Below, piece after piece: positions 1-38,103 of a DNA stretch of 38,103 nt. Made by a program: the position numbers and the translations under genes. Source of the stretch: a virus; IMG/VR virus record IMGVR_UViG_3300021335_000038, positions 1 through 38,103 of that record. The stretch is one strand, 5' to 3'. Within the stretch, counting starts at the first letter, position 1; every line of letters begins with the position of its first letter. Under the pieces are notes generated by a model, which ran no database searches, had not been told where the DNA came from, and was given only the letters and a program-made list of their open reading frames with translations.

Positions 1-162
1 TGCGCCTACATCAATATTCTCTACGATCTCTTTCATATCCATGTAGTCTTTATAAAACTCAAAGCCGCCCCACAATCCTCCTCCGAGTGTAGAGAGTGCG
101 GTAAGAACGACCATCATTTTGCCGCCTTTAAAAGTCATTCCTGCAAATTCAATTTCCGCCAT
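1..162 (-). CDS. Small membrane-associated phage protein, 3' end outside window
   Basis: An open leftward frame starts at ATG 162-160 (MAEIEFAGMTFKGGKMM) and runs off the window after 54 codons without a stop. It has a short polar N-terminus and then a hydrophobic glycine-rich stretch at about residues 16-32 that could be one membrane segment, followed by a charged FYKDYMDMKEIVE region. Its start overlaps the stop of the upstream gene (149-151), the tight coupling used throughout this leftward block. It resembles a small protein that I recall from marine phages, with no known function. The product is unassigned; that it is a real gene is well supported by the uninterrupted frame and the overlap. 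Confidence 0.7.
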   Translation of the reverse strand, partial: MAEIEFAGMTFKGGKMMVVLTALSTLGGGLWGGFEFYKDYMDMKEIVENIDVGA

Positions 163-607
163 CATCATTCTCAAATTGAAGCGACCGGAGATTCTCCAGC
201 TCTTGCTTCAGTCTTTGCACTTCAAGTCGCTCTCTTTCAAGTGCAAGTTGGTACAGTGTATTACAATTTATACGTTCTTCTGGCCCGTCAAGAGGTATAG
301 TAATACGGGCATAAACCCCTACATTTCTGTTATAGTCGTTAAACGATTGTTGACCAACAATATCATAGCCTGGCTGATCTAGTAATCCGACTACGCCAAA
401 TTCCACATTTGTAGAGGAACCTATTGCATTGGAGCAATCTTTATCTCCAATACGAAATCTATCTGATTGATAACTAGAAGGTGATTGGGGGAGGGCAAGA
501 TTTACAGACTGAGCCTTTGCCTCTCTAGCATACATAGATACTAAAAAGACAAAAACCCATCCTATTATAAATACACCCGACCAAAACCATCTAGCATCTT
601 TTATCAT
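149..607 (-). CDS. Exported or membrane-anchored protein with C-terminal coiled coil
   Basis: 152 residues. The N-terminus (MIKDARWFWSGVFIIGWVF) holds a hydrophobic segment at about residues 8-24, followed by AREAKA, so it is either a signal anchor or a cleaved signal sequence. The central part has beta-strand character (VEFGVVGLLDQ, NVGVYARITIPLD) and two cysteines, C58 and C115, that could form a disulfide. The last 35 residues are heptad-like (LALERERLEVQRLKQELENL) and probably coil. It overlaps the next gene by a few bases (ATGA at 604-607). I recall similar proteins in marine phage genomes, always beside other exported proteins. Function unknown; a periplasmic or virion-surface role is only inference. 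Confidence 0.75.
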   Translation of the reverse strand: MIKDARWFWSGVFIIGWVFVFLVSMYAREAKAQSVNLALPQSPSSYQSDRFRIGDKDCSNAIGSSTNVEFGVVGLLDQPGYDIVGQQSFNDYNRNVGVYARITIPLDGPEERINCNTLYQLALERERLEVQRLKQELENLRSLQFENDDGGN

Positions 608-975
608 TTAATTTTTGAACATACCTTAGATGCTACTAATGATTTTTGTACCGCACCTCTTTTCAGCTTTGACTGAGTGCAGATATAAGTAGCTTCATCT
701 TTATCTTGGTCCCTTATAAAAACCTCTATGTGAGCTCTACCGAGATAATCAACTTTTTTCAAGTCTCCCCCTGTTGCAATAAAACTTACTGGTTGCATAT
801 CCGCATCAAAGACTTCTACTTTAAAAAATCTAACGTCTTGACGAGCATTCCAAAGTACAACGTGAGTGCTCAGTACTCCAGGAATGTAACTCGGAGTAAG
901 TTTTGGATATGTAGGCGTAAGCTCGTGGGCCATCGCTGACCCACTTACAAACAGTAGTGCAAGTAGACGTTTCAC
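604..975 (-). CDS. Secreted small protein, Ig-like beta fold suspected
   Basis: 123 residues from GTG 975, which shares its G with the TAG stop of the upstream gene (TAGTG). That start gives a textbook signal peptide, MKRLLALLFVSGSAMA followed by HELTPTYP; another GTG at 990 would add five residues and is less likely. The mature part alternates hydrophobic strands (THVVLWNARQDVRFFKVEVFD, HIEVFIRDQD) and ends with two cysteines (YICTQSK, KVCSKIK) that may pair. The strand pattern is reminiscent of the N-terminal domain of periplasmic PapD-like chaperones, but the protein is only half the usual size and I cannot show homology. It sits directly downstream of a pilin-like gene, so a chaperone-subunit pair is a testable idea. 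Confidence 0.72.
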   Translation of the reverse strand: MKRLLALLFVSGSAMAHELTPTYPKLTPSYIPGVLSTHVVLWNARQDVRFFKVEVFDADMQPVSFIATGGDLKKVDYLGRAHIEVFIRDQDKDEATYICTQSKLKRGAVQKSLVASKVCSKIK

Positions 976-1469
976 TAGAGTGGAATACACTCTGCCAAGA
1001 TAACTGCTGTATAGTTACCTGCTGGCAAAGACTTTGCAAAACCATAGTCTGCTGACGATGAAATCTTGAACCAAGTACTTCCGGCAACGCTCATGTTGTA
1101 CTCGTGAGTGTTGTTGTAAGTTACTTTGTTTGCATCATAATCAGACATAAGTGTATCTGAAACTTCTGATACATTTACATCTCCTGTCCAGTTTACTACG
1201 TCAGTCAATGATGGCGCAGATGAAAACTCAGTTGGAAATGAGATTACAGCTTTATAGAAGTCTGCTGCAATTACGTCATATCGAATAACTGGCTCAACAC
1301 CGCCGTTCTGTGGATCAGTAGTAAGTAAATTAGGGCTTGGGTTACCGAAGACACCTACGGTGTCCGTCATAACGATACATTTAGAATCTACAGTACCGTT
1401 AATCTCTGTCTGTGCCAGTGCCCCTGTGGCCGCTAACGAAGCCACCGCTGTTGCTAGTATCTTTTTCAT
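975..1469 (-). CDS. Secreted pilin-like / spore-coat-U-like beta protein
   Basis: 164 residues with a clear signal peptide (MKKILATAVASLAATGALAQ, cleavage about residue 19) and a good Shine-Dalgarno sequence (GGGGGAGAG) ahead of ATG 1469. The mature chain is almost all beta: TEINGTVDSKCIVM near the start, many short hydroxyl-rich strands, and AECIPL at the extreme C-terminus. One cysteine near each end and the G-T-V-x-x-K-C opening recall fimbrial subunits and spore-coat-protein-U domains. I do not see enough to claim membership. It is followed by the putative Ig-like secreted gene at 604. A surface or periplasmic structural role is likely; whether it belongs to the virion or the infected cell is unknown. 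Confidence 0.75.
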   Translation of the reverse strand: MKKILATAVASLAATGALAQTEINGTVDSKCIVMTDTVGVFGNPSPNLLTTDPQNGGVEPVIRYDVIAADFYKAVISFPTEFSSAPSLTDVVNWTGDVNVSEVSDTLMSDYDANKVTYNNTHEYNMSVAGSTWFKISSSADYGFAKSLPAGNYTAVILAECIPL

Positions 1470-1482
1470 TAGTCTCTCCCCC

Positions 1483-1593
1483 TTACAAAAATAGTAAGGC
1501 TATGATAAAGCCTACGTTGAGTCCAAGAGAACATACTAAAAGCATATCCTGCTTAAACGAGTAGGGTATCATTTCTATAAATTTATCTTTCAT
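1483..1593 (-). CDS. 36-residue single-span membrane peptide
   Basis: A small leftward gene (MKDKFIEMIPYSFKQDMLLV...) from ATG 1593 to TAA 1483. Its start overlaps the end of the 1583-2428 gene by 11 bases, and it fills the gap before the pilin-like gene, whose ribosome-binding site lies just after its stop. Residues 17-36 are hydrophobic (MLLVCSLGLNVGFIIALLFL) and would form one transmembrane helix reaching the C-terminus. The upstream half is amphipathic and charged. No motif identifies a function. Existence is supported by the fit between neighbours rather than by similarity. Confidence 0.55.
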   Translation of the reverse strand: MKDKFIEMIPYSFKQDMLLVCSLGLNVGFIIALLFL

Positions 1594-2428
1594 ATTGAAG
1601 GTCTATCATCTTCTTATGAAGAAGCTCTTGGGCATAATTAGCCCTGCGTCCTTGCATATTATCTTGAATCTCGCCGCCGTTTAGCTTTATAGTTTCAAGA
1701 TATTCTCCCCCATCCAGGAGGTCGTAATAATTTGTCGGAAGCACTTTGTATAATTCTGCAAGTTTTGCAAGCTCCAGTGCTTCGTCGGCTAGCTTTGGAT
1801 TTGTACCGTCCCCCAACACTTTTTCTATCGCACTATCAATAGTACTTTCGCGTTGTCGTCGCCTACGGTCTTCCTCTTCTTGTTCTTGGTCTATTTTAGC
1901 TTGTTGTTGCATCTGTTGCATAACAAACTCATCGTTTAGTGGGTCAACGAAAGGTATTTCTGGTACTTCTACTTCTTTTTCGTATCCTGGACAGCTAGAG
2001 TCTGATTGAGGGTCCGAACAAGTATCATACTTATAAGTATAAATTACGTTGGCGTCTACAACTTCACCCTGTCCTGTCCAAGTAATTGAACCATCACCCC
2101 AGAAGTCTGAAGTGATGTTTGGTAATATAAATTTACGTCTTATCGTATTTCCGGGCTGACCTGTCCAGTTATCTGCAAACTGAAAAATATAACCATCGCC
2201 TTGTGCATTTTCATTCTGCACGTACACAACCATCTCATCCTCTGCGTTTTTAATAGTAGTATACTGATAAACAAGACCATTCACTTCCAAGCCTGTGTAT
2301 GCTGGAAGAACATTTGTCATAACCCAGTTAAGACCAGTAGCTGTACTGGTTCCGTATACTATTTCAGAGTGCGATGAGGAGGAGTAACAAAGCGCCAACC
2401 CCACCAGCACCGATAGCTGTTTTCTCAT
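1583..2428 (-). CDS. Large secreted protein of the exported-protein block
   Basis: 281 residues with signal peptide MRKQLSVLVGLALCYSSSSHS. Residues about 25-150 form a beta-rich domain with many aromatic residues (FADNWTGQPGN, FWGDGSITWTGQG), followed by DTCSDPQSDSSCPGYE with two close cysteines. A proline/acid-rich linker and a highly charged Q/E/R-rich helix (about residues 170-200) lead to a conserved-looking tail ending ELLHKKMIDLQYER. Its first 65 bases overlap the end of the 2364-2903 gene in another frame, a long overlap, but the signal peptide makes the ATG at 2428 convincing. I recall relatives in uncultured marine phages with the same tail motif; none has a known function. Confidence 0.75.
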   Translation of the reverse strand: MRKQLSVLVGLALCYSSSSHSEIVYGTSTATGLNWVMTNVLPAYTGLEVNGLVYQYTTIKNAEDEMVVYVQNENAQGDGYIFQFADNWTGQPGNTIRRKFILPNITSDFWGDGSITWTGQGEVVDANVIYTYKYDTCSDPQSDSSCPGYEKEVEVPEIPFVDPLNDEFVMQQMQQQAKIDQEQEEEDRRRRQRESTIDSAIEKVLGDGTNPKLADEALELAKLAELYKVLPTNYYDLLDGGEYLETIKLNGGEIQDNMQGRRANYAQELLHKKMIDLQYER

Positions 2429-2903
2429 TCTTTGTCAGCTCCCGATCTTGCTTCTGGATTTCTTCAGGGCTAGAGAGTTCTGCACTCTCCCAAGCAGCTT
2501 TGGCTTCAGCCCCTACAAGTCCATCCTTGGGGCAAGGGGTCCCCGCATTCATCATTGCATCAAAGACTCTCTGATCTTGACACATTACTGATACTGCGGC
2601 AACTTTCATTCCCATATCGTAGAGTGTCTTAGCGTTCTTTAGCATCTCACAGTTATCATCTGTAATCTGCGTACCAGTAGATACGCCAAGTATTTGAGTT
2701 TGTACTGCACCTGCGACACCGAAGGTACACAGGTCAGAATTAGAAGTATTTATGGTAGGGCTTATAGCCGAAGGAGGTGGAGACTTTAGTGTAGTAGTCG
2801 TATCAGAAGTTACAGTAGATTCAGTAACAATCGGTTCTTCTTGAGCATAAGAAGTTATGGCCGTGGCAAGAAGCAGCAGAGCAATTCCCAGTTTTCTACA
2901 CAT
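2364..2903 (-). CDS. Secreted protein with C-terminal membrane anchor (PPPSAISP family)
   Basis: 179 residues. Signal peptide MCRKLGIALLLLATAITSYAQ, a Thr/Ser-rich linker, then a block that I recognise from marine phage genomes: KSPPPSAISPTINTSNSDLC, GAVQTQILG, and TLYDMGMKVAAVSVMCQDQR followed by VFDAMMNAGTPCP. Four conserved-looking cysteines suggest disulfides, hence a periplasmic location. The C-terminus is a glycine/leucine hydrophobic run (GAGGVGALLLLLIAL), a tail anchor or second membrane segment. It is immediately downstream of the lipoprotein at 2906, separated by two bases. The family is widespread in marine phages as far as I recall but has no known role; proximity to spanin-like genes hints at envelope function. 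Confidence 0.78.
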   Translation of the reverse strand: MCRKLGIALLLLATAITSYAQEEPIVTESTVTSDTTTTLKSPPPSAISPTINTSNSDLCTFGVAGAVQTQILGVSTGTQITDDNCEMLKNAKTLYDMGMKVAAVSVMCQDQRVFDAMMNAGTPCPKDGLVGAEAKAAWESAELSSPEEIQKQDRELTKNEKTAIGAGGVGALLLLLIAL

Positions 2904-2905
2904 TT

Positions 2906-3334
2906 TTATTCCTGTTGTTGATCTTCTAGAGCTTCTTCATTTTGCTCTAGCCAATCTTCCGAGTCAGTACCTATGTCGCTTTGCGTAGCTTCACGATAGT
3001 AGATAATGATTTCTTTTTGTTGACGAATATACCTGCGTAGTTCCTGTAAATTATAGGCCATATTCTCATAGTCTTGTGGAGTAAGACCAAAAAGTACATA
3101 AGTCCCGTCTTGCATTTTCTCTAATTTTGCTACCTGTTCTTCAAAGTTTCTCTCTGTAATTACAAAGAACTCTACATCTTGTAGATCAATCGCTTTGGGA
3201 AGAGGTGGCTGATAAATCTCTAAAGTTTTAAACTCTGTTACTGTTTTAATAATTGGTTCTGGGGCTGGAAGAGGCTGGGGTAGCAGCGAACATCCTCCTA
3301 GCGTAAGTAATAGTACACTACTGAGAATCCGCAT
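2906..3334 (-). CDS. Lipoprotein, candidate outer-membrane spanin (o-spanin)
   Basis: 142 residues. The N-terminus MRILSSVLLLTLGGCSLLPQ is a lipoprotein signal with lipobox L-G-G-C, cleaved so that Cys15 becomes the lipidated first residue; there is no Asp at +2, so sorting to the outer membrane is expected. A proline-rich stretch follows (PQPLPAPEPI), then FFVITERNFEEQVAKLEKM and a helix LRRYIRQQKEIIIYYREA, and an acidic tail. The gene overlaps the coiled-coil membrane gene at 3318 by 17 bases, the arrangement of Rz/Rz1 pairs. Together they would fuse inner and outer membranes in the last step of lysis. The assignment rests on architecture, not on a recognised spanin signature. Confidence 0.62.
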   Translation of the reverse strand: MRILSSVLLLTLGGCSLLPQPLPAPEPIIKTVTEFKTLEIYQPPLPKAIDLQDVEFFVITERNFEEQVAKLEKMQDGTYVLFGLTPQDYENMAYNLQELRRYIRQQKEIIIYYREATQSDIGTDSEDWLEQNEEALEDQQQE

Positions 3335-3740
3335 TTTCTACCTCCTGACTTGCTTCCTCGATAGCACGAAATACTTCTTTCGTACCATTATTAATTCTTG
3401 GTTCTATAAGTCCTGGCTTGGCTCTAGCTAACTTAGTAAGATTGTGACGCTTAAAGATAGATAAGTAGTCATCCATTTCTGCCTGTAATGAGTCGTTTCT
3501 TTCAGTAAGAGCACCAACCATTTCTAGCTGTTTAGTAAGATTTTGCTCTACTCGCTCTCGGGAAGCTTTTTCAGTCTCGTAAGCAGTCTCTAGTCTTACC
3601 ACATTATTACGCAGTGTGACTGCATTTGCTTCGAGCTGTGCTATCGTAGCATCTTTTTTAGCTACAGTAGTGGTGTGGTAAGCATACGCTCCACCAGCAA
3701 CTACAAGCAACAACGGCAGCATTTTAAACATATCAAACAT
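3318..3740 (-). CDS. Inner-membrane coiled-coil protein, candidate i-spanin
   Basis: 140 residues. Residues about 5-22 (FKMLPLLLVVAGGAYAYH) form one N-terminal membrane helix. Residues about 28-95 are a long heptad-rich coil (AQLEANAVTLRNNVVRLETAYETEKASRERVE, continuing to MDDYLSIF), then LARAKPGLIEPRINNGTKEV and an acidic end. This matches Rz-type i-spanins: N-in membrane anchor plus periplasmic coiled coil. I recall marine phage proteins with the same HxLxxLAxxKPGLxExxIN motif annotated as i-spanin. Its start overlaps the upstream stop (TAATG at 3738-3742), and its 3' end overlaps the lipoprotein start, consistent with one lysis unit. The endolysin itself is far away at 7922 on the other strand. 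Confidence 0.7.
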   Translation of the reverse strand: MFDMFKMLPLLLVVAGGAYAYHTTTVAKKDATIAQLEANAVTLRNNVVRLETAYETEKASRERVEQNLTKQLEMVGALTERNDSLQAEMDDYLSIFKRHNLTKLARAKPGLIEPRINNGTKEVFRAIEEASQEVENADSQ

Positions 3741-4009
3741 TATTTTACCTTTTTAATCTGGAAGTTAAACGCTTCTTGCGTTCGTAACTCAAAAGGCTCT
3801 CCAGATGTAAGCCTGCCTTTTAAGTGTCTAGGCTCGCATTTATCTAGCCATTTAAATTGATATTCTGTTTTCTTTTGTGGGTCTATCCATATTGTGACTA
3901 CCCACTCATTAAAGAAAAGATTAACAATCCAGCGTACCGGCCAAGAGACAATTTTCAATAAAATTTTCCCAACGCTTTTCAATTTGTTCGCGCTCTTTGT
4001 AAGTAGCAT
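3740..4009 (-). CDS. Small conserved phage membrane-associated protein
   Basis: Up to 89 residues. It has an amphipathic/hydrophobic N-terminal region rich in W, V and I (KIVSWPVRWIVNLFFNEWVV), then a beta-rich domain (EYQFKWLDKCEPRHLKGRLT) and a basic end. ATG 4009 makes an 89-base overlap with the 3921-4214 gene. A TTG at 3958, preceded by GGGAAA, would give a 72-residue protein starting at KIVSWP and reduce the overlap to 38 bases, so that start is a serious alternative. The KxxEPRHLKGRL block is one that I recall from marine phages. No function is known to me. Confidence 0.65.
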   Translation of the reverse strand: MLLTKSANKLKSVGKILLKIVSWPVRWIVNLFFNEWVVTIWIDPQKKTEYQFKWLDKCEPRHLKGRLTSGEPFELRTQEAFNFQIKKVK

Positions 4010-4214
4010 ATAAAGCTTCCCTCTGACTATCTGGTACTGAGTGGTATTCTTGCCACTCTTCTGGTGTCATAAATTTCTTTTTTGGGTAAGATAACCCTAG
4101 TTCAAATGTGTAATAGAGCTGGCCCGTAACTAAGTCTTCAGTAGACTCCAGGTTAGGGGCCATTGCAACACACCCGCTCAAAAGTAGTAGGGGTGTTATT
4201 TTTTGCCAGACCAC
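3921..4214 (-). CDS. Small lipoprotein
   Basis: 97 residues from GTG 4214. That start gives MVWQKITPLLLLSGCVAMAP, a compact lipoprotein signal with lipobox L-S-G-C and no Asp at +2. The frame stays open further upstream, but those codons lie inside the 4196-4519 gene and read as out-of-frame sequence, so the GTG is preferred. The mature part is polar, with YTFELGLSYPKKKFMTPEEW and a charged helix EREQIEKRWENFIENCLLAG. No Shine-Dalgarno sequence is obvious; expression is probably coupled to the upstream gene, which it overlaps by 19 bases. Function unknown; an envelope lipoprotein next to spanin-like genes. Confidence 0.6.
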   Translation of the reverse strand: MVWQKITPLLLLSGCVAMAPNLESTEDLVTGQLYYTFELGLSYPKKKFMTPEEWQEYHSVPDSQREALYATYKEREQIEKRWENFIENCLLAGTLDC

Positions 4215-4519
4215 GCTTGAGCACCGAAGAATGCTGCAACGATACCAGCCACTGACACAAAGTATACTGATGCCATTGACCCGAGTATTTCTGCTGCTTG
4301 ATGTAGTCCCATAACTTCTGTGGTCATAACTGTAGCAGGATAAAGTAGCATACCAGCTAAAGCAAACCACGTCATCTTGCGTTGAGCATCTCGCATTGCA
4401 TCTTGATCTTCAAGTTCTTTACGCTTGAACTCAAGATACATTTTATGCTCTTCGTCGCTAACCCTACCGTCTCCGTTAGAGTCTGCTGGATGATACTTCT
4501 GTTCTTCGCTCACTACCAC
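4196..4519 (-). CDS. EF-hand-like protein with two membrane segments, holin candidate
   Basis: 107 residues. The N-terminus carries one canonical calcium-binding loop, DSNGDGRVSDEE (residues about 13-24), followed by a charged helix and then two hydrophobic segments, FALAGMLLYPATVMTTEVMG (about 52-71) and SVYFVSVAGIVAAFFGAQAW (about 84-103), ending in SGKK. The size, two spans, charged ends and place beside spanin-like genes fit a class II holin, but the EF-hand domain is not typical of holins and the role could instead be calcium sensing or structural. I recall EF-hand plus two-TM proteins of this design in cyanophages, without known function. Confidence 0.68.
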   Translation of the reverse strand: MVVSEEQKYHPADSNGDGRVSDEEHKMYLEFKRKELEDQDAMRDAQRKMTWFALAGMLLYPATVMTTEVMGLHQAAEILGSMASVYFVSVAGIVAAFFGAQAWSGKK

Positions 4520-4824
4520 TTCACCTTATCGGCCCAATAAGCTGCGCTCATTTTGCCCTTTGCGATATTACGACGATGACGAGCTTTAAATGATGCTCGT
4601 TTTTTCTTCATACGGTCGCTTTCGCCCGCTTTCGGTTTCCCCGCAGTCTTTGCACCTTGCTGACCGAAACGAATAGTCTTTACCTTGCCGCCAACTTTAG
4701 CCACAACAATATGTGACTTTTTAGGGTGTTTTGGAGTACGCTTCGGCTTGTTATAGCCAGACACTTTAGCTCGGGCCAAGCGAGGATCTTTTTTACGTCT
4801 AACCGCTTTTCTTTTTCTTGGCAC
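4513..4824 (-). CDS. Very basic small protein (SYNKPKRTPKHP-type phage family)
   Basis: 103 residues, strongly basic, opening with MPRKRKAVRRKKDPRLARAK. The central block GYNKPKRTPKHPKKSHIVVA and the following KTIRFGQQGAKTAGKPKAGE, then MKKKRASFKARHRRNIAKGK and AYWADKVKW, form a pattern that I recall as a conserved phage family of unknown function. There is no signal or membrane segment. The charge suggests nucleic-acid binding or a packaged internal protein. It overlaps both neighbours (4799-4824 upstream, 4513-4519 downstream) in the same leftward operon. Confidence 0.75.
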   Translation of the reverse strand: MPRKRKAVRRKKDPRLARAKVSGYNKPKRTPKHPKKSHIVVAKVGGKVKTIRFGQQGAKTAGKPKAGESDRMKKKRASFKARHRRNIAKGKMSAAYWADKVKW

Positions 4825-5017
4825 GTTTCTTAGTTCCTAATCGTTGCCTCTCTGCTAACAGAGTTTTTGGCACCCGCTTGCCCTGTTTATAGAGCCTTGC
4901 AATACGCTTCAGTACAGAAGCAAGTTTAGCTCGACGGGAGCCAGCAGTACCGCTAAGATACTTCTTATTGACTCCCGTCTTCTTGTCTTTAGTAGCGCGT
5001 CTTCTTTTTCTTGCCAT
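4799..5017 (-). CDS. Lysine/arginine-rich small protein
   Basis: 72 residues, roughly 40 percent Lys plus Arg, starting MARKRRRATKDKKTGVNKKY followed by LSGTAGSRRAKLASVLKRIA and ending KKRAKKKKSG. The DKKTGxxKKYLSG segment recalls short phage proteins of unknown function that I have seen in marine genomes. It overlaps the next gene by 26 bases and is overlapped at its start by the 23-residue basic peptide gene. Polyamine-like DNA neutralisation, or a ribosomal-protein-like RNA binder, are possible; nothing in the sequence decides. Confidence 0.7.
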   Translation of the reverse strand: MARKRRRATKDKKTGVNKKYLSGTAGSRRAKLASVLKRIARLYKQGKRVPKTLLAERQRLGTKKRAKKKKSG

Positions 5018-5060
5018 TTTTACGCTTCTTCTTTTTAGCTTTGTGCATACCGTGCTTCAT
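4989..5060 (-). CDS. 23-residue basic peptide
   Basis: A tiny reading frame, MKHGMHKAKKKKRKNGKKKK then TRY, from ATG 5060 to TAA 4989. Its ATG overlaps the TGA of the upstream membrane-peptide gene (ATGA at 5057-5060), and it overlaps the start of the next basic gene by 29 bases, where its AAGAAGAAGCG run may also act as a purine-rich binding site for ribosomes. More than half the residues are Lys or Arg. The ATGA coupling is the best evidence that it is translated; it could alternatively be just leader sequence. Confidence 0.4.
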   Translation of the reverse strand: MKHGMHKAKKKKRKNGKKKKTRY

Positions 5061-5182
5061 TTAAGGTCTCCGCCGCCGTTTCCGTCGCCGTTGCCTCCAG
5101 CACCATTACTTCTACGGTCATGGCGACCTTTCCACCACCATAGGCCTCCGCCTAGTACAACTAAAAATACAATCCATTCCAT
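5057..5182 (-). CDS. 41-residue single-span membrane peptide with Gly-rich tail
   Basis: A small leftward gene from ATG 5182 to TGA 5057: residues 1-17 (MEWIVFLVVLGGGLWWW) form one membrane segment, then KGRHDRR sets a positive-inside cytoplasmic flank, and the rest is SNGAGGNGDGNGGGDLK. It starts three bases after the stop of the 5185-5502 gene, with AAAGGAAATA upstream as ribosome-binding site. It sits in a run of lysis-like and basic genes; a small holin/antiholin-like or assembly peptide is possible but unproven. Confidence 0.6.
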   Translation of the reverse strand: MEWIVFLVVLGGGLWWWKGRHDRRSNGAGGNGDGNGGGDLK

Positions 5183-5184
5183 AT

Positions 5185-5502
5185 TTATTTCCTTTTTGTT
5201 CTAAGATCCGTATCGTGTTTCTTAGATCCTCGGATAAACGAGTTCACACGTGCGTGTGCCCAGCGTGACATTGTCATACCGGGTCGTGATCCGCTTGATA
5301 AAAACGCACCTTGTCCACGTCTGTAGACTTTCTTTAGGGTGCTTAATGATTTTCCGCTCTTCTTAGCCTTTGCTCTCAAAGACTTAACTACTGCTGCGGA
5401 TAATGGCTTGGCTTTGCGACGTGGCGTAGCCTTCTTTTTGGTAGGAAATCTCCGTCTTTTGGCAGGAGACTTACGAGTTGATTTTCTTTTGCGAACTGCC
5501 AT
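5185..5502 (-). CDS. Basic DUF5824-like phage protein, first gene of operon
   Basis: 105 residues. The N-terminal third is very basic (MAVRKRKSTRKSPAKRRRFP and on), then a helical segment LSAAVVKSLRAKAKKSGKSL and a conserved-looking block KVYRRGQGAFLSSGSRPGMT followed by MSRWAHARVNSFIRG. The second half strongly recalls the phage family that I know as DUF5824, often annotated only as hypothetical. The basic N-terminus suggests DNA or RNA contact. The gene follows a long, G+C-rich leader, and its AGGAG ribosome-binding site and AUG lie in a short hairpin (5501-5515), so its translation may be regulated. Confidence 0.75.
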   Translation of the reverse strand: MAVRKRKSTRKSPAKRRRFPTKKKATPRRKAKPLSAAVVKSLRAKAKKSGKSLSTLKKVYRRGQGAFLSSGSRPGMTMSRWAHARVNSFIRGSKKHDTDLRTKRK

Positions 5503-5515
5503 AGGTTTCTCCTAT
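5501..5515 (-). promoter_or_regulatory. Hairpin masking the ribosome-binding site and start codon
   Basis: On the leftward RNA the sequence AUAGG-AGAAA-CCUAU forms a perfect 5-bp stem with a 5-base loop. The stem contains AGG of the AGGAG Shine-Dalgarno sequence and the A and U of the AUG at 5502-5500. Opening this stem would be needed for initiation, so it could act as a simple translational switch or thermosensor. The stem is short and A/U-rich, so it may breathe freely. Confidence 0.4.
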
Positions 5516-5690
5516 AGCTTTGCCCACGTAGGGGCGAAAGTAGGGCCGGGGGCGCAATGCTTTAAGGCTGTGGATGCCACCCCCGAGGGAACGGTTGAAG
5601 GGCTCGCGCGGCTAAATGCAAGTCTTACTCTTCTGATACACCGTTCTTAAAATGGCAAGTTGCTTGCCATGCGCACAGTTGGCGCACTAT
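5503..5690 (-). other. G+C-rich structured 5' leader of the basic-protein operon
   Basis: About 188 bases between the expected start of transcription of the leftward promoter (-10 at 5697-5702) and the first gene hold no convincing coding sequence. By hand count, bases 5521-5610 are 60 of 90 G+C (67 percent), far above the surrounding genes. On the RNA there are several self-complementary pieces: CUUGCCAU/AUGGCAAG at 5652-5670 (8 bp, 3-base loop), TGCGC/GCGCA at 5670-5686, GUGG-CAU-CCAC, CGGGGG paired with CCCCCG, and GCCC/GGGC just ahead of the ribosome-binding site. This looks like a structured regulatory leader or an embedded small RNA of unknown class. Confidence 0.45.
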
Positions 5691-5696
5691 GGAACT

Positions 5697-5725
5697 ATTA
5701 TATGACACCTAGGACGAAAAGTCAA
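5697..5725 (-). promoter_or_regulatory. Sigma70-like promoter, leftward
   Basis: Reading leftward, TTGACT (5725-5720), 17 bases, TATAAT (5702-5697). It is preceded by AAAAAAATTTC, the same A-rich lead seen in the other promoters of this window, and followed by AGTTCC, as in the other leftward promoter. It should drive the basic-protein and lysis-like operon from 5502 toward 1. Confidence 0.85.
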
Positions 5726-5768
5726 GAAATTTTTTTCACCGGGTCTCACGAAAAGTGTGACGAAGTTC

Positions 5769-5957
5769 TCAAAATTCATCATCGAAATATTCTTCGTCAC
5801 GATTTATTTCTTCAGCAATAGCTTGAAGCACAAGTTCATAGGCTTGCTCGTAACTAATATCAAAGCGAATCATTGCTTCCCTTGTAATTTCTTCTTCGGG
5901 TTCTCCCCACATTGCGAGGACTACGCTTTCAATATCGTGCTCTAAACTTAACATCAT
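5769..5957 (-). CDS. Small acidic protein
   Basis: 62 residues, very acidic (EEEITREAMIRFDIS, EEINRDEEYFDDEF) with a predicted all-helical pattern. ATG 5957 and ATG 5954 are both possible starts. It is the last gene of the leftward unit that begins at the MazG-like gene, one base after the stop of the preceding frame (5959). Between it and the next leftward gene lies the promoter at 5697-5725. No family recognised. Acidic small phage proteins often act as inhibitors or DNA mimics, but nothing here proves that. Confidence 0.6.
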   Translation of the reverse strand: MMLSLEHDIESVVLAMWGEPEEEITREAMIRFDISYEQAYELVLQAIAEEINRDEEYFDDEF

Positions 5958-5958
5958 A

Positions 5959-6078
5959 CTATCTTCTCATTCTAGCAATATCTTTCATATGCTCTTCGTC
6001 CACTATTGGGACGGCGTTACTTTTGTGCATGGTTCCGATACCTTTAACAAAGGTTCCAGTGTATTGTGGCGAGTCCAC
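5959..6078 (-). CDS. Short TMHKSNAVPI-motif protein, or C-terminal half of a frameshifted gene
   Basis: From GTG 6078 this frame encodes 39 residues: VDSPQYTGTFVKGIGTMHKS followed by NAVPIVDEEHMKDIARMRR. The GIGTMHKSNAVPI block is one that I recall at the C-terminus of small phage proteins, so the residues look genuinely coding. The frame is open further upstream to 6246, but those codons read as low-complexity out-of-frame sequence over the 6003-6236 gene. Either this is a separate gene with GGAG 13 bases upstream of GTG, or ribosomes shift frame from the 6003-6236 gene into it. Confidence 0.5.
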   Translation of the reverse strand: MDSPQYTGTFVKGIGTMHKSNAVPIVDEEHMKDIARMRR

Positions 6079-6236
6079 TCGAGCGGCAACTCCAACTGTG
6101 TCGGGCGCACTTCTGTACTGTACTGATTCTCGTCGATAAGGTTCTGGAGCGTTTGATCGAACTCCCTTGAAAGTTTGTCGAGTGCATCGAGTAGTCTTTT
6201 TCTTTCTGCCGCTTGTTGTGTGATTGATTGATCCAT
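6003..6236 (-). CDS. Small helical protein overlapping the TMHKSNAVPI frame
   Basis: 77 residues: MDQSITQQAAERKRLLDALD then KLSREFDQTLQNLIDENQYS, a convincing amphipathic helix, then TEVRPTQLELPLEW. After LEW the protein reads TRHNTLEPLLKVSEPCTKVT, which is less natural and overlaps the credible sequence of the other frame (5959-6078). This suggests that the functional product could be the helix plus the other frame's C-terminus. It begins 6 bases after the stop of the 6243-6392 gene. Function unknown. Confidence 0.55.
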   Translation of the reverse strand: MDQSITQQAAERKRLLDALDKLSREFDQTLQNLIDENQYSTEVRPTQLELPLEWTRHNTLEPLLKVSEPCTKVTPSQ

Positions 6237-6242
6237 TTATTA

Positions 6243-6392
6243 TCACCGTCCTTGGCCTCGGTACTTTTTATAAGACCGACGCTTGTTTTTATTCATAGAT
6301 GCTGTTTTGACCATAGAGTTCTTGCCACTCTGTGAGGTCTTCTTAATTTTTGGTACGTGAATTGCTTTTCCAAATACTGATCTTTTAGCCAT
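6243..6392 (-). CDS. Very basic small phage protein
   Basis: 49 residues from ATG 6392: MAKRSVFGKAIHVPKIKKTS, then a basic tail ending NKNKRRSYKKYRGQGR. The frame is open upstream to 6452, but those residues (YKTFTKQNIILTYY) fall inside the DUF3310 gene and look non-coding; ATG 6392 overlaps the stop of that gene (6385-6387), the usual coupling here. I recall the KRxSxKKYRGQG ending from marine cyanophage proteins. A nucleic-acid-binding role is plausible from charge alone. Confidence 0.72.
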   Translation of the reverse strand: MAKRSVFGKAIHVPKIKKTSQSGKNSMVKTASMNKNKRRSYKKYRGQGR

Positions 6393-6594
6393 CTTCTTCC
6401 ATCTCCAGTAATAGGTTAATATAATGTTTTGCTTTGTGAAGGTCTTGTACACCCCCTTTGTCCCTCCATCGAGAAACGTACTTGATGACGTTACCTTCGA
6501 TGTAAGGAATATTGTTTCTATGAATAAACTCTACTGGCTGAATAACAAACTCCAAGTAGTGGTTACCGCCAGCTTGCTCGTCAAATGCACTCAT
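6385..6594 (-). CDS. DUF3310 family protein
   Basis: 69 residues matching the DUF3310 pattern well: QAGGNHYLEFVIQPVEFIHR, then NNIPYIEGNVIKYVSRWRDK and GGVQDLHKAKHYINLLLEME. This short domain is very common in phages and is sometimes labelled a nucleotide-kinase-like protein, but its activity is not established to my knowledge. It lies directly downstream of the MazG-like gene, which overlaps it by four bases (6591-6594), consistent with a nucleotide-related function. Confidence 0.9.
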   Translation of the reverse strand: MSAFDEQAGGNHYLEFVIQPVEFIHRNNIPYIEGNVIKYVSRWRDKGGVQDLHKAKHYINLLLEMEEDG

Positions 6595-6986
6595 AGGTCG
6601 CCTTCTGCTCTGTTCTCGCTACGGAAGACTTCAAAGCCATTCGGGTAGCGTGCTTCTAGCTTTTCAATGTTTTCAAACATAATTTCGTCCAAGTTGTAGC
6701 CAAGTGCAGTAGCTGCATTTGCCAAATACCAAAGAATGTCTCCGAGTTCACGTTTCATATGGTATCGTTCTTTACGATTGAACTCCTTACCTTGAAAGAC
6801 ACACTTTTTTACAATCTCTGAGAACTCTCCGTTCTCGCTTGACATACCAATTGCTGCAGTAAGCAACAGAGGTATATTTACCATCTCGTGTAGCTCTGCT
6901 GTAACTTCTGCAAACTCACCAATAGCCTTTGATGGTTCACTAGTTACGCTGTACACGAAACTTTGATAATCATTTAATTCTGACAT
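6591..6986 (-). CDS. MazG-like nucleotide pyrophosphohydrolase
   Basis: 131 residues of the all-alpha NTP-pyrophosphatase type. The metal-binding pattern is visible as SSENGEFSEIVKK (E-x-x-E) and, after a helix, KRELGDILWYLAN (E-x-x-D). Members hydrolyse (d)NTPs, and in marine phages they are thought either to clean the nucleotide pool or to lower (p)ppGpp so that the host stays in a growth state; which substrate applies here cannot be read from sequence. It is the first gene of a leftward unit under the promoter at 7014-7042 and overlaps the DUF3310 gene. Confidence 0.85.
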   Translation of the reverse strand: MSELNDYQSFVYSVTSEPSKAIGEFAEVTAELHEMVNIPLLLTAAIGMSSENGEFSEIVKKCVFQGKEFNRKERYHMKRELGDILWYLANAATALGYNLDEIMFENIEKLEARYPNGFEVFRSENRAEGDL

Positions 6987-7013
6987 TTGTTACTCCTCTC
7001 ATTTACAGGAACT

Positions 7014-7042
7014 ATTATAATAGATGTGGGTTAAGAAGTCAA
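7014..7042 (-). promoter_or_regulatory. Sigma70-like promoter, leftward arm of divergent pair
   Basis: Reading leftward, TTGACT (7042-7037), 17 bases, TATAAT (7019-7014), preceded by AAAAAAGTTC. It starts the MazG-like unit. Its -35 box lies 38 bases from the -35 box of the opposite promoter, so the two polymerases would bind back to back. Confidence 0.88.
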
Positions 7043-7068
7043 GAACTTTTTTGCGGTTGAACCTACGC

Positions 7069-7109
7069 AAAAATAATTCTTGACGTCGTTAGGTGGTCGA
7101 TGATATAAT
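7069..7109 (+). promoter_or_regulatory. Sigma70-like promoter, rightward arm of divergent pair
   Basis: AAAAATAATTC then TTGACG (7080-7085), 18 bases, TATAAT (7104-7109). The A-rich lead is shared with six other rightward promoters. It drives hsp20 with a leader of about 95 bases that includes CTGTG/CACAG complementarity and a TTTTCCACA sequence (7132-7140) matching the DnaA-box consensus TTWTNCACA. Confidence 0.88.
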
Positions 7110-7211
7110 ATTCTCTGTGAGTCGAGCTGGATTTTCCACAGATTCACATTCAACCCGTTAACTATAACGCTTCCGAAAGGGGCAATCAATCTTACTGAAA
7201 AGGAGAAAGAT

Positions 7212-7601
7212 ATGACATCTAAACTAGATTTGGAGAAGTTCTTTGTGGGCTTCGATAATTTTTATAACCATCCATTAATGCACCAGAAACTAGACTATCC
7301 TCGCTACAATATTGGTAAAGTAGTCGAAGGATACTCACTTATGCTAGCACTGCCTGGCTGGACCACAGAGGCTATTAGCGTCCAACTTCACAATGGTGAG
7401 CTCACCGTGAAAGGAGTCAAGCAAGACTCAGAAACAGACATTGAGTGGTTGCATAAAGGTATTTCTGGAAAAGCATTTGAGAAAGTTTTCAAAGTAGATA
7501 CTGCATTAGAAGTAACGAAAGCAAGACTTGAACATGGAATGCTTCATATTAGTTTGGAGTATACGCCCTCTAGCAAGCCTGTGACTATTCCTGTGGAGTA
7601 G
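7212..7601 (+). CDS. Small heat-shock protein, Hsp20 / alpha-crystallin
   Basis: 129 residues. After a 35-residue N-terminal arm the alpha-crystallin domain runs from about PRYNIGKVVEGYSLMLALPG to GMLHISLEYTP, with the usual A-x-L-x-x-G-x-L-H-I motif (ARLEHGMLHIS) near the end. Such ATP-independent chaperones hold unfolding proteins in the cytoplasm; phage versions are frequent in marine myoviruses and are thought to assist virion protein folding. Start chosen at ATG 7212 behind a strong AAGGAGAAAG site. It is the first rightward gene, under the divergent promoter. Confidence 0.9.
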   Translation: MTSKLDLEKFFVGFDNFYNHPLMHQKLDYPRYNIGKVVEGYSLMLALPGWTTEAISVQLHNGELTVKGVKQDSETDIEWLHKGISGKAFEKVFKVDTALEVTKARLEHGMLHISLEYTPSSKPVTIPVE

Positions 7602-7616
7602 TTAAGAGGATCTAAA

Positions 7617-7880
7617 ATGAAAGATTTTCGCTGGCAAATTCTAGTAACTTTTATGTTACTAGCTACTGCTGTTTATTCAGCAGATGCGAAAGAGGTCGAA
7701 GAGGTAAAAGTAGTTGGAACGTACTTTGAGAAGCTTGGTGAAGGTGTGAGTGAGTATTATCTTCGCGCCGGGCTTACTAATGTATTTTTAAAGCACGAGT
7801 ACAACCCTGAGAAGGACGAATGGGAATACGTTCGTCCTGGCCGTAATCGACGAGAAAAGAAAGATAAAGATAAGCAGTAA
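7617..7880 (+). CDS. Small secreted protein
   Basis: 87 residues. The N-terminus MKDFRWQILVTFMLLATAVY followed by SADA is a good signal peptide, with cleavage probably after ADA. The mature part opens KEVEEVKVVGTYFEKLGEG, has YYLRAGLTNVFLKHEYNPEK and ends in a lysine/arginine-rich tail (RREKKDKDKQ). AGAGGATCTAAA upstream provides the ribosome-binding site. It is co-transcribed with hsp20 and closed by an intrinsic terminator eight bases after its stop. No family recognised; a periplasmic product from an early-type unit is unusual. Confidence 0.7.
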   Translation: MKDFRWQILVTFMLLATAVYSADAKEVEEVKVVGTYFEKLGEGVSEYYLRAGLTNVFLKHEYNPEKDEWEYVRPGRNRREKKDKDKQ

Positions 7881-7887
7881 TGCAAGT

Positions 7888-7910
7888 GCGGGGGGCAACC
7901 CCCGCTTTTT
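7888..7910 (+). terminator. Intrinsic terminator
   Basis: GCGGGGG-GCAA-CCCCCGC, a perfect 7-bp G+C stem with a GNRA tetraloop, followed directly by TTTTT. It ends the hsp20 unit; the lysozyme gene begins 12 bases later with no sigma70-like promoter between. Confidence 0.92.
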
Positions 7911-7921
7911 AAGGAATAATA

Positions 7922-8365
7922 ATGAACAGAGAAGCAGTATTTGAAACATTAAAAGTTGACGAAGGAGTTGTCTATGAAATCTACAACGACCACCTTGGAT
8001 ATGCGACGTTCGGAGTCGGGCACTTGGTACTTGAGTCAGACCCTGAGTTTGGACAGCCCCTCGGAACACCGGTTTCTGAAGAGAGGGTTCGTGAATGCTT
8101 TGAACGCGATCTCGATACAGCAATCAACGAATGCTCTATATTATACAAGGACAGCTGGGAAGGTTTTCCCGACGAGGTCCAGCAGATATTGGTCAACATG
8201 ATGTTTAATATGGGCCGTACTCGTCTTAGTAAGTTTAAAAACTTCAAAGTTGCGCTAGAAGACCACTCTTGGGCTCGCGCAGCAGTAGAAGGCCGGGATA
8301 GTTTATGGCATCGCCAAGTAACTAACCGAGCAGAAAGATTAATGGTGCGTTTGGAAGCAGTTTAA
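7922..8365 (+). CDS. T4-type lysozyme endolysin (GH24)
   Basis: 147 residues. The GH24 catalytic triad is in place: Glu14 (KVDEGV), Asp23 (IYNDHLGYATFG) and Thr29, with the same 9- and 6-residue spacing as T4 lysozyme Glu11-Asp20-Thr26. GVGHL, NMMFNMG and the C-terminal W-x-x-QVTNRAERL are also family hallmarks. It cleaves the N-acetylmuramic acid to N-acetylglucosamine bond of peptidoglycan. No signal peptide is present, so release to the periplasm should depend on a holin. It lies immediately after a strong terminator, away from the candidate spanin genes on the other strand. ATG 7922 follows AAGGAATA. Confidence 0.92.
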   Translation: MNREAVFETLKVDEGVVYEIYNDHLGYATFGVGHLVLESDPEFGQPLGTPVSEERVRECFERDLDTAINECSILYKDSWEGFPDEVQQILVNMMFNMGRTRLSKFKNFKVALEDHSWARAAVEGRDSLWHRQVTNRAERLMVRLEAV

Positions 8366-8970
8366 TGATAATACCCCCTTATTACAAAGGAGCGCACGCT
8401 ATAGTAGCCGCTCCAGGCCCTTCTTTAACAGAAGAAGTAGTAGAGCAACTAAGGGCTGTAAAAGACAGATACGCTATAATCGGAGTAGGGGATGCGTACC
8501 GTAGAATAGATTTTTTAGATGAGCTATATGCTTGCGATGCTAAATGGTGGAAAGTACACGGCCCAAGGATTCACGAATTAAAACCCACTTTTAGGTCTTG
8601 GTGCTACGATGAAGAAGGCATAAAATGGGGAGCAATAAAGGTAGAGGGAAGAACTGGAGCAGGGTTTTCTACCGATAATAGTAAAATACATTTTGGTTCT
8701 AATTCAGGTTATCAGACTTTAAACTTATGCTACCACTGGGGCTTTTCGAAAATTCTATTAGTAGGTTTTAATATGAGGCAGGTTGGGGGTAAGACACACT
8801 TCTTTGAAGGTAGAGACGCTTCTTTATCCACCCTCAGCCCTTATAATAAGTTTGTACAAGCTTTTAACAGTATTCAAAAAGATATAGCTGCTAAAATAGT
8901 TAATTGCACACCAGATTCCGCCCTTACAGTTTTTGATAAAAGCGATTTAGAAAAAGAGTTAAATTTATGA
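8365..8970 (+). CDS. DUF115 / sialyltransferase-like sugar transferase
   Basis: 201 residues. The N-terminal HAIVAAPGPSLTEEVVEQL motif, a nucleotide-binding-like loop followed by a helix, and the later GSNSGYQTLNLCYHWGFSKI and LLVGFNMRQVGG blocks are typical of the MAF-flag10/DUF115 and GT42-type sialyltransferase folds found in phages and often annotated as norphogenetic protein. The likely role is moving a sugar to the phage particle or host surface; donor and acceptor cannot be told. It starts where the lysozyme stops (base 8365 is shared) and overlaps the next glycosyltransferase by four bases. ATA- and AGA-rich codon use differs from that of hsp20 and lysozyme nearby. Confidence 0.7.
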   Translation: MIIPPYYKGAHAIVAAPGPSLTEEVVEQLRAVKDRYAIIGVGDAYRRIDFLDELYACDAKWWKVHGPRIHELKPTFRSWCYDEEGIKWGAIKVEGRTGAGFSTDNSKIHFGSNSGYQTLNLCYHWGFSKILLVGFNMRQVGGKTHFFEGRDASLSTLSPYNKFVQAFNSIQKDIAAKIVNCTPDSALTVFDKSDLEKELNL

Positions 8971-9662
8971 TTGATATAGTATGCTTTAAATGGGGCGACA
9001 AGTATAGTTCTGAATACGTTAATAAACTATATAATGCAGTAAAAAGAAATGTTACTGTCCCCCATAATTTTATTTGTTACACAGAAGACCCTACAGGAGT
9101 TGAGTGCGAGACAAGAGAATTTCTTGTAGACTTGCCCTACTGGTGGTACATTATAGGTCTTACAAATCCTCAACACAACCATTCTGAAAAAACAATTTAT
9201 ATGGATCTTGATACCATCATAACAGGAAATATAGATCATATAGTCTCCCTAGACGTTCCGTTTGCAACAATTAGTGATTTTTTCTCCCCTAAAGGCTTAC
9301 AGACCGCTTATATAATGTGGAATAAAGAAGTCGGCAGTAAGATATGGGACTTTTTTAATTCAAAATACTCCTCTAATGAATATGATACTCTAGGTTGCTG
9401 GGGAACTGGAGGCACCAATCAGTTTTTAGAAGAGTGTTTTGGTATCGTAAGATTGAATAAAAATAAAAAAGCGGGCATATCTGAAGTAGAGGTCAACCGA
9501 CTACAGAACCACTTCCCTTCCCAGTGTGTAAGCTATAAAGCTCAAATAGTAAAAAATAGATGGCAAGTTCTTCCTGATGATGTAAGGATGGTGTTTTTTC
9601 ACGGAAATCCTCCTCCTCACGAAGTAAGAGACTTAATCTGGATGAAAGATAATTGGATATGA
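8967..9662 (+). CDS. Glycosyltransferase, GT8-like
   Basis: 231 residues. The N-terminus MIDIVCFKWGDKYSSEYVNK starts a Rossmann-type GT-A fold, and the metal-binding D-x-D is seen in TIYMDLDTIITGNID (residues about 76-90). Later WGTGGTNQFLEE and VFFHGNPPPHEV resemble the acceptor-side and C-terminal H-x-G motifs of GT8-type enzymes. It should transfer a hexose from a nucleotide sugar. It overlaps both neighbouring transferase genes by four bases, so the three are made from one message. Donor and acceptor unknown. Confidence 0.78.
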   Translation: MIDIVCFKWGDKYSSEYVNKLYNAVKRNVTVPHNFICYTEDPTGVECETREFLVDLPYWWYIIGLTNPQHNHSEKTIYMDLDTIITGNIDHIVSLDVPFATISDFFSPKGLQTAYIMWNKEVGSKIWDFFNSKYSSNEYDTLGCWGTGGTNQFLEECFGIVRLNKNKKAGISEVEVNRLQNHFPSQCVSYKAQIVKNRWQVLPDDVRMVFFHGNPPPHEVRDLIWMKDNWI

Positions 9663-10480
9663 AAATTGTAACAAGTGCTACACCAGAATTTTTACCCGGA
9701 GTAACAGCTCTCAGAAATAGTATAGAAGCTAACTTTCCAGAAGGAGAGTTGCACTGCTTCTTTTATAGTAAAGGTCAGACAGACTTCGAACTTCCAGAAA
9801 GAGTGAGTTATATACACGAAGCCCCGCATTATGGCGTTCTTACAGATAACGGTAAGACTTTTAGACATGGACTTCCTCTAGGCCCTGATATGTACGCAAG
9901 AATACTTATACCTAAATATTTTACTGGTAGAGTATTTTATGTGGATGCGGATTGCTTAGTATTAAACAGCCTAAAAGAAGCGTGGGAATTAGATATGGGA
10001 AACCACTATAGTGCTTGCGTATATAGACCCGATATAGGGTGGCATGGAGGAAACCGTCATGATGATATGGCTAGTGGAACTTTTTTATGTGATTGCGAAA
10101 AGTGGAACGAAAAGGACTTAACTAAAGAGATGTATGTAGTTATGGACTTACACAATAAGCGTCAGTTAAGTGGAAGAAAGTTTGGCTTGAATGTAGAAAG
10201 TGTTTTAAGTTACGTTCACGATGGAAATTTCTACCATTTAGACCCCGGATATCAAAACCTTACCTACTATAATAGCTTAATACAGTCCGATAAGATAGCA
10301 CACTTCGCAGGCCCTAAGCCTTGGTTGATAGAAAAACATGACCTTAAAGCACATAAAGCAAACTACCACGACTTGTGGGATGCCTATTATTCAAACGATA
10401 TTGTAACAGCAAAACAAATTCAAAATAACCTACCTTCTATCAGAAAAAGAAATCAATTTGATAGAAACAGCAAGTATTAA
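9659..10480 (+). CDS. Glycosyltransferase family 8
   Basis: 273 residues from ATG 9659 (ATGA overlap with the upstream stop; an upstream TTG at 9653 is less likely). GT8 features are clear: the pair of motifs PDMYARILIPKYF and VFYVDADCLVLNSL with the D-A-D metal site at about residues 98-100, and IAHFAGPKPW near the C-terminus, the H-x-x-G-x-x-KPW signature. It uses a UDP-sugar to make a glycoside. With the preceding gene this makes two GT8-like enzymes in tandem, suggesting successive sugar additions to one glycan on virion or host surface. Confidence 0.85.
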   Translation: MKIVTSATPEFLPGVTALRNSIEANFPEGELHCFFYSKGQTDFELPERVSYIHEAPHYGVLTDNGKTFRHGLPLGPDMYARILIPKYFTGRVFYVDADCLVLNSLKEAWELDMGNHYSACVYRPDIGWHGGNRHDDMASGTFLCDCEKWNEKDLTKEMYVVMDLHNKRQLSGRKFGLNVESVLSYVHDGNFYHLDPGYQNLTYYNSLIQSDKIAHFAGPKPWLIEKHDLKAHKANYHDLWDAYYSNDIVTAKQIQNNLPSIRKRNQFDRNSKY

Positions 10481-10494
10481 AAAGGAGATAAAGA

Positions 10495-11412
10495 ATGAAA
10501 ATTTTAATAACTGGAGGAGCAGGCTTTATTGGTCGCTACACAGTAGAGGAATGTTTGGCAAGAGGGCACGAGCCTTTTATTTTTGATCATTATGATCGTA
10601 AAGAAGACTACCCCTGCCCCGTTATACTCGGAGATGTTCGGGATGATGCTGCAGTTACCGAAGCTATGGCTCACGCAGACGCTTGGATACACCTAGCTGC
10701 TGTACTAGGAACCCAAGAAACCGTATTCAATCCGCGCCCCGCTGCTCAATCTAACCTTATGGGTGGATTGAATATGCTAGAGGCAGCGGCACAGTATAAC
10801 TTGCCGGGTACCTATATTGGTGTCGGCAACTACTGGATGAACAATACGTACTCTATTACTAAAACAATGATTGAACGATTCATTGATATGTATAATCGTG
10901 ATCGAGACACTCGTGTTAACATTGTAAGAGCAATGAATGCATACGGACCTCGCCAGAGACCCGTTGCTCCTTGGGGCTGTAGTAAAGTTCGTAAAATTAC
11001 TCCTTCCTTCGCTTGTAGAGCATTATCAGGTATGGATGTAGAGGTTTACGGAGATGGACAGCAAGTATCAGATATGTGTTGGGTAGGTGACGTAGCCAAA
11101 GCTTTAGTAGTTGCTACAGAAAAAGCCGCTAAAGGAATAATATTCCCAGAACCTGTAGAAGTAGGCCCTGAGATTAATAGTACCGTTCAAGAAGTAGCTG
11201 AAATGATAGTAGGCTTGGCAGGTACTGATGCTAAATTAGTAAATTTACCGATGAGACCAGGAGAAATTGCTGGTTCAACTGTCGCTGCTGATGTTTCTAC
11301 ACTGAGACACGTTGATATGTCTCCTGAGGAGTTAATGCCTTTGGAAAGAGGTATGAAAATAACGATGGAACATTTTAGAGAGTTAGTAGACGAATATAAC
11401 GATACCCTATGA
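10495..11412 (+). CDS. NAD-dependent sugar epimerase/dehydratase
   Basis: 305 residues, an extended short-chain dehydrogenase. NAD-binding GGAGFIG lies at residues 7-13, the GDVRD block at about 46-50, and the catalytic pair is Tyr119 and Lys123 (NTYSITK). MNAYGPRQRP and the VEVYGDGQQVSDMCWVGDVA segment are typical of nucleotide-sugar epimerases and dehydratases. The enzyme would make the activated sugar used by the three transferases just upstream. Strong AAGGAGATAAAG ribosome-binding site, 14-base gap from the GT8 gene. The precise substrate cannot be read from sequence. Confidence 0.87.
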   Translation: MKILITGGAGFIGRYTVEECLARGHEPFIFDHYDRKEDYPCPVILGDVRDDAAVTEAMAHADAWIHLAAVLGTQETVFNPRPAAQSNLMGGLNMLEAAAQYNLPGTYIGVGNYWMNNTYSITKTMIERFIDMYNRDRDTRVNIVRAMNAYGPRQRPVAPWGCSKVRKITPSFACRALSGMDVEVYGDGQQVSDMCWVGDVAKALVVATEKAAKGIIFPEPVEVGPEINSTVQEVAEMIVGLAGTDAKLVNLPMRPGEIAGSTVAADVSTLRHVDMSPEELMPLERGMKITMEHFRELVDEYNDTL

Positions 11413-11413
11413 C

Positions 11414-11454
11414 AAAAAATAATTCTTGACAAATTTTTCGATTGGTCTCATAAT
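11414..11454 (+). promoter_or_regulatory. Sigma70-like promoter for the auxiliary-metabolism operon
   Basis: AAAAAATAATTC, TTGACA (11426-11431), 17 bases, CATAAT (11449-11454), starting two bases after the epimerase stop. It should drive 11478-15043. The message start would fall just ahead of ATG 11478, giving a short leader. Confidence 0.87.
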
Positions 11455-11477
11455 AGATGCTTCAATGGAGACCTTAT

Positions 11478-12074
11478 ATGAATCTTTTTTACTTAGATAG
11501 TGACCTCGACAAATGTGCAGAAGCGCACGTTGACAAGCATATTGTAAAAATGCCTCTCGAGGTTGCACAGATTTTATGCACGACCATTTGGATTGACACG
11601 CATCTGGGGTTTATTCCTCGCGAGTTGAATAAAGAAGAACGTGACCATCTAAATGAGCTAAAGAAAGAGATCAAACATCTTCCACCAGAGGAGAGACCCC
11701 TAACCCCATATTTACCTATGATGTATAACCATCCTTGCACAATATGGGCACGATCATCACTAGATAATCACGAATGGACGCATTGCTATGGTAATGCCCT
11801 AGGAGAAGAATACCGTTATCGCTATGGAAAGCAACACAAGTCAGTTACAGTTATCAACAACTTACCCGACCCAGTCAATCTTGAACGAGTGGGGTTCACC
11901 ACGTTTGGACTTGCGATGCCTGACATACTCAAAGACTATGACAATCCAATACAGTCTTATCGTGACTATTATCATCTTGACAAGGCTACTTTCGCCAGTT
12001 GGAGTGGTAGACCAACTCCCGATTGGTGGGATGAGTCTCTTGCTGACTATGAACAAAGGATCACAGCGAAATGA
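11478..12074 (+). CDS. Conserved phage protein, His-rich (MNLFYLD...DKHIVKM family)
   Basis: 198 residues from ATG 11478 (an ATG 21 bases upstream lies too close to the predicted transcription start). It opens MNLFYLDSDLDKCAEAHVDK followed by HIVKMPLEVAQ, later MMYNHPCTIWARSSLDNHEW, GEEYRYRYGKQHKS and a PDWWDESLADYE end. The conserved His, Cys and Trp residues suggest a metal-binding enzyme or nuclease. I recall this family in cyanophages and other marine phages, always annotated as hypothetical. It overlaps thyX by four bases, so a link to nucleotide metabolism or DNA repair is possible. Function unknown. Confidence 0.78.
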   Translation: MNLFYLDSDLDKCAEAHVDKHIVKMPLEVAQILCTTIWIDTHLGFIPRELNKEERDHLNELKKEIKHLPPEERPLTPYLPMMYNHPCTIWARSSLDNHEWTHCYGNALGEEYRYRYGKQHKSVTVINNLPDPVNLERVGFTTFGLAMPDILKDYDNPIQSYRDYYHLDKATFASWSGRPTPDWWDESLADYEQRITAK

Positions 12075-12760
12075 GTAAGGTAAGTTTAGTTGGCTTAACA
12101 AAGCCGAATGCTATGACTGGATGTAGTACGGCTGAAGAGCTAGTCGCATATGCGGCTAGAGTAAGCAATCCAGAAAATCAAAATCACCACGAAAGCGCAC
12201 CACGATTGCTTCGATACCTTATCAAGCACGGTCACTGGTCGCCCTTTGAGATGGTGAGTATTACTATGGAGATAGTAACAACTCGAGATATTGCTAGACA
12301 AATACTACGACACCGTAGTTTTAGCTTTCAAGAGTTTAGTCAGAGATACGCAGTACAGGGAAACTTTGTTCGTCGTGAAGCTCGACTACAAGACCCAAAG
12401 AACCGCCAGAACAGCATTGAGCTAGACGAGACGGAAGACTTTGGAAAGGGCGGTAATAAGTCTCCTCACGAGAGACTATATGAAGACTGGAGTATGAAAC
12501 AGGCTCAAGTAATCGAAGCATCAAAAAATGCTTACGAGTGGGCTCTGAATAATGGTATTGCCAAAGAGCAGGCCAGAGCTGTACTACCAGAAGGCAACAC
12601 AGAGTCAACCTTGTATATGAGTGGTACTCTTCGTTCGTGGATTCATTATTGCGAACTTCGTCGCGGACACGGCACACAAAAAGAGCATATGGTAGTGGCT
12701 GACCAGTGTTGGGACATTATAACACAACACTTTCCCGATGTAGCGGAGGCACTAGAATGA
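12071..12760 (+). CDS. thyX: Flavin-dependent thymidylate synthase
   Basis: 229 residues. The ThyX signature R-H-R-x(7)-S-x-R is present in full as [15 protein letters not shown] (residues about 77-91), with [10 protein letters not shown] and HGHWSPFEM before it and [20 protein letters not shown] and [10 protein letters not shown] after it. The enzyme methylates dUMP to dTMP using FAD, NADPH and methylene-tetrahydrofolate, and supplies thymidine for phage DNA synthesis. It acts as a tetramer in the cytoplasm. It overlaps both neighbours by four bases (ATGA), so it is translated together with the isocitrate lyase gene downstream. Confidence 0.95.
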
Positions 12761-13992
12761 GTAAGAGAAGAAGTTACAGCCCTGAAGTAGTAAGAAACCT
12801 CCAGGGTACACAACACATTGAGCACACTATTGCTCGAGATATGGCAGTAAAGATGCGGAAGTTGTTATCCGAAAATCCTTACGTCCATACGTTTGGAGCT
12901 TATAATGGACAACAAGCAGTACAGCACGTTAAAGCAGGACTTAAAGCAATTTATTGTTCGGGCTGGCAGGTCGCTGCGTCGGCTAACACATCGAATGAGG
13001 TATATCCAGATCAAAGCCTCTATCCGGTGGATTCGGTTCCGACTGTGGTACGCAACATCAACAATGCCTTTCGCAGACAAGATCAAATCGAGTATGCGGA
13101 AACAGGGGAAGGCTTTTCATTTGCACCGATTATCGCGGATGCAGAGGCAGGGTTTGGAGGAGTCTTAAATAGCTATGAGCTGGCACGAAATCTCATCGAA
13201 GCGGGAGCGGCAGGAGTCCACTTCGAAGACCAACTCTCCTCCGCCAAAAAGTGTGGACATCTCGGCGGGAAAGTTCTTATCCCTATTAGTGATGCCATTC
13301 GTAATCTTAACGCTGCTCGTCTCGCTGCTGATGTTTGTGGAACAGAGACACTCATCATTGCGAGAACAGACGCAGAGAGTGCGCAGTTACTCTCCAGTGA
13401 TTACTGCTCCGCTGATCGTAAGTGGATTAAAAGACACAGACAGGGCTCAAGTGGAAGCATTGCTGCTAGAACAGCAGATGGCTTCTGGCAAATCGAAGGT
13501 GGTTTGGAAATGGGGTGTGAGCGGGGGGCTGCATATGCAGAGTATGCCGATCTCGTCTGGTGCGAAACCAGCACTCCCTGTCTCAAAGACGCAAAACGAT
13601 TCGCTGACGCAGTAAAGGGTTCTTGCCCCAACGCTATGTTAGCGTATAACTGTTCTCCTAGCTTTAACTGGAGACAGTCAATACCTGGAGATACTGAACT
13701 TCAGGATTTTCAAATGGAGCTAGGTCGTATGGGCTTTAAGTTCCAATTTATTACACTTGGGGGATTTCATAGCACAAACTTTGCGGTATTTAACTTTGCT
13801 CGTCAGTATAAGCATCAAGGAATGCTTGCGTATAGTGACTTGCAAGAAGGAGAGTTCCGCGCAGAAGAGTTTGGGTATACGTCAACACGACACCAACGAG
13901 AAGTTGGAGTAGGTTATTTTGATGAAATTACAAAAGCACTTGGCGGGTCTACAGAAGCTCTCAAGGACTCTACAGAATCCGCACAATTTTAA
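12757..13992 (+). CDS. aceA: Isocitrate lyase
   Basis: 411 residues from ATG 12757 (overlaps thyX by four bases; a longer upstream frame is inside thyX). It aligns by eye along its whole length with bacterial isocitrate lyases: [11 protein letters not shown] (67-77), [13 protein letters not shown] (83-95), metal-binding [10 protein letters not shown] (126-135), the catalytic KKCGH loop (164-168, nucleophile Cys166), [18 protein letters not shown] (297-305), [12 protein letters not shown] and the C-terminal closing tail TESAQF. The enzyme splits isocitrate into succinate and glyoxylate, the first step of the glyoxylate shunt. Full length and KKCGH (not KRCGH) argue against methylisocitrate lyase, which is about 290 residues. 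No malate synthase gene is in the window. Confidence 0.95.
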
Positions 13993-14245
13993 ATACTTTA
14001 TACCCCTACTTCTCGTAGGGTGTACAACAGTAGAAGACGACAGAATATGTTTAGACTGGGGACATTATCCTATAGTAGAAGAGAAGTGTACCCCGCTTTA
14101 TGGTAGTTTAGTTTGTACTACCGAAGAAACCACCAAATATTGGTGTAAACTTTATGAGGAGACAAATGAAAAGATTAGTAGCAGTAACAATCGCTTTAAC
14201 ATCTACGATCACATGGGCAGACGATCGGTTTCAAGATATTCGTAA
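13922..14245 (+). CDS. Small cysteine-rich lipoprotein
   Basis: 107 residues from ATG 13922. A hydrophobic stretch [12 protein letters not shown] ends in a lipobox (L-V-G-C), but about 23 residues precede it, which is long for a lipoprotein signal; a TTG at 13943 would shorten it. The mature part has a regular cysteine pattern ([37 protein letters not shown]) that suggests two disulfides in the periplasm. It overlaps the end of the isocitrate lyase gene by 71 bases and the start of the cytochrome c gene by 80, unusually long overlaps. Its place between lyase and cytochrome could mean an envelope partner of the respiratory proteins, or just packing. Confidence 0.6.
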
Positions 14246-14474
14246 GCCTTGGGCACAGTGTGTAGCTTGTCATGGTGCACAAGGACAAGGCGGTATCGGT
14301 CCAGCACTAGTAGGACAGTCTGCTGATGATATTATCAACAAACTACTTGCATATAAGGCAGGAACTCCTGTAGGACCACAATCTGCTATGATGTATCCTG
14401 TAGCAAAGAGCCTTACTGATGGACAAATTGGCACTATTGGTGTGTTTGTTCAAGAGGGCTTTCCGGAGCAGTAA
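14166..14474 (+). CDS. Periplasmic class I cytochrome c
   Basis: 102 residues from ATG 14166, placed behind GAGGAG. Signal peptide [18 protein letters not shown], cleaved before DDRF. Heme attachment motif C-V-A-C-H at residues 32-36, then GQGGIGPALVGQ, and a candidate distal Met ligand at Met75 or Met76 (QSAMMYPVAKSL), with a C-terminal helix GQIGTIGVFVQE. This is the c4/c5-like mono-heme layout. It needs the host Ccm machinery for heme attachment in the periplasm and could carry electrons between bc1 complex and a terminal oxidase or another acceptor. It ends at the first base of the alternative oxidase ATG region (overlap of one base), so the two are co-translated. Confidence 0.92.
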   Translation: MKRLVAVTIALTSTITWADDRFQDIRKPWAQCVACHGAQGQGGIGPALVGQSADDIINKLLAYKAGTPVGPQSAMMYPVAKSLTDGQIGTIGVFVQEGFPEQ

Positions 14475-15043
14475 TGAGCGACTATTTTGCTAAATCTATG
14501 ACAAAGTTTTTTCGTTTCACTGCGGATACATTTTTTCGCGAGCGTTACGGTCATAGAGCAGTAGTTCTGGAAACCGTGGCCGCAGTGCCAGGTATGATTG
14601 CAGGGATGCTCACTCACTTTGCCAGCCTGCGTACATTAAAGCGTGGGTATGGCACAAAAATACACGCAATGCTCGAAGAAGCAGAGAACGAACGCAAACA
14701 CTTAATATTTGTGCTACACATTACAAAACCCACTCCGCTGGAAAAAATTATTATTACAGTGGCACAAGTATTATTTTCAATATTTTATTTCATTCTGTTC
14801 TTAGTTTCTTCAAAGACAGCGCACAGAATGATAGGTTATTTCGAAGAAGAAGCAGTGGTAAGCTATACTGATTATATACAGCAAATCGACGATGGGGTAA
14901 TAGAAAATATTGTAGCCCCACGACCTGCCATAGAGTATTACAGTTTACCCCCTACAGCAACTCTTCGAGATATGCTAGTATGTATTCGTAGAGATGAAGC
15001 CGGACACAGTGCCGCTAACCATCACTATGCAGATATATCTTGA
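14474..15043 (+). CDS. Alternative oxidase (di-iron quinol oxidase)
   Basis: 189 residues. All six di-iron ligands of the AOX family are visible: Glu33 in VLETVAAVPG, Glu73 and His76 in ENERKHL, the EEE run 124-126 in YFEEEAVVSYT, and Glu175 with His178 in RRDEAGHSAANH. RFTADTFFRERYGHRAVVLE and PAIEYYSLPPTATLRDM are also family-specific, and a hydrophobic segment (about 92-112) lies between the two halves. AOX sits on the inner face of the membrane and passes electrons from ubiquinol to oxygen, making water without pumping protons. The DEAGHSAANH ending is of the respiratory AOX type rather than the plastid-type PTOX found in cyanophages. Last gene of its operon. Confidence 0.93.
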   Translation: MSDYFAKSMTKFFRFTADTFFRERYGHRAVVLETVAAVPGMIAGMLTHFASLRTLKRGYGTKIHAMLEEAENERKHLIFVLHITKPTPLEKIIITVAQVLFSIFYFILFLVSSKTAHRMIGYFEEEAVVSYTDYIQQIDDGVIENIVAPRPAIEYYSLPPTATLRDMLVCIRRDEAGHSAANHHYADIS

Positions 15044-15068
15044 CATATTTATCAATAGCCTTTATAAT
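15040..15068 (+). promoter_or_regulatory. Sigma70-like promoter
   Basis: TTGACA (15040-15045), 17 bases, TATAAT (15063-15068). The -35 box overlaps the stop codon of the alternative oxidase gene. It lacks the long A-tract of the others but keeps TCTTGACA. It drives the 15091 HTH gene, whose GGAGG lies 12 bases downstream. Confidence 0.88.
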
Positions 15069-15090
15069 ACTTCTTTAATCGGAGGAATAT

Positions 15091-15738
15091 ATGAAGCGTA
15101 TTAAGAAAAAAGATCACGAAAATATTACAGATGCAAACATTAAAAAAGTAATTCAGTTGTTGAATAGTTCGCCAGCTATTACTAAGAAGCAGGCCTGTGA
15201 GATTCTCAACATATCTTATAATACGTCCAGGCTCAATAATATTATTGAGTCTTATCAAGATCAACAAGAGCTTACAAAGCGATTAAAAGCTAAAAAGCGA
15301 GGACGTCCTGCGGAAGCTGGAGAAGTTCGCGCAATGGTAGAAGGCTATTTAGAAGGGTCTTCTTATGCTGACATAGCTAAGTCTACCTACAGATCGCTAG
15401 CTTTTGTAAAATCTATTATTGAAAAAGTCGGAGTACCCCAGCGTGTTACCGGCGATGACCGATTCCAAGTAGAGTATTTACCTGACGAGTGTGTTGGTGA
15501 ATCTTTTGATCTTGGAGAAGTTGCTTGGTCAGCGAAGTATCACGCTTCGTGCGTAATCAAACGCAAGCACGATAAGCCTCTTTATTTTGAGAGGTACGGC
15601 TGTGAATGTTACGACATTTATGTAAACGAAGAAACTGAAGGTTTTGTTAAGGGCGGATTTTACGCGTCAGCTCCTGCATATGATCTCGGTAAACTGGAAC
15701 ACTTAGAACAATATGGAATCTCTACCGACACTTTATGA
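15091..15738 (+). CDS. HTH DNA-binding protein, probable regulator or mobile-gene relative
   Basis: 215 residues. The N-terminal part has ITDANIKKVIQLLNSSPAIT followed by KKQACEILNISYNTSRL, a helix-turn-helix, and KKRGRPAEAGEVRAMVEGYL then GSSYADIAKSTYRSLAFVKS, a second HTH of the sigma-region-4 type; AT-hook-like RGRP sits between. The C-terminal half is beta-rich, with a C-x-C pair (YGCECYDIYV). I recall close relatives (MKRIRKKD...ITKKxACExLNISYNT) in marine phages without known function. Own promoter and strong GGAGGAATAT site. A sequence-specific transcription factor is the simplest reading. Confidence 0.75.
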   Translation: MKRIKKKDHENITDANIKKVIQLLNSSPAITKKQACEILNISYNTSRLNNIIESYQDQQELTKRLKAKKRGRPAEAGEVRAMVEGYLEGSSYADIAKSTYRSLAFVKSIIEKVGVPQRVTGDDRFQVEYLPDECVGESFDLGEVAWSAKYHASCVIKRKHDKPLYFERYGCECYDIYVNEETEGFVKGGFYASAPAYDLGKLEHLEQYGISTDTL

Positions 15739-15985
15739 GGCCGCTCAATTATATGCTTTCTTCTGCCTAGTAACTTCCTTAACTATAGGTGTAATAAATG
15801 GTCAACTATTATGGATGACGAGACCTTTTGGTTGGGCAGGTAACTTTTCTTATATGTTTACTACTGTAATGGTCTCATTTTTATTTGCACCTATGTTTTT
15901 CGTTATATTATTATTTTTTGGGGGAGTATATCGCACAGCAATTTTTACTTCACTAATGCAATATGTAGACACGGATGATGAATAA
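15713..15985 (+). CDS. Small membrane protein, two spans
   Basis: 90 residues. Two hydrophobic segments, AQLYAFFCLVTSLTIGVING (about 11-30) and MFTTVMVSFLFAPMFFVILLF (about 48-68), are linked by QLLWMTRPFGWAGNFSY; the tail is acidic (QYVDTDDE). ATG 15713 overlaps the end of the HTH gene by 26 bases. I recall short marine phage proteins with a similar xxRPFGWAGNxSYM linker but no function. A role in the host inner membrane is likely; it could be a holin-like protein, although the position among regulatory genes does not support that specially. Confidence 0.68.
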   Translation: MESLPTLYEAAQLYAFFCLVTSLTIGVINGQLLWMTRPFGWAGNFSYMFTTVMVSFLFAPMFFVILLFFGGVYRTAIFTSLMQYVDTDDE

Positions 15986-15999
15986 ATTTTGATGTTACC

Positions 16000-16040
16000 A
16001 AAAAATATTTCTTGACATTTTTTTCTCAATGAAGCATAAT
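16000..16040 (+). promoter_or_regulatory. Sigma70-like promoter
   Basis: AAAAAATATTTC, TTGACA (16012-16017), 17 bases, CATAAT (16035-16040). It feeds the 16066 gene, which has its own terminator, so this looks like a one-gene unit that can be expressed strongly. Confidence 0.87.
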
Positions 16041-16065
16041 ATACATATCTTGAGAGAGGAAGCAA

Positions 16066-16512
16066 ATGGGCGACCGATTTTATTTAGCACAACTACAGGC
16101 AACCGGCAACTGTCCGGGTGCATCAATTTCACAAACTAAAAGGAAACGTAAAATGGCGTGGACAGACGAAAGCAAAGCCGAAGCAATCTCAATGTATCAA
16201 GAGGCTGAGCCGACTCCCGAAACTTCAATGGAGATCGTTAAGCAGATTGCTGACGAACTTGGCGAATCACCTAACGGTGTTCGTATGATTCTAACTAAAG
16301 CCGAAGTGTACATCAAGAAGGCTCCAGCAGCGGGCTCTTCAGCTCCTAAGTCTGGCGGCGGTGGCACTCGTGTATCAAAAGCAGCAGCAGTGGAAGCTCT
16401 CGCTGCAGCATTGTCTGATGCTGGTCAAGAAGTAGATGAAGATATTGTCAACAAATTGACTGGTAAGGCAGCTCAGTACTTTACAACAATAATTACTGCA
16501 CTGAATACTTAA
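16066..16512 (+). CDS. HTH protein of the MAWTDE family, monocistronic
   Basis: 148 residues from ATG 16066, which has a strong GAGAGGAAG site. A second in-frame ATG at 16153 (MAWTDESKAEAISMYQ) with AGGAAACG upstream would give a 119-residue form, so two products are possible. The core MEIVKQIADELGESPNGVRM then ILTKAEVY is a helix-turn-helix, followed by a Gly/Ser/Ala linker and a C-terminal helical domain. The HTH resembles the last repeat of the 19617 protein (IAEEIGKTARGVKTMLTRRG). The unit is bracketed by promoter and terminator. I recall relatives in many marine phages; role unknown, probably DNA binding. Confidence 0.78.
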   Translation: MGDRFYLAQLQATGNCPGASISQTKRKRKMAWTDESKAEAISMYQEAEPTPETSMEIVKQIADELGESPNGVRMILTKAEVYIKKAPAAGSSAPKSGGGGTRVSKAAAVEALAAALSDAGQEVDEDIVNKLTGKAAQYFTTIITALNT

Positions 16513-16529
16513 TTATAAGAAACACAAGA

Positions 16530-16562
16530 CCCCTCCTGCTCTTTATGGGCAGGGGGTTTTTT
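16530..16562 (+). terminator. Intrinsic terminator
   Basis: CCCCTCCTGC, a 9-base loop, GCAGGGGG then TTTTTT: an 8-bp G+C-rich stem with one G-T pair. It ends the 16066 unit. A further perfect small hairpin, GAGAAA-GAGG-TTTCTC (16586-16601), follows and may be an RNA processing element. Confidence 0.88.
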
Positions 16563-16623
16563 CACATTCATACGAAGTAGCTACGGAGAAAGAGGTTTCT
16601 CACAAAGCTGTCTGGAGATGTGA

Positions 16624-16896
16624 GTGAAAAAAGAAGACTTGAGGCGCGAAATGGAAGTTGCAGGTGACGCTATTGTTACCTATAAAAGTCCAAAGTCTCG
16701 AAAAACAAAATATAATATCTGCACGTTAGATTTCTCTACCCCGTATATTCAGGAGAAAAGTAATCGAGCGAAAGAAGATGATAGTAGCCTACTGATGTTC
16801 TGTTGGGATACGGATTCTTATCGCCTGATGAAACCTGAGAATGTTACCTCGGTAGTTCCTTTGGCTAATATCCTTAGGAACGACGATGTCAACTGA
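16624..16896 (+). CDS. DUF2693-like (SH3-fold) small phage protein
   Basis: 90 residues from GTG 16624 with GGAG eight bases upstream. The chain KKEDLRREMEVAGDAIVTYK then KTKYNICTLDFSTPYI and LLMFCWDTDSYRLMKPENVT fits the pattern of short beta-barrel phage proteins in which a helix precedes strands that end in W-D-x-x-x-x-x-R-x-x-x-x-x-x-V (DUF2693-type). No promoter is seen between the preceding terminator and this gene, so it may rely on read-through. Likely a regulatory or DNA-binding accessory, not proven. Confidence 0.6.
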   Translation: MKKEDLRREMEVAGDAIVTYKSPKSRKTKYNICTLDFSTPYIQEKSNRAKEDDSSLLMFCWDTDSYRLMKPENVTSVVPLANILRNDDVN

Positions 16897-17170
16897 AGTA
16901 TATAGCAAGATAATCTATCAATCAGATTTCAAACAAATCCGTATGACCATATCAGAGTTTAGAGATATAGAGTACATACACTTCCGCGAGTATTATCAAG
17001 ATTTTGATGAGGACTGGAAGCCTACAAACAAAGGCGTCCATATTCCTTTTGAGATCGACTCATCAAAAGAACTGTTCCGAGGTATTTCCGAAGTCCTGTC
17101 TTTAGCAGAAAACAAGGAAGTAATTGAGGAATACTTTTCTGAAATTATTCAAGAGGCATACACCAAATAA
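16886..17170 (+). CDS. PC4-like ssDNA-binding transcription coactivator
   Basis: 94 residues. The central strand pattern QIRMTISEFRDIEYIHFREY followed by YQDFDEDWKPTNKGVHIPFE matches the PC4/p15 signature, in which a beta sheet with IRxYY-D-x-x-W-KPTxKGV residues precedes a C-terminal helix. PC4 domains bind melted or single-stranded DNA as dimers and modulate transcription or replication; phage versions are known (for example in T5). It overlaps the previous gene by 11 bases, and its TAA stop is embedded in the next promoter's AAATAATTCTTGAC. A role in phage-specific transcription is inferred. Confidence 0.68.
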   Translation: MSTEVYSKIIYQSDFKQIRMTISEFRDIEYIHFREYYQDFDEDWKPTNKGVHIPFEIDSSKELFRGISEVLSLAENKEVIEEYFSEIIQEAYTK

Positions 17171-17202
17171 TTCTTGACATATTAACTAATTTCGTCTATA
17201 AT
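17165..17202 (+). promoter_or_regulatory. Sigma70-like promoter upstream of split ligase
   Basis: AAATAATTC, TTGACA (17174-17179), 17 bases, TATAAT (17197-17202). The TAA of the upstream PC4-like gene is part of the A-rich lead. It drives the first ligase gene. Confidence 0.9.
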
Positions 17203-17228
17203 ATACTCTTATTATAACGGATAGACCT

Positions 17229-18152
17229 ATGCGCGACTTTCTTGACAAAGCATCCAAAGCCTATTACGAAGGCAGCCCTATTATTACTGACGCTGAGTTT
17301 GATTATCTTAGTAGTAAGTATAATTATGATGAGGTTGGCTATCGTTCTGACTTTAAATTTTCACATATGTACCCTATGCGTAGCCTTCAAAAGGTTTACC
17401 CTGGAGATGCTCAGCCATTTCCTGCGGGCACAGGTACAACAATAGTAACTCCCAAACTTGACGGAGCCGCAGTATCTCTTCGATACTACGATGGCCGTTT
17501 TGTTCTCGGGCTTACTCGTGGAGATGGTAAGAAAGGTGTAGATGTAACTGAAAAATTAGCACTACACGTCCCTGACAATATCGACCTTACTGGTGAATTT
17601 CAAATCACCGGCGAGTTAGTTTGTCCAAAGACTGTGCCTAATGCAAGAAATGTCGCTGCTGGGTCACTTAATTTGAAAGACCTAGAAGAGTTCAAGACTC
17701 GGCCACTAACTTTTGTAGCTTATGATATTCAACCACATATTACTGAGCGCTGGTCAGACGATATGGAGAAGTTGGTATTTAAAGGCTTCAATACTGTGCT
17801 TGAGTCCGACTGGCAACAATTCCCCCAAGATGGTAAAGTATTTCGACTTAACTCTATAGAACAGTTTAATGAGTTGGGGTACACCGCCCACCACCCTCGT
17901 GGGGCTTTCGCTTACAAAGAGCACCAAGTAGGTGTGCGAACCAAACTGCTCGATGTTGAGTGGAAAGTCGGTAAGTCGGGAGTTGTTTCGCCAGTCGCTA
18001 TATTAGAGCCCGTAGTCGTAGGAGAGGCTACAGTATCTCGTGCTACACTACACAATATTGCTTATATCGAATCTCTCGATCTTGAGATTGGTTGTGATGT
18101 AGAAATAATTCGCAGTGGGGAGATTATCCCTCGAATAGTAAGGAAACTATAA
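17229..18152 (+). CDS. ligA: NAD-dependent DNA ligase, N-terminal half (Ia, adenylation, OB fold)
   Basis: 307 residues. Domain Ia is shortened but present (KAYYEGSPIITDAEFDYL, residues 9-27), with its NMN-binding Tyr residues. The nucleotidyltransferase domain carries the adenylation lysine Lys76 in TPKLDGAAVSL, then TRGDGKKGVDVTE, ITGELV, ARNVAAGSL, and the OB fold with WKVGKSGVVSPVAILEPV, GEATVSRATLHN and GCDVEIIRSGEIIPRI. The chain then stops at VRKL, exactly where full ligases continue into the zinc finger. The missing part is encoded at 18857-19615. NAD+ is used to activate the enzyme, which seals nicks during lagging-strand synthesis. Both halves presumably assemble in trans. Confidence 0.93.
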   Translation: MRDFLDKASKAYYEGSPIITDAEFDYLSSKYNYDEVGYRSDFKFSHMYPMRSLQKVYPGDAQPFPAGTGTTIVTPKLDGAAVSLRYYDGRFVLGLTRGDGKKGVDVTEKLALHVPDNIDLTGEFQITGELVCPKTVPNARNVAAGSLNLKDLEEFKTRPLTFVAYDIQPHITERWSDDMEKLVFKGFNTVLESDWQQFPQDGKVFRLNSIEQFNELGYTAHHPRGAFAYKEHQVGVRTKLLDVEWKVGKSGVVSPVAILEPVVVGEATVSRATLHNIAYIESLDLEIGCDVEIIRSGEIIPRIVRKL

Positions 18153-18436
18153 TGGACGAAGAAAATGTATTTCTAATAGCCGGTTTTATTGATAGTGCTA
18201 CTGAGTATAAAGGTGCGATAGCCGTATACGACTACTTTTGGGCACTGACTCCTGATCTTCGTCAGAAGCTAATTGAGTCCTGGAGAAAGACTATTGATGA
18301 GCTAGAAAATGCCCATCCAGAATTAACTGATATATTTAACTCAGAAGACGAATACGGCTCTATGGCTGTCTTTTCTGACGAAGAGGCTGTAGAGATTCGT
18401 CCACCAAAAGATAATATACTAAAGTTCCCTTCATGA
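18152..18436 (+). CDS. Small acidic protein between ligase halves
   Basis: 94 residues, acidic, mostly helical: MDEENVFLIAGFIDSATEYK, IAVYDYFWALTPDLRQKLIE, then a SEDEYGSMAVFSDEEAVE acid region and an ILKFPS end. It overlaps the TAA of the first ligase gene (TAATGG) and the start of the GIY-YIG-like gene by four bases, so the three are one message. No family recognised. It may have come in with the endonuclease-like gene or be unrelated cargo. Confidence 0.65.
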   Translation: MDEENVFLIAGFIDSATEYKGAIAVYDYFWALTPDLRQKLIESWRKTIDELENAHPELTDIFNSEDEYGSMAVFSDEEAVEIRPPKDNILKFPS

Positions 18437-18795
18437 GTGGAGTATATAATCTTACATATTTTGAGAATCACCCAGAAGAAAAAGAACGCGATGGCGTACT
18501 GTACTGTGTGGTTCTAGTAAACCGTAAAACAAATAAAAGAGAGTGTTTGAAAATTGGAATTGCTTCAGGAAAAAATTGGAAGGATGTGTTACGTCGCAGT
18601 CGCGGATTTCACAACTACGATATTCGTATTCAACGTACCTATCACAGTACTCTTTTCAATGTATGGACGTTAGAGCAAGCTCTGCACGCAGAGTACGCTC
18701 ATTACCATTACAAGCCTATGGAAAAGTTCGGAGGGCACACAGAGTGCTTCGAGATAAAAAACGAGATTATTTTAGCTATACCATCAAAAAAATAA
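18433..18795 (+). CDS. GIY-YIG / T5orf172-like endonuclease domain protein
   Basis: 120 residues. The sequence GVLYCVVLVNRKTNKRECLK then IGIASGKNWKDVLRRSRGF has the LY-(x)n-KIGI core of the GIY-YIG superfamily (T5orf172/MUG113 type), an Arg in the following helix, and later EQALHAEYAHYHYKPM and FGGHTECFEI, which correspond to the catalytic Glu helix and the GG-x-TE-x-F ending. Such domains nick DNA and occur in homing endonucleases that sit between split phage genes. It lies between the two halves of the DNA ligase. The match is by motif; activity is not certain. Confidence 0.6.
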   Translation: MSGVYNLTYFENHPEEKERDGVLYCVVLVNRKTNKRECLKIGIASGKNWKDVLRRSRGFHNYDIRIQRTYHSTLFNVWTLEQALHAEYAHYHYKPMEKFGGHTECFEIKNEIILAIPSKK

Positions 18796-18827
18796 TTCTT
18801 GACTTTTTCAACTCAAACCCTTATAAT
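18786..18827 (+). promoter_or_regulatory. Sigma70-like promoter for the second ligase half
   Basis: AAAAAAATAATTC, TTGACT (18799-18804), 17 bases, TATAAT (18822-18827). The TAA stop of the GIY-YIG-like gene lies inside the A-rich lead. It gives the C-terminal ligase gene independent transcription. Confidence 0.9.
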
Positions 18828-18856
18828 ATTATTTCTTTCAGTGGAGATATAAATTC

Positions 18857-19615
18857 TTGAAAATACAAGCCCCGACGAATTGTCCTAGTTGTTCCTATAC
18901 TCTCGAGTGGCGGAATGACTTGTTGTATTGCGAGAATACCGCTTGCGAAGGCAAGAGTTCTCAGAAGCTCGAGCACTTTGCAAAGACACTGAAAATCAAG
19001 GGACTAGGCCCCGCCACGATCGACAAACTTCAACTAGAGTCTATTTTTGACATATATGAAATGAGTGTGGATTTGTTGACGGAGTTACTTAGTTCCGAAA
19101 AGCTAGCAGGTAAATTGTTTTTGGAAATCGAAGGGTCAAAATCATCCTCACTCGAAGAGGTACTGCCTGCATTCTCTATTCCTCTTATTGGAAAGAGTGC
19201 TACAGCTAAGCTATGTCCAATTATTAGTAATCTCGACGAGCTTACTGTAGAAATATGTGAGCTAGCAGGGCTCGGTCCTAAAGCTACACAGAACTTGATG
19301 GTCTGGTTTAATGAAGAATATCTTCCTTACTACCGATCACTGCCCTTCAGCTTTGCTTCTACTGTTAGCGAAGTAGCGCCTAGTAATACATCTATGGGTA
19401 TAGTATGTATCACAGGCAAACTATCCTCAGTAAAAACTAAAGCTGAGGCAGAAAGACTGTTGGTTGAAGCAGGATATACTACAAAATCGTCACTAACAAA
19501 GGATGTGACTATCCTGCTCAACGAAAGCGGACTTGAGTCTGCTAAAACTAAAAAGGCTAGAGATGCTGGCATCTCTATTGAAACTAATCTTAATAACCTC
19601 ATTGGAGTTAATTAA
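18857..19615 (+). CDS. ligA: NAD-dependent DNA ligase, C-terminal half (zinc finger, HhH, BRCT)
   Basis: 252 residues from TTG 18857, with GTGGAG ten bases upstream; no ATG gives the full domain. The four-cysteine zinc finger is intact (C9, C12, C25, C30: NCPSC...YCENTAC), followed by the helix-hairpin-helix array (LKIKGLGPATIDKLQ, FSIPLIGKSATAKL, LAGLGPKATQN) and a BRCT domain (GIVCITGKLSSVKTKAEAER, GYTTKSSLTKDVTILL). It starts precisely where the 17229 product ends, so together they rebuild one ligase. It probably binds DNA and the other half non-covalently. Confidence 0.92.
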   Translation: MKIQAPTNCPSCSYTLEWRNDLLYCENTACEGKSSQKLEHFAKTLKIKGLGPATIDKLQLESIFDIYEMSVDLLTELLSSEKLAGKLFLEIEGSKSSSLEEVLPAFSIPLIGKSATAKLCPIISNLDELTVEICELAGLGPKATQNLMVWFNEEYLPYYRSLPFSFASTVSEVAPSNTSMGIVCITGKLSSVKTKAEAERLLVEAGYTTKSSLTKDVTILLNESGLESAKTKKARDAGISIETNLNNLIGVN

Positions 19616-19616
19616 T

Positions 19617-20330
19617 ATGGCACTTCCTAAGTGGACTGATGAGCGCACAGCCGCTCTCGTATCTTTTGTAGGCGACGAATCACCCGTCTCTTACGCAACT
19701 GTAGTAGAAGCAGCAGACGAGCTGGAGACTTCTCCTAAGTCTGTAGCTGCTAAGCTACGTAAAATGGAGTATGAAGTTGAATCTTCTACTGCAGCAAACA
19801 CTCGCGTTTTCTCTGAAGATCAAGAAAGCACTCTCCGTAATTTCGTATCAGATAACTCTGGTATGTACACTTACGGTCAGATTGCTGATGCATTTGAAGG
19901 TGGCGCGTTTTCTTCTAAGCAGATCCAGGGTAAGTTGCTTTCTATGCAACTAACTGAGCACGTCAAGCCTACTCCTAAGCAAGAAAGTGTCCGCACTTTC
20001 TCAGAGTCAGAAGAAGCAACTTTTGTCTCTATGGCTAACAACGGTGACTTCCTCGAAGACATCGCTGATGCACTTGACCGCTCTGTAAACCAAATCCGTG
20101 GTAAGGCTTTGTCTTTGCTTCGCACTGGTTCTATCGAAGCTATCCCTGCTCAACGTGAGAGCAAGGGTGCTACTCGTGTTGACCCTCTCGAAGGTGTTGA
20201 CGTAGCTTCTATGACTGTTGAGCAGATTGCTGAGGAAATCGGCAAGACTGCACGCGGTGTCAAGACTATGCTTACTCGTCGTGGCCTCACTGCCGCTGAC
20301 TATCCAAAAGCTAAGAAAGCTACTGCTTAA
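19617..20330 (+). CDS. Four-repeat HTH DNA-binding protein (MALPKWTDE family)
   Basis: 237 residues made of four related units of about 45 residues, each an acidic WTDE/FSE-type helix followed by a helix-turn-helix: residues 6-52 (SYATVVEAADELETSPKSVA), 65-113 (TYGQIADAFEGGAFSSKQIQ), 128-170 (FLEDIADALDRSVNQIRGKA) and 194-224 (MTVEQIAEEIGKTARGVKTM). The design recalls Myb/SANT-like repeats. Codon choice is richer in GCT/TCT/CGT than in the neighbouring genes, as in highly expressed genes, and a strong terminator follows. I recall the family in uncultured marine phages, without a known role. Chromatin-like coating of phage DNA or gene regulation are both reasonable. Confidence 0.78.
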   Translation: MALPKWTDERTAALVSFVGDESPVSYATVVEAADELETSPKSVAAKLRKMEYEVESSTAANTRVFSEDQESTLRNFVSDNSGMYTYGQIADAFEGGAFSSKQIQGKLLSMQLTEHVKPTPKQESVRTFSESEEATFVSMANNGDFLEDIADALDRSVNQIRGKALSLLRTGSIEAIPAQRESKGATRVDPLEGVDVASMTVEQIAEEIGKTARGVKTMLTRRGLTAADYPKAKKATA

Positions 20331-20349
20331 TTAGTATTTCCCGAAACAC

Positions 20350-20382
20350 GCAGGGAGAGGGCTTTTCCTTTCCCTGCTTTTT
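20350..20382 (+). terminator. Intrinsic terminator
   Basis: GCAGGGAGAGG, loop GCTTTT, CCTTTCCCTGC, then TTTTT: an 11-bp stem with one G-T pair. It separates the HTH-repeat gene from the replication block; no good promoter is visible in the 32 bases before the helicase start, so read-through may feed replication genes. Confidence 0.92.
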
Positions 20383-20414
20383 CTTGCATAATCGTTCCTA
20401 CGAGGTACCTATAA

Positions 20415-21755
20415 GTGAACCTGTCCAGCATACTGCTCAAGTCCATCATCGCGGATTGCGATATGGATACCTGGGCGGAATGTGAACAGCACTATTTCCC
20501 CGTAGAATATCACGTTATCTGGAAATCTCTCAACTCTCACGTTCAGAATCATAGTAAACTCCCCTCTTTCGAAGAGCTTCAGCTCAGTATACGCGATGGT
20601 CAACTTCGTGACAAGTTCGCGTCGCTAGAAAAGGTTGAGTATATTGATATTGATAATGAGACACTTCTTGAGTATCTCAAGAATGAGTTTACCCAGATCG
20701 AGATTATGCAACAGCTCGAGAAATACTTGGATAATACTATCGCCACGGAGTCTGCGCAAGAGTCTATTGAAGCTCTGCAAGATATCGTCCTTGACGTCGA
20801 GAGCAAGGTTGATACCAGACCCCGCAACGAGAATATGCAGACAGTAGAACTTATATCGTCTGATGATGACCTTGAACGTAACATCGTTCTTGGTCTTAAC
20901 AATGACTATGATAAGATTCAAACTTTCGGCAAGACCGATCTCATTCTCATCGGCGGTCGTAGAGGTTCCGGTAAATCTGTTACCTGTGCTAATATGGCTG
21001 TCAATGCGTTTGATGAAGGTAAGTCTTCCATTTACTTTACTATTGAAATGGATACTCAATCTACGTTGCAAAGAATGTGTTCTATCTCTACCGGCGTTCC
21101 TGCCGCCGCAATCCGCAATGGCAATTTGTCATTAGGTGAGTGGCAGCTAGTAGCCGAGTGGATGAGTTCACGTTTTGAAAATGGCGAAAAGTATTTCCAT
21201 GACTATCTTTCCCATCGTGACTTCCGTAAATTACAGAGTGAACTTTCGGTAAATCCTCTACGAGAAGTCCAGCTTGACATAGTATATAATCCATCTCTTA
21301 CGCTGGCGAATATTCGCACAGAACTCGATAAGAAGATGAAGCGGTTACAGCCTTCAGTTGTGATTGTTGATTATATCAACCAGGTGAAACGTGGAGGAGT
21401 GTCCAACAATCGTATGGGTCAATACGACTGGACAGAGCAAATCGAAGTGAGTAAGGCTCTGAAAACTTTTGCTCAGGAGTATGAAGTTCCATTTATATCA
21501 CCTTATCAGATCGACGCATCGGGAGAGGCAAGATTTGCAAAAGGTATCCTAGACGCCGCTGATGCCGCGTTTACTCTCGACACCCATAATAAAGAGGACA
21601 ATATTATCACCTTTAATTGTACTAAAATGCGTAACAGCGAAGAACGCAACTTTACGTCCGTTATGGATTGGACGTCTCTTCGTATCGGACCTGAGACCGG
21701 CGTTATTCAACGCGAGGGTGACTCAGAAGAAGACGTGTACGAGGAAATCGCATGA
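20415..21755 (+). CDS. DnaB/gp41-type replicative helicase
   Basis: 446 residues from GTG 20415 (GAGG nine bases upstream). An N-terminal helical domain of about 140 residues precedes a RecA-like ATPase: Walker A GGRRGSGKS (180-188, Lys187), the H1a-type FTIEMDTQSTLQRM, Walker B SVVIVDYINQV, the KALKTFAQEYEVPFISPYQI segment (motif H3) and FNCTKMRNSEERNF with the arginine region at the end. It unwinds DNA 5'-3' as a hexamer and works with the primase encoded just downstream (ATGA overlap at 21752). Length and layout match phage DnaB-type helicases rather than T7 primase-helicase fusions. Confidence 0.92.
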   Translation: MNLSSILLKSIIADCDMDTWAECEQHYFPVEYHVIWKSLNSHVQNHSKLPSFEELQLSIRDGQLRDKFASLEKVEYIDIDNETLLEYLKNEFTQIEIMQQLEKYLDNTIATESAQESIEALQDIVLDVESKVDTRPRNENMQTVELISSDDDLERNIVLGLNNDYDKIQTFGKTDLILIGGRRGSGKSVTCANMAVNAFDEGKSSIYFTIEMDTQSTLQRMCSISTGVPAAAIRNGNLSLGEWQLVAEWMSSRFENGEKYFHDYLSHRDFRKLQSELSVNPLREVQLDIVYNPSLTLANIRTELDKKMKRLQPSVVIVDYINQVKRGGVSNNRMGQYDWTEQIEVSKALKTFAQEYEVPFISPYQIDASGEARFAKGILDAADAAFTLDTHNKEDNIITFNCTKMRNSEERNFTSVMDWTSLRIGPETGVIQREGDSEEDVYEEIA

Positions 21756-22579
21756 GTGCAGTAGAAGATTTATTGACTGAAAGAGGCATCTATTATCAGG
21801 TATCTGGTAAAGATGTTAAAGTTAAATGCCTAAATCCGGATCACGATGACCGCAACCCTTCGATGCGAATTGACCGGATTTTAGGTGTTTTTCATTGCTT
21901 CTCTTGTGGCTACAAGGGTAGTTTATTTCAGCACTATAATGTAGAAGTAAGTCAAGTAGGTCTGCGAAGGGAAAAGCTAAAAAGAAAAATTAATGATATT
22001 CGTAGTAGTGGTGTTGGGGTTGCTATGCCTGATGGCGCTATGTTATTTAAGAGAGACTGGCGTGGTATATCAGCGACGACTTTTGAGAAGTTTGGCGCTT
22101 TCACAGCTCTCGGTAAGAATTTTGCTGGTAGGGTAACATTCCCTATCAAGGATGCTAGTGGTAGAACAGTGGCGTTTCAAGGCAGAGATGAGACAGGAAC
22201 TCTGCCACAGAAGTATATGTTTACACCTTCGGGAGTTAAGTTGCCGATGTTTCCTATGGCCGATCCGATTCAAGGAAAGGTTATTTTAGTAGAGGGTATA
22301 TTTGATATGCTTAACCTACACGACAAGGGACTTACAAATGCAATTTGTTGTTTTGGTGTAAACAATTTTACAGAGGAGAAACTTAACCTCTTAAAAATCT
22401 CGGGTGTTACCGGACTAGACCTTATCTTTGACGGAGATGAAGCTGGTAGAGGCGCTGCCAAGCGTGTGCGAGACTTGGTTGGCGACTTCCCTATTCGTGA
22501 GATAGGTTTACGTTCCGGCGACCCCGGTGATCTTAATTTACGGCAAGTAGAAAATATCAGGAATAAACTATATGGCTAA
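21752..22579 (+). CDS. DnaG-type DNA primase
   Basis: 275 residues. The N-terminal zinc ribbon has C26, H31, C49 and C52 (KCLNPDH...FHCFSCG). The catalytic RNA-polymerase domain includes AGRVTFPIKDASGRTVAFQG RDE-type strands and the TOPRIM motifs VILVEGIFDMLNL (metal-binding Glu) and LIFDGDEAGRGAAKR (D-x-D). It makes RNA primers for the lagging strand. It is short relative to bacterial DnaG (about 580 residues) because the C-terminal helicase-binding domain is absent, as in other phage primases. It overlaps both helicase and polymerase genes. Confidence 0.93.
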   Translation: MSAVEDLLTERGIYYQVSGKDVKVKCLNPDHDDRNPSMRIDRILGVFHCFSCGYKGSLFQHYNVEVSQVGLRREKLKRKINDIRSSGVGVAMPDGAMLFKRDWRGISATTFEKFGAFTALGKNFAGRVTFPIKDASGRTVAFQGRDETGTLPQKYMFTPSGVKLPMFPMADPIQGKVILVEGIFDMLNLHDKGLTNAICCFGVNNFTEEKLNLLKISGVTGLDLIFDGDEAGRGAAKRVRDLVGDFPIREIGLRSGDPGDLNLRQVENIRNKLYG

Positions 22580-24860
22580 TATTGCAATTATTGAAGCGAA
22601 GAAGTCAAACAATCGGTACATAGACTTCTTCCCTTTTGAGTTTGACCAGTTTTCTCTGTGTTCAGACCCAAAAATCACAAAAGTACTAAAGAAAGATGTA
22701 GACTTAGATTTTGATTCAGACGCTTACGAATGGGTAATTCTTATTGGCTCTGAGCCTCTGAAGCATTTTACAAAAGTAACAAAAGTAATGGATTATGCAG
22801 GAACGATTGTAGAGGATAAATTCCTTCCTACTATCAATCCCGCTATGATTACATTTAAACCTGAAGCCAAAAACACTTGGGAGAAAGCACTAGAAAACAT
22901 CTGCGCATACATTTCTGGAGAAAAGAAGAAAGCAGAGATTAGTGAAGAAGTGGCTTTTGGTATACAAAGTACGGAGGAAGTAAATGAATTTATTCGAGAC
23001 GCTATTACAGCAGATGGAGACTTCGTTGCTCTCGACTCTGAGACTACTGCTCTCTATCCCCGTAATGGTCATATTTTGGGTATTAGTATGTGCTACGATG
23101 GTAGTCGTGCTTGTTACATCGACGCTGATTATATCGACGAAGAAAGTGAAAAACTTCTTCAAGAGCTTTTTGATAAGAAAAGAATAGTTTTTCACAATGC
23201 TAAGTTCGATATCCCATTTTTCGAGTATCACTTTAACGTAAAGTTTTCTCGCTTTGAAGACACAATGCTTATGCACTATGTCATTGACGAGCGACCTGGA
23301 ACTCACGGTCTAAAGCAACTTGCTATGCAGTTGACAGACTTCGGTGATTACGAAAAGCCAATGTATGATTGGATGGAACAGTATCGTAAAGAACGAGGCA
23401 TTTTAAAAGATGACTTCAAATGGGAGTGGATTCCTTTTGATGTTATGAAGACGTATGCTGCGATTGATGCTTTAGTAACTTATCAAATCTTTGCTAAGTT
23501 CGAAGCAGCTCTTAATCGTGGCAACGCAAAGCTGAAGCGTGTATACCAGACGATTCTGCTACCTGCTTGTAGATTCTTGATGGACATTCAAGACAATGGT
23601 GTGCCTTTCTGCCGATCGCGCTTGGGCCTCAGTCAAGACTTAATGGCAGAAGAAATCTACGAAGCAGCAGATATGCTTTCTCAGCAGGAAGCTATCCAAC
23701 GATTCCAGTCGGATGAAGGAAAAGAATTTAATCCTAACAGTGTTATGCAGTTACGCAAAGTATTGTTTGATTATGCTGGACTGGAGCCAACTGGTATTGT
23801 TACCGAGAAGGGGGAGCATTCTACAAACGCGGAAGTATTAGAGAAGCTGGCCTCTAAGCACCCAGTTCCTCAATTAATTTTGGATGTTCGTAAGAAGTCT
23901 AAGATTAAGAATACTTATCTTGATAAGATTATTCCGCAGTTGGATGCTGATAGTCGCTTGCGTACTAACTTTAACCTTCACGGAACTACCTCTGGTCGCT
24001 TGTCTTCCAGTGGTAAACTGAATATGCAGCAGATCCCTCGGGATAACCCTATTGTAAAAGGTTGCATACGTGCTTCAGAAGGGCACAAAATTGTAGCTAT
24101 GGACTTAACCACTGCAGAAGTATATGTTGCTGCTGTACTGGCTGATGATCTGGAGCTACAAGAAGTTTTCCGTAGTGGCGGCAACTTCCACTCTACTATT
24201 GCACACAAGGTCTTCCGACTAGATTGTGAGGTAGATGAAGTAGCTGAAAAGTACGGAACTTATCGTCAAGCTGCAAAGGCTGTTACGTTTGGCATTATGT
24301 ATGGTGCTGGACCTAATAAGATTGCAGAGCAGGTAACCAAAGACGGCGGTAGTATGACTGTTCCAGAGGCAAAGCGTGTTATCAAAGATTACTTTGGGGC
24401 ATTCTGGAAGCTGGAAGAGTGGATTAATCAGCAACAGGATTTTATTCGCAGGAATGGGCACGTTTACTCTTATTTTGGACGTAAGCGTCGTTTACCGGAA
24501 GGTAAGAACCAGCCTGGACAAAAGCCTAGAGACTTTAATGCACAACAAAGTCACGCTATTCGTTCTGGTCTGAACTTTCTTGTTCAGTCTGCGGCCTCTG
24601 ACATTAACTTGCTAGGGGCTGTGGAAGCTCATAGTATAGTTCAGACTCGTGGTATGAAGACCCGCATTTTTGCGTTGGTTCACGACTCGGTTCTAGCAGA
24701 GGTTCCTCTTGACGAGATTGACGAGTATTCAAACATACTCAGGGAGTGTATTCAGCGGGATCGTGGTATTATGATTCCAGGCTGTCCAGTCGGATGCGAT
24801 TTTGAAATCGGAGAAGACTATTCAATGGGTAAGTTTAATGCTTCCGGAATTGAACTATAA
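22572..24860 (+). CDS. DNA polymerase I (family A) with 3'-5' exonuclease
   Basis: 762 residues. Residues about 1-130 form an unassigned N-terminal extension. The 3'-5' exonuclease has Asp155 and Glu157 (VALDSETTAL), HNAKFDIPFF and YAAIDALVTY. Polymerase motif A is MDLTTAEVYVAA (Asp511, Glu516), motif B is RQAAKAVTFGIMYG (Arg565, Lys569, Phe573, Tyr577) and motif C is VHDSVLAEV (His704, Asp705). Phe573 aligns with E. coli Pol I Phe762, the usual state in lytic phages. Motif C has HDS in place of HDE, and motif A is far from the DYSQIELR consensus. No 5'-3' exonuclease domain; that activity is separate at 34327. It overlaps the primase stop. Confidence 0.95.
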   Translation: MANIAIIEAKKSNNRYIDFFPFEFDQFSLCSDPKITKVLKKDVDLDFDSDAYEWVILIGSEPLKHFTKVTKVMDYAGTIVEDKFLPTINPAMITFKPEAKNTWEKALENICAYISGEKKKAEISEEVAFGIQSTEEVNEFIRDAITADGDFVALDSETTALYPRNGHILGISMCYDGSRACYIDADYIDEESEKLLQELFDKKRIVFHNAKFDIPFFEYHFNVKFSRFEDTMLMHYVIDERPGTHGLKQLAMQLTDFGDYEKPMYDWMEQYRKERGILKDDFKWEWIPFDVMKTYAAIDALVTYQIFAKFEAALNRGNAKLKRVYQTILLPACRFLMDIQDNGVPFCRSRLGLSQDLMAEEIYEAADMLSQQEAIQRFQSDEGKEFNPNSVMQLRKVLFDYAGLEPTGIVTEKGEHSTNAEVLEKLASKHPVPQLILDVRKKSKIKNTYLDKIIPQLDADSRLRTNFNLHGTTSGRLSSSGKLNMQQIPRDNPIVKGCIRASEGHKIVAMDLTTAEVYVAAVLADDLELQEVFRSGGNFHSTIAHKVFRLDCEVDEVAEKYGTYRQAAKAVTFGIMYGAGPNKIAEQVTKDGGSMTVPEAKRVIKDYFGAFWKLEEWINQQQDFIRRNGHVYSYFGRKRRLPEGKNQPGQKPRDFNAQQSHAIRSGLNFLVQSAASDINLLGAVEAHSIVQTRGMKTRIFALVHDSVLAEVPLDEIDEYSNILRECIQRDRGIMIPGCPVGCDFEIGEDYSMGKFNASGIEL

Positions 24861-25335
24861 ACAAATTTTACGAAATGTAAATTTTCCCGTGTATATTATT
24901 ACTACGGAAGAAGTAAGATATGAAGATGGGCTGCTATTTTTAAATGGTAGAGTAGTTGATGACCGAAACCAAAGCGGGGATACTATTGGTAAAAGAAGAC
25001 TAACTACAGCGCATAAAGTAGCTAGTCTTGGTAAAATTTGCTTTACGTTTATAGAGATGTTAGAGTCTACGGCTAATAAGTTCATAGACTCAAACGGAAG
25101 AGCGTTTTTCTATAGAAAGAGTAAGTTTGTGCCAATAGTATCTTACCGTATTAACAAAAAATTTGCGAAAGACACTTATACTGTCTTATTCTTGAAAGGA
25201 GTAAATTGTCCGTACATTGTGCCTAGGTACCCTCACGTTGAAGAGTGGGCCCAGATATTTGTATACGATAATCTGCCTTGGCGGTTGTACAGCCTTAGTG
25301 AACAAAAGGTTGAAACTTTTAGAAGGAAAATATAA
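24838..25335 (+). CDS. Conserved phage protein downstream of polymerase
   Basis: 165 residues from ATG 24838, which overlaps the polymerase gene by 23 bases; TTG 24850 (NYKQILRNVNFPVYIIT) is another good choice and would remove 4 residues. Segments: VNFPVYIITTEEVRYEDGLL, GRVVDDRNQSGDTIGKRRLT, NKFIDSNGRAFFYRK, YTVLFLKGVNCPYIVPRYPH and the WAQIFVYDNLPWRLYSLSEQ end. It has no membrane segment or signal. I recall the same sequence pattern in marine phages immediately next to polymerase genes. Function unknown; context suggests replication support. Confidence 0.78.
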   Translation: MLPELNYKQILRNVNFPVYIITTEEVRYEDGLLFLNGRVVDDRNQSGDTIGKRRLTTAHKVASLGKICFTFIEMLESTANKFIDSNGRAFFYRKSKFVPIVSYRINKKFAKDTYTVLFLKGVNCPYIVPRYPHVEEWAQIFVYDNLPWRLYSLSEQKVETFRRKI

Positions 25336-26015
25336 TGGGTCGTAGACGTAATGACCTACTAACAAAAAACAGTCTAATGCTGACTGAAATGGAACCACTT
25401 ACTTCTTCACAAGTAAAAGTGTGGGACTCCAGAAAAAACTTAATGCTACACGGTTGTGCGGGAACAGGTAAAACATTTATCTCTTGTTATCTTGATCTCG
25501 ATGATCTCGAAAAAGGTGAATACAAGAAAATAACAATTATTCGTAGTGTCGTACCTACTAGAGAAATGGGGTTCTTACCCGGGACTGAAAAAGAAAAGGC
25601 TCGAGTATATGAACAACCTTATGTTAGTATTTTCCAAGAGTTGTTTGGTAGAGGAGACGACCCTTATGGGCAGCTCAAAACAAAGGGCATAGTAGACTTT
25701 ATTACTACATCTCACATACGAGGGATCACTTTACACGATTCTGTAGTAATAGTAGACGAATGCCAAAATATGACTTTTCACGAGCTAGATAGTATTATTA
25801 CTCGATTAGGTCATAACTGTAGATTGATTTTCTGTGGCGATTTTTTCCAGTCTGATCTGAGAACTAATGGAGCTACAGGAACAGGTATTAATAAATTTAT
25901 GGATATACTCAAGAAAATGAACGAGTTTGATTTTGTTGAGTTCGGAGTGGGAGATATTGTTCGCTCCGATTTAGTTAAAAGTTATTTGATTACAAAATAT
26001 AAGGAAGGTATTTGA
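25335..26015 (+). CDS. phoH: PhoH-like P-loop ATPase
   Basis: 226 residues. Walker A GCAGTGKTF (residues 40-48, Lys46), the PhoH-specific ITIIRSVVPTREMGFLPGTE then EKARVYEQPYVSIFQELF, Walker B VVIVDECQNMT and LIFCGDFFQSDL (sensor-like). PhoH is among the most common auxiliary genes in marine phages; proposed roles include phosphate-starvation response and RNA handling, none settled. It shares its first base with the stop of the upstream gene, and its TGA overlaps the peroxiredoxin ATG, so it is inside a tightly coupled replication operon. Confidence 0.94.
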   Translation: MGRRRNDLLTKNSLMLTEMEPLTSSQVKVWDSRKNLMLHGCAGTGKTFISCYLDLDDLEKGEYKKITIIRSVVPTREMGFLPGTEKEKARVYEQPYVSIFQELFGRGDDPYGQLKTKGIVDFITTSHIRGITLHDSVVIVDECQNMTFHELDSIITRLGHNCRLIFCGDFFQSDLRTNGATGTGINKFMDILKKMNEFDFVEFGVGDIVRSDLVKSYLITKYKEGI

Positions 26016-26593
26016 TGGCAATTTATTGCACTGAATACGAACGACACAGCTACGAACAGGACCGACATTGGAATGCTCTGCCAAACTTGGTGCCTGCTGT
26101 TGAGTTTCACACAAGAGTAAAAGATGAGCTAGGAAACTTTCATTGGGAGGTTGTCTCTACTTTTCAGCTATTTGCAAAGAAAAGAGTTTTAGTATTTGCA
26201 TTGCCAGGCGCTTTCACGCCAACTTGTTCCACTTATCAGCTACCAAGTTTTGAACAACTTGCAGAAGACTTTTACTGTGAAGGTATTGACGATATTTACT
26301 GTATCACTGTAAATGACGCTTTTGTATGCAATGCTTGGGCAAAAGCTAACAATTTAGAGCATATCGAAGTAATTCCTGATGGCAGTGCTAAGTTTACTGA
26401 GCAAATGAATATGCTAGTAGATAAAGACAATCTTGGTTTTGGTCGCCGTTCTTGGAGATATGCCTTTATTGCAGATAACGGTCACATTAGTGACTGGTTT
26501 ATCGAAGAAGGGCGAGAAGACAACCATGACAAAGATCCTTATCTATACACTAATCCTGATTACATTCTTACTCAGCTAAGAGGTGGGAACTAA
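26015..26593 (+). CDS. Peroxiredoxin (Prx5-like)
   Basis: 192 residues from ATG 26015 (TGATG overlap with phoH; TTG 26012 rejected). The core LVFALPGAFTPTCSTYQLPS contains the peroxidatic Cys in the P-x-x-x-T-x-x-C motif, and DIYCITVNDAFVCNAWAKAN, VIPDGSAKFTEQMNM and RSWRYAFIADNGHISDWFIE follow the Prx5/GPx-like arrangement, including the conserved Arg in WRYA. It reduces hydrogen peroxide and alkyl peroxides using thiols, perhaps from the glutaredoxin encoded at 36939. An unusual gene to find in a replication block; it should protect from oxidative damage during infection. Confidence 0.92.
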   Translation: MAIYCTEYERHSYEQDRHWNALPNLVPAVEFHTRVKDELGNFHWEVVSTFQLFAKKRVLVFALPGAFTPTCSTYQLPSFEQLAEDFYCEGIDDIYCITVNDAFVCNAWAKANNLEHIEVIPDGSAKFTEQMNMLVDKDNLGFGRRSWRYAFIADNGHISDWFIEEGREDNHDKDPYLYTNPDYILTQLRGGN

Positions 26594-26594
26594 T

Positions 26595-26822
26595 ATGAAA
26601 GTTAGTCAATATATGAATATTATTGCAGATCAGGCGCATGCAAAGCGTCGAGAGCATTTTATTAATATTCTTACAATGGTTAAAAACCCTACAGCAATTC
26701 CCGAGCACACGGGTATGATTGAAGCGATTCGTGAGGAACTGCTACAAGCTGCTACTCAGAGTGATATTCTGGAAGCACTTCAAGAGTTCAAAGATACTCA
26801 CGTAGAAGACGGGATTTTCTAA
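26595..26822 (+). CDS. Small helical protein
   Basis: 75 residues from ATG 26595, one base after the peroxiredoxin stop region. Almost entirely helical: MKVSQYMNIIADQAHAKRRE, then HFINILTMVKNPTAIPEHTG and MIEAIREELLQAATQSDILE. No cysteine, no signal, no recognised domain. The TAA stop overlaps the ATG of the next membrane peptide (TAATG at 26820-26824). Probably a DNA-replication accessory or regulator by position only. Confidence 0.65.
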   Translation: MKVSQYMNIIADQAHAKRREHFINILTMVKNPTAIPEHTGMIEAIREELLQAATQSDILEALQEFKDTHVEDGIF

Positions 26823-26959
26823 TGATAGGTGAGCTTGGGTTACTGGCAGTATTTTTGTGCCCAATGGTTTTTGGGGGTATAACTATGTATTACTCCCATA
26901 AAACTATCCATAAAGAAACATTAGAGCGGTGGAAGCGTGAAAGCAGTCATATCGAATAG
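26822..26959 (+). CDS. 45-residue single-span membrane peptide
   Basis: A short frame from ATG 26822 to TAG 26959 that fills the gap between the helical protein and the helicase: MIGELGLLAVFLCPMVFGGI, then TMYYSHKTIHKETLERWKRE. The first 24 residues form a membrane segment, followed by a basic helix that should stay in the cytoplasm. The start overlaps the upstream TAA (TAATG), and the end overlaps the helicase GTG by 23 bases. The coupling and the amphipathic, protein-like composition support a real gene. Confidence 0.6.
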   Translation: MIGELGLLAVFLCPMVFGGITMYYSHKTIHKETLERWKRESSHIE

Positions 26960-28229
26960 AATTTATCTACAAGCGGAGTCTCCTGACCATTTAACACGAA
27001 TGGAGACTGCGCTTACCTATAGGATAGACAGCTATCGTAGGGATGCTCCACCCATTATTATTAAAAACATAAGGAAAATAAGAAATAACTTGTACTCTAT
27101 ACCTATAGGTCGAGAGGATATGATTCCAAAAGGCTACGAAATACAAGATAAAAGAGTACAGATTCCCGTAGATTTTCCTAAGTTTAAATACGATCTTAGA
27201 GAGAGTCAACAAGATGTCTATGATAAGATACAAGAGAATTGTGTTATCAATGCTTTCGTCTCTTGGGGCAAAACTTTTACTGCGCTTGCTATTGCTGCCA
27301 AGCTCGGTCAGAAAACTCTGGTCATCACTCACACAGTGGCACTACGAACACAGTGGGAGAAAGAAATTAAAAAAGTCTTTGGAATTACCCCTGGAATTAT
27401 TGGATCCGGAGAGTTTAATACGGAAGGCCCTATCGTAGTAGGAAATGTACAAACTCTGTACAAGCACAAAGAAAAGGTTGCTAAAAAGTTTGGTACGGTA
27501 ATTGTTGATGAGTGTCATCATATACCGGCAAACACTTTTAATAAGCTCATAGACTCAAACTATGCAAAGTATAAAATCGGTCTCTCTGGCACCGTCGAGA
27601 GAAAAGATGGTAGACACGTTCTACTTCCCGATTATTTTGGGCCCACACGCTTCACGCCTCCGCGTGAAAACTATATGGAGCCTAGTATAGATGTTATACA
27701 AACTCGTATAAGATTTATGGACGGTGCACGAATACCTTGGGCAAACCGAGTAAATGACTTGGTTTCTCAGAATGATTACGGAGAGCTTGTCAGCCTACTC
27801 GCTGCAGCTTACCGAAAACAAGGGCACTACGTGCTATTACTCTCTGATCGAGTAAACTTTCTGAAACGCATTGAAAGAACTCTTGGAGATTGTTGTGAAA
27901 TTATTACTGGAGAGACTTCGGTAGATGAGCGGGACGAAAAGATAAATCGAATTATGTCGGGAGAGAGTCAAATACTTCTGGGTACACAGAGTATATTTTC
28001 TGAGGGTATCAGTGTAAATAGATTGAGTTGCCTGATACTTGCGACTCCAGTAAGTAATACGCCCCTGCTAACACAGCTTATTGGGCGAGTTATACGAAAT
28101 TTCGAAGGAAAAATGGACCCCGTTATTGTAGACATTAATTTAAAAGGCAAAACAGCCGAACGCCAAGCACAAGTAAGATTAGGCCACTATATAAAAGAAG
28201 GCTACATACTTAATAGGATAGAAATGTGA
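26937..28229 (+). CDS. UvsW-like superfamily 2 helicase
   Basis: 430 residues from GTG 26937. After an N-terminal wedge domain (about 85 residues) the SF2 core has LRESQQDVYDKI, motif I as AFVSWGKTFTALA (residues 106-118), motif Ia VITHTVALRTQWEKE, motif II VIVDECHHI, motif III IGLSGTVERKDG and motif VI LLTQLIGRVIRN, with motif V SIFSEGISVNRL. This is the layout of T4 UvsW, which branch-migrates DNA and resolves R-loops, switching off origin-dependent initiation. Motif I reads SWGKT rather than the normal G-x-G-K-T. It follows a membrane peptide gene and overlaps the glycosyltransferase gene by four bases. Confidence 0.9.
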   Translation: MKAVISNRIYLQAESPDHLTRMETALTYRIDSYRRDAPPIIIKNIRKIRNNLYSIPIGREDMIPKGYEIQDKRVQIPVDFPKFKYDLRESQQDVYDKIQENCVINAFVSWGKTFTALAIAAKLGQKTLVITHTVALRTQWEKEIKKVFGITPGIIGSGEFNTEGPIVVGNVQTLYKHKEKVAKKFGTVIVDECHHIPANTFNKLIDSNYAKYKIGLSGTVERKDGRHVLLPDYFGPTRFTPPRENYMEPSIDVIQTRIRFMDGARIPWANRVNDLVSQNDYGELVSLLAAAYRKQGHYVLLLSDRVNFLKRIERTLGDCCEIITGETSVDERDEKINRIMSGESQILLGTQSIFSEGISVNRLSCLILATPVSNTPLLTQLIGRVIRNFEGKMDPVIVDINLKGKTAERQAQVRLGHYIKEGYILNRIEM

Positions 28230-28738
28230 GAGTTAAAATTCATACAACCGATCAACCCGAATCAGACATTACAACCTTTGTACTGAGTTGCGACAGATTA
28301 GACGTACTAAAACCAACTATAGATAGCTTTTTAAGGACAAAAAACTACCAAACAAAAATGGTTATAGTAGACGATTCTGCTAGAGAAGGAATTTTTGAGG
28401 AGTTGGTGGACTCTTATGGCTCTTTTTCTGATGTAATTTGTTTCCCTAGTAACAGAGGTCAGTGGTGGGGTATGGATTTTATGGTGTCCTATTGTGACAC
28501 CGATTATATCTTTTACTTGGAAGATGATTGGGAATTTATTGGAAAAGATGACTACCTTATAAGATCAAAAGAAATTTTAGAAACTTACAGAGACATTGGG
28601 ATCGTAGATATTTCATTTAGAACTTTTGAGCATCAAGGAATTGACTCTTACCATAAAGAGGAATTAATAGATGACTCATTTTTCTATAAAAAATTTGGAA
28701 GATTACTCCTTGGCACTTTAAGTGGTATTCTTGGATAG
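28226..28738 (+). CDS. Glycosyltransferase family 2-like, N-terminal part of a frameshifted gene
   Basis: 170 residues. DITTFVLSCDRLDVLKPTID, then MVIVDDSAREGIFEELVDSY and CDTDYIFYLEDDWEFIGKDD with the D-D metal site, is a GT2-type (GT-A) fold. The last 17 residues (FGRLLLGTLSGILG end) do not look like the family. One base back the other frame reads KIWKITPWHFKWYSWIGSPN, a natural GT continuation. The switch point is the A6 run at 28688-28693. So this and 28900-29781 are most likely one protein of about 515 residues, joined by -1 frameshifting or split by an indel. Confidence 0.75.
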   Translation: MRVKIHTTDQPESDITTFVLSCDRLDVLKPTIDSFLRTKNYQTKMVIVDDSAREGIFEELVDSYGSFSDVICFPSNRGQWWGMDFMVSYCDTDYIFYLEDDWEFIGKDDYLIRSKEILETYRDIGIVDISFRTFEHQGIDSYHKEELIDDSFFYKKFGRLLLGTLSGILG

Positions 28739-28899
28739 GTAGCCCTAATTTAAAAAGAAGAGACGATTTAATACTACTCGGAAGAATAGAGAAATGGCAT
28801 AATGAGTGGAATATTGATAGAAAATTCGCTTCTCTAGGATTCAAAGGAGTTTTCCTAAAAGATAAATATGTAGAGCACTTAGGGGATGAGTGCAGTAGA

Positions 28900-29781
28900 A
28901 TGGAAGGAAAAAGACCGGATGACCACTCAACTCCCGAAGATTTTTATCCGAATGAATTAAAAGCCAATAGAACTCAGCCTGTATTTGATTACAGAGAGTG
29001 GGATAGTGATTTAGAATATAGGTATAATTACAAAATAATCACCTCTTTCATCGACTTAGGTAGAGATGATAGAGATTTTGACCACTATGAAAATAGCTTA
29101 CGTCAGATACTACAGTCTCACCACCAAGTAGCGGTATTTTGTTCACCGGAACACGTAGATTTTGTAAAACAACAAAAACCCGATGCAGAAGTATATACCT
29201 TAACCCTAGATGATATACGAAAGCATCCTTATTATGATAGAATAAGCAAAATTGTTTCTTCCTATGAGTGGAAGTCACAATCAAGTTGGATGGAAAATTC
29301 CGTTATTTGTAACCCAGACTATATAATGTTGACTTTATTAAAGCAGACTATGTTAGAAAGTTGTTCTGGTGATGATTTTTTCACTTACTGGGTAGACTCT
29401 GGAATGTATAGTAGCTATGGAGTTCCTTTCCATATAAATGATTTATTTTTTACTAAAATACCTAAAGACGGGTTTTTTATGACGACTTTTCCGTATGCTA
29501 CAGACTCGGAAATTCACGGGTACTCGAAAAATACAATGAACAATGTTTTTTCAGTACAGCCGGACAAAGTTTGTAGAGCCACTTTATTTGGAGGAACTAA
29601 AGACCAGATTGAAGAAGTGGGAGAGCTATACAACAAAGTTTTACACAGAAGCTTAGAAGAGAATATGGTAGGTACAGAAGAAAGCATATACACCCTGTGT
29701 AAGTACTTGAATAACGACCTAATTAAGACTTTCGATATGCCTACAGGAGATATTAAAACGTTTCTGGAAATGCTACGATAA
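28900..29781 (+). CDS. HtrL/YibB-like (WlaTC) glycosyltransferase domain, C-terminal part of frameshifted gene
   Basis: 293 residues from the first ATG of this frame, but the frame is open and protein-like from about 28690, so the real product probably begins at 28226. The domain starts at YKIITSFIDLGRDDRDFDHY and has SLRQILQSHHQVAVFCSPEH, YEWKSQSSWMENSVICNPDY and YWVDSGMYSSYGVPFHINDL, which fit the HtrL/YibB/WlaTC family, thought to be glycosyltransferases that act on surface sugars. Its stop is followed at once by the promoter at 29780. It is the only glycosylation gene inside the replication block and may be a late addition. Confidence 0.65.
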   Translation: MEGKRPDDHSTPEDFYPNELKANRTQPVFDYREWDSDLEYRYNYKIITSFIDLGRDDRDFDHYENSLRQILQSHHQVAVFCSPEHVDFVKQQKPDAEVYTLTLDDIRKHPYYDRISKIVSSYEWKSQSSWMENSVICNPDYIMLTLLKQTMLESCSGDDFFTYWVDSGMYSSYGVPFHINDLFFTKIPKDGFFMTTFPYATDSEIHGYSKNTMNNVFSVQPDKVCRATLFGGTKDQIEEVGELYNKVLHRSLEENMVGTEESIYTLCKYLNNDLIKTFDMPTGDIKTFLEMLR

Positions 29782-29819
29782 AAATAATTCTTGACACGCT
29801 TACTGTTTGCTGTTATAAT
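29780..29819 (+). promoter_or_regulatory. Sigma70-like promoter for the recombination/RNR operon
   Basis: AAAAATAATTC, TTGACA (29791-29796), 17 bases, TATAAT (29814-29819). The TAA stop of the preceding gene is at the start of the A-rich lead. No other such promoter is seen between here and the window end, so it may drive all genes from 29846 to 38103. Confidence 0.9.
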
Positions 29820-29845
29820 ATACGGTTCCGATTGGGAGAATAGAT

Positions 29846-30145
29846 ATGGGAAACGATGGAATTGGTGATCCTGAAGTTCGTGCTGCTGGCAGGAATAAAC
29901 CGGATCGAAACTGGTATCCAGATAATTTTGACTGGTACTTAAAGTGGGTAGCTTCTGTTACTATACTCGCTTCTTTAGCTATGAGGTCTGCGGGTGTGGA
30001 CTATAGAATGTATGATTTGCTTTTTGGCGTTGTGGGAGTAGCTCTCTGGACTTGGGTATCAGTAATATGGCGAGATAGAGCACTCATTATGTTAAATGGC
30101 GTCTCTTTGTTCTTGCTAGTAAGTACAGTATTAAGAGAAATTTAA
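29846..30145 (+). CDS. Small membrane protein, two to three spans
   Basis: 99 residues. A soluble start MGNDGIGDPEVRAAGRNKPD is followed by WYPDNFDWYLKWVASVTILA and SLAMRSAG (span 1), YDLLFGVVGVALWTWVSVIW (span 2) and ALIMLNGVSLFLLVSTVLRE (span 3). Strong GGGAG site. I recall this family in marine phages; the topology resembles small sugar or nucleotide permease-like or SemiSWEET-like proteins only by size. It is the first gene after the promoter at 29780. Function unknown. Confidence 0.72.
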   Translation: MGNDGIGDPEVRAAGRNKPDRNWYPDNFDWYLKWVASVTILASLAMRSAGVDYRMYDLLFGVVGVALWTWVSVIWRDRALIMLNGVSLFLLVSTVLREI

Positions 30146-30538
30146 GTGATTACATACAATTGGTTAAAAGTATATAATAAATCTTCGGGTAAGGCACATA
30201 ATATATTAAATATTATGGCGTTTATTACGTTTCGACCAATACCTAAAAACGATTTTGATACAAATAACTTGAAGTATGCTCAGATTAATTGGAACGGGGA
30301 CTCGTTCCTTATAAACCCTTCTGCGGTTATCTATAATCGTAGTAGAGTTGATGAAAAACATCTTGCCGATTACGTGGCGTTGGCAAGTTTTCGCAGCCTA
30401 GCTGAATACAAAGTCACGAAACGCAAGACTCTTTCGTTGCAGGAATGCCCTGTTTCGTTGGAGTCACTAACACAAAACCCATTACTTTCTATCATAGATG
30501 GAGAAATCTATTTTTGCTGGGAAGAAACGACACATTAA
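30146..30538 (+). CDS. Conserved small phage protein
   Basis: 130 residues from GTG 30146, which follows the upstream stop directly. Features: MITYNWLKVYNKSSGKAHNI, LNIMAFITFRPIPKNDFDT, WNGDSFLINPSAVIYNRSRV, KHLADYVALASFRSLAEYKV and a DGEIYFCWEETTH end. No membrane segment, cysteine pair or known motif. I recall the arrangement (TYNWLKxYN...NRSR...LAxYxALAS) in marine phages beside the ssDNA-binding gene. Function unknown. Confidence 0.75.
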   Translation: MITYNWLKVYNKSSGKAHNILNIMAFITFRPIPKNDFDTNNLKYAQINWNGDSFLINPSAVIYNRSRVDEKHLADYVALASFRSLAEYKVTKRKTLSLQECPVSLESLTQNPLLSIIDGEIYFCWEETTH

Positions 30539-30549
30539 GGAAAACAATT

Positions 30550-31185
30550 ATGAAATTAATGAATTCAGCCGGTTCGGCTAAAAAGAAGACTCTCAACCAA
30601 TACCAGATCCGTGACGGTGCTAACGCAGTTCGCCTATTTGGTGATCTATTGCCTCGTTATATTTACTGGGTAAAAGGCGAGAACGACAAGAACTTGCCTC
30701 TTGAGTGTCTTGAGTTCGATCGTGAGAAGGAAACTTTCACTAGCGGAGAAAAAGATTGGGTCAAGGTTCACTACCCGGACCTTAAAGCCAACTGGTCATA
30801 CTCTATTCAGTGCGTTGATCTTACTGATGATAGTGTAAAAATCTTCAACTTAAAGAAGAAGCTGATGGATCAAATTCTCACTGCGGCTCAAGAGCTTGGT
30901 GATCCTACTGATCTTGATGCAGGCTGGGAAGTACACTTTAAGCGTACTAAGAACGGTCCACACGTTTATAACGTAGAGTATACTCTCGACCAAATTAAGT
31001 GCTTGAAGAACACTAAGCCAGTTACAGACGTTCAGCGAGCAGCTATTGAAGCAGCAACTCCTATTGAAGAGTTATTGCCTCGGCCTACTGCTGACCAACA
31101 ACAAGAGCTTCTTGAACGCATCGCCACTGGCGGTGAAGAAAAGAATGTTGATTCTGAAGTTGACGCGATGTTTGATGTATCATGA
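30550..31185 (+). CDS. Single-stranded DNA-binding protein (phage type)
   Basis: 211 residues from ATG 30550 with AAGGAAAACA upstream (an earlier start lies inside the previous gene). The sequence YQIRDGANAVRLFGDLLPRY then IYWVKGENDKNLPLECLEFD shows an OB-like beta core rich in aromatic residues, followed by GWEVHFKRTKNGPHVYNVEY, and an acidic C-terminus ending EEKNVDSEVDAMFDVS, the type of tail that SSBs use to recruit partners. GCT/CGT/GAG-rich codon use suggests high expression. I recall this family annotated as ssDNA-binding in marine phages. It precedes the SbcD/SbcC nuclease genes, which fits gp32-like work in replication and recombination. Confidence 0.75.
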   Translation: MKLMNSAGSAKKKTLNQYQIRDGANAVRLFGDLLPRYIYWVKGENDKNLPLECLEFDREKETFTSGEKDWVKVHYPDLKANWSYSIQCVDLTDDSVKIFNLKKKLMDQILTAAQELGDPTDLDAGWEVHFKRTKNGPHVYNVEYTLDQIKCLKNTKPVTDVQRAAIEAATPIEELLPRPTADQQQELLERIATGGEEKNVDSEVDAMFDVS

Positions 31186-32141
31186 TTTTATTTACCGCAG
31201 ATTGGCATATTAAATTAGGACAAAAAAATGTTCCTGTGGATTGGGCGAAGAATCGTTACCGAATGTTTTTCGAGCAAGTACATAGTCTCGAACAGCAGTG
31301 CAACATGCACATTATCGGTGGTGACTTGTTTGACCGCTTGCCAAGTATGGAAGAATTGGAACTATACTTCTCGTTTATTCGGGAAGTAAAGATTCCTACG
31401 ATTATCTATGACGGTAATCACGAAGCCACTAAAAAGAATAAAACTTTCTTTACTTCGTTAAAGCAAGTTACTAGAGACATTAACCCTCTAGTTCGAATAG
31501 TAGACATATCTTATGTTGATAGTGATATGGGCTTTGGTATTCTTCCGTATGCTGACCTGCATCGTAAAGAGAGCATAGAAAAGTTTAATGTTACTATGCC
31601 TCTCTTTACACACGTTCGTGGGGAGATTCCTCCTCACGTAACACCCGAAGTAGACTTGGATAGGTTTGAAGACTTTCCTGTAGTATTCTCAGGAGATCTT
31701 CACTCTCACTCTAACTGTCAGCGTAACATTGTGTATCCTGGCAGTCCTATGACTACTTCGTTCCACAGAAATACAGTAAAAACAGGTTATATTCTTATCA
31801 ATCCAGTTGATTGGAGCTGGATGTGGGATGCTTTTGACCTTCCACAACTGATTCGTAAAACGGTCAGTGATCCAGCAGATATGGTTGCTGGTGATTATGA
31901 CCATATTATATATGAACTAGAGGGAGATTTGGGGGACCTGTCTTCTGTTAAAAATAACGAGTTACTGGATAAGAAAGTAGTAAAGAGAAATAATGAAGCT
32001 ACGCTATTGCTTAACAAAGAAATGAGCATTGGCGAGGAGCTAGTAGAGTACCTGAAGTACATTCTTGAAATTCCAGAAGCTAAAATACCGGACATAGTAG
32101 GGCTTTTCAATGATAACATTAAAAACCTTGAGTTGGAGTAA
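31182..32141 (+). CDS. SbcD / T4 gp47-like nuclease subunit
   Basis: 319 residues of the calcineurin-like phosphoesterase fold. The five metal motifs are visible: ADWHIK (Asp7, His9), IIGGDLFDRLP, IYDGNHEA, LFTHVRGE and FSGDLHSHS. Paired with the SbcC-type ATPase directly downstream (32-base overlap), it forms an Mre11-Rad50-like complex that resects double-strand ends for recombination and degrades host DNA. It overlaps the ssDNA-binding gene by four bases. Length matches phage gp47. Confidence 0.93.
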   Translation: MILFTADWHIKLGQKNVPVDWAKNRYRMFFEQVHSLEQQCNMHIIGGDLFDRLPSMEELELYFSFIREVKIPTIIYDGNHEATKKNKTFFTSLKQVTRDINPLVRIVDISYVDSDMGFGILPYADLHRKESIEKFNVTMPLFTHVRGEIPPHVTPEVDLDRFEDFPVVFSGDLHSHSNCQRNIVYPGSPMTTSFHRNTVKTGYILINPVDWSWMWDAFDLPQLIRKTVSDPADMVAGDYDHIIYELEGDLGDLSSVKNNELLDKKVVKRNNEATLLLNKEMSIGEELVEYLKYILEIPEAKIPDIVGLFNDNIKNLELE

Positions 32142-33903
32142 CTGCTTCTCTTATGGACCAGACAACTCCGTTGACCTGTCCGAGCAGAAAATTACACAAA
32201 TTCTTGGAACCAATGGGGTAGGCAAATCGTCTATCCCATTGATCCTAGAGGAAGTTTTATACAACAAAAACTCCAAAGGAATCAAAAAAGCAGATATCGC
32301 TAACCGCTTGTTTAATGCGGGGTATTCGATCAATCTATTATTTAGTAAGGATTCTGATGAGTATGAAATTGACTTAGTTCGTAAATCGTCGCTCAAAGTA
32401 AAACTATTGAAAAACGGAGAAGACATAAGTAGTCATACTGCTACAAATACTTACAAAACTATAGAAGAAATCATTGCTATTGATTTCAAAACTTTCTCGC
32501 AAGTGGTATATCAAAATCCAAACGCGAGTTTAAATTTTCTGACAGCTACGGACGCAAACCGTAAAAAGTTTCTCATTGATCTTTTAGGTCTTGAGAAATA
32601 TGTAGAAATTTTTGAGATGTTTAAGGGAGTATCTAGAGGAATAGAAACTGAGTACTCAAGGATTGATGGTAAGGTATCGACCATCGAAAAATGGTTGCAA
32701 AATAACCGATTGACCGATACTACCCCAAGGCAAGTGCAAAATTTACCAAAATTATCGGAAGATGATCAGGATGAAATCAGTTCACTTATGGCTGAAATTA
32801 AAAATATTTCGATCTCGAACCGAAAAATTTCTCAAAATAATCAGTATAAAGATATGCTGAAAAACATTGATATTAATAGTGCTCGGGCTTTGCCAGCCAC
32901 TGAGGTAATATCTTACGATAAGTTACAGGCTGAAGTAGGTGCTCTAAACTCTAAAGCGAATTCTGCTTTAGATGAGATTCGAAAAATAGAGTCTTTAGGA
33001 GACGAGTGCCACACCTGCGGGCAACCAGTAGATGAGCAATTTAAGCAAGTTCATATACTACAACATCAAGAAACTGTTCAAAATGCTACAGCTTTACGAG
33101 AACAGATATCGTATGACATTACAGAGATACAGAGAAACAACAAAGAATATGCAGAAAAGCAAAAAACAATCAAGGATTGGGAAACACTTTTCTCAAAAAT
33201 TGATCAGACAACGCCGTCTGAGCTATTGGATGAACAGGAACTTAGAGCAAGACTTGAAGCTATACAATCCCAGGTTCGTGAGCAACAACAAGAGTTAGAC
33301 AAGGTTGAAAAAGCAAATCAAGCCGCTTCAGCTCACAACGCCAAAATAGAGGTTGTGGTTGAGCAAACGGCGGAGTTTGAAAAAGAACTATCTATTTTAA
33401 TGGTACAGTTAAACGAAATACAGGGAACTAAAGCAAATTTAGAAATACTAAAGAAAGCTTTTAGTACAAACGGTTTAATAGCCTACAAAATAGAAAATCT
33501 AGTAAAAGAACTAGAAGAGATTACCGGATCTTACTTGGCTGAACTATCAGATGGTAGATTCACACTAAACTTTGCAATTAGTAACGACAAACTGAATGTA
33601 GAGATTACTGATAACGGTAATACAGTAGACATTCTTGCTCTCTCTTCGGGTGAGCAAGCAAGAGTAAATACAGCAACCCTTTTAGGCATCCGTAAGATTA
33701 TGAATAGCCTATCGTCTAGTAGAATTAATGTTCTATTCTTAGATGAAGTTATTAGCGTTCTTGACGATGTAGGTAGAGAAAAGCTAGTAGAAGTCTTATT
33801 AGAAGAAGACTTAAATACTTATTTAGTAAGTCATGGGTGGTCGCACCCTCTACTAGAGAAAATAGAGGTTTGCAAAGTAAATGAGGTAAGTGAGATTGTT
33901 TAA
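32110..33903 (+). CDS. SbcC / T4 gp46-like ABC ATPase subunit
   Basis: 597 residues. Walker A GTNGVGKSS at residues 33-41, a long coiled coil, the zinc hook C-H-T-C at residues 300-303 (GDECHTCGQPVDE), a second coil, signature ALSSGEQARVNTA and Walker B NVLFLDEVISVLD, followed by the H-loop region LVSHGW. This is a complete Rad50/SbcC arrangement. ATP binding drives opening and closing of the Mre11-Rad50 type complex with the 31182 product. ATG 32110 overlaps the end of that gene. Confidence 0.94.
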   Translation: MITLKTLSWSNCFSYGPDNSVDLSEQKITQILGTNGVGKSSIPLILEEVLYNKNSKGIKKADIANRLFNAGYSINLLFSKDSDEYEIDLVRKSSLKVKLLKNGEDISSHTATNTYKTIEEIIAIDFKTFSQVVYQNPNASLNFLTATDANRKKFLIDLLGLEKYVEIFEMFKGVSRGIETEYSRIDGKVSTIEKWLQNNRLTDTTPRQVQNLPKLSEDDQDEISSLMAEIKNISISNRKISQNNQYKDMLKNIDINSARALPATEVISYDKLQAEVGALNSKANSALDEIRKIESLGDECHTCGQPVDEQFKQVHILQHQETVQNATALREQISYDITEIQRNNKEYAEKQKTIKDWETLFSKIDQTTPSELLDEQELRARLEAIQSQVREQQQELDKVEKANQAASAHNAKIEVVVEQTAEFEKELSILMVQLNEIQGTKANLEILKKAFSTNGLIAYKIENLVKELEEITGSYLAELSDGRFTLNFAISNDKLNVEITDNGNTVDILALSSGEQARVNTATLLGIRKIMNSLSSSRINVLFLDEVISVLDDVGREKLVEVLLEEDLNTYLVSHGWSHPLLEKIEVCKVNEVSEIV

Positions 33904-34337
33904 TGGTAGATTCAAGAGTTAAAGGACAAAGAGGCGAATACTTAGTCAGAGATCTACTTAGAAAACACACCAGTCTTCAGTTTGAGAGAGTCCCTTCATC
34001 GGGGGCTCTTGCTTATTTGAAGGGTGATTTATATATTCCAACTGCTAAAAATAGATTTTGTATAGAGGTTAAGAACTATGAAAAGAGTCCTTTTACCGAT
34101 AAGATATTTACTAACAAAACAAATTATATTTTACAGTGGTGGGCAAAGGTTTGCGAACAAGCGGATGCTTTCGATCAAGAACCTTTATTGTTTTTTAAGT
34201 ACTCAAGGTCAAAGATTTTTGTAATGACACATATACTGCCTGAAAAGGCAAGATATACTTATGTGTCTTGGTTAAATGCTTACATACTCCTTGCTGAAGA
34301 ATGGCTAGAACAAGAGGAGATAGCATTTGAAGTTTAG
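33903..34337 (+). CDS. Holliday-junction resolvase-like PD-(D/E)XK nuclease
   Basis: 144 residues. Early helix with conserved Glu (KGQRGEYLVRDLL), then FERVPSSGALAYLKGDLYIP with the Asp, and FCIEVKNYEKSP with E-V-K: the E...D...E-x-K arrangement of archaeal Hjc-like resolvases and related restriction-fold nucleases. The second half (QADAFDQEPLLFFKYSRSKI) completes the sheet. It would cut branched recombination intermediates before packaging. It shares a base with the SbcC stop and overlaps the exonuclease gene by 11 bases. Confidence 0.75.
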   Translation: MVDSRVKGQRGEYLVRDLLRKHTSLQFERVPSSGALAYLKGDLYIPTAKNRFCIEVKNYEKSPFTDKIFTNKTNYILQWWAKVCEQADAFDQEPLLFFKYSRSKIFVMTHILPEKARYTYVSWLNAYILLAEEWLEQEEIAFEV

Positions 34338-35178
34338 TGAACAGATTTTAGATAATAACAATGTTTTAGTGGTTGACGCTATGAATGTTGCATTTAGATG
34401 GAAACATCAAGGGAAAACAGACTTTAGTCTTGAGTACCTTCGAACAGTAGAGAGTCTTGCTCAGTCTTATGATTGTGCTCGTATAATTATTGCAGCAGAT
34501 CAAGGAGCAAGCTCTTACAGAAAAGAATTATTACCAGATTATAAAGGTAATAGGAAAGAAAAGTACAAAGACCAGACAGAAGAAGAAAAGCGAGAGATGG
34601 AAAAGTTTTTTGCTGAGTATGAAAAAACACTCGAAGTTTTGGCAGAGAAATACTTAGTTGTAAGACGAAAATATGTAGAGGCAGATGATTTAGCTGCTTA
34701 TATCGTTAGATACAAGAAAGAGTTTGGTATCGACGATATTTGGCTAATCTCAAGCGATAGAGACTGGGACTTATTAGTCCAAGACGGAGTTTCAAGATTC
34801 TCAACAGTTACTCGTAAAGAAACTACGATATTTAACTGGGAAGAGTTTTTTGACTTTCCTCGTGAAGAGTACATTAGCTTTAAAGTCCTTACAGGGGATA
34901 AAGGCGACAACATACCGGGTGTACCCGGCATTGGCCCAAAAAGGGCTACTGATTTAATACATCAATATGGTACAGCTTTCGACATTTACGATGCCATACC
35001 TATTGATGGAAAGTACAAGTATATTGAAAATTTAAATGAAAACGCAGAATTGTTGCTACAGAATTATCAGTTAATGGATCTAATGAGTCATTGCCCTGAT
35101 GCTGTAGGACATCCAGGCCACTCTCTTAAAGAGTTGGATAAAGAGATTAAGGATTTTATTAATGACGGTACAAGTTGA
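34327..35178 (+). CDS. 5'-3' exonuclease / RNase H (FEN family)
   Basis: 283 residues from TTG 34327; a strong GAGGAG seven bases upstream supports this unusual start, and the next Met would cut into the catalytic fold. Acidic catalytic residues appear in VLVVDAMNVAF, AADQGASSYRKELLPDYKGN, VEADDLAAYIV, LISSDRDWDLLVQ and LTGDKGDNIPGVPGIGPKRA with the helix-hairpin-helix (GVPGIGPKRATDLI). It removes RNA primers and flaps, the function missing from the family A polymerase of this phage. It overlaps the resolvase-like gene and the RNR gene. Confidence 0.93.
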   Translation: MKFSEQILDNNNVLVVDAMNVAFRWKHQGKTDFSLEYLRTVESLAQSYDCARIIIAADQGASSYRKELLPDYKGNRKEKYKDQTEEEKREMEKFFAEYEKTLEVLAEKYLVVRRKYVEADDLAAYIVRYKKEFGIDDIWLISSDRDWDLLVQDGVSRFSTVTRKETTIFNWEEFFDFPREEYISFKVLTGDKGDNIPGVPGIGPKRATDLIHQYGTAFDIYDAIPIDGKYKYIENLNENAELLLQNYQLMDLMSHCPDAVGHPGHSLKELDKEIKDFINDGTS

Positions 35179-36937
35179 TCTATCTCGAGATATGTTACTG
35201 TCAGAGTTTAGTATTAAAACTTTGCAGGACAGATATCTTATAGAAGGCGAAACATCCCCTCAACACGCTTTCGCGCGCGCAGCAACTGCGTTTGCGTCAA
35301 ACGAAGAGCACGCCCAGAGGTTATACGATTATGCAAGTAGATTGTGGTTTATGTTTAGCACTCCAATTCTTAGCAATGGTGGCACAGATAGGGGTCTTCC
35401 TATCAGTTGCTTTCTTAACTATGTGGACGATTCAAGACTTGGCATCACTGACCATTACACCGAGAACGCTTTTCTTTCTAGTGTTGGTGGTGGCATCGGT
35501 GGTTGCTGGAATGGAATTCGTTCAGTAGGTAGTACGACTTCGAAAGGCTCTGAGTCTACCGGAGTAATACCTTTTATGAAAGTAGTAGATGCTGAAATGC
35601 TAGCATTCTCTCAAGGGGTAACTCGTCGAGGTAGCTATGCAGCGTACCTTGATATTCGTCACCCAGAAGTAGAAGAGTTTCTAGATATGCGTAAGCCCAC
35701 CGGAGGTGATATAAATCGCAAATCTATAAATCTACACCACGGAGTAGTTATTTCTGACGAGTTTATGAACTTGATTGAGCGAGCTACTATGGAAGAAGGC
35801 TTTGACGATAGCTGGGACTTAATTGACCCACACTCAGGAGAAGTTAAGAAAACTGTATCTGCTAAAACTCTTTGGGTTAAGCTAATACAAAATCGAGTAG
35901 AGACGGGCGAGCCTTACATTATGTTTGGTGATACAGTACAAGAAGCTCTGCCGGACTTTCAAAAAGAGAAAGGTTTGGAAGTTCATCACTCAAACTTATG
36001 CTCTGAGATTACATTGCCCACAGATAAAGACCGTACTGCGGTCTGCTGCTTATCTAGTGTAAACTTAGAGGAGTATGACGCTTGGGGTAGTGAACCCTTA
36101 TTTATTCCAGATCTAGTAGAGATGTTAGATAATGTTTTGACGCACTTTATTGAAAATGAGCCACCTCATCTGGCTCGCGCTGTATACAGCGCAACTCAGG
36201 AAAGATCTATTGGTCTGGGTGCTATGGGTTTTCACGCATACTTACAGCGTCGTAACATTCCTTTTGAAGGAGTTATGGCAAAGTCTGCAAATTTGCGTAT
36301 GTTTAAACAAATCAAAGCTCAAGCACAAGAAACAACGGAACGACTTGCAGGAGAGCGAGGAAGCTGTCCAGATGCTTATCCAAAGTTGGTTCGAAATGCG
36401 CACTTGCTTGCGATTGCTCCGAATGCAAGTAGTAGTATTATATGTGGTAATACTTCTCCTAGTATTGAGCCTTATCGAGCGAATGCGTACACACAAAAAA
36501 CTAAGTCGGGTTCAAGCCTGCAAAAGAACGAATACCTAGAAGCTATACTTCAAGATTTGGAAATGGACACTGATGAAGTCTGGAAAGACATCGTCACAAA
36601 CGGGGGTTCTGTGCAACATCTTGAGTTCCTGGATGATTACACAAAAGACGTGTTTAAAACAGCCGTTGAGATTGACCAGCGATGGGTTATCGAAATGGCG
36701 GCAGATCGACAGCAATATGTCTGCCAAAGTCAATCGCTAAATGTATTCTTCCCGTCCAACGTATCTAAAATGGAGTTGCACTCTATTCATATGATGGCTT
36801 GGAAGAAGAGAGTAAAAACCCTATACTATCTCCGTAGTGAGGCGTATAAGAGAGCAGAAACCGTTTCTGATGAAGCACTAAGAGCACAAATCTTTGAAAG
36901 CTTAGATGAAAACGCTTGTTTAGCTTGCGAGGGTTGA
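35162..36937 (+). CDS. nrdA: Ribonucleotide reductase class I, large subunit
   Basis: 591 residues, shorter than the usual 750-850 because the N-terminal ATP-cone (allosteric activity site) is absent; the chain begins in the catalytic barrel (MLLSEFSIKTLQDRYL). Present are FSTPILSNGGTDRGLPISCF with the first redox Cys, GGIGGCWNGIRS, NLCSEI with the radical Cys, CCLSSVNLEEY with the second redox Cys, ATQERSIGLGAMGFHAYLQ and the C-terminal A-C-L-A-C-E-G swinging tail. It converts ribonucleoside diphosphates to deoxy forms with the beta subunit encoded at 37160 and reducing power from the glutaredoxin between them. Confidence 0.94.
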   Translation: MTVQVDLSRDMLLSEFSIKTLQDRYLIEGETSPQHAFARAATAFASNEEHAQRLYDYASRLWFMFSTPILSNGGTDRGLPISCFLNYVDDSRLGITDHYTENAFLSSVGGGIGGCWNGIRSVGSTTSKGSESTGVIPFMKVVDAEMLAFSQGVTRRGSYAAYLDIRHPEVEEFLDMRKPTGGDINRKSINLHHGVVISDEFMNLIERATMEEGFDDSWDLIDPHSGEVKKTVSAKTLWVKLIQNRVETGEPYIMFGDTVQEALPDFQKEKGLEVHHSNLCSEITLPTDKDRTAVCCLSSVNLEEYDAWGSEPLFIPDLVEMLDNVLTHFIENEPPHLARAVYSATQERSIGLGAMGFHAYLQRRNIPFEGVMAKSANLRMFKQIKAQAQETTERLAGERGSCPDAYPKLVRNAHLLAIAPNASSSIICGNTSPSIEPYRANAYTQKTKSGSSLQKNEYLEAILQDLEMDTDEVWKDIVTNGGSVQHLEFLDDYTKDVFKTAVEIDQRWVIEMAADRQQYVCQSQSLNVFFPSNVSKMELHSIHMMAWKKRVKTLYYLRSEAYKRAETVSDEALRAQIFESLDENACLACEG

Positions 36938-36938
36938 T

Positions 36939-37163
36939 ATGCTTATAAAAATATATGGAACTGAAGGCTGTCATTTTTGTAAAATGGCAGTCGAACTTGC
37001 CAAGTCAATAAAAAAAGATTATGAGTATATTGATGCGGCAGAAAATATGAATGAATTTAATAAATTATTTCCTAGTGCGCGAACCGTACCACAAATACTT
37101 GTAGACGGCGAGCACATTGGAGGATATAGCGACTTAGTAAAAGTCTTGGAGAACGAACAATGA
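36939..37163 (+). CDS. Glutaredoxin
   Basis: 74 residues, the normal size for a small glutaredoxin. Active site GCHFC (Cys11, Cys14), cis-Pro motif RTVPQILVDG and C-terminal GGYSDLVKVL for glutathione binding. It reduces the large RNR subunit, and possibly the peroxiredoxin, using glutathione. It lies between nrdA and nrdB, one base after nrdA and overlapping nrdB by four bases, as in T4-like phages. Confidence 0.94.
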   Translation: MLIKIYGTEGCHFCKMAVELAKSIKKDYEYIDAAENMNEFNKLFPSARTVPQILVDGEHIGGYSDLVKVLENEQ

Positions 37164-38103
37164 ATCTTCTCACCGAACGAGAATATTATAAACCTTTTAA
37201 CTACCCTTGGGCCTTTGAACATTACAAGTCCCAACAGCATATGCACTGGTTGCCTGACGAAGTCAACCTTGCAGATGATTTGAGAGATTACCGTGAAAGA
37301 CTTAGCCCAGGCAATAAAGTATTACTTACGCAAATATTTCGATTCTTTACGCAAGCCGATGTTGATGTGTGTTGTGGTTATGCCAAGCACTATCTTCCCA
37401 CTTTCAAACAGCCGGAAATAAGAATGATGCTATCTGCTTTCGCCGCAATGGAAGCAGTGCACCAAGAAGCATACTCACTCTTGCTAGAAACACTTGGTTT
37501 TGGAGATGACGAGTATCAGGAGTTTATGAAGCACAAAGCTATGATGGATAAGCATGAGCATCTGTCAAACTTTGGTATGGATACTCCAATGAACATTGCA
37601 AAGACTATGGCTATTTATAGTGGCTTCACAGAAGGCGTTCAGCTCTTTAGTTCTTTTGCAATTCTACTCAACTTCCCTCGTCACAACCTTATGAAAGGTA
37701 TGGGTCAAATTGTAACTTGGTCTATTCGGGACGAGACCCTGCACGTAGAGGGAATGAGCCAGCTTTTCAGAACTTTCATTTCTGAAAATCCAGAGTTGTG
37801 GAACGATGAGTTGAAGTATGAGATCTATTGCGCAGCAGAGCGCACAGTAGAACTTGAAGATGCTTTCATTGACCTCTGCTTTGAAGGTGCCGATGTACCT
37901 GATCTAACAGCTCAAGAAGTAAAAGAGTATATTCGATACATTGCGGATCGAAGATTACTAGGACTGGGTATGAAGAAAATCTTTGGAAGCGAGGAAAATC
38001 CTCTGCCTTGGTTAGACTATATGTTAAACGCAGTTGAGCATACCAACTTTTTTGAAAACCGTGCTACGGAGTATGCTAGAGCGAGCACGACAGGAAACTG
38101 GCA
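37160..38103 (+). CDS. nrdB: Ribonucleotide reductase class I, small subunit, 3' end outside window
   Basis: 314 residues are visible; the frame runs off the window end. The complete di-iron set matches E. coli NrdB spacing: Asp67, Glu98 and His101 (EAVHQEAYS), Glu158 (GFTEGVQLF), Glu192 and His195 (IRDETLHVE), and the radical Tyr105 is present four residues after His101. So this is a tyrosyl-radical class Ia-type subunit, not a Tyr-less variant. It forms the oxygen-activated cofactor that drives the alpha subunit. Only the C-terminal interaction tail is missing. ATG 37160 overlaps the glutaredoxin stop. Confidence 0.95.
   Translation, partial: MNLLTEREYYKPFNYPWAFEHYKSQQHMHWLPDEVNLADDLRDYRERLSPGNKVLLTQIFRFFTQADVDVCCGYAKHYLPTFKQPEIRMMLSAFAAMEAVHQEAYSLLLETLGFGDDEYQEFMKHKAMMDKHEHLSNFGMDTPMNIAKTMAIYSGFTEGVQLFSSFAILLNFPRHNLMKGMGQIVTWSIRDETLHVEGMSQLFRTFISENPELWNDELKYEIYCAAERTVELEDAFIDLCFEGADVPDLTAQEVKEYIRYIADRRLLGLGMKKIFGSEENPLPWLDYMLNAVEHTNFFENRATEYARASTTGNW

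Follow-up and report, generated by a model that had tools for sequence, protein, structure and literature searches.

Isocitrate lyase (ICL), a small lipoprotein, a cytochrome c and an alternative oxidase (AOX) are encoded side by side in a T5-like aquatic phage, and the lyase-cytochrome-oxidase order announced in a preliminary description of this DNA was found again in other T5-like and in T4-like phages, where the pairing of ICL and AOX is not accidental. As for its function, we give about an even chance to the interpretation that this is an auxiliary metabolic module reprogramming host carbon and electron flow, namely a carbon-sparing, electron-overflow programme that would sustain biosynthesis during infection.

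The gene unit and its phage context

The window, i.e., the whole stretch of 38,103 nt analysed, belongs to a T5-like phage, as the preliminary description held for its phage origin: downstream of the module, the same contig bears the T5 replication block, with split NAD ligase, D5, DnaB, primase, PolA, helicase, SbcCD, D15 exonuclease and NrdAB, and its PolA matches (43% over 99%) those of Vibrio and Aeromonas phages of ∼115−128 kb. Among the contig proteins searched, none was recognised as a virion protein, the 38-kb record being a fragment, and no tRNA gene was found in the whole window. The six genes named earlier were all recovered, on the + strand and at about the positions first assigned to them (Table 1).

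Table 1. Features of the gene unit and of the promoters at its two ends
Feature	Coordinates	Strand	Evidence or remark
sigma-70 type promoter TTGACA-17-CATAAT	11426..11454	+	11/12 match, head of unit
phrog_624 protein (PHROGs label: DNA binding protein)	11478..12074	+	PHROG E 1e-46; first gene
thyX, flavin-dependent thymidylate synthase	12071..12760	+	PF02511 3.5e-44
isocitrate lyase (ICL), short bacterial type, 411 aa	12757..13992	+	PF00463 4.7e-90
small Cys-rich lipoprotein	13922..14245	+	lipobox Cys and four invariant Cys
exported mono-haem cytochrome c (predicted)	14166..14474	+	PF00034 1.5e-5; CVACHG, distal Met
alternative oxidase (AOX), di-iron ubiquinol oxidase	14474..15043	+	PF01786 4.7e-65
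perfect sigma-70 consensus promoter TTGACA-17-TATAAT, next unit (phrog_3611)	15040..15068	+	overlaps AOX stop codon

The overlapping starts and stops also held up: from the phrog_624 protein to AOX, consecutive genes overlap by 4, 4, 71, 80 and 1 nt, and Shine-Dalgarno-like stretches precede most of the six starts, both features supporting one translationally coupled message. The only terminator-like site found on the + strand among the six genes was a weak stem of 6 pairs, located within thyX. The promoters proposed at the two ends proved to be real motif matches; sigma-70 sites with at least 11 of 12 matching positions number 9 in the whole window, versus a mean of 1.1 (maximum 4) in 40 dinucleotide shuffles of it. 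This layout supports region 11426−15043 as a single compact unit, with one predicted message, that follows a near-consensus promoter. Its first gene, the phrog_624 protein, often adjoins ICL or AOX in T5-like relatives.

As for selection, dN/dS was 0.04−0.14 where measurable (thyX 0.04, versus L083; ICL 0.08−0.09; cytochrome c 0.14), with 0.34 for the lipoprotein; the enzymes of the module look active and under purifying selection.

The encoded proteins

ICL bears the KKCGH signature, and its nearest solved structure is 6lrp (E 3e-148). The signature and active-site residues K165, C166, H168, W70, D85, D128, E130, E157 and R203, along with E270, N298, S300, S302 and T333, are invariant across 8 phage ICLs, and the phage enzymes form one clade separate from 25 cellular ICLs (SH-aLRT 99). 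Malate synthase (PF01274) had no match over the cut-off in 30 phage records, the window itself being a fragment, while the control genomes gave the expected signal; these phages therefore carry half of the glyoxylate shunt. Of the phage shunt coupled to a quinol oxidase that was first suggested, the ICL-AOX pairing stands, and the complete shunt does not.

In AOX, residues E33, E73, H76, E124, Y131, E175 and H178 are invariant in 19 phage sequences, and the same di-iron ligands (in the motifs LET, ENERxH, EEEAV and DExxH) and the Tyr align with those of trypanosome AOX. The six iron ligands and the fold are common to the trypanosome enzyme (3vv9, 5zdp), the predicted structure (pLDDT 84.8) matching 5zdp with a TM of 0.93 and an rmsd of 1.5. 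Differently from bacterial and mitochondrial AOX, the phage protein is a core of 189 aa without the mitochondrial N-terminal extension, it is phage-borne, and it resides in an operon with a cytochrome c.

Regarding its origin, the nearest cellular AOX genes are those of SAR86, Porticoccaceae, Limnobacter and Polynucleobacter, and in the tree the phage AOX rows group with proteobacterial AOX, with PTOX as a very long outgroup branch. Import of the cyanophage PTOX was rejected because the similarity is only remote, the S-N03 PTOX matching at 35% over 46% of the query (E 0.02). Cellular AOX adjoined such a cytochrome c in none of 79 loci, so that the module appears to have been assembled in phages, and the lifting of a whole host operon is not supported. 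A cytochrome accompanied just one "cellular" AOX, at L217 (a Synechococcus MAG by its label); this locus, which also has nrdA, nrdB and a glutaredoxin-like gene, looks like a misbinned phage contig; at L219, the cytochrome match was weak (E 3e-4) and failed the export-signal test. Short-form ICL is found in AOX-bearing Polynucleobacter, Limnobacter and a Pelagibacterales genome (53−58%); AOX-bearing SAR86, Porticoccaceae and SAR92 genomes gave weak matches only, to a different ICL form of ∼530−560 aa.

The cytochrome c resembles cytochromes c4, c5 and c553, and it has the class I c-type features (predicted export, CxxCH and distal Met); C32, C35, H36 and M76 are invariant in 19 sequences, and its homologues have a hydrophobic N-terminus or a lipobox, read as a predicted export signal. 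An upstream in-frame ATG is present at 14154, and in some phages the protein is apparently membrane-anchored or a lipoprotein. As for the Cys-rich lipoprotein of the unit, it matched no Pfam or PHROG family, and its structure model is of low confidence (pLDDT 63, pTM 0.28); of the 31 loci reached by searching with this protein alone, 20 contained ICL, AOX or cytochrome c.

Recurrence in other phages and precedents

The order ICL-lipoprotein-cytochrome c-AOX also occurs in the T5-like L009, and in the T4-like L038−L040, where ICL is followed by an additional small membrane protein; the order ICL-lipoprotein-AOX is found in L003, L010, L034 and L333. AOX rows located on ICL contigs make up 15 of 17 in one phage clade (of moderate support, 93/92) versus 0 of the 23 other phage rows (Fisher p 3e-9), and the ICL and AOX protein distances correlate (mirror r = 0.69, 0/5000 permutations); since the rows are related, both the Fisher and the permutation values overstate independence, and many of the contigs compared are fragments.

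The module is loose, and its ICL and AOX can occur apart. Many phages have AOX, or AOX and cytochrome c, but no ICL, and many others have ICL alone (G038, of 160 kb, and G039−G045). In T5-like relatives, the placement of the genes varies: before the ligase, between phoH and the helicase, with the cytochrome c beside DnaB, or singly. C48C1 (OQ984149), a complete T4-like phage of 156 kb, carries both AOX (56%) and ICL (75%), annotated merely as hypothetical proteins; it differs from the present contig in that the two genes are ∼18 kb apart and the cytochrome c family is absent.

Viral ICL is already in print (PMC4053976, PMC5332604, PMC10721903). Hurwitz 2013 treated viral aceA/aceB and proposed that succinate feeds electron transport (PMC4053976), and Nishimura 2017 presented an aceBA operon in a 179-kb T4-like environmental genome. 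The present case has in common with these a virus-encoded ICL and the proposal that electron transport draws on succinate, and it differs in lacking malate synthase across its 30 records; moreover, the passages on these genes mention no link to AOX, cytochrome c or a lipoprotein, all three found here. As for the oxidase, cyanophages carry the AOX-family quinol oxidase PTOX, and published cyanophage data point to infection diverting electrons to O2 by way of PTOX and COX (PMC5082946). The PTOX and plastocyanin of cyanomyoviruses likewise combine a phage-borne AOX-superfamily oxidase with a small carrier, in a proposed electron valve (PMC5082946, PMC3037559), but the present phages are T5-like and T4-like, with a c-type cytochrome as carrier and ICL as partner. 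In the open-access papers to which the search was confined, no report was found of a phage AOX beyond PTOX, or of a phage AOX with ICL; within that scope, the initial remark that no such phage module was known stands for the combination, and viral ICL and cyanophage PTOX are precedents for its parts.

Proposed role and alternative readings

By established biochemistry, the electron donor of AOX is quinol and not cytochrome c, and AOX pumps no protons; the pathway proposed in the preliminary description left the cytochrome c without a job. The ICL step bypasses the two decarboxylating, NADH- or NADPH-producing steps of the TCA cycle. In the carbon-sparing programme proposed here, phage ICL would cleave isocitrate and those steps would be skipped; succinate would pass electrons into ubiquinone through the host succinate dehydrogenase, and glyoxylate would become malate by the host malate synthase, or glycine for purines and one-carbon units. 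Ubiquinol would then be oxidised by AOX without proton pumping, and the extra cytochrome c could allow more electrons through the host branch of bc1 and cytochrome c oxidase. ICL and AOX would both cut the reductant and proton-motive yield per carbon and, once infection has distorted the ATP demand and biosynthesis of the host, they may plausibly maintain carbon flow to precursors, as the preliminary description proposed, and prevent over-reduction of the quinone pool; the analogue would be the flow proposed for PTOX and plastocyanin/cytochrome oxidase in cyanophages, set in a respiring heterotroph.

That ICL serves nucleotide synthesis instead, with glyoxylate transaminated to glycine for purines and ThyX one-carbon units, the succinate and the respiratory genes being secondary and AOX and cytochrome c a separate pair, is possible but rather unlikely. 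Gene neighbourhoods speak for it: ICL overlaps thyX here, thyX follows ICL in L082 and L083, and in a second, AOX-less phage group ICL is next to or between ribonucleotide reductase genes (in L110, nrdA at 7658, ICL at 9998 and nrdB at 15790); the absence of malate synthase and the AOX-cytochrome c pairs without ICL of several phages point the same way. Against it stand the clade link of ICL with AOX and the several backgrounds where ICL adjoins the lipoprotein and AOX.

AOX could also be a stress device, a role it is known to have in bacteria and mitochondria: with cytochrome oxidase blocked by phage products, by host defence or by environmental inhibitors (sulfide, NO, cyanide), it would sustain respiration and keep reactive oxygen low. 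The many phages with AOX and no ICL are in keeping with this, but it is improbable here: a co-carried cytochrome c would feed the blocked branch, and AOX is linked to ICL. Equally doubtful is the idea that AOX works together with the cytochrome c and the Cys-rich lipoprotein as its own branch, the cytochrome not being an extra supply to the host oxidase, and the whole a dedicated heterotrophic respiratory bypass on a cassette mobile between T5-like and T4-like phages; if true, this would amount to a novel type of electron-transfer assembly centred on an alternative oxidase. An energy boost, with succinate fuelling the chain for ATP and the phage cytochrome c raising oxidative phosphorylation, is the published interpretation of aceAB in viromes by Hurwitz et al. 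(PMC4053976), and the unit does include a cytochrome c gene; it is quite improbable here, given that a non-pumping AOX and an ICL that skips reductant-producing steps both lower ATP yield, by established biochemistry. Finally, passenger genes of a gene-exchange hotspot, or a contaminated or misassembled contig, are very improbable despite the varied sites and single occurrences in T5-like relatives: there are phage neighbours on both sides in many independent contigs, as in the complete phage C48C1, the reappearance of the module in related loci rules out chance and the bacterial misassembly considered at first, and purifying selection, repeated re-association and phage-specific clades argue against genes without functional coupling.

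In conclusion, most documented cases of phage control over electron transport concern cyanophages and photosynthesis; the carriage of this module, in a T5-like phage and in many unrelated ones, suggests that such phages alter the respiration of an infected non-photosynthetic bacterium much as cyanophages alter photosynthesis. A recurrent ICL/cytochrome c/AOX module in unrelated phage backgrounds would extend such control to respiring heterotrophs; genes of C48C1 labelled as hypothetical gain the names AOX and ICL, and infected cells are predicted to show a cyanide-resistant, uncoupled oxygen uptake, which could affect the estimates of oxygen use and carbon fate for aquatic viral infection.

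The six-gene unit and its products

The ORF listing and the profile searches placed six + strand genes between the head promoter and the AOX stop, bearing out the earlier reading of a promoter followed by a six-gene unit that ends in the alternative oxidase (AOX); in order, they encode a phrog_624 protein, ThyX, isocitrate lyase (ICL), a small lipoprotein, a mono-haem cytochrome c, and AOX. Successive genes overlap by 4, 4, 71, 80, and 1 nt, most starts are preceded by a Shine-Dalgarno-like stretch, and the window held nine promoter matches (threshold, 11 of 12 positions or better), whereas 40 dinucleotide shuffles averaged 1.1 and never exceeded 4; from these traits, a single predicted message from about 11455 to past 15043 is well supported.

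Features of the virus record (38,103 bases)
Position	Strand	Feature
7014-7109	both	Divergent sigma-70 consensus promoters, where leftward genes switch to rightward
8365-11412		Immediately upstream of the module: run of possible sugar/cell-surface genes (MptE-like, GT8 glycosyltransferase, nucleotide-sugar epimerase)
11426-11454		Promoter TTGACA-17-CATAAT, at the unit head
15040		Promoter TTGACA-17-TATAAT, perfect
15043	+	AOX stop
18433-18795		T5orf172 (GIY-YIG-type) domain gene, possibly a homing endonuclease, separating the two parts of the split NAD-dependent DNA ligase

Regarding the products, the AOX iron ligands (E33, E73, H76, E124, E175, H178) and Tyr131 were invariant in 19 phage sequences and lined up with trypanosome AOX in the alignment, and the predicted model (pLDDT 84.8) matched this enzyme with a TM of 0.93 and an rmsd of 1.5. 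ICL was of the short bacterial type (closest solved structure 6lrp, E 3e-148), with KKCGH and the remaining active-site residues invariant. The cytochrome, similar to c4/c5/c553 cytochromes, kept CxxCH and the distal Met in 19/19 compared sequences; the lipoprotein, which had no match in Pfam or PHROG, kept the lipobox Cys and four further Cys. The dN/dS values of ICL (0.08-0.09), cytochrome (0.14), and ThyX (0.04) indicate purifying selection on these genes; the lipoprotein, whose gene overlaps two others, had a value of 0.34, and for AOX pairs synonymous sites were saturated and non-synonymous change was low. In the alignment of phage cytochromes, the haem domain of several (e.g., L020, L027, L059) was preceded by a hydrophobic anchor at the N-terminus and by a conserved C-x-GEC-Y motif, and others (L038, L048, L094) resembled lipoproteins.

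Phage background and gene order in related loci

Downstream of the unit, a split NAD-dependent ligase, D5-like regulator, DnaB, primase, PolA, PhoH, helicase, SbcCD, D15-type exonuclease, and NrdAB were recognized as the T5 replication block. PolA had 43% identity over 99% of its length with that of Vibrio and Aeromonas phages (~115-128 kb); on sequence grounds, the contig is a piece of a T5-like phage, distant from the cultured ones.

Searches of viral contigs gave 76 AOX loci, 26 cytochrome loci, and the best 80 of 320 ICL loci. The lyase-cytochrome-AOX order, which the preliminary description had proposed to seek in related phages, was found in both T5-like and T4-like loci: L009, T5-like, repeated ICL-lipoprotein-cytochrome c-AOX, and L038-L040, T4-like, repeated the window order with a small membrane protein (MFKSIGF...) inserted between ICL and lipoprotein. 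ICL-lipoprotein-AOX occurred in L003, L010, and L034, and in L333 together with the same small membrane protein; in other T5-like relatives the module genes were present but dispersed. AOX was directly adjoined by cytochrome c in T5-like L027-L030, in T4-like L038-L040 and L048, and also in L019 and L032. Of 31 loci retrieved with the lipoprotein as the only query, 20 bear ICL, AOX, or cytochrome. T5-like L316 and L317 carried the lipoprotein, with ICL, AOX, and cytochrome not found on the stretch fetched, as if the cassette were gained or lost around it.

As for annotated phage genomes, C48C1 (OQ984149), complete, T4-like, and of 156 kb, was the sole one with both AOX and ICL; these genes are ~18 kb apart and both annotated as hypothetical. 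The cytochrome had no match in this collection. A NifU/IscU-like Fe-S scaffold gene is annotated in C48C1 (L002:34550-34921), and another lies directly 3' of the cytochrome c gene in L333 (L333:7401-8122); both are possible additional redox-related cargo. In L038-L040, a PsiE-like membrane protein gene overlaps the ICL start, with the small membrane protein gene after ICL (L040:7180-9243).

Origin of the module

Phage ICLs formed a single group in the tree, separate from 25 cellular ICLs (SH-aLRT 99), and 17 phage rows of the AOX tree, from T5-like and T4-like backgrounds, formed one group (support 93/92). ICL was on the same contig in 15/17 rows of this AOX group versus 0/23 other phage rows (Fisher p 3e-9), and ICL and AOX distances correlated over 18 loci (r 0.69, reached by 0/5000 permutations), with p-values that overstate the case because both tests ignore shared ancestry. 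Unless the genes were transferred together or repeatedly kept together, their occurrence in two unrelated types of phage is difficult to account for.

The closest cellular AOX genes were those of SAR86, Porticoccaceae, Limnobacter, Polynucleobacter, and Pelagibacteraceae. At the 79 cellular AOX loci, no gene for an exported c-type cytochrome lay on the same strand within 3 kb, and the SAR86 and Porticoccaceae genomes tested had ICL only as a longer, distant form; on these grounds, the module looks assembled in phages, not acquired as a host operon.

Two candidates were discounted. The CxxCH of a regular-expression match for an AOX-linked cytochrome in L188 was confined to the very C-terminus, and L217, filed as a Synechococcus MAG, is probably a misbinned phage contig and not a cellular AOX-cytochrome locus; it carries nrdA, an oxygenase-like gene, nrdB, cytochrome c, a glutaredoxin-like gene, and AOX (L217:206-6570).

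Metabolic role

In the proposed scheme, ICL would divert isocitrate carbon ahead of the two TCA steps that release CO2 and yield reductant, succinate would reduce quinone via the host succinate dehydrogenase, AOX would re-oxidise the quinol with no proton pumping, and the host bc1-oxidase branch would gain capacity from the phage cytochrome c. The coupling of the glyoxylate shunt to AOX, as put forward in the preliminary description, is partly supported: the ICL-AOX association recurs in related phages, but malate synthase was absent from the 30 phage records searched, and glyoxylate must therefore use the host malate synthase or become glycine.

A role of ICL in supplying nucleotide precursors is a strong competing explanation, or may be an added benefit: ICL overlaps thyX in the window, and a second phage group devoid of AOX has ICL beside ribonucleotide reductase genes. 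In this group (L103-L151, e.g., L110:7658-16899), ICL has ~60% identity to that of the window and adjoins or sits between the reductase genes; members searched whole had no AOX, cytochrome, or malate synthase. A simple energy boost (PMC4053976) is argued against, since ICL and AOX each cut the energy yield per carbon, which argues for the module as a carbon-sparing electron overflow.

Earlier reports describe viral aceA/aceB in viromes of the Pacific (PMC4053976), a 179-kb T4-like environmental genome with an aceBA operon (PMC5332604), and viral ICL from beneath the Ross Ice Shelf (PMC10721903). Cyanophages carry the plastoquinol terminal oxidase PTOX, of the AOX superfamily, and in infected Prochlorococcus electrons are thought to be routed to O2 via PTOX and COX (PMC5082946). 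The window AOX is only remotely similar to PTOX. None of the open-access papers searched describes phages of this sort with AOX, a cytochrome c, or the module as a whole. In conclusion, the module falls within a known kind of phage function, auxiliary metabolism acting on electron transport; what sets it apart is that it concerns respiration, in phages other than the cyanophage PTOX carriers, and that ICL, cytochrome c, and AOX are joined in one module.

Follow-up and report, generated by a model that had tools for sequence, protein, structure and literature searches.

An intact gene for isocitrate lyase (ICL; AceA) opens a phage cassette in which it is followed by a small lipoprotein, a c-type cytochrome and an alternative oxidase (AOX). 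The cassette lies in IMGVR_UViG_3300021335_000038, a linear virus contig of 38,103 bases that was analysed over its whole length (the window) and is the record of a virus that probably infects water-living bacteria. A joint carbon and quinol function of the ICL–AOX cassette was given a probability of about 0.5. The genes and promoters of this region are as follows.

11426–11454, + strand: sigma-70 promoter (TTGACA-17-CATAAT, 11/12) that opens the unit with ICL and precedes the phrog_624 gene.
11457–12074, + strand: phage DNA-binding protein (phrog_624), the first gene of the unit (PHROG E = 1.2e-46).
12071–12760, + strand: ThyX, flavin-dependent thymidylate synthase (TIGR02170, 156.9 bits, cut-off 87.9).
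12757–13992, + strand: isocitrate lyase (AceA), 411 aa, assigned by equivalog models, motifs, fold and tree.
13922–14245, + strand: small Cys-rich lipoprotein ORF with a FIPLLLVGC lipobox; in T5-like and T4-like phages its homologues follow ICL directly.
14154–14474, + strand: c-type cytochrome with a signal peptide, the CVACHG haem motif and an invariant Met80 (PF00034, 26.7 bits, cut-off 21.3).
14474–15043, + strand: AOX, ubiquinol oxidase (PF01786, E = 4.7e-65).
15040–15068, + strand: perfect sigma-70 promoter (12/12) of the following unit, the downstream limit after AOX.

Eight near-consensus sigma-70 promoters (at most 1 mismatch) were detected in the window against 0.39 expected, a count reached in none of 100 shuffles, and all eight (5697–29819) sit in gaps and are oriented along the genes. 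The promoters at 11426 and 15040 place the DNA-binding protein, ThyX, ICL, the lipoprotein, the cytochrome and AOX in one promoter-to-promoter interval, and from this arrangement we infer that its genes would form one transcript.

The ICL frame (12757–13992, + strand) is uninterrupted and its product ends in STESAQF. The ATG at 12757 stands 7 nt downstream of GGAGG and forms an ATGA overlap with the thyX stop, bearing out the four-base linkage to thyX described in the first-pass annotation, and ThyX itself was confirmed by TIGR02170. A longer form starting from GTG at 12706 is possible and less well supported. The protein passed the cut-offs of both ICL equivalog models, NCBIfam NF011645 (596.7 bits, cut-off 562) and TIGR01346 (477.1 bits, cut-off 275.9), and with its 411 residues is the full-length phage ICL that had been claimed. 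PDB isocitrate lyases align over residues 4–411 with E values down to 3e-148, and a chance match is excluded. The motifs quoted earlier (15 protein letters and YNCSPSFNW) were located, and the catalytic motif set is complete (46 protein letters, TLxGFH and the closing C-terminal tail). Of 143 positions that are near-invariant among 52 aligned cellular ICLs, the phage ICL keeps 135, and none of the eight deviating positions (M33, F46, S75, C217, D241, G335, F347 and S376) is a catalytic residue of the motifs; the description of the gene as catalytically intact thus holds for its sequence. Catalytic positions are intact throughout the viral ICL clade to which the window belongs, in which residues 46 F, 254 C and 347 F are fixed.

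The AlphaFold model of ICL had a pTM of 0.81, with low confidence in the active-site loop and C-terminal tail, and its top Foldseek matches were all ICLs (TM 0.83–0.88, 50–56% identity). Pairwise dN/dS with close viral relatives was about 0.09 (e.g., 0.069/0.76 against the T5-like contig L002), and this value, together with the open frame and the kept catalytic positions, rules out a pseudogene or fragment. The gene product is almost certainly an isocitrate lyase and very probably an active enzyme. Bacterial AceA (NF011645/TIGR01346; PDB 6LRP, 7CMX, 1F61 and 1IGW) is similar in length, fold, catalytic motifs and C-terminal tail at 50–61% identity, whereas the phage ICL forms its own viral clade, lacks about 20–30 N-terminal residues present in the aligned PDB chains and has no aceB neighbour.

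At least 320 stretches with an ICL relative were found in IMG/VR, and among the best 80, which were retained, the closest viral ICLs reach 91% identity. The closest cellular ICLs found are 57–61% identical. In the careful tree, viral ICLs form a single clade (bootstrap 100, SH-aLRT 99; 100% of bootstrap trees), which is nested within a clade of 100/99 support that also holds six alphaproteobacterial sequences, and the quick trees concur. The nesting indicates that the gene has long resided in phages, where purifying selection acts on it, and that it is no fragment, in agreement with the earlier statement that it is not a random fragment. The phage ICL was most likely acquired once from an alphaproteobacterium and has been evolving in viruses since. 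The donor phylogeny proposed in the first-pass annotation thus points to the Alphaproteobacteria as the probable source. Recent capture from a host was rejected, since the best cellular ICL found reaches 61%, compared with 91% among viruses, and the viral clade is supported at 100/99.

The viral ICLs fall into two subclades. Clade 1 (the window, Phage C48C1 and L002–L032) occurs on a T5-like and on an unrelated T4-like backbone; the T4-like one is recognised by a T4-type polymerase, helicase, clamp loader or RegA of C48C1 and by UvsX in L320. Clade-2 ICLs (L033–L081) occur in other phages, mostly downstream of NrdA; one clade-2 phage that was checked also encodes NrdB and an endolysin and gave weak matches to structural proteins. 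The clade-2 ICLs are 60–62% identical to that of the window, and neither AOX nor malate synthase was present in the 10 records tested. Between relatives of the window, ICL is conserved at 81–91%, compared with 62–65% for the polymerase, 52–53% for the helicase and 57–61% for PhoH, and it is also better conserved than the primase. Phage C48C1 was the sole genuine isolate-type record found with ICL. Further "phage" ICL matches, from records of Salmonella, Escherichia and Acinetobacter, resemble pieces of bacterial chromosome and were rejected; the chromosome-like records in the phage collection are AFYI01000007, AGRM01000005, OR850939, OR845679 and CAKLQH020000022.

The lipoprotein ORF, whose start is uncertain, overlaps the end of ICL on one side and the beginning of the cytochrome gene on the other. 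It starts inside ICL in the window and L002, and past ICL in other relatives. Despite resembling noise, it was counted as a real fourth member because many relatives and a T4-like phage have a homologue immediately downstream of ICL; across T5-like and T4-like phages the homologues are found behind ICL or before AOX. It matched no family in Pfam or PHROG. The cytochrome shows the CxxCH motif, distal Met and fold of a class I c-type cytochrome. Its profile matches in PDB are c554/c552/c4, its predicted fold resembles c546/556 and c553, and C36, C39, H40 and M80 are invariant among 15 sequences. AOX, whose start overlaps the cytochrome stop by one base, matches the Pfam model over its full length (residues 1–187, 219.7 bits, cut-off 22.7), and all four diiron motifs (LET, NERxH, EEEA and RxDExxH) aligned with those of solved mitochondrial AOX. 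The dN/dS was about 0.04–0.08 for AOX (pairs with estimable dS) and 0.17 for the cytochrome.

The order ICL–lipoprotein–cytochrome–AOX is identical in the window, L002 and a T4-like contig (G059/L320), and the cytochrome and AOX genes overlap in both the window and L320. The insertion sites differ, lying between ThyX and 15091 in the window and between PhoH and UvsW in L002. The presence of the cassette on unrelated backbones and at different sites indicates that the block moves, and that it is held together by selection or common transfer. AOX was detected in 22/33 clade-1 ICL records and 0/10 clade-2 records, and a CBB3-type cytochrome match in 14/32 and 0/10, respectively (three of the positives were retrieved via AOX). 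Six relatives (L003–L005 and L010–L012) carry ICL, lipoprotein and AOX without an intervening cytochrome, and in L005 the cytochrome is found close to the DnaB gene. ICL has AOX, lipoprotein and cytochrome beside it more constantly than ThyX. The first-pass reading is supported yet incomplete, as the conserved partners of ICL are the lipoprotein ORF, the c-type cytochrome and AOX rather than thyX.

In the tree, the AOXs found in ICL phages are spread over more than one clade, indicating that the ICL–AOX pair was assembled repeatedly or that partners were swapped. Many of the records are fragments. ICL was not seen in 44 of the 49 AOX-carrying viral records tested, and clade 2 lacks AOX, so that neither gene needs the other; with the partner swaps, this makes the association strong, not obligate. 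AOX relatives at 51–82% identity were found at 76 IMG/VR loci (including L180–L244), most without ICL in the record. The AOXs of two bacterial genomes, L306 (G715; gammaproteobacterial, 1.3 Mb) and L323 (G309; alphaproteobacterial), group among viral AOXs in the tree, and these genomes may represent a host, a donor or a prophage.

The window has no match to the malate synthase TIM-barrel (PF01274), as had been noted before. For a linear contig of 38.1 kb this absence alone proves nothing; the search was also negative in 42 other ICL virus records (0/43 in all), and the positive controls, E. coli and 5 other genomes, were all detected. The class V aminotransferase family holds many glyoxylate aminotransferases, and no member was found in 42 ICL virus records. 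Taken together, these results imply that glyoxylate must be handled by the host.

Isocitrate lyase yields succinate and glyoxylate, and succinate dehydrogenase feeds electrons into quinone; AOX passes quinol electrons to oxygen without proton pumping, and cytochrome c serves the bc1/oxidase branch. In the mechanism that we infer, including its timing and direction of flux, the cassette and thyX would be transcribed from the host-type sigma-70 promoter. Phage ICL would split host isocitrate into succinate and glyoxylate, so that in the infected cell the two TCA-cycle steps that release CO2 and yield NADH are bypassed. Succinate would re-enter via host succinate dehydrogenase and load the quinone pool, AOX would re-oxidise the quinol with O2 and drain electrons without pumping protons, and the cytochrome would maintain supply of the bc1/oxidase branch. 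Oxaloacetate and aspartate could then go to pyrimidines, and glyoxylate either to host malate synthase or, through glycine, to purines and one-carbon units. The host is assumed to provide ubiquinone for AOX and maturation for cytochrome c. Precursor flow might thereby continue without electron back-up or oxidative damage. Given host malate synthase or glycine-forming host enzymes, C4 and C2 precursors would become available to the phage with less NADH and CO2.

Other explanations were weighed against this joint carbon and quinol function. ICL may mainly be a source of glyoxylate for glycine, feeding purines and one-carbon units for ThyX and nucleotides, with the AOX linkage secondary. The position of ThyX directly upstream, the co-occurrence of nrdA, glutaredoxin and thyX in this phage and the lack of malate synthase from the 43 records fit such a role, but without a class V aminotransferase (the family searched for) it would need host enzymes, and ThyX is found beside ICL less constantly than AOX, lipoprotein and cytochrome; we consider it unlikely. 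Slightly less likely again is a normal glyoxylate shunt, in which ICL would work alongside the malate synthase of the host, serving anaplerosis or energy supply on acetate or fatty acids, and AOX would give only anti-oxidant protection. Some SAR11 have malate synthase without ICL (PMC10030771), aceA and aceB have been reported in ocean viromes (Hurwitz 2013, PMC4053976), and an aceBA operon in a 179-kb T4-like environmental genome (TARA EVG) was presented as the first known from a complete viral genome (Nishimura 2017, PMC5332604); both studies proposed such a shunt. However, none of the records tested here carries a viral malate synthase, and the shunt alone leaves the conserved cytochrome and AOX unexplained.

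That the cassette is a passenger, carried without benefit by recombination or mobile elements, is very improbable. The position of the block does differ between related phages, but dN/dS is low, catalytic positions are intact across the viral clade, and ICL is more conserved between relatives than polymerase, helicase and primase. The chance that this is an enzyme of the ICL superfamily with another function is close to nil: although the superfamily is shared and the PEP_mutase Pfam model matches too, the methylisocitrate lyase (PrpB) model TIGR02317 scored 103.5 bits against a cut-off of 354.4 and the phosphonomutase model CPEP_Pphonmut 44 bits against 420, both ICL equivalogs were passed, and the protein falls inside bacterial ICLs in the tree. 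The first-pass annotation had named a PEP mutase-like placement as the result that would overturn its reading, and the opposite was found.

The joint carbon and quinol function can also be stated more broadly. Phages of non-photosynthetic hosts might share a horizontally moving four-gene cassette that acts as a unit, uncoupling the infected cell's TCA cycle from energy conservation, with the lipoprotein as a partner of the oxidase or cytochrome, and this might be an independently evolved respiratory counterpart of the photosynthetic electron-transport cassette of cyanophages. We hold this wider proposal tentatively, at less than even odds.

Phage aceA has already been reported, so ICL in a phage is not new by itself. 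Viral ICL is also mentioned for Ross Ice Shelf viruses (PMC10721903) and proglacial lake viruses (PMC12783922). The reports of viral aceA and aceBA share with the window an ICL as a phage auxiliary metabolic gene; the window has no malate synthase, and its linked lipoprotein, cytochrome c and AOX go unmentioned in their accessible text. Neither AOX in phages of non-photosynthetic hosts nor ICL joined to cytochrome c and AOX was found described in the searchable literature (outside subscription papers and preprints), and AOX is apparently an unreported gene of non-cyanobacterial phages.

The plastocyanin/PTOX/zwf/gnd cassette of cyanophages has been hypothesised to be mobile and to prevent electrons from backing up (PMC3037559). 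Both it and the cassette of the window are mobile, and in both an enzyme of carbon metabolism is joined to a small soluble carrier of electrons and a quinol oxidase of the AOX family, but the window has cytochrome c in place of plastocyanin (petE) and ICL in place of pentose-phosphate enzymes. No zwf, gnd or photosynthesis genes were seen among the annotated proteins of the window. By analogy, the two cassettes appear to parallel each other in logic, with different genes. A relationship of AOX to cyanophage PTOX was not borne out, as tblastn at 1e-5 over 50,697 phage records matched only Phage C48C1. This T4-like phage (OQ984149, 156 kb) resembles the window in its ICL (74% identical), AOX (56%) and a lipoprotein relative, but its ICL and AOX are 18 kb apart and both are annotated "hypothetical protein"; no publication on it was found in the searchable literature. 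A Prasinovirus alternative oxidase (PMC12584671) is likewise an AOX-family gene in a virus, but belongs to a eukaryotic algal virus and a plastid-type context.

Phage metabolic genes are well understood solely for photosynthetic hosts. A conserved carbon and respiration cassette in phages of other aquatic bacteria suggests that large lytic phages may generally need to control the quinone pool, which is testable; with the cassette, the virus may be able to redirect how carbon and electrons flow in the cell that it infects. Viral aceA is usually listed under "glyoxylate shunt", and its occurrence without malate synthase in the phages tested changes how it is counted in carbon-cycle models.

The right part of the window carries the phage replication genes, namely those for an NAD ligase in two pieces, a DnaB-type helicase, primase, family A DNA polymerase, PhoH, a UvsW-like helicase, SbcCD, a 5'-3' exonuclease, NrdA and glutaredoxin. 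The polymerase is closest, at 43%, to those of T5-like phages of Vibrio and Aeromonas, among them Ceto and Akh-2. The NAD-dependent DNA ligase (17229–19615, + strand) is split into an adenylation/OB ORF and a C-terminal ORF, which are separated by two small ORFs, one of them GIY-YIG-like by eye. A peroxiredoxin-like protein is encoded at 26012–26593 (+ strand); its relatives lie near AOX or ICL in L008, L009, L013 and C48C1, which fits an oxidative-stress theme. On the − strand, 4513–5502 encodes three small, strongly Lys/Arg-rich proteins (phrog_7595, DUF5824 and one unnamed) that possibly bind or condense DNA, and 149–4370 holds a gene run of small signal-peptide proteins of no known family.
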